Assembly (NCBI GenBank): GCA_001799195.1
Contig: MGSU01000309.1
Coordinates: 1-18,926, forward strand
Length of the DNA stretch: 18,926 nucleotides
From: Deltaproteobacteria bacterium RIFOXYA12_FULL_61_11
GTDB lineage: Bacteria > Bdellovibrionota_F > JAHFAK01 > YA12-FULL-61-11
Direction of reading: 5' to 3'
In this document: piece by piece, positions 1 to 18,926 of the stretch
How the letters are laid out: every line of letters begins with the position of its first letter
Position numbering within the stretch: the stretch's first letter is position 1
Made by a program: the position numbers and the translations under genes
The notes under the pieces: model-generated
What the model saw: the letters and a program-made list of their open reading frames with translations, nothing else
The model's database searches: none
Told to the model about the DNA's origin: nothing

Positions 1-584
1 TGATCGATGTTGCACTCATGGATAACCACTTCCATTTTTTCATTCGCATCCGCACGATAAAGGAGTTCTCCACCTTCCTACAGAGCGTGAACACCTCGTT
101 CGCCAAGCTGCTCAACCACGCCATCGGCCGGACCGGCTCTGTGGTGGAGCTGCGCGTCAAGACCCAGGTGGTGGAAGAGACGGACGAGGCCGTGCTGGGG
201 TTGCAGGCATATCTGGCCCTCAACCGCTGGCATTGCGCGAAAAGGACACGGCCGGAGCACTTCCGCTTCAGCGGGTACCGGCACTATGCCGGGCTTGAAC
301 AGGATTCCCGCTTCGACAGCTCGGAAGCCTGGCTGAGCCTGGGCGAATCGGACGAGGCCCGCGCCACGGCCTATCGCGATTTGGTTGAGGCCAAGCGCCT
401 GGAGGGGAGGGGCAACGATGAAGATCTCCTCGAACCCTCGAGGCTGTATTTCGGTTCCGCGGAGTTCAGCCTCTCCCGCACCGAACACTTGCTGACCGCG
501 GTTCGCGAGCACCACCGGGCGTTACGCCAGGCCCGGAAACTACGCCTCTCCACTTCCGACGCTGCCGCTTCGAAAAAAGACTGA
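1..584 (+). CDS. REP-associated tyrosine transposase (Y1/HUH, IS200-like fold), 5' end off the window
   Basis: The frame is already open at the left edge, so the protein is incomplete at its N-terminus, probably by about 50-60 residues judging from the family. The visible part begins IDVALMDNHFHFFIRI. MDNHFHFFI is the HUH motif (family form MpNHvHlll) that binds the catalytic metal. About 45 residues later QAYLALNRWHC aligns with the Y1 helix (family form YIxLNPVRA), which supplies the nucleophilic tyrosine, and FRFSGYRHYAG matches the usual WSSYRAY segment. Family members nick single-stranded DNA at short imperfect palindromes (REP sequences) and act as single-copy housekeeping-like transposases. 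The last residues, TSDAAASKKD, are encoded inside a repeat that recurs downstream, so the C-terminus may have been changed by repeat insertion or recombination. A REPIN-like hairpin follows the gene. Family assignment is good; activity cannot be judged without the missing N-terminus. Confidence 0.85.
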   Translation, partial: IDVALMDNHFHFFIRIRTIKEFSTFLQSVNTSFAKLLNHAIGRTGSVVELRVKTQVVEETDEAVLGLQAYLALNRWHCAKRTRPEHFRFSGYRHYAGLEQDSRFDSSEAWLSLGESDEARATAYRDLVEAKRLEGRGNDEDLLEPSRLYFGSAEFSLSRTEHLLTAVREHHRALRQARKLRLSTSDAAASKKD

Positions 585-589
585 GCTGA
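556..589 (+). repeat. Dispersed repeat, copy A (overlaps the transposase stop)
   Basis: These 34 bases match 845-878 with two differences. Both contain the core GCTTCGAAAAAAGACTGAG. Copy A lies across the 3' end of the transposase and encodes its last residues and stop codon. It lacks the GGCATCCCTGCC hairpin that precedes copy B. Confidence 0.85.
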
Positions 590-592
590 TCT

Positions 593-630
593 CTCGGCCG
601 TCTTGCGAGCGCAGCGCGAAGAGGGCCGAG
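593..630. repeat. GC-rich hairpin behind the transposase
   Basis: CTCGGCC (593-599) pairs perfectly with GGCCGAG (624-630). Inside this, CTTGCG can pair with CGCGAAG around one bulged base. It sits nine bases after the transposase stop. No T run follows on the plus strand, so it is not a classical terminator; it may be a REP-like hairpin or a weak stop for transcription. Confidence 0.4.
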
Positions 631-732
631 GTGCGCCCGCGGTTTGGAACGAGTGTTGGACCTGTCGCACGTTTACTCATTGGGTAGCAAGGTGATCGTT
701 GGCCGAACCGCTCAGCGTGGTAATTCGAATAC

Positions 733-828
733 CCGAAGTCCAATGTGGGAGGTCAGCCAGCATGGCGGGGGTCCCCCATCGGCGCCACCCCTACGAGGTT
801 ATCGTAGTAATCCCATGTTGGACTTCGG
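733..828. repeat. REPIN-like doublet: 18-bp inverted repeat with nested hairpins
   Basis: The left arm, CCGAAGTCCAATGTGGGA (733-750), and the reverse complement of 811-828, CCGAAGTCCAACATGGGA, differ at two bases. The 60-base interior carries GGGGG-T-CCCCC (767-777) and a perfect hairpin CTACGA-GGTTA-TCGTAG (791-807). Two inverted REP-type units enclosing a short spacer, about 100 nt in all, is the layout of REPINs, which are mobilised by REP-associated transposases such as the one just upstream. A second hairpin, CGGCA-TCCC-TGCCG (826-839), overlaps the right arm. The structure is seen directly; the REPIN label is inference. Confidence 0.65.
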
Positions 829-844
829 CATCCCTGCCGCCACG

Positions 845-878
845 CCGACGCTGCTGCTTCGAAAAAAGACTGAGCCGA
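845..878 (+). repeat. Dispersed repeat, copy B
   Basis: It matches copy A (556-589) at 32 of 34 bases. The similarity to copy C near 10.3 kb reaches further left, through GGCATCCCTGCCGCCAC, to about position 823. Copy B joins the right arm of the REPIN-like structure directly. Its A6 tract provides the T run of the terminator of the HD-GYP gene on the minus strand. Confidence 0.85.
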
Positions 879-885
879 CAGCTCA
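861..885 (-). terminator. Rho-independent terminator of the HD-GYP operon
   Basis: On the minus strand TGAGC-TGTCG-GCTCA (885 to 871) forms a five-base-pair stem and is followed after AGTC by six T residues (867 to 862). It begins three bases after the stop codon of the HD-GYP gene. The stem is short, but position, orientation and T run fit. Most of it lies inside repeat copy B. Confidence 0.6.
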
Positions 886-888
886 CGT

Positions 889-1917
889 TCACCCTTCACG
901 GTACCGTTCCTTGATCCGCAAGATGTCCTCGAGTCCTGCGTCGAAGGCATCAACCATGGCGGGTTCGAAGTGCCGACCGCGTTCCTCGCTGATCAGCGCC
1001 AACGCCCGGGGAAGAGGCCAAGCCTCCTTGTAGGGACGTTTCGTGGTGAGCGCGTCGAAGACATCGGCCACCGCCACAATGCGTCCGATCAAGGGGATCG
1101 CATCGCCGGCCAAGGTATTCGGGTAACCAGTGCCGTCCCACTTCTCGTGATGGGTAAGAGCCGCTGTTTTAGCAAGTTGGAGCAATTCGGAACGTTGCTC
1201 GCCGATGATCAGGGCTCCGATCCCGGGATGCCGGCGCATGATGTTCCATTCTTCCTCGTCGAGTTTGCCGGGTTTCAGCAGGATATGATCCGGAATTCCG
1301 ATTTTGCCGATGTCGTGCATCGGCGCGGCACTGAGCACGAGCTCCGCGTAGGTGGTGCCTACTCCGTACGCCTTCGCGATGCACTGGCTATACGCACTCA
1401 TCCTGAGGACGTGCAACCCCGTTTCGTTGTCTCTGTACTCGGCCGCATGCCCGAGACAACGGATGATCTGCAGGCGCGTGTCCTCGAGTTCGTGGGTTCT
1501 CTCTCGCACCAAGGTATCGAGTTCACGATTCTGATCGTACAGGGCAAGATGGGTGCGTACCCGCGCCCGGACGATGGCCGGATTGATCGGTTTCGTCAGG
1601 TAATCGACCGCGCCCAGTTCCAAGCCTTGAGTTTCTTCGCTCTCTTCGTCATGGGCTGTGACGAAAATCACCGGTATCGGCCGGGTACGTTCGTCGTTCT
1701 TCAACCGCCGACATACCTCATAGCCGTCGAGGCCGGGCATGGTCACGTCGAGGAGGATCAAATCGGGTTTGAACTTCTCGGCCAGTTGCAGCGCCAGGAG
1801 GCCGTTAGTCGCCAGCTTAAGCGTGTACTCCGACGACAGGCTGCGGTCCAAGATGGCGAGATTCGCGGCATCATCGTCTACCGCGAGAATGACTCTGTGC
1901 GCTCGGACTTCCGTCAT
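889..1917 (-). CDS. Response regulator with HD-GYP c-di-GMP phosphodiesterase domain
   Basis: This is a two-domain regulator of 342 residues. The receiver domain covers about residues 8-125, with acidic pocket VDDD, phospho-acceptor Asp57 in LILLDVTMP, and Lys109 in YLTKP. After a helical linker comes an HD-GYP domain, residues 150-340, with all signature elements: TGLHVLRM, MHDIGKIGIP (His201-Asp202), HHEKWDGTGYP (GYP at 264-266) and ADVFDALTTKRPYKEAW. The family hydrolyses c-di-GMP to pGpG or GMP in the cytoplasm (RpfG type), so phosphorylation probably controls c-di-GMP turnover and thus motility or biofilm. I chose the ATG at 1917 because AAAGGAGG lies six bases upstream; the longer GTG-started frame (1938) would translate that ribosome site. 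It is the last gene of the kinase operon, 37 bases after the preceding regulator. The gene looks intact. Confidence 0.95.
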   Translation of the reverse strand: MTEVRAHRVILAVDDDAANLAILDRSLSSEYTLKLATNGLLALQLAEKFKPDLILLDVTMPGLDGYEVCRRLKNDERTRPIPVIFVTAHDEESEETQGLELGAVDYLTKPINPAIVRARVRTHLALYDQNRELDTLVRERTHELEDTRLQIIRCLGHAAEYRDNETGLHVLRMSAYSQCIAKAYGVGTTYAELVLSAAPMHDIGKIGIPDHILLKPGKLDEEEWNIMRRHPGIGALIIGEQRSELLQLAKTAALTHHEKWDGTGYPNTLAGDAIPLIGRIVAVADVFDALTTKRPYKEAWPLPRALALISEERGRHFEPAMVDAFDAGLEDILRIKERYREG

Positions 1918-1954
1918 GGGATTCCTCCTTTTCTCCACCCAGTGTCATTACAAT

Positions 1955-3112
1955 TCAACGGATTGGCCGGATTAGCGGCACGCGTACCCGGATTGGTTCG
2001 CGGACTGCAGCTCGTTTTGCCCAAAATCGCAACTGGTTGATGCTGGTCTCGTTTAATTCTGAGCCCTGAGAGGCAAGCAATACTTGGTTTTCAGTCCAAA
2101 CGTTTTGGTCGAGCACCATGTGCGGTTGTAAATCTTTGAGCAAGAGTTCCTTGGTCTCGAGGTGGAATTCTGATTCGTCAAGAAAGGCCTCCAACGCGCG
2201 CAGAACCTCCTGTCGGTAATCTTTGTCGTTACCGCGCAAGCTGCTGCAAGCCTTGCTCGGGTGCATACCGACGACGATGAGCTCATCGAAATCGAGCACC
2301 ACCCGGAGCATGGCGGCGCCGGTCTTGATGGAGGCATCTCCGCTCACTTGTTGCAGCTCACGCTCCGTCGTCCGCTGATGCAGAATCATGACAGCAACAT
2401 GGTGGAGATTGGGAATGTGGCGTAGGAGATCGTGGCCAATCCTGGGAACCTGTTCCTCGAACCGGTGACGTTCTTCCTCGCCGAGCGAACCCCACCACCC
2501 CTGAGAACCGTCACCGGAGAAGGTGACGTACCCAATCTGTGAGAGCAAGGCGGCCAGTTCGAACTGCCACGTGTTCTCCAAGTTGAGCCGGTGCGCTACT
2601 TCTTTGACGTACCTGCTCCTTCGCGACGACCGACTGAAGACCCGAGGATGAGCCATGGCCAGGACCTCGGTCAGAACCTTGATGCTTCCGGTCAGTGTTT
2701 TCTTCAACAGCACCTGCACATGTTCCCTCGATTCTTTGAGAGCGAGGTGCGTGGCGACTCTAGCTTTGACGATTTCGGGATTGAAAGGCTTGGTGATGTA
2801 GTCGACGGCGCCGAGCGAAAAACCCTTGCGTTCGTCCTCGACCTCATCCAACGCGGTGACAAAGATGATCGGCAGATCCTTGCTCGCGGCTCGGCTCTTT
2901 ATCAGCCGGCAGACTTCATAACCATCGAGCCCAGGCATGACGATGTCGAGAAGCACGAGAGCGAGCTCCGGTGTCCGTTCCACGATACGCAAGGCAGTCT
3001 CGCCATTTCTGGCCACCTTGACCATATAGCGTTCGCCGAGTAGTTGCTCGAGGAACCGAAGATTTTCCGGCTGATCGTCCACGAGTAAAAGGATCGGTGC
3101 GGTGTCATCCAT
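1955..3112 (-). CDS. Response regulator with a degenerate HD-GYP domain
   Basis: The protein has 385 residues. The receiver domain (about 1-125) is canonical: VDDQPEN, phospho-acceptor Asp56 in LVLLDIVMP, and Lys108 in YITKPF. The rest follows the HD-GYP fold pattern but has lost the metal ligands. AALLSQIGYV (187-196) replaces the usual LLHDIGKIG, ILHQRTTERE replaces HHEKWDGTGYP, and VVLDFDELIVVGMHPSKA corresponds to the ADVFDALTSxRPYK stretch. The C-terminal segment VLLASQGSELNETSINQLRFWAKRAAVREPIRVRVP resembles the tail found on many such regulators. It is probably not a phosphodiesterase but a phospho-dependent binding or scaffold protein, perhaps for the active HD-GYP partner. The start ATG overlaps the kinase stop by eight bases and has AAGGAAAG upstream, so the two should be translationally coupled. 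Confidence 0.85.
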   Translation of the reverse strand: MDDTAPILLLVDDQPENLRFLEQLLGERYMVKVARNGETALRIVERTPELALVLLDIVMPGLDGYEVCRLIKSRAASKDLPIIFVTALDEVEDERKGFSLGAVDYITKPFNPEIVKARVATHLALKESREHVQVLLKKTLTGSIKVLTEVLAMAHPRVFSRSSRRSRYVKEVAHRLNLENTWQFELAALLSQIGYVTFSGDGSQGWWGSLGEEERHRFEEQVPRIGHDLLRHIPNLHHVAVMILHQRTTERELQQVSGDASIKTGAAMLRVVLDFDELIVVGMHPSKACSSLRGNDKDYRQEVLRALEAFLDESEFHLETKELLLKDLQPHMVLDQNVWTENQVLLASQGSELNETSINQLRFWAKRAAVREPIRVRVPLIRPIR

Positions 3113-6100
3113 GCAGCTTTCCTTGTCCTAGGCCGTTCAAGAGCGCCGTCAGGTCCTCGAGGAGCTTTACCGCGGCGTCAAAATCGTATTCCTGCAAGAC
3201 CGCTTCTATCCGCTTAGCTTGTAGGGAGAAACCATGAGCCGATAGAAGCGGAACACAGGTCGCAAATTCTCCGAGCGCTCGGGTGTCGAATTCCTGGAGC
3301 AATTCCCGAACCTTCACCAACCTAGACGGAAGCTCGGTCGAGTCTTCTTCGATTTGGGGGACTTCGACAACCTCACGAGGTAGCGCCCGAAGGGCCTCCA
3401 GCACCTCGTGAAGACGTGTCACCAAGTCAAGCAGGCTCGGTCCGAGGCGTTGCGGGTCAGGTACCTTTGCCCGTGCTTCGGCTTCCAATACCGCGGCGGC
3501 GGCGGCCAACCGGCCGGCGCCGATGGTCGCAGCGAGACCTTTCAAGCTGTGCGCCAGGTGAAACAAGTCATTGAAGCGCCGTTCGGAAAACGCAGCTTCG
3601 GCCGTGACAGCAAAGTTCTCGTAATTCCGAGAAAAACGCTGCAGCAAAGACAGATAGAATGGGACGTCTCCGCTGGCGCGGCGCAACCCAGCGGCACTGT
3701 CGATGCCAGTGAAATCGGGGAGTTCTGGCTGCGCGGTCGGTACCGGTTGTTTGCCGGCTTCTTTGGTAACGATTTCACCTTTTCCGCACCAGGTTTTCAC
3801 GATAGCGTACAGGCGTTCGGGCTCGAACGGTTTGCTCATCACCTCATTCATCCCTGCAGCCAAGCAACGTTCCCGGGTGCCGGCAATGATGTCCGCAGTC
3901 AACCCAATGATCGGTAACTCCTTCAAACCAAGTTCGTTCCTGATCGCTTCGGTCGTGGTATAGCCGTCCCTGACGGGCATATGAAGGTCCATGAGTACCA
4001 GGTCGACCACCGTACCGGATCCAAGGTCGCGCAACACGCTCAAGGCTCGGTCGCCGTTCTCCGCCAACTCCACGACGGCTCCGACCTTGCGCAGCAACTG
4101 ACTCGCAACCTCTTGATTGACCTCGTTGTCCTCGACCAGCAGGATCCGACAACCCTCCAAGAGGCCGGAGAAGTTGCGAGAGGAAGTCGGCGGCAGCAGA
4201 GCCCGGTCGCTTTCTTCGAGCCTCACCGTAAAGGGTGCTTCAAAGAAGAAGATGCTGCCCTGGTTCTTGCGGCTTTCGGCCCACATCCGACCACCCATCA
4301 AGGCGATAAGTCTCGAGCTGATACTCAACCCGAGACCCGTACCCCCATACCGCCGGGAGGTCGACGGTTCACCCTGGGTGAAAGGGGAAAACAATCGCGC
4401 GAGCGTTGGCTCGTCCATGCCGATGCCGGTATCGGCGACGATGAAGCGCAGTACCACACCCACTTCCGTGCGTCGCTCTACTTGGAGCTCGAGCTTGATC
4501 TGCCCTGAGGGGGTGAATTTGATCGCGTTACTCAGCAGATTGAGCAAAACTTGGCGCACGCGCAAGGAATCACCGATCAGCAGACGCGGTAGCTGCTCGG
4601 GAAGCGAGGAAACAAACCGCACAACCTCGGACGAACCCATTTTATAGGCCATCGTTTCCGTAACTTGGTCGAGTAGTTCGAAAAGATCAAAAGGAAGTGC
4701 CTCCAAGCTCATCTTGTCGGCCTCGATTTTCGACAGGTCCAGAACATCGTCGAGGAGTTGTAGCAAGTATTTTGCCGCTTTGAGCAAGCGCAAGACCTGT
4801 CCGGTCTGGGGTTTATCGAGGGTGGATTGCGCGAGCAGGTTGCCGAAACCAATGACCGCGTTCAGCGGGGTCCTGATCTCATGACTCATGTTGGCAAGAA
4901 AGTCGCTTTTGGCCTGATTAGCCCGTTCGGCCTCGACCCGCGCCAATTTGAGGGCCTCGATCAGGGTCCTGCGTTCCGTAATATCTTCTTTGACGGCCAC
5001 ATAGTGCGTGATTTCGCCAACCTCGTCGCGGACCGGCGATATTGAGGCATGTTCCCAGTACAAGCTACCATCTTTTTTCTTGTTGCATAATTCGCCGCGC
5101 CAAGTGCCCCCCGAAGAAATGGTGTTCCACATACCTTGGTACACTTCTTTGGCTTGCGTGCCTGACTTGAGCACGCGGGGGTTCTTGCCCAGGACCTCTT
5201 CGCTTGAATATCCCGTGATGCGTTCGAACATGGGATTGACGTACTCGATATCGCCGCGACGATCGGTGATGACTACCGAGACAGGGCTCTGCTCTATGGC
5301 TCGGTCGAGCCGGCGGACTTTGCGTTCTGCCAGAGACAATTCGCTGATGTCTTGCAAATAACCGAACAGCCGGAGCAAGAGGTCGTCCTGGACTACCGGT
5401 TCAACGTGGGAGAGCAGATACTTGACTCTGCCGTCGGGAAACAGGAAGCGCAGCTCAAAACGCATGGCCTGCGCATCGACCAACATGGTCTGAAAACTCT
5501 GCTCGAATCGGGGTTTATCATCCGGATGGATACGCGCGACATAGGCCTCCAGGGAACCTGGCACCTCGGTCGGGTCGTATTCCAAGAGCTGGTAGATTTC
5601 CTTGGACCAGAAGGCTTCCTTGGTGCGCCAATTCATTTCCCAGGTCCCGATCTTGGCGATGCCCTGAGTCGTTTCCAAACGGCGCTCGTTCAGCAGCAGA
5701 CGACGTTGGAATTCCTTGATGCCGGTGATGTCCGTACCGGTGGCAGTGAGGAACTCGATCGCCCCAGCCTTGTTCTTAATACCCGCAAGTATCATGGACA
5801 GGTCGTGCAACCCCCCGTTCCGGTCCGGGGCTTGTGCCTCGAAGGTATATTCCAGGCCTCGAAGTGCAGAGCCGAAACCTTCTTTGATCGCTTCGACCAC
5901 ATGTATTGGCATGGGCCAGCCGGGCAAGTCCCAGAAGGGGCGACCGACAATTTCAGCCTTGGGATAACCGCAAAAATCCAGCACGGTTTTATTCACGTCC
6001 GACAATCTGCCCAAGGTATCGAGAATGCCCATGAACTGGGAGGTTTGGTCGAAGATGCCTTGGAACCTGCTTTCGCTTGCGTGCAGCTCCGCCGTGCGTT

Positions 6101-7163
6101 GCTCAACTTGTCGTTCCATTTCCTGGTTGAAGTTGCGCAATCGTTCCTCGGACTCTTTTTGAGCGGTAAGGTCGATCAGGGCACCGTCCACGATCGAGAT
6201 GCCCTGCGGTGTTATCCCTCCCTTGCCTCGATCAAGCACCCAGCGCACCTGACCATCGGCGTGCATGATGCGGTAAATGATTTGGAATTCTGGGAAGAGT
6301 ACCCCGGTTGATTGGGCAAAAAGCCGTCGCAATTCGGGCACATCTTCGCCTTGAACCATGGAAGTGAACTCAGTGGTGTCGTTGCCAAGGATCAGCGCGA
6401 CCGGACGGCCGGTGATCGTCTCAAACTGGCTACTCATGAATTCGAAGACCCGACCGGCTTCTTCGATTCTCGCACGATAGATCGCTGCCGGTTGATTTGC
6501 GACCATACTGGCAAATCGCTGCTGTTCGTTCTGCAATTCTTGGTTGCGGCGATGACGTTCGCTTACGTCACGAATTGTTCCGACGGCGAACCATCGTCCA
6601 TTTGAGGTAAAGGAGGTCACCGAGAGCTCCGCGTTCAGAATACCGCCGTCCTTTCGTATCGCTAGACATTCCCGCAGGACGCCAAAGATCTGACCGCGGC
6701 CGTTGGAACGGAACCTCTGCATTCCGGCTGCTGCTTCCGTGCGATCGGCTTCCACAGTCAAGAGACGATGGAGATCCTTGCCCTTGGCCTCGTCGTACGA
6801 GTATCCAAAAAGCTTTTCTGCGGCTGGATTCCAGTATTCGATCGTTCCCTCGTCGTTCACCACAATAAAGGCATCGCGGACGTTGGATACGACCGTGTCC
6901 AGGAAATGTTTTCTTTCCTCAAGTTGTTCGCCGAGTTCCCGGTGCTCGAGACGGATACTCCGGAAGATGAACAGCAGCAGGACAAGCGTGATCGACGAAA
7001 AAAGTAGGATCGCAATGATATGCGTATTCCAGAAAGGTTCGAGCAGGTGAATGATCAATATAATGCTCGTAAGAAAGCACACGGCAAAAAAATGGATCAG
7101 GGTTCGAAGTCGAGAGCGAGAATCGATCGAGTCCCTTCGAAAGACGTTGGCACGATTCACCAT
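3105..7163 (-). CDS. Membrane-anchored hybrid histidine kinase with five PAS domains, receiver and Hpt
   Basis: The 1352-residue protein has two membrane helices near the N-terminus (about 22-42 and 48-68) separated by a very short loop, so sensing is probably cytoplasmic or within the membrane. Five PAS/PAC units follow, at about 82-202, 213-333, 363-482, 495-607 and 619-732. The HisKA domain has His761 in NMSHEIRTPLNAV. The ATPase has Asn879 (LLNLLSNAIKF), DTGIGM at 911 and GGTGLGLS at 940-947. A receiver (LLVEDNEVN, Asp1059 in LVLMDLHMP) and an Hpt domain (His1205 in HLAHSLKGLAATIGA) come last. The remaining C-terminal 100 residues are helical and resemble the tail often found behind Hpt. 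The ATG at 7163 is preferred: AGAGG ends nine bases upstream, whereas it touches the alternative ATG at 7172. As first gene of the operon, it should feed phosphate to the two regulators downstream. Confidence 0.93.
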   Translation of the reverse strand: MVNRANVFRRDSIDSRSRLRTLIHFFAVCFLTSIILIIHLLEPFWNTHIIAILLFSSITLVLLLFIFRSIRLEHRELGEQLEERKHFLDTVVSNVRDAFIVVNDEGTIEYWNPAAEKLFGYSYDEAKGKDLHRLLTVEADRTEAAAGMQRFRSNGRGQIFGVLRECLAIRKDGGILNAELSVTSFTSNGRWFAVGTIRDVSERHRRNQELQNEQQRFASMVANQPAAIYRARIEEAGRVFEFMSSQFETITGRPVALILGNDTTEFTSMVQGEDVPELRRLFAQSTGVLFPEFQIIYRIMHADGQVRWVLDRGKGGITPQGISIVDGALIDLTAQKESEERLRNFNQEMERQVEQRTAELHASESRFQGIFDQTSQFMGILDTLGRLSDVNKTVLDFCGYPKAEIVGRPFWDLPGWPMPIHVVEAIKEGFGSALRGLEYTFEAQAPDRNGGLHDLSMILAGIKNKAGAIEFLTATGTDITGIKEFQRRLLLNERRLETTQGIAKIGTWEMNWRTKEAFWSKEIYQLLEYDPTEVPGSLEAYVARIHPDDKPRFEQSFQTMLVDAQAMRFELRFLFPDGRVKYLLSHVEPVVQDDLLLRLFGYLQDISELSLAERKVRRLDRAIEQSPVSVVITDRRGDIEYVNPMFERITGYSSEEVLGKNPRVLKSGTQAKEVYQGMWNTISSGGTWRGELCNKKKDGSLYWEHASISPVRDEVGEITHYVAVKEDITERRTLIEALKLARVEAERANQAKSDFLANMSHEIRTPLNAVIGFGNLLAQSTLDKPQTGQVLRLLKAAKYLLQLLDDVLDLSKIEADKMSLEALPFDLFELLDQVTETMAYKMGSSEVVRFVSSLPEQLPRLLIGDSLRVRQVLLNLLSNAIKFTPSGQIKLELQVERRTEVGVVLRFIVADTGIGMDEPTLARLFSPFTQGEPSTSRRYGGTGLGLSISSRLIALMGGRMWAESRKNQGSIFFFEAPFTVRLEESDRALLPPTSSRNFSGLLEGCRILLVEDNEVNQEVASQLLRKVGAVVELAENGDRALSVLRDLGSGTVVDLVLMDLHMPVRDGYTTTEAIRNELGLKELPIIGLTADIIAGTRERCLAAGMNEVMSKPFEPERLYAIVKTWCGKGEIVTKEAGKQPVPTAQPELPDFTGIDSAAGLRRASGDVPFYLSLLQRFSRNYENFAVTAEAAFSERRFNDLFHLAHSLKGLAATIGAGRLAAAAAVLEAEARAKVPDPQRLGPSLLDLVTRLHEVLEALRALPREVVEVPQIEEDSTELPSRLVKVRELLQEFDTRALGEFATCVPLLSAHGFSLQAKRIEAVLQEYDFDAAVKLLEDLTALLNGLGQGKLHG

Positions 7164-7336
7164 GGTGTCCATCCTCTATACGTTCGCGTTCCAGGGGAGT
7201 GTGATCGCGTCGTAGGGGTGTCTCCCGACCGCACTGGTACCACGATCCGCTACCCTTGTCGTCTGGAATTACCCGGCAGCCGACTTTTCCCCAAAGGGAA
7301 GCAACCTTGGATAAAGAGGCATCGAGTTGCAGGATG

Positions 7337-7356
7337 GTCTGCCGGGCACGGCAGAC
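7337..7356 (-). terminator. Hairpin downstream of rhuM, possible transcription stop
   Basis: GTCTGCCG-GGCA-CGGCAGAC is a perfect eight-base-pair stem with a four-base loop. It lies about 100 bases past the rhuM stop. No T run follows on either strand, so it could instead be a processing site or a regulatory structure in front of the kinase. Confidence 0.35.
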
Positions 7357-7420
7357 GACCAGAACGGCGATTGATATACTGATGGTTGCGATCGATATTC
7401 GGAAAAATGGATTCGATGGT

Positions 7421-7436
7421 CCGAAGTCCTACATGG
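7421..7436 (+). repeat. Third copy of the REPIN arm motif
   Basis: CCGAAGTCCTACATGG matches the right arm of the 733-828 structure (read on the minus strand) at 15 of 16 bases. The GATG just before it also has a counterpart in that arm. It stands alone here, without an inverted partner, and looks like a solo or decayed unit of the same repeat family. Confidence 0.55.
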
Positions 7437-7458
7437 TCGTCCTCACAACACCATTATT

Positions 7459-8496
7459 TCATTTCTTGATTTCACCTCCGAGGTGCTTCGCCCCCTTGCG
7501 CTTGAGGTCTTTTTCCAGGTCCTCGATGGCCTTCAGGTCTTCCGCATCAGCCTCGGTGGCCTCCTGCTGGCGGCGTTTGGCGTCGAAGTCTTCGTAGCGT
7601 TCGGCGGCGATGGTTTTCATGTCCTCGTGGCTGACGGTGCCGGAGCCGTCGAGCAGCGGCTGGTCGTTGGAAGCCAGCATGCGGTCGACGCTGTTGCGCC
7701 AGTATTCGAGGCTGAGGTCCTGCCGCTGCTTGGCGCGAAGCTCGGCCTGTTCGAGGAAGATGACCACGAGGCGGTTGAGGGTATCGACCTCGTCTTCGGT
7801 CAGGTAGTTCTTGGCAACGATGATGTCGTGCTTGCGGACCCGGGACCCGCTCCAGGTGGTCAGCGCCATGTTCGGCTGGTTTGGATTGGCGCGTGTGACG
7901 ATGAGTTCGGCGGCGGTTTGGCGCGTAGCTGCGTAGAGCAGCTTGTTTTGGACCTCGGCGAAGAAGAGCTGGGTCTCCTTTTCGCGCGCAGCGTAGTCAC
8001 TGCTCAGGGCAAACAGATCGCGAACCTTCTGATAAAAACGCTTCTCCGAAGCCCGGATCTCGCGGATGCGGGCCAGGAGTTCGTCGAAATAGTCCCAGCC
8101 GCTGGGGTTCTTGAGGCGCTCGTCGTTCATGACGAAGCCTTTGATGATGTACTCGCGGAGCTGGGTGTTGGCCCAGCGGCGGAACTGTGTGCCCCGTGGG
8201 GATTTTACCCGAAATCCTACGGCAAGAATGGCCTCCAGGTTGTAGTGGGCGACATCGTAGGATTTGCGGTCGGCAGCAGTTGTCCGGAAATTCCGGACAA
8301 CTGAAGGCTGATCCAGCTCGCCTTCCTCGAAGAGGTTCTGGAGGTGCTCGCTGATCGTTTGCTTGGACCGCTCGAACAACTCACCCATGAGCGCCTGGGA
8401 CAACCAGATGGTTTCGTCAACGAGACGGCACTCAATTTGGGCCCGGCCGTCCTCGGTCTGGTAGATGAGCAGATCGCCCGCCGGCTTTTCGTTCAC
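7459..8496 (-). CDS. rhuM: RhuM family protein, coupled to hsdM
   Basis: This is a 345-residue protein of the RhuM family, first noted on Salmonella pathogenicity island 3 and common inside type I restriction-modification loci; its biochemical role is not established. The N-terminal half has the family signature: ETIWLSQALMGELFERSKQTISEHLQNLFEEGEL resembles a winged helix, followed by SVVRNFRTTAADRKSYDVAHYNLEAILAVGFRVKS and RGTQFRRWANTQLREYIIKGF, resembling Bro-N/KilA-N DNA-binding modules. The second half contains LTEDEVDTLNRLVVIFLEQAELRA and a charged, probably coiled C-terminus rich in Lys and Glu. The start is a GTG whose last bases form the hsdM stop (GTGA overlap), so translation should be coupled. 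Length is normal for the family. A perfect 27-bp DNA palindrome lies in the SVVRNFRTTA coding segment. Confidence 0.85.
   Translation of the reverse strand: MNEKPAGDLLIYQTEDGRAQIECRLVDETIWLSQALMGELFERSKQTISEHLQNLFEEGELDQPSVVRNFRTTAADRKSYDVAHYNLEAILAVGFRVKSPRGTQFRRWANTQLREYIIKGFVMNDERLKNPSGWDYFDELLARIREIRASEKRFYQKVRDLFALSSDYAAREKETQLFFAEVQNKLLYAATRQTAAELIVTRANPNQPNMALTTWSGSRVRKHDIIVAKNYLTEDEVDTLNRLVVIFLEQAELRAKQRQDLSLEYWRNSVDRMLASNDQPLLDGSGTVSHEDMKTIAAERYEDFDAKRRQQEATEADAEDLKAIEDLEKDLKRKGAKHLGGEIKK
8277..8303. repeat. Perfect 27-bp palindrome inside rhuM
   Basis: The 13-base arms CAGTTGTCCGGAA and TTCCGGACAACTG are exact reverse complements around a single central A (8290). The sequence lies within rhuM and encodes VVRNFRTT on the minus strand. 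The arms do not extend further. Confidence 0.9.
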
Positions 8497-10061
8497 GTCG
8501 CCACTCCAAGCTGCACGAGGATGTTCCGCAGGGCTTTGTCGGTCTCTCTGGCCTCCAGTTCAATCGCGTTCAGTTCCTCGACGATCTCCGCGATCGGCCT
8601 GTAGGTTTCGGCATCCGAGGTATGGATGTAGCGGCTGGGGGAGATGTTGTAGTCGTTTTTTTTCAGCTCGGCGTGCTCAACGATGCGGCTGAGCTTCTCT
8701 TCTTCCTTCCAGCCGATCAGGGTGCTGGCGAGACGCTGGATGCCCTCGTCCGGGATGAAGTTCTTGGGGTCGCCCTTTTCGAAGACCTGGCTGGCGTTGA
8801 CCAGAAAGACCTTGCCCTGCCGGGCCTTGGTCTTGGCCCGGTTGAGAAAGAGGACGATGCCCGGGGCGGTGGTGTTGTAAAAGAGGTTTTCGGGCAGGTA
8901 GAGCACGCTCTCGAGAAGGTCGTGATCGACGAACCACTGGCGGACGGTCTTTTCCTTGTTGGTGCCGGCATTACCCGAGCCACGCGAGGCAGCGCCGGTG
9001 TCGAGAACAACAGCAGCGCGACCGGTGGCCTTGAGGCTGGCGTGCATGTGCTGAATCCAGCCCCAGTCGGCGGAGGATTTGCCGGGAAAGCCGGCCCCGG
9101 CCGGGAAGCGGTCGAGTTCGTCGTTATCGTAGTCGGCCTCGGTAAACCAGTCCTGGTTCCACATGGGATTGGCGACGACCCGGTCGAAGGTGCGCAGTTT
9201 GCCCTGCGTGTTGCGGAATTTCGGGTTCTTGAAGGTGTCGCCGATCTCGATCTGACCCTCCATGTCGTGGATGATCATGTTCATGTTGGCCATGGCCCAG
9301 GTCTCGGGGACGTATTCCTGGCCAAAAAGCTTGAGCGGAGCATGATTGGCCTGAGGGGCGTTCTTCATGCTCGCCTCCATGGCCAGCTCGCACTTTATGA
9401 GCAAGCCGCCGGACCCACAGGTCGGGTCGTAGATATCCATCCCAGGTTCGGGCGCCAGCACGCGGGCCATGATCTCGCCGACTTCGCCGGGCGTGTAAAA
9501 CTCACCGGCGCTCTGGCCGCCGCCCTCGGCGAACTTGCGGATGAGGTATTCGTAACTCTTGCCGATGATGTCGGCCTCGACGTCGTCCAAACCAAGACGC
9601 TTGGTGCTGATAGCCTCGATGAGGTTGGACAGGCGGTCGTCATCGAGGTCACGCTGGCCGTGGGTCGTAGCGTTGAAGTCGACGCGGTCGATAATACCCT
9701 GCAGGAGTGGGTTATCCCGGGCGATGGCTCGCATGTGTGTGGTGACGCCCTCGCCGATTCTGTCGGAAAGCTTGCGAATGACGGACCAGACCGGCTGCTC
9801 GGGATCATCGGGCATAAGAGGCAAAGAGAATCGGACGAGCTTCTTGTCCGCCTTGACGAGCTGGAAGGCTTTCTTCCGCGTGCCGACCTCGACGGCAATA
9901 CGGTTGAGCTCGTCGTCGAAGACGTCACAGAGGCGCTTGGTGAAGATGAGCGGGAGGATGTAGTCCTTGTATTTCGGCGCATCCTTGGCCCCGCGAATGG
10001 AGCAAGCTGCGTCCCAGATCCAGGATTCGAGGGATTTTACGTTACTGTTATGGTTTGCCAT
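8493..10061 (-). CDS. hsdM: Type I restriction-modification DNA adenine methyltransferase subunit
   Basis: The protein has 522 residues, a normal length for HsdM, which with HsdS methylates the N6 of adenine in a bipartite target using S-adenosylmethionine. The N-terminal helical domain starts SLESWIWDAACSIRGAKDAPKYKDYILPLIFTKRL, as in the HsdM_N family. The methyltransferase domain has GEFYTPGEVGEIMA, motif I DPTCGSGGLL (212-221) and catalytic motif IV ANPMWNQDW, with NPMW (308-311) instead of the commoner NPPF/NPPY. YLPENLFYNTTAPGIVLFLNR is another family signature. The ATG at 10061 has AAGGACGAG upstream. rhuM follows with a four-base overlap. Neither hsdS nor hsdR is adjacent on either side, so the target subunit must be supplied from elsewhere or is lost. 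An A8 tract near codon 466 could permit slippage. Confidence 0.93.
   Translation of the reverse strand: MANHNSNVKSLESWIWDAACSIRGAKDAPKYKDYILPLIFTKRLCDVFDDELNRIAVEVGTRKKAFQLVKADKKLVRFSLPLMPDDPEQPVWSVIRKLSDRIGEGVTTHMRAIARDNPLLQGIIDRVDFNATTHGQRDLDDDRLSNLIEAISTKRLGLDDVEADIIGKSYEYLIRKFAEGGGQSAGEFYTPGEVGEIMARVLAPEPGMDIYDPTCGSGGLLIKCELAMEASMKNAPQANHAPLKLFGQEYVPETWAMANMNMIIHDMEGQIEIGDTFKNPKFRNTQGKLRTFDRVVANPMWNQDWFTEADYDNDELDRFPAGAGFPGKSSADWGWIQHMHASLKATGRAAVVLDTGAASRGSGNAGTNKEKTVRQWFVDHDLLESVLYLPENLFYNTTAPGIVLFLNRAKTKARQGKVFLVNASQVFEKGDPKNFIPDEGIQRLASTLIGWKEEEKLSRIVEHAELKKNDYNISPSRYIHTSDAETYRPIAEIVEELNAIELEARETDKALRNILVQLGVAT
8656..8663 (-). repeat. A8 homopolymer tract in the hsdM coding sequence
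   Basis: On the minus strand eight A residues encode part of ELKKNDYN near codon 466 of hsdM. Tracts of this length can slip during replication, and a one-base change would truncate the last 50 or so residues and disturb the rhuM overlap. Slippage is not shown by this single sequence. Confidence 0.5.
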
Positions 10062-10270
10062 CAGAATCTCGTCCTTCTGTTGCTATGCACGTAACAAGCC
10101 CAAACTCAAAAGCCGGACTTGGTTTACGCACACCGCTCTCCTGACTACCTTCATCGTGTTGGCAAGGGTAGCATCGGGTCGATTCGACGGCAAGCAAAGC
10201 AGTACGTATCCGGAATCCAGACGCACCAAGACCTTCCTCGCGCATCACCGAAAAGCTGTCCCGAAGGAGG

Positions 10271-10316
10271 ACTCCGTCTTTTTTCAACGCGTCGGGGTGG
10301 CGGCAGGGATGCCGAC
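10271..10316 (-). repeat. Dispersed repeat, copy C (inverted)
   Basis: Read on the minus strand this stretch contains GTCGGCATCCCTGCCGCCAC, then CCCGACGC, then GTTGAAAAAAGACGGAG. Copy B on the plus strand has the same order (TTCGGCATCCCTGCCGCCAC, GCCGACGC, then CTTCGAAAAAAGACTGAG) with about six more bases in the middle. It is a diverged member of the family, about 9.4 kb away from copy B and in the opposite orientation. Confidence 0.75.
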
Positions 10317-10322
10317 CTCCAG

Positions 10323-10345
10323 CGGCGTGCAGGATGCAAGCGCCG
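10323..10345 (-). terminator. GC-rich hairpin after the exported-protein gene, possible terminator
   Basis: CGGCG plus TGCA (10323-10331) pairs with TGCA plus CGCCG (10335-10345) across a GGA loop, with a two-base bulge. It lies about 25 bases past the stop at 10371. No T run follows on the minus strand, so termination here is a guess. Confidence 0.35.
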
Positions 10346-10370
10346 TCGTGGAATTCTTCAGTGGGATTCT

Positions 10371-11348
10371 TCAGGCTTCGGTGACGAGGTCCTCGACGAA
10401 TTTCCCTTTACGATAGAGGGACATCACATAGCCGAAATCGTCGTCGAGACGCGGTTGGAGGGTGTACTCTTTAGCGAAGGAGATGCTGCGAAGTACTGGA
10501 AAACCATGTTGACTCATGGACAGGTCGACTTCCACAGCTTGACCGAGACGCTCGAGCACCTCGGGGAAGGAGGTGGTGAGCCCCTGGTTGAGTTGGTCGA
10601 GCAGTTCGACGTGCAAACGCTGATCGATCTCGCGCAAGGTGCGTAGGTCCTTGGACAGGTTCCAGTCCGTGCCGTTGCGTACGTCCCGCTCGTGATACTT
10701 CGGGGTTTCAGGTTCGCTCATCCCGAGGATAAGGGCCCTGGCTTTGCGGTCTTCTTCGTTGCGCTCGTAGAGCCGCTTGAGTTTGCCGTATTGCTCCTTA
10801 CGCGCTTGGGCGGCTTCCCAGAAGGCCCAAATCACGCCGCCGGTAGTGCAGGTCAATATGGCGGGAACGAAGAATTCGCCGGGAAGCTTCAGAACAGCGA
10901 CACTCAGGATGCCGATGAGGATGCCCATGACTCCACCTGCCATCGAACTGACCAGGCCCGCGCCGATGACCTCTGCCACTCGGTCTTTGAATTTTTTCAA
11001 GTTCTCAGCTTTGCGTTGCAGAAAATCGCGCAATGCGCCGCGATCGAGAGCTTGTTCGAGTTCATGCTGGAAGACCATGTCGCCGAAGTAACTCGGTGCC
11101 TCCAGACAGGAGGCGATCAGATCTTCATTGACAACGTGACCGGCCTCGACGGCCAGGTTGAGACACTGCAAGCTCTCGAGCCGGTGATAGTCGCGGCAGG
11201 CTTTTTTGATTTCGAGAGCGGTGAGGTCGCTTGACTGGCTGGTGATCAGGCTCTTGCATGCCTCTTGGAAACGATTTTCGGCCAAAGCCGGGTTCGAGGA
11301 AAGCACCACGAAGAGGCTGGCCCAGGCGAGGTGTTGAGTGATTTTCAT
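10371..11348 (-). CDS. Exported protein with a membrane hairpin, unknown family
   Basis: I do not recognise this 325-residue protein. It begins MKITQHLAWASLFVVLSSNPALAENRF, a good Sec signal peptide with a cleavage site after ALA (residue 23). Four cysteines follow at about 31, 51, 62 and 81 in a helical region, which could form disulfides in the periplasm. Two glycine-rich hydrophobic helices, about 128-153 (GLVSSMAGGVMGILIGILSVAVL) and 160-178 (FFVPAILTCTTGGVIWAFW), form a hairpin flanked by highly charged helices (QRKAENLKKFKDRV and ARKEQYGKLKRLYERNEEDRKAR). The C-terminal half is soluble and acidic. I chose the ATG at 11348: GGTGG lies five bases upstream and the signal peptide starts there. 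The frame stays open to 11474, but that part is AT-rich leader. An in-frame ATG at 11360 is possible. The gene stands alone between hsdM and the kinase remnant. Confidence 0.75.
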   Translation of the reverse strand: MKITQHLAWASLFVVLSSNPALAENRFQEACKSLITSQSSDLTALEIKKACRDYHRLESLQCLNLAVEAGHVVNEDLIASCLEAPSYFGDMVFQHELEQALDRGALRDFLQRKAENLKKFKDRVAEVIGAGLVSSMAGGVMGILIGILSVAVLKLPGEFFVPAILTCTTGGVIWAFWEAAQARKEQYGKLKRLYERNEEDRKARALILGMSEPETPKYHERDVRNGTDWNLSKDLRTLREIDQRLHVELLDQLNQGLTTSFPEVLERLGQAVEVDLSMSQHGFPVLRSISFAKEYTLQPRLDDDFGYVMSLYRKGKFVEDLVTEA

Positions 11349-11474
11349 GCGGTCCACCATGAAAACAAAAAAATCAACGATGAAAAGATTAGCAATGTCC
11401 TTGCCAAATATAACACAATGAATATATTTTACTAAAATAGATAAGCTGAAAACAAAGATCGAAGTATTGCGCAC
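11349..11474 (-). promoter_or_regulatory. AT-rich leader and probable promoter of the exported-protein gene
   Basis: The 120 or so bases upstream of the start are strikingly A/T-rich compared with the flanking genes. On the minus strand TTGTTT (around 11453) and TAAAAT about 18 bases downstream could serve as -35 and -10 boxes, and other TATATT-like boxes are present, so no single promoter can be fixed. AT-rich leaders of this sort are often bound by nucleoid proteins in acquired genes. Confidence 0.45.
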
Positions 11475-11552
11475 TTAACGCGACAGGTTTGGGGCGGTTT
11501 CCCACCGCGTGGCCGCAACCAGGAAAGGTGGCTTTACCCGCAGCTACACGGG

Positions 11553-11789
11553 TCAAATAGGGATGTGCTTCTCGATGCGCTTCAACAGGTATATCGGGTC
11601 GCAGAGATCGGTCAGGTAGTTGAGTTTGTCGGTTACAATGGTGATTTTCGGCACAGGATCGTAGCGCTCGACCCAGTTGCTGTAAAGGTGGTTGAGCTTG
11701 CGCAGGTAGGTGTCCCTGTTGATGCTCCGAAGTTCAGCCCGGGATCGGGATTGTAGGGGTACCTGGGGACCAACCGTTTGTCTTGACAA
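11553..11789 (-). pseudogene. C-terminal remnant of a deoxynucleoside kinase
   Basis: The reading frame encodes RAELRSINRDTYLRKLNHLYSNWVERYDPVPKITIVTDKLNYLTDLCDPIYLLKRIEKHI before the stop. This follows the C-terminal pattern of bacterial deoxyadenosine/deoxyguanosine kinases: an Arg-rich lid, then YLxxLNxLYExWxxRYD, a TIDTDxLDF strand and a final helix. Everything essential upstream is missing: there is no P-loop, no catalytic DRS-type motif and no plausible start codon (the frame follows a TAG at about 11836 and offers only a TTG). Another frame just upstream (LDHNSGFMYSSLLLLVKT) may be a frameshifted further piece, but this is weak. The remnant lies between the exported protein and the small plus-strand membrane gene. 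The family match comes from pattern recognition only. Confidence 0.55.
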
Positions 11790-11853
11790 GCAGGAGCAGG
11801 CTGGAGTACATGAAGCCGCTGTTGTGATCGAGCCCTAGGTGCCGGAGTCCCGC

Positions 11854-12030
11854 ATGCTGAAGTTCCTCGGCGTCGTCAATTTCCTCATGTTGGCGGTTCT
11901 GCTCGGTCTGCTGTACCAGCTCTTCTTCAAGGAACTCGGCGAGGAAGCCATCTTCAAGCTGAGCAAGGTCGGGGTGGTGCTCTTGGCCTTGATCATCATC
12001 TTGACCGGCACCATCTATTTCTCGGTCTGA
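11854..12030 (+). CDS. Small two-helix membrane protein
   Basis: A 58-residue protein, MLKFLGVVNFLMLAVLLGLLYQLFFKELGEEAIFKLSKVGVVLLALIIILTGTIYFSV, with two hydrophobic helices (about 4-25 and 39-58) joined by an acidic and basic loop (KELGEEAIFKLSK). Codons end mostly in G or C, and GGAG lies six bases before the ATG, so it looks like a real gene rather than a shadow. A longer GTG start at 11839 is less likely because that would translate the ribosome site. It is the only plus-strand gene in this stretch and converges on fliE, whose stop is four bases away. I know no family for it. A regulatory or membrane-adaptor role is possible, and nothing links it to the flagellum except position. Confidence 0.6.
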   Translation: MLKFLGVVNFLMLAVLLGLLYQLFFKELGEEAIFKLSKVGVVLLALIIILTGTIYFSV

Positions 12031-12034
12031 GCTC

Positions 12035-12340
12035 TCACACCTGCATCCGCATGACCTCTTGGTACGCTTCGATGATCTTGTTGCGTACCTGCATCATCAG
12101 TTTGAAGGATATATCGGCCTTCTCCAGGGCGATCATCGCCTCGTGCATGGACTCCGATTTCCCGCTGACCAGGTTTTCCACTGCTTGGTCTGCATCGACC
12201 TGCGTATCGTTGACCTTCTGGAGCGAGTCCTTCAGGTAGTCGGAGAAGCCTTGGCCTTGTGCGGGGGCCTCGGTCGCCGGTTTGAGCGTTTCCCGTGTGC
12301 CGGGTAGGTCGGTCAATCCTCTGATGAGCATATCGTTCAT
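12035..12340 (-). CDS. fliE: Flagellar hook-basal body protein FliE
   Basis: The protein has 101 residues, the usual length. FliE sits between the MS ring (FliF) and the proximal rod and is exported early by the flagellar type III apparatus. The C-terminal half is diagnostic: MHEAMIALEKADISFKLMMQVRNKIIEAYQEVMRMQV matches the family pattern VhevmiAmeKAslsfqlmvqVRNKlveAYqEimrMqV. The N-terminal 30 residues are variable and polar, as is normal. GGAGG lies six bases before the ATG. It is the last gene of the operon, 15 bases after flgC; fliF, its usual downstream neighbour in many genomes, is absent and a convergent small gene follows instead. No terminator hairpin with a T run is visible in the four-base gap. 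Confidence 0.95.
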   Translation of the reverse strand: MNDMLIRGLTDLPGTRETLKPATEAPAQGQGFSDYLKDSLQKVNDTQVDADQAVENLVSGKSESMHEAMIALEKADISFKLMMQVRNKIIEAYQEVMRMQV

Positions 12341-12355
12341 AGGTCACCTCCCGGT

Positions 12356-12799
12356 TCAGGCTTTGCCGATCTGCAGGGCTTGCAGCAGCATCGACTTGGT
12401 CGAGTTCATGGCCGTGATGTTGGCCTCGTAGGAACGAGAAGCGGTCATGATGTTGACCAGCTCTTCCATCATGTTGATGTTGGGGAAAGCCACGTAGCCG
12501 TGTTTGTCGGCATCGGGGTGGTGCGGATCATAGACCTTGCGCGGTTCGCGGTTCTCGGTAACGATGTCAGTGACTTCGACCGTGCGGACTCCTTCGCGGA
12601 GCTTGTGATGGAGTTGGGTGTCGAACTCGTCGCTGACCGGTTCTGCCGAGAAGATCGCGTTGCGCTTCTGGTATGGCCCACCTTCTTCGGTCCTGGTCGA
12701 GTTGATGTTGGCAAGGTTGCCGGAGAGGATGTTGATACGGGTGCGCTGCGCATCGAGGGCAGCCGAAGAAATGTCGATGGCGCTGAACAGGTCGAGCAT
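12356..12799 (-). CDS. flgC: Flagellar proximal rod protein FlgC
   Basis: The 147-residue protein has the rod-protein N-terminal motif, MLDLFSAIDISSAALDAQRTRINILSGNLANINSTRTEEGGPYQKRNAIF, and the C-terminal motif VNIMTASRSYEANITAMNSTKSMLLQALQIGKA, which pack into the coiled-coil core of the rod. VYDPHHPDADKHGYVAFPNINMMEELVNIM is the other highly conserved stretch. FlgC polymerises with FlgB, FlgF and FlgG after export. I chose the ATG at 12799, with GGAGG five bases upstream; the frame can be read from a GTG at 12805 that overlaps the flgB stop, but that codon is part of the ribosome site. It is two bases downstream of flgB. Confidence 0.96.
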   Translation of the reverse strand: MLDLFSAIDISSAALDAQRTRINILSGNLANINSTRTEEGGPYQKRNAIFSAEPVSDEFDTQLHHKLREGVRTVEVTDIVTENREPRKVYDPHHPDADKHGYVAFPNINMMEELVNIMTASRSYEANITAMNSTKSMLLQALQIGKA

Positions 12800-12801
12800 A
12801 A

Positions 12802-13164
12802 TCACCTCCCGCCGCTGATGGCGAATTGGAGCAGGTTGAGCTTCTTGCTGAGGATCTGGGCCGAGGCGTTGTACATGATCGAGTTCTTCGCCAGTCTGGA
12901 CATTTCCCGGTCCAACTTGACGCTATTGCCGTCGTTGTTAGCCAGGGCCAGGGGATCCTCCCCGTACTTCGGATCGAGGGAAGCGTGCGAGCCCTCGCGC
13001 AGGTTCTTGACGTAATTCTGGAATTCCTCTTCGAACTCCATCACCTTGCCCTTGTAGTTGGGAGTGTCGGCGTTGGTGATGTTCGAACTGATCACGTTCT
13101 GATTGATAGTACGGAGGTCCAGGCTGACCTCCAGTACGTTCATGGTCCGGTCGAAGATGTTCAT
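12802..13164 (-). CDS. flgB: Flagellar proximal rod protein FlgB
   Basis: The 120-residue protein has the characteristic FlgB features: an N-terminal helix MNIFDRTMNVLEVSLDLRTINQNVISSNITNADTPNYKGK, in which SNITNADTPNYK is the rod signature, and a C-terminal helix LDREMSRLAKNSIMYNASAQILSKKLNLLQFAISGG. It forms the cell-proximal part of the rod. The start at 13164 has GGGAGG eight bases upstream; the ten extra residues of the longer frame (from 13194) would overlap the end of fleR. It begins 14 bases after the fleR stop and is followed at once by flgC, so it lacks a promoter of its own and should be transcribed with the regulatory genes. Confidence 0.96.
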   Translation of the reverse strand: MNIFDRTMNVLEVSLDLRTINQNVISSNITNADTPNYKGKVMEFEEEFQNYVKNLREGSHASLDPKYGEDPLALANNDGNSVKLDREMSRLAKNSIMYNASAQILSKKLNLLQFAISGGR

Positions 13165-13178
13165 CCCGTGTTCCTCCC

Positions 13179-14546
13179 TCAGATGGCGCTGCAATCCAGG
13201 GGCAGATTGGCCTGCCGATACTCGCGCAGTTTGTTACGCAGGGTCCTGATGCTGATGCCGAGCATTTCCGCGGCATGGGTGCGATTACCCTCGAGATGGT
13301 GCAAGGTCTTGATGATCATCTCCCGTTCGACATCCTTCATCGTCATACCGACTTGGAAGGTCTGGACGGTAAGGCCGGAGTTGGCGGCGGGTTCTGCCAT
13401 CGGGGCGGGGCGGGAGTCCGGCAGGTTGAAGTGTTCGTACTCGAGCTGGCCTCGTTTGGAGACGAGCACGGCGCGTTCGATTGCGTTGCGCAGCTCGCGC
13501 ACGTTGCCGGTCCAGGAGTGCGCGAGGAGCCGGTTCATGGCCGCAGCTCCGATGCCTTCGACGTGGAGGCCGTTCTCGCTGTTGACCTGGGCGAGGAAGT
13601 GCCGGGCCAGGAGCGGGACGTCCTGCTTGCGGGAACGCAGGGGCGGTACTTTGACCGGGATGACGTTGAGGCGATAGTACAGGTCTTCGCGGAACTTCCC
13701 TTCGCGGACGTACTGCAACAGGTCGCGGTTGGTGGTGGCTACCACGCGCATGTTGACCTTGATCGGACCCTTTCCGCCGATACGGTCCACGGTGTGTTCT
13801 TGCAGCACGCGCAGTAACTTGGCCTGCAGGAAGAGGTTCATCTCGCTGATCTCGTCGAGCAGGATGGTGCCGCCCTCGGCCTGTTCGAATTTCCCCAGTT
13901 TGCGCTCCAGGGCCCCGGTGAAGGCTCCCTTCTCGTGACCAAAGAGTTCGCTCTCGAGCAGGTTCTCGGGGAGGGCGGCGCAATTGATGGCCACGAAGGG
14001 GCCCGTGGCCCTGTCGCTATGAGCGTGCAGGTACCTAGCGAGGACTTCCTTGCCGGTCCCGCTCTCGCCTTCGAGCAACACGGTCGCCTTGCTCTGGGCA
14101 ATGCTGTCGAGGAGTTGGACGATATGCTGCATCCCTGGGTCCTGGGTGATCACCGTGGAGTTGTCCGCAATGGGGCGGTCGGCCCTGCCGAGCAATTTCC
14201 GCAGCAGGCCCTCGATCACGTCCAGGGAAAAGGGTTTGATCACGAAGTCGTCGGCACCGAGCTTCATGGCCTCGACGGCGGTATCGATGGAGCCGTGGGC
14301 GCTCATCACGATCACCGGCAGCGAGGGATGCGTGACCCGGAGGTTGCGCAGGAAGGTCAGACCGTCCATGCGCGGCATCCTGATGTCCGAGATCACCAGG
14401 TCCGGGGAGGTCGTCGTCAGCTTGAGCAACGCCTCTTCGCCATCCGAAGCCTCCTCGACCCGATGCCCGAGACGGGAGAGCCCCAAGCGCAGGGCCAGCC
14501 GCATCTCGCGTTCATCGTCGACGATGAGGATGGAGTAGCCGTTCAT
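13179..14546 (-). CDS. fleR: Sigma-54 activating response regulator of the FleR/FlrC type
   Basis: The 455-residue NtrC-class regulator has three domains. The receiver (about 3-120) has Asp54 in LVISDIRMP and Lys104 in VIKPF. The AAA+ domain (about 132-360) has Walker A GESGTGKE (160-167), the sigma-54 contact loop GAFTGA (207-212), Walker B GGTILLDE (225-232) and the arginine region FREDLYYRLNVIPVKVPPLR. The C-terminal Fis-type helix-turn-helix is GNRTHAAEMLGISIRTLRNKLREY (420-443). Proteins of this type, phosphorylated by a cytosolic FleS/FlrB kinase, activate class III flagellar promoters. Here it stands 11 bases behind fleS and 14 bases before flgB, so the regulator and rod genes are co-expressed. 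TGAGGAGG lies six bases before the ATG. Assignment to flagella rests on context and on resemblance to FleR. Confidence 0.9.
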   Translation of the reverse strand: MNGYSILIVDDEREMRLALRLGLSRLGHRVEEASDGEEALLKLTTTSPDLVISDIRMPRMDGLTFLRNLRVTHPSLPVIVMSAHGSIDTAVEAMKLGADDFVIKPFSLDVIEGLLRKLLGRADRPIADNSTVITQDPGMQHIVQLLDSIAQSKATVLLEGESGTGKEVLARYLHAHSDRATGPFVAINCAALPENLLESELFGHEKGAFTGALERKLGKFEQAEGGTILLDEISEMNLFLQAKLLRVLQEHTVDRIGGKGPIKVNMRVVATTNRDLLQYVREGKFREDLYYRLNVIPVKVPPLRSRKQDVPLLARHFLAQVNSENGLHVEGIGAAAMNRLLAHSWTGNVRELRNAIERAVLVSKRGQLEYEHFNLPDSRPAPMAEPAANSGLTVQTFQVGMTMKDVEREMIIKTLHHLEGNRTHAAEMLGISIRTLRNKLREYRQANLPLDCSAI

Positions 14547-14557
14547 CTCGTGCCTCC

Positions 14558-15760
14558 TCAGTTGTTCAGAGCCGGCAAGGCGACCGTCATGGTCGTGCCG
14601 GCGTCGATGACGCTCTCGACCGAGAGGGATCCGCCGTGCGCGCGGACGATGTTGTTGCAGATGGCCAGACCGAGACCGGTACCCTGATCTTTCGTCGTGT
14701 AGAAGGGATCGAAGATCCGGTTCGAGGAGGCGGCTGGGATCCCCTTGCCCTGGTCCTCGAAGTCGATCAGGAAGAGCGCGTGCCGGGAGTCGAGACGGGT
14801 CCGGACGAGGAGCCGGCCTCCTCTCGGCATGGCCTCGACTGCGTTCTTGGCGAGGTTGAGGAAGACTTGCTGGATCGAGCGAGGATCCATCATCAAGGTG
14901 TCGGGAGCGGCGGTGTACCGGCGTTCGACGGTCACCGAACCGGCGGCGCAGAGGTGGGAGACATAGGTCAAGGCCTCGTCGAGCTGGGCGTGGACGCTCG
15001 AGGGTTGCTGGTTGAGCTTCACGGTGCGGGAGAATTGCAGATGACTGTCGACGACGTGGTTGAGGTTATTGATGCCGCCGATCACATGGTCGAGGAGTTC
15101 GAGCTGCCCGGCGTCCTGGAGGTCGCGGCGGAGCAGGCTGGCGAACAGTTCGATGCTGCCGAGTGGGTTGCGGATCTCATGGGCGATATGGGAGATCATT
15201 TGGCCCAGGGCCGTCAGTCGGGTGTTCCGCTCGGCTTGATCCTTGAGCTTGCGGGCCTCGGTGACGTCTTGGAGCAGGACGACCAGGCCGATACGGCGAG
15301 AGCCGATGTCGAGGAGGGCGTTGACGGTGACCGACAGATGATGGACCTCGTCCTCGGGGCCGCGCAGGGTCAGTTCGAAGTGCCGATCACAGCACTGCTC
15401 GGCTTCCCCGGTCACCTCGGAGAGCAGGACCGCGACCGTGTTGTCGTGCTGGTCGACGGCGAGCCACTGTTTTGCCTGGCCGTTGATCAGTTCTACCTTG
15501 CCGCGTTCGTCGAGGACCACGATGCCCACGCCGACGTGCTCGAGGATGTTGGTGAGGTACAGATTGAGCAGGGTCTTTTCCTTGAGGTTGAGCCGTAGTT
15601 GTTCGTTCTTGCGATTGAGTTCGGCAGTCAGTTCGCGGACTTGCTGCTCCATGGCCTGATAGGACTGCTCGAGCCTCGAGCTGTGCTCGTTGAACAGGGT
15701 AATGGCCTGTCCGATGGCGCGGAAGTCGGTGTTGGGTCCATGGGTGGTTGTTTGCTGCAT
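14558..15760 (-). CDS. fleS: Cytoplasmic PAS histidine kinase of the FleS/FlrB type
   Basis: The 400-residue kinase has no membrane helix. After a short polar N-terminus comes a coiled coil (about 24-65, with EQQVRELTAELNRKNEQLRLNLKEK), a PAS domain (about 70-170, ILEHVGVGIVVLDERGKVELINGQAKQWL), the HisKA domain with His194 in SHIAHEIRNPLGSIELFASLLRRD, and the ATPase with Asn306 (NLAKNAVEAM), DQGKGI (336-341) and GTGLGL (360-365). This layout and soluble character match FleS/FlrB, which phosphorylate FleR/FlrC. The start at 15760 has GGGAG upstream and follows the preceding stop by 11 bases; the frame is open to 15823, but that would overlap the upstream gene. It is 11 bases in front of its cognate regulator. 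Confidence 0.9.
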   Translation of the reverse strand: MQQTTTHGPNTDFRAIGQAITLFNEHSSRLEQSYQAMEQQVRELTAELNRKNEQLRLNLKEKTLLNLYLTNILEHVGVGIVVLDERGKVELINGQAKQWLAVDQHDNTVAVLLSEVTGEAEQCCDRHFELTLRGPEDEVHHLSVTVNALLDIGSRRIGLVVLLQDVTEARKLKDQAERNTRLTALGQMISHIAHEIRNPLGSIELFASLLRRDLQDAGQLELLDHVIGGINNLNHVVDSHLQFSRTVKLNQQPSSVHAQLDEALTYVSHLCAAGSVTVERRYTAAPDTLMMDPRSIQQVFLNLAKNAVEAMPRGGRLLVRTRLDSRHALFLIDFEDQGKGIPAASSNRIFDPFYTTKDQGTGLGLAICNNIVRAHGGSLSVESVIDAGTTMTVALPALNN

Positions 15761-15771
15761 GGTACTCCCGC

Positions 15772-18039
15772 TCAATCGTTGAAATTGACGTTGTTGAGGT
15801 TGCGCTTGTTGGCCTCGAGCCATTCGTAGTGTCGCGTTCCCTCGGCCGCCAAGGTGTCGAGTGCTTTGGCCAGATTGCCCTCTTCGCCCTTAGGCAGTAA
15901 GGCCAACAGTTCTTTCGCCTTCCCGAGCTGCTGTTGGCGACCCCGGCACAGGCTGGTACGGAACAGGGCCAGCTTACGGCGGTAGTCCTCGGGATAGCGG
16001 CGGAGGAAATCGGCATACCCCGACAGGGCTTCGGGGCAACGGTCGAACTGGTATTGCAGGTCGGCGATCACGAAGCGAGTCGTGCGCACGTAGTCGGGAT
16101 CCGCTTTGGCGGGTTGCTTCGAGGCCTCGTAGGTGGAGAGGACCAGCTTGTATTCCTGGAGGGCGCGCTGCTCGCGGTCGAGCAGGTCGTTGAGTTCGGC
16201 GCGCCAGAAGTGGAGTTGGGACGCCGGGATCTGGTTGTCGGCATACTCTGCCAGCCGGTCGAGGCTGACCAGGGCGTCCTGGTAGCGCTTGAGCCTGCGC
16301 AGGATCTCGGCCTGATAGAGATAGACCTGTCTCAGGATGGTGCGGTCACTCGTCTTGTAGGGGATGTTCTCGAGGATCACCAGAGCGTCCTCGTTGCGTT
16401 GGAGATGCGTATAGGCCTGGGCCACCCACAGGTGGAAAATGCCGTTGCCGCTCTCTTTGCGTTTGATCGCCGGAGGGATCTGTTCGTAGAGGGCGACGAT
16501 CTGCCGATACAACTGGAAGTTATCGAAGGCCTTGCACAGGAAGACCAAGAAGGGTTCGTTGAAAGAACGGACCGGGATGAAGGCCGTGTCGAGCGCGAAG
16601 GAAGCCAGCAATTTGTGATATTCCCCGGCATTGTAGAGCCGCTCGAGTTTCTGTTTGAGCGTGGTTTCGATCAGGTACATGGCCGGCCCGTAACGGTAAC
16701 TGTTCGCGAACTTCTTGCAGAAGGCTTTCAGGATAATGATCCCCTCGTCGATGTTCCCGGTACGGATGTAGAGCATCCCTTGGCGGTAGAGGACCTCGTG
16801 CCGGAGATAGGTCGGCAGACTCTGGCGGGAGACTTCGTTGATCATGGCCCGCAGCACGGTGTATTCCTGCGGGGAGATCGAGAGGTCCAGTTTCTGCTTG
16901 AGATCGGCGATCTTGATGGCCGAGACGTTGCTGCCGTAGGTACCCGGATACGTGCGGAAAACGTGGAAATACAGGTTCTTCGCTTCGCGATAGCGTTTCA
17001 GGTTCGTCAGGATGTCGGCCTTGCGCATGAGGGCGAAGGGGTAGTGCTCGGGCTGGGTGGTGCGCCAGACTTGGAGCACTTTTTCGTAGAGAGCGAGCGA
17101 ATTCTCATAGGTCCGGCGTTGGTAATGACTCTCTGCCAGATAATAGAGGGAGAGGGGGCGGCCGGCGAAGTAGGTCGGGTAGCTCGTCCGGATACCCTCG
17201 AGGATGCCGATGCACTCGGCATACCGTTCGAGGTGGAAGGCGATGTCGCCCAGCCGGATCATGACCAGGACCTTCAACCCTTCGACGGTGGTCTTCTCGA
17301 AGGTCTCGCCAAACTGCGCCTTGGCCTTGGAAAAGCCTTTCTGCAGGTACAGGATCTCACCGCGGACGAAGTCGATATTCTCGAGCAGGCGCTTGTCGGT
17401 CGCCCCCTCCCTGGCGCGGTTGAGAGAGGTCAGGGCGAGATTCAGGGCATCGATGCGGACCTGGGCTATCCCCTTGTTGTAGTAGGCCACTGAGAGATAT
17501 TCGGAATTGAGGTACAGCTTCGGGAGGCGATCGTAGCACTCGATGGAACCGAGATACTCCTGGTTCGGGCTGCGCAGCTCGAGTTGATTGAGCAGATCGC
17601 ACAGCAGGAAGGAAGGAAGCTCGTGTTCATCGGTGAAATCTTTGGTCACCGAGGGCAACGTGGGTTCAATGGTCGCTCGGAGCTTGCTCAATTCCTCTGA
17701 GGGGACAGAACGAAGGTTGGCGGAACTCAAGCCATGGTGTTTGCGCAGGATTTCGACGGGGAAAGTGTTCGGCATGAGCTCGAGCGGGAGTTTATCGAGG
17801 CTGATGGTCGGGCGGTTGCGGACCCAATCGGCCTGAAAAGGGTTCTGGCTCGAGTCGAGACCGAGTTGTTGGCGGAGCGCATCTGCCTGGATGTTCAGAT
17901 AGGTACGAGCGAGTTGATCGATTTCGCTGAGGTCATTTTCTTCATTGACCAAGGGGCGCGCGGCCTGGAGCGGAGAACTCGCGTCGAGCGTGAGGAGGGT
18001 GAGCATCAAGCTCAGGCTGAGAGTGGTCGAGGTACGCAT
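15772..18039 (-). CDS. Exported TPR-like repeat protein at the head of the flagellar operon
   Basis: The 755-residue protein starts MRTSTTLSLSLMLTLLTLDASSPLQA, a Sec signal peptide with probable cleavage at residue 26. The rest is a solenoid of helical pairs of TPR/Sel1 type. Clear examples are YYNKGIAQVRIDALNLALTSLNRA, VLVMIRLGDIAFHLERYAECIGILEGI, LYYLAESHYQRRTYENSLALYEKVLQ, LMRKADILTNLKRYREAKNLYFHVF and YLYQAEILRRLKRYQDALVSLDRLAEY. Such proteins mediate protein contacts in the periplasm, and this one may help rod or envelope assembly. No enzymatic motif is seen. The start at 18039 is preferred because AAAGGG lies nine bases upstream and the signal peptide begins there; the ATG at 18066 would add nine residues. 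It is the first gene of the operon, 11 bases before fleS, downstream of an AT-rich promoter region. The family is not recognised. Confidence 0.85.
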   Translation of the reverse strand: MRTSTTLSLSLMLTLLTLDASSPLQAARPLVNEENDLSEIDQLARTYLNIQADALRQQLGLDSSQNPFQADWVRNRPTISLDKLPLELMPNTFPVEILRKHHGLSSANLRSVPSEELSKLRATIEPTLPSVTKDFTDEHELPSFLLCDLLNQLELRSPNQEYLGSIECYDRLPKLYLNSEYLSVAYYNKGIAQVRIDALNLALTSLNRAREGATDKRLLENIDFVRGEILYLQKGFSKAKAQFGETFEKTTVEGLKVLVMIRLGDIAFHLERYAECIGILEGIRTSYPTYFAGRPLSLYYLAESHYQRRTYENSLALYEKVLQVWRTTQPEHYPFALMRKADILTNLKRYREAKNLYFHVFRTYPGTYGSNVSAIKIADLKQKLDLSISPQEYTVLRAMINEVSRQSLPTYLRHEVLYRQGMLYIRTGNIDEGIIILKAFCKKFANSYRYGPAMYLIETTLKQKLERLYNAGEYHKLLASFALDTAFIPVRSFNEPFLVFLCKAFDNFQLYRQIVALYEQIPPAIKRKESGNGIFHLWVAQAYTHLQRNEDALVILENIPYKTSDRTILRQVYLYQAEILRRLKRYQDALVSLDRLAEYADNQIPASQLHFWRAELNDLLDREQRALQEYKLVLSTYEASKQPAKADPDYVRTTRFVIADLQYQFDRCPEALSGYADFLRRYPEDYRRKLALFRTSLCRGRQQQLGKAKELLALLPKGEEGNLAKALDTLAAEGTRHYEWLEANKRNLNNVNFND

Positions 18040-18363
18040 GGTGGTGGGCCCTTTCGCAAGATCCATTCCCGGTTGAGCAGGGTCCGCAGCAGAGGGCGCA
18101 TATTCGGGGGAGAGTATATAACTAATTGGATATATATTATTTATTGTATCCTACTGCAGGGACCTCCCGGGTTGGAGGACTTGGGCGGAGGTGGCGTTGT
18201 CAAAGAAATGACAGGGGCTGCCGCCTCTCTGCTGACGGGAAGAAGGTCCTCTCGAGCGAGGTTGCCGGGCGTCGGAGTTTGTGAGGAAGGCTCGACAGGG
18301 TCGTAGGAGAGCTGCTACTAAACGGTGAGGTATTCGAGGAGGGGCAATTCCCGAGGGGTTCCC
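18040..18363. promoter_or_regulatory. Divergent promoter region and long leader
   Basis: No gene is seen. The block from about 18111 to 18155 is strongly AT-rich (TATATAACTAATTGGATATA and following) and separates the minus-strand TPR gene from the plus-strand exported protein, so it probably carries promoters for both. TATACT (18118 to 18113 on the minus strand) is a possible -10 box toward the flagellar operon; a matching -35 is not obvious, and no sigma-54 -24/-12 pair or sigma-28 motif was found. The plus-strand leader is about 200 bases long. It contains the hairpins CCTCC-CGGGTT-GGAGG (18163-18178) and GGCGG...CCGCC (18184-18225), the latter enclosing TGTCA-AAGAAA-TGACA (18198-18213). 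Confidence 0.5.
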
Positions 18364-18926
18364 ATGCAGGGCTGTGGACGTCGGTCGCTTCGTCATTCCT
18401 GTCTCGTACTGCTGGCATGCTTGACATCGCTTTCACATCCGCTCTTGGCCGAGGCCGTGGTGTGGTTCGATTTTCATGGCTCGCGTTGTAGTTGCGTCGA
18501 CGGTCTCGAAAACGCCCCGGCCGACCCCGAGTTCATCGTTTATGAGCGGAGGGACCTCTTCGCCGCTCGCCTGCTGCTCCTGCCCGGTGAACGGCAGTAC
18601 CTCCGTTGGGAGCGACTGGACCATGCCGTCGTGTGCCGTAGCCGACCCTGCGGTGGGGTGAGCGAGGGGGTGACGGTCGAGGCCGGACGTTGCCGTAAGG
18701 TCCTCGGTACCTACCACGGCGCCGATACCTCGGGAGGTCACACCCGCTGTGTCGAGTACGCTCCCGTGGTGGGGGCACTGGGGGAGCTCGCGCAAGGATC
18801 CTCGGAGTGTAGCGGAGGTTCTCGGCCCTTTTGCACAGTCTGGACCTATTCCTGGGATGCCGAGAGGTGTCTCGGTCGCGCGCTCGAGGCAGCTTTTGGA
18901 ACCCCCGTCGAGGTCGGTCGGAATTA
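18364..18926 (+). CDS. Cysteine-rich exported protein, unknown family, 3' end off the window
   Basis: An open frame of 187 codons runs from the ATG at 18364 to the right edge without a stop. GAGGGG lies five bases upstream of the ATG, a good ribosome binding site. The N-terminus, MQGCGRRSLRHSCLVLLACLTSLSHPLLAEA, reads as a signal peptide with cleavage after ALAEA-like residues near 31; LLAC also resembles a lipobox, but the hydrophobic stretch before that Cys is too short for a confident lipoprotein call. The mature part (VVWFDFHGSRCSCVDGL onward) has nine cysteines in about 155 residues and many Arg and Gly, suggesting disulfide bonds or metal binding in the periplasm. CSC and CRSRPC are visible but no known motif is recognised. 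Codons favour G/C at the third position, as in the neighbours. It diverges from the flagellar operon. Function unknown. Confidence 0.7.
   Translation, partial: MQGCGRRSLRHSCLVLLACLTSLSHPLLAEAVVWFDFHGSRCSCVDGLENAPADPEFIVYERRDLFAARLLLLPGERQYLRWERLDHAVVCRSRPCGGVSEGVTVEAGRCRKVLGTYHGADTSGGHTRCVEYAPVVGALGELAQGSSECSGGSRPFCTVWTYSWDAERCLGRALEAAFGTPVEVGRN

Follow-up and report, generated by a model that had tools for sequence, protein, structure and literature searches.

The stretch of DNA analysed here (the window) comprises 18,926 nt and forms the opening 18.9 kb of a contig of 46.5 kb (MGSU01000309.1) in the 4.64-Mb draft assembly (342 contigs, 87% complete) of Deltaproteobacteria bacterium RIFOXYA12_FULL_61_11. 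It opens with a Y1 transposase gene whose 5′ part is cut off by the contig start at window base 1. Between the stop codon of this gene at 584 and that of a convergent HD-GYP gene on the minus strand at 889 lies a hairpin-forming unit of 96 nt (733-828), internal to the contig, which a first-pass annotation had described as a REPIN-like hairpin next to a REP-associated transposase. The geometry given there was borne out by a repeat search of the window: arms of 18 nt at 733-750 and 811-828 pair at 16 of 18 positions (89% complementary, i.e., two differences) around a 60-nt spacer, and the open reading frame ends 149 bases ahead of the first arm, in line with the 150 or so bases reported. Between the arms, where further hairpins had been described, the fold has the inner hairpin listed below. 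When folded as single-stranded DNA, the unit reached −27.3 kcal/mol (z −5.08), with 0 of 200 shuffled sequences equally stable, and a 121-nt version of the region gave a DNA-fold z of −4.1. The following features were distinguished, with genome-wide counts here and below derived from pattern and model searches:

3-584, plus strand: RAYT/TIRYT-like Y1 (HUH) transposase gene without its 5′ part (88% DNA identity to the C141 copy; 90% amino acid identity to residues 61-253 of the C141 protein)
708-750, plus strand: complete right end of a transposase element, consisting of a bulged hairpin AATTCG..CGAA(g)TC and then the outermost tag, and reading TCCCACATTGG from outside (44.1 bits with end model R1; collinear with the C141 right end to 753)
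754-801, plus strand: core fragment (GGCGGGGGTCCCCCRTCGGCGCCACCCCTACGAGGTTA) of the GTAW-TTCAGTCTTGG repeat family (its 48 nt match other copies at 92% identity)
792-808, plus strand: inner hairpin CTACGA-GGTTA-TCGTAG (folding and direct reading)
811-828, minus strand: right arm, a truncated second transposase end with the tag and the first hairpin half only (R1 13.3 bits, E 0.15, over 811-840)
820-841, plus strand: hairpin module GGACTTCGGCATCCCTGCCGCC, overlapping the right arm and with two differences from GGAGGTCGGCATCCCTGCCGCC (module found 62 times in the genome, against 0 for the control)
845-878, plus strand: transposase 3′-end remnant (ADAAASKKD-stop), a duplicate of 556-589 (94% identity)

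The product of the truncated gene retains the motifs MDNHFHFF and QAYLALNRWH. The fragment 3-584 alone had no Pfam match, and its intact C141 paralogue, which carries the HFH motif and the YLALN tyrosine motif, matched Y1_Tnp (PF01797) at 27.1 bits (cut-off 23). A Y1_Tnp domain with HUH and tyrosine motifs, as expected of a TIRYT/TIRtron transposase, was thus present, with PF01797 scores of 27-39 bits against the same cut-off. The RAYT family model NF047646 of NCBIfam gave the transposase 19.8 bits against a curated cut-off of 80, no helix-turn-helix family was among its Pfam matches at E 0.001, and a sequence search of the PDB returned nothing relevant. Only three distant relatives were found in a genome-wide protein scan, two of them spirochaetes.

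Comparison with the intact C141 element (253-aa open reading frame) showed where the transposase element in the window ends. Window positions 1-753 are collinear with it, gap-free and at 88% identity, and both stop at 753. The C141 element begins TCCCATGTTGGACTTCG.. and finishes ..CCGAAGTCCAATGTGGGA; its left border is TCCCATGTTGGACTTCGAAGTAGCGAATCG (twice in tandem, 54 bp) and its right border AATTCGAATACCCGAAGTCCAATGTGGGA. The left arm of the hairpin (733-750) is therefore the outer 18 nt of the right end at 708-750. A 43-nt model of these ends (R1), built from 21 of them around the bulged hairpin GATTCG / CGAA(g)TC, retrieved 34 ends in the genome at E < 0.005, a number to be read as descriptive, since the sequences used to build the model fit it by construction; full ends scored 30-56 bits. 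Recurrence of the arm motif, on which the first-pass annotation had hinged its proposal of a partner family, is accordingly real (33 places at up to three mismatches, against 2 for the reversed control), and a transposase gene or remnant adjoins 22 of the 32 ends whose surroundings were fetched. Terminal inverted repeats on both sides were found in the C141 and C25 copies, and other copies show the left end only. The stem of the end hairpin is nearly invariant, with no covariation either way. Elsewhere in the window, a second complete end (7396-7438, 38.5 bits) stands alone with no adjoining transposase gene, immediately beyond the 3′ end of the gene at 7459-8496 (minus strand).

The whole 96-nt unit has a single full match in its own genome. 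All 39 other matches span only unit positions 22-70 (window 754-802). Two pieces recur, each independently of the other: the 48-nt core, and the left arm in its capacity as a transposase end. Nor do the ends pair: a genome-wide check of pairing and spacing found 0 facing doublets of transposase ends within 350 nt. A REPIN is a many-copy inverted doublet of two complete REP arms whose single strand forms a hairpin. The unit at 733-828 forms the hairpin (z −5.08); it is present in one copy in its own genome, its end family provides no facing doublets within 350 nt, and its arms score 44.1 bits on the left and 13.3 bits (E 0.15) on the right. What survives of the first-pass proposal is the association with a Y1 transposase whose element has inverted hairpin repeats at its termini. 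The idea of a mobile, non-autonomous partner family does not hold for a unit with one genome copy, whose arms elsewhere are ends of transposase elements, whose second arm lacks half its hairpin and whose core belongs to another family; occurrence of the sequence only here, found in this genome search, is the outcome that the annotation itself had named as counting against it. Viral contigs and plasmids held no exact match to the core and no match to 700-890, and the window had no Rfam match at the gathering threshold.

The family to which the core belongs is abundant (89 genome copies of the core pattern at up to three mismatches; reversed control 0). Its members consist of GTA(A/T)-N3-TTCAGTCTTGG arms in mirror orientation around hairpin modules, with elements of 130-245 nt. 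Both TTCAGTCTTGG-type arms were readable in 64 of 90 core copies, and the remaining copies had one arm, many of them ending at a contig end. Inverted doublets predominate, as 81 exact arms gave 19 facing pairs and none in other orientations, at spacings of 122-124, 174-178 and 230; the length classes lie about 53 nt apart, which is the size of a hairpin module. A GTAG-type tag is present outside the arms, with G at −7 in 48/59 and 44/59 elements, A at −5 in 45/59 at both ends, and A or T at −4, so that the fourth base is not G. Sequence beyond the tag is random across the 59 elements and the element border is therefore placed at the tag. Left and right arms of the same element agree above shuffled expectation at position 6 (P < 0.0005) and weakly at positions 0, 1, 12 and 13 (P about 0.01-0.03), all P values being uncorrected for 20 positions. 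The two arm types, TCCCATGTTGGACTTCGG and TCCCCCCAAGACTGAA, share short similarity only. No cognate RAYT gene with TTCAGTCTTGG arms was seen, in that none of these arms lies immediately beside the 12 Y1 genes found in this 87% complete genome. The 141-nt form of the family was absent from 40 other genomes, one of the same class. Two repeat copies, L123 (C252) and L113 (C329), carry an extra hairpin module beside the core (GCCAC/CCC in C252), and a third copy adjoins a Cobalamin riboswitch (L043 529-632; Rfam RF00174, 37.4 bits).

Within this family, only the core in the window sits between CGAAGTCC-type arms, i.e., those of transposase ends; all other readable copies have TTCAGTCTTGG-type arms. 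A loose pattern had scored the window copy as right-armed solely via GACTGAG in the transposase remnant, and it was reassigned by reading. The second half of the inner hairpin (802-807) lies outside the family consensus and is peculiar to the window copy.

To the right of the core, the module at 820-841 (also given as GGCATCCCTGCCGCC, with 62 copies known) is followed by the transposase remnant. This region aligns over 61 nt at 92% to a remnant in C53 and over 55 nt at 96% to one in C192, and the same order of module and then transposase tail recurs in decayed elements of C53, C192 and C194. Modules of this kind were seen in several other settings. Modules GGCATCCCTGCCGCC and CTCTGCATCCTGCAGCAACGG stand at the joints of scrambled transposase fragments (L058 2100-2300; L075 230-800; L052 950-1600), and the modules at such joints are the same ones that build the longer REPIN-like elements. 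In C194, hairpin modules lie in frame within the transposase C-terminus, and window positions 10089-10348 (minus strand) hold a transposase 3′-region remnant that contains a GGAGGTCGGCATCCCTGCCGCC module and shares 76% identity with the 3′ side of the C194 copy. The AGGA-type loops of the modules on the minus strand were also considered as a CsrA sponge; this reading was dropped, as many loops lack GGA (CTCATGCTTGCG, GGCCCTGC) and no such family turned up in Rfam.

Taken together, 733-828 is probably a composite junction and not a replicating unit, and the doublet is best read as a junction scar that folds well by chance. Each piece was identified and recurs in its own right, and their combination is confined to this copy. 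A first Y1-transposase element, with inverted hairpin ends and its TCCCA tag outermost, ends at 750. Directly outside it lies the 48-nt core fragment of the unrelated, abundant REPIN-like family, and nine bases past the core comes the outer tip of another, decayed element of the first family (811-828), joined through the hairpin module to the last transposase codons (845-878). The pairing of the arms is explained by the fact that left and right ends of these elements are by nature inverted copies, one arm being the right end of one element and the other the left end of a different one. As to the order of events, we infer that, most simply, the transposase element inserted into or beside the REPIN-like repeat, with deletion and joining of the second element to follow. 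In C56, too, a transposase end directly adjoins a member of the TTCAGTCTTGG family; such a position in 2 of 31 ends is suggestive, but the pattern caught the eye before any count was made. A stable hairpin next to a transposase does not by itself point to a REPIN; for that, the doublet as a whole has to recur.

Several observations pull against a junction. The unit is compact and symmetric, and its fold is much more stable than that of shuffled sequences (z −5.1); the TAATCCC ahead of the right arm is similar to the GCAATCCC that precedes the right arm of the abundant family, which leaves some room for a true hybrid repeat; and further copies of the unit could be missing from a draft that is 87% complete. 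The same strong fold and inverted arms, a cognate transposase 149 bases away and arms of the type that it would recognise at its own ends would all suit a young, low-copy REPIN-like unit, with transposase-end arms around a core captured from the abundant family and movable by the neighbouring enzyme. We consider this improbable: there is one copy, the right arm is without half of its hairpin, these ends form no facing doublets elsewhere, and the orientation is opposite to that of the element's own ends, the TCCCA tag being outermost at transposase elements and innermost in this doublet. That a stable hairpin lies between convergent genes (plus-strand transposase, stop 584; minus-strand HD-GYP, stop 889) might also bring to mind a bidirectional terminator or RNA hairpin, which seems quite unlikely given that every piece is of transposon or repeat origin and that a terminator scan placed no site in 733-828, the sole nearby T-tailed hairpin being at 885-871 on the minus strand. 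A false join in a metagenome-type draft with collapsed repeats would fit the many contigs, among the 342, that end in these repeats, and a window that starts inside a transposase; such an artefact is nevertheless very improbable for a unit within a 46.5-kb contig whose right flank (819-879) shares its order of parts, module and then transposase tail, with C192 and C53.

The borders of the transposase elements showed a further pattern, which was spotted by eye ahead of the test. Of 31 ends, 12 have a tandem repeat of 7 nt or more that runs across the junction of element and host, and each of these repeats takes in host letters of its own. Random flanks would give 0.35 such ends, shuffled flanks 0.54, and flanks exchanged between ends 3.2 (maximum 8 in 500). 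The excess drops when the border is shifted, and the flank-swap control indicates that part of the signal comes from GGGATT-like sequence common to the flanks. At the C25 end, TACGTGGGGCGGTGCTC is found four times across the border; the loci concerned include L065 (2330 onward), L180, L182, L186, L190, L191, L178 and L177. The window's own transposase end has no border-spanning tandem repeat, and searching the literature for tandem duplications where RAYTs insert gave no relevant result. It is a tentative and rather doubtful proposal that these Y1 elements insert, or are processed after insertion, so as to leave tandem repeats of tip plus host flank, landing in or beside hairpin repeats, and that 733-828 would be a fossil of single-strand end processing rather than a chance scar. 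Border-spanning repeats at transposase ends are a signature that could inform how such elements join host DNA.

In IS200/IS605 elements, a subterminal hairpin is recognised by the Y1 transposase. The same recognition mechanism would be expected for the ends described here, which differ from those of IS200/IS605 in being inverted copies of each other. A closer likeness is to TIRtrons, RAYT-like Y1 transposases (TIRYTs) with terminal inverted repeats on either side (Di Nocera et al. 2013, PMC3733652) and placed mostly in subclass 2.1 (PMC6006769). Shared features are the Y1 HUH transposase and its size (about 250 aa), inverted repeats flanking the intact C141 and C25 copies, a moderately abundant end family (34) and the self-complementarity of some ends; the likeness rests on features other than the C-terminal helix-turn-helix domain of subclass 2.1. 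Many TIRs of TIRtrons have been reported to carry the motif GGGGWSAS (PMC3733652), whereas the ends here read TCCCAkGTyGGACTTCG..CGAATC. REPINs and BIMEs are inverted REP doublets (Bertels and Rainey 2011, PMC3116915), which the unit in the window resembles in its inverted arms and its hairpin near a transposase, but it is single-copy and one arm is truncated. The TTCAGTCTTGG family of the same genome has the REPIN anatomy, but the search turned up no transposase gene bearing its arms. It also resembles GTAG-tagged REPs (PMC3733652) in having GTAA/GTAT seven bases outside each arm, mirrored, and differs from them in the A or T in place of G as fourth base, the three variable bases between tag and arm, and elements of 130-245 nt made of hairpin modules. 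In this deep, little-sampled bacterial lineage, Y1 transposases with inverted hairpin ends form one family, alongside which there is a distinct, modular population of about 90 REPIN-like copies.
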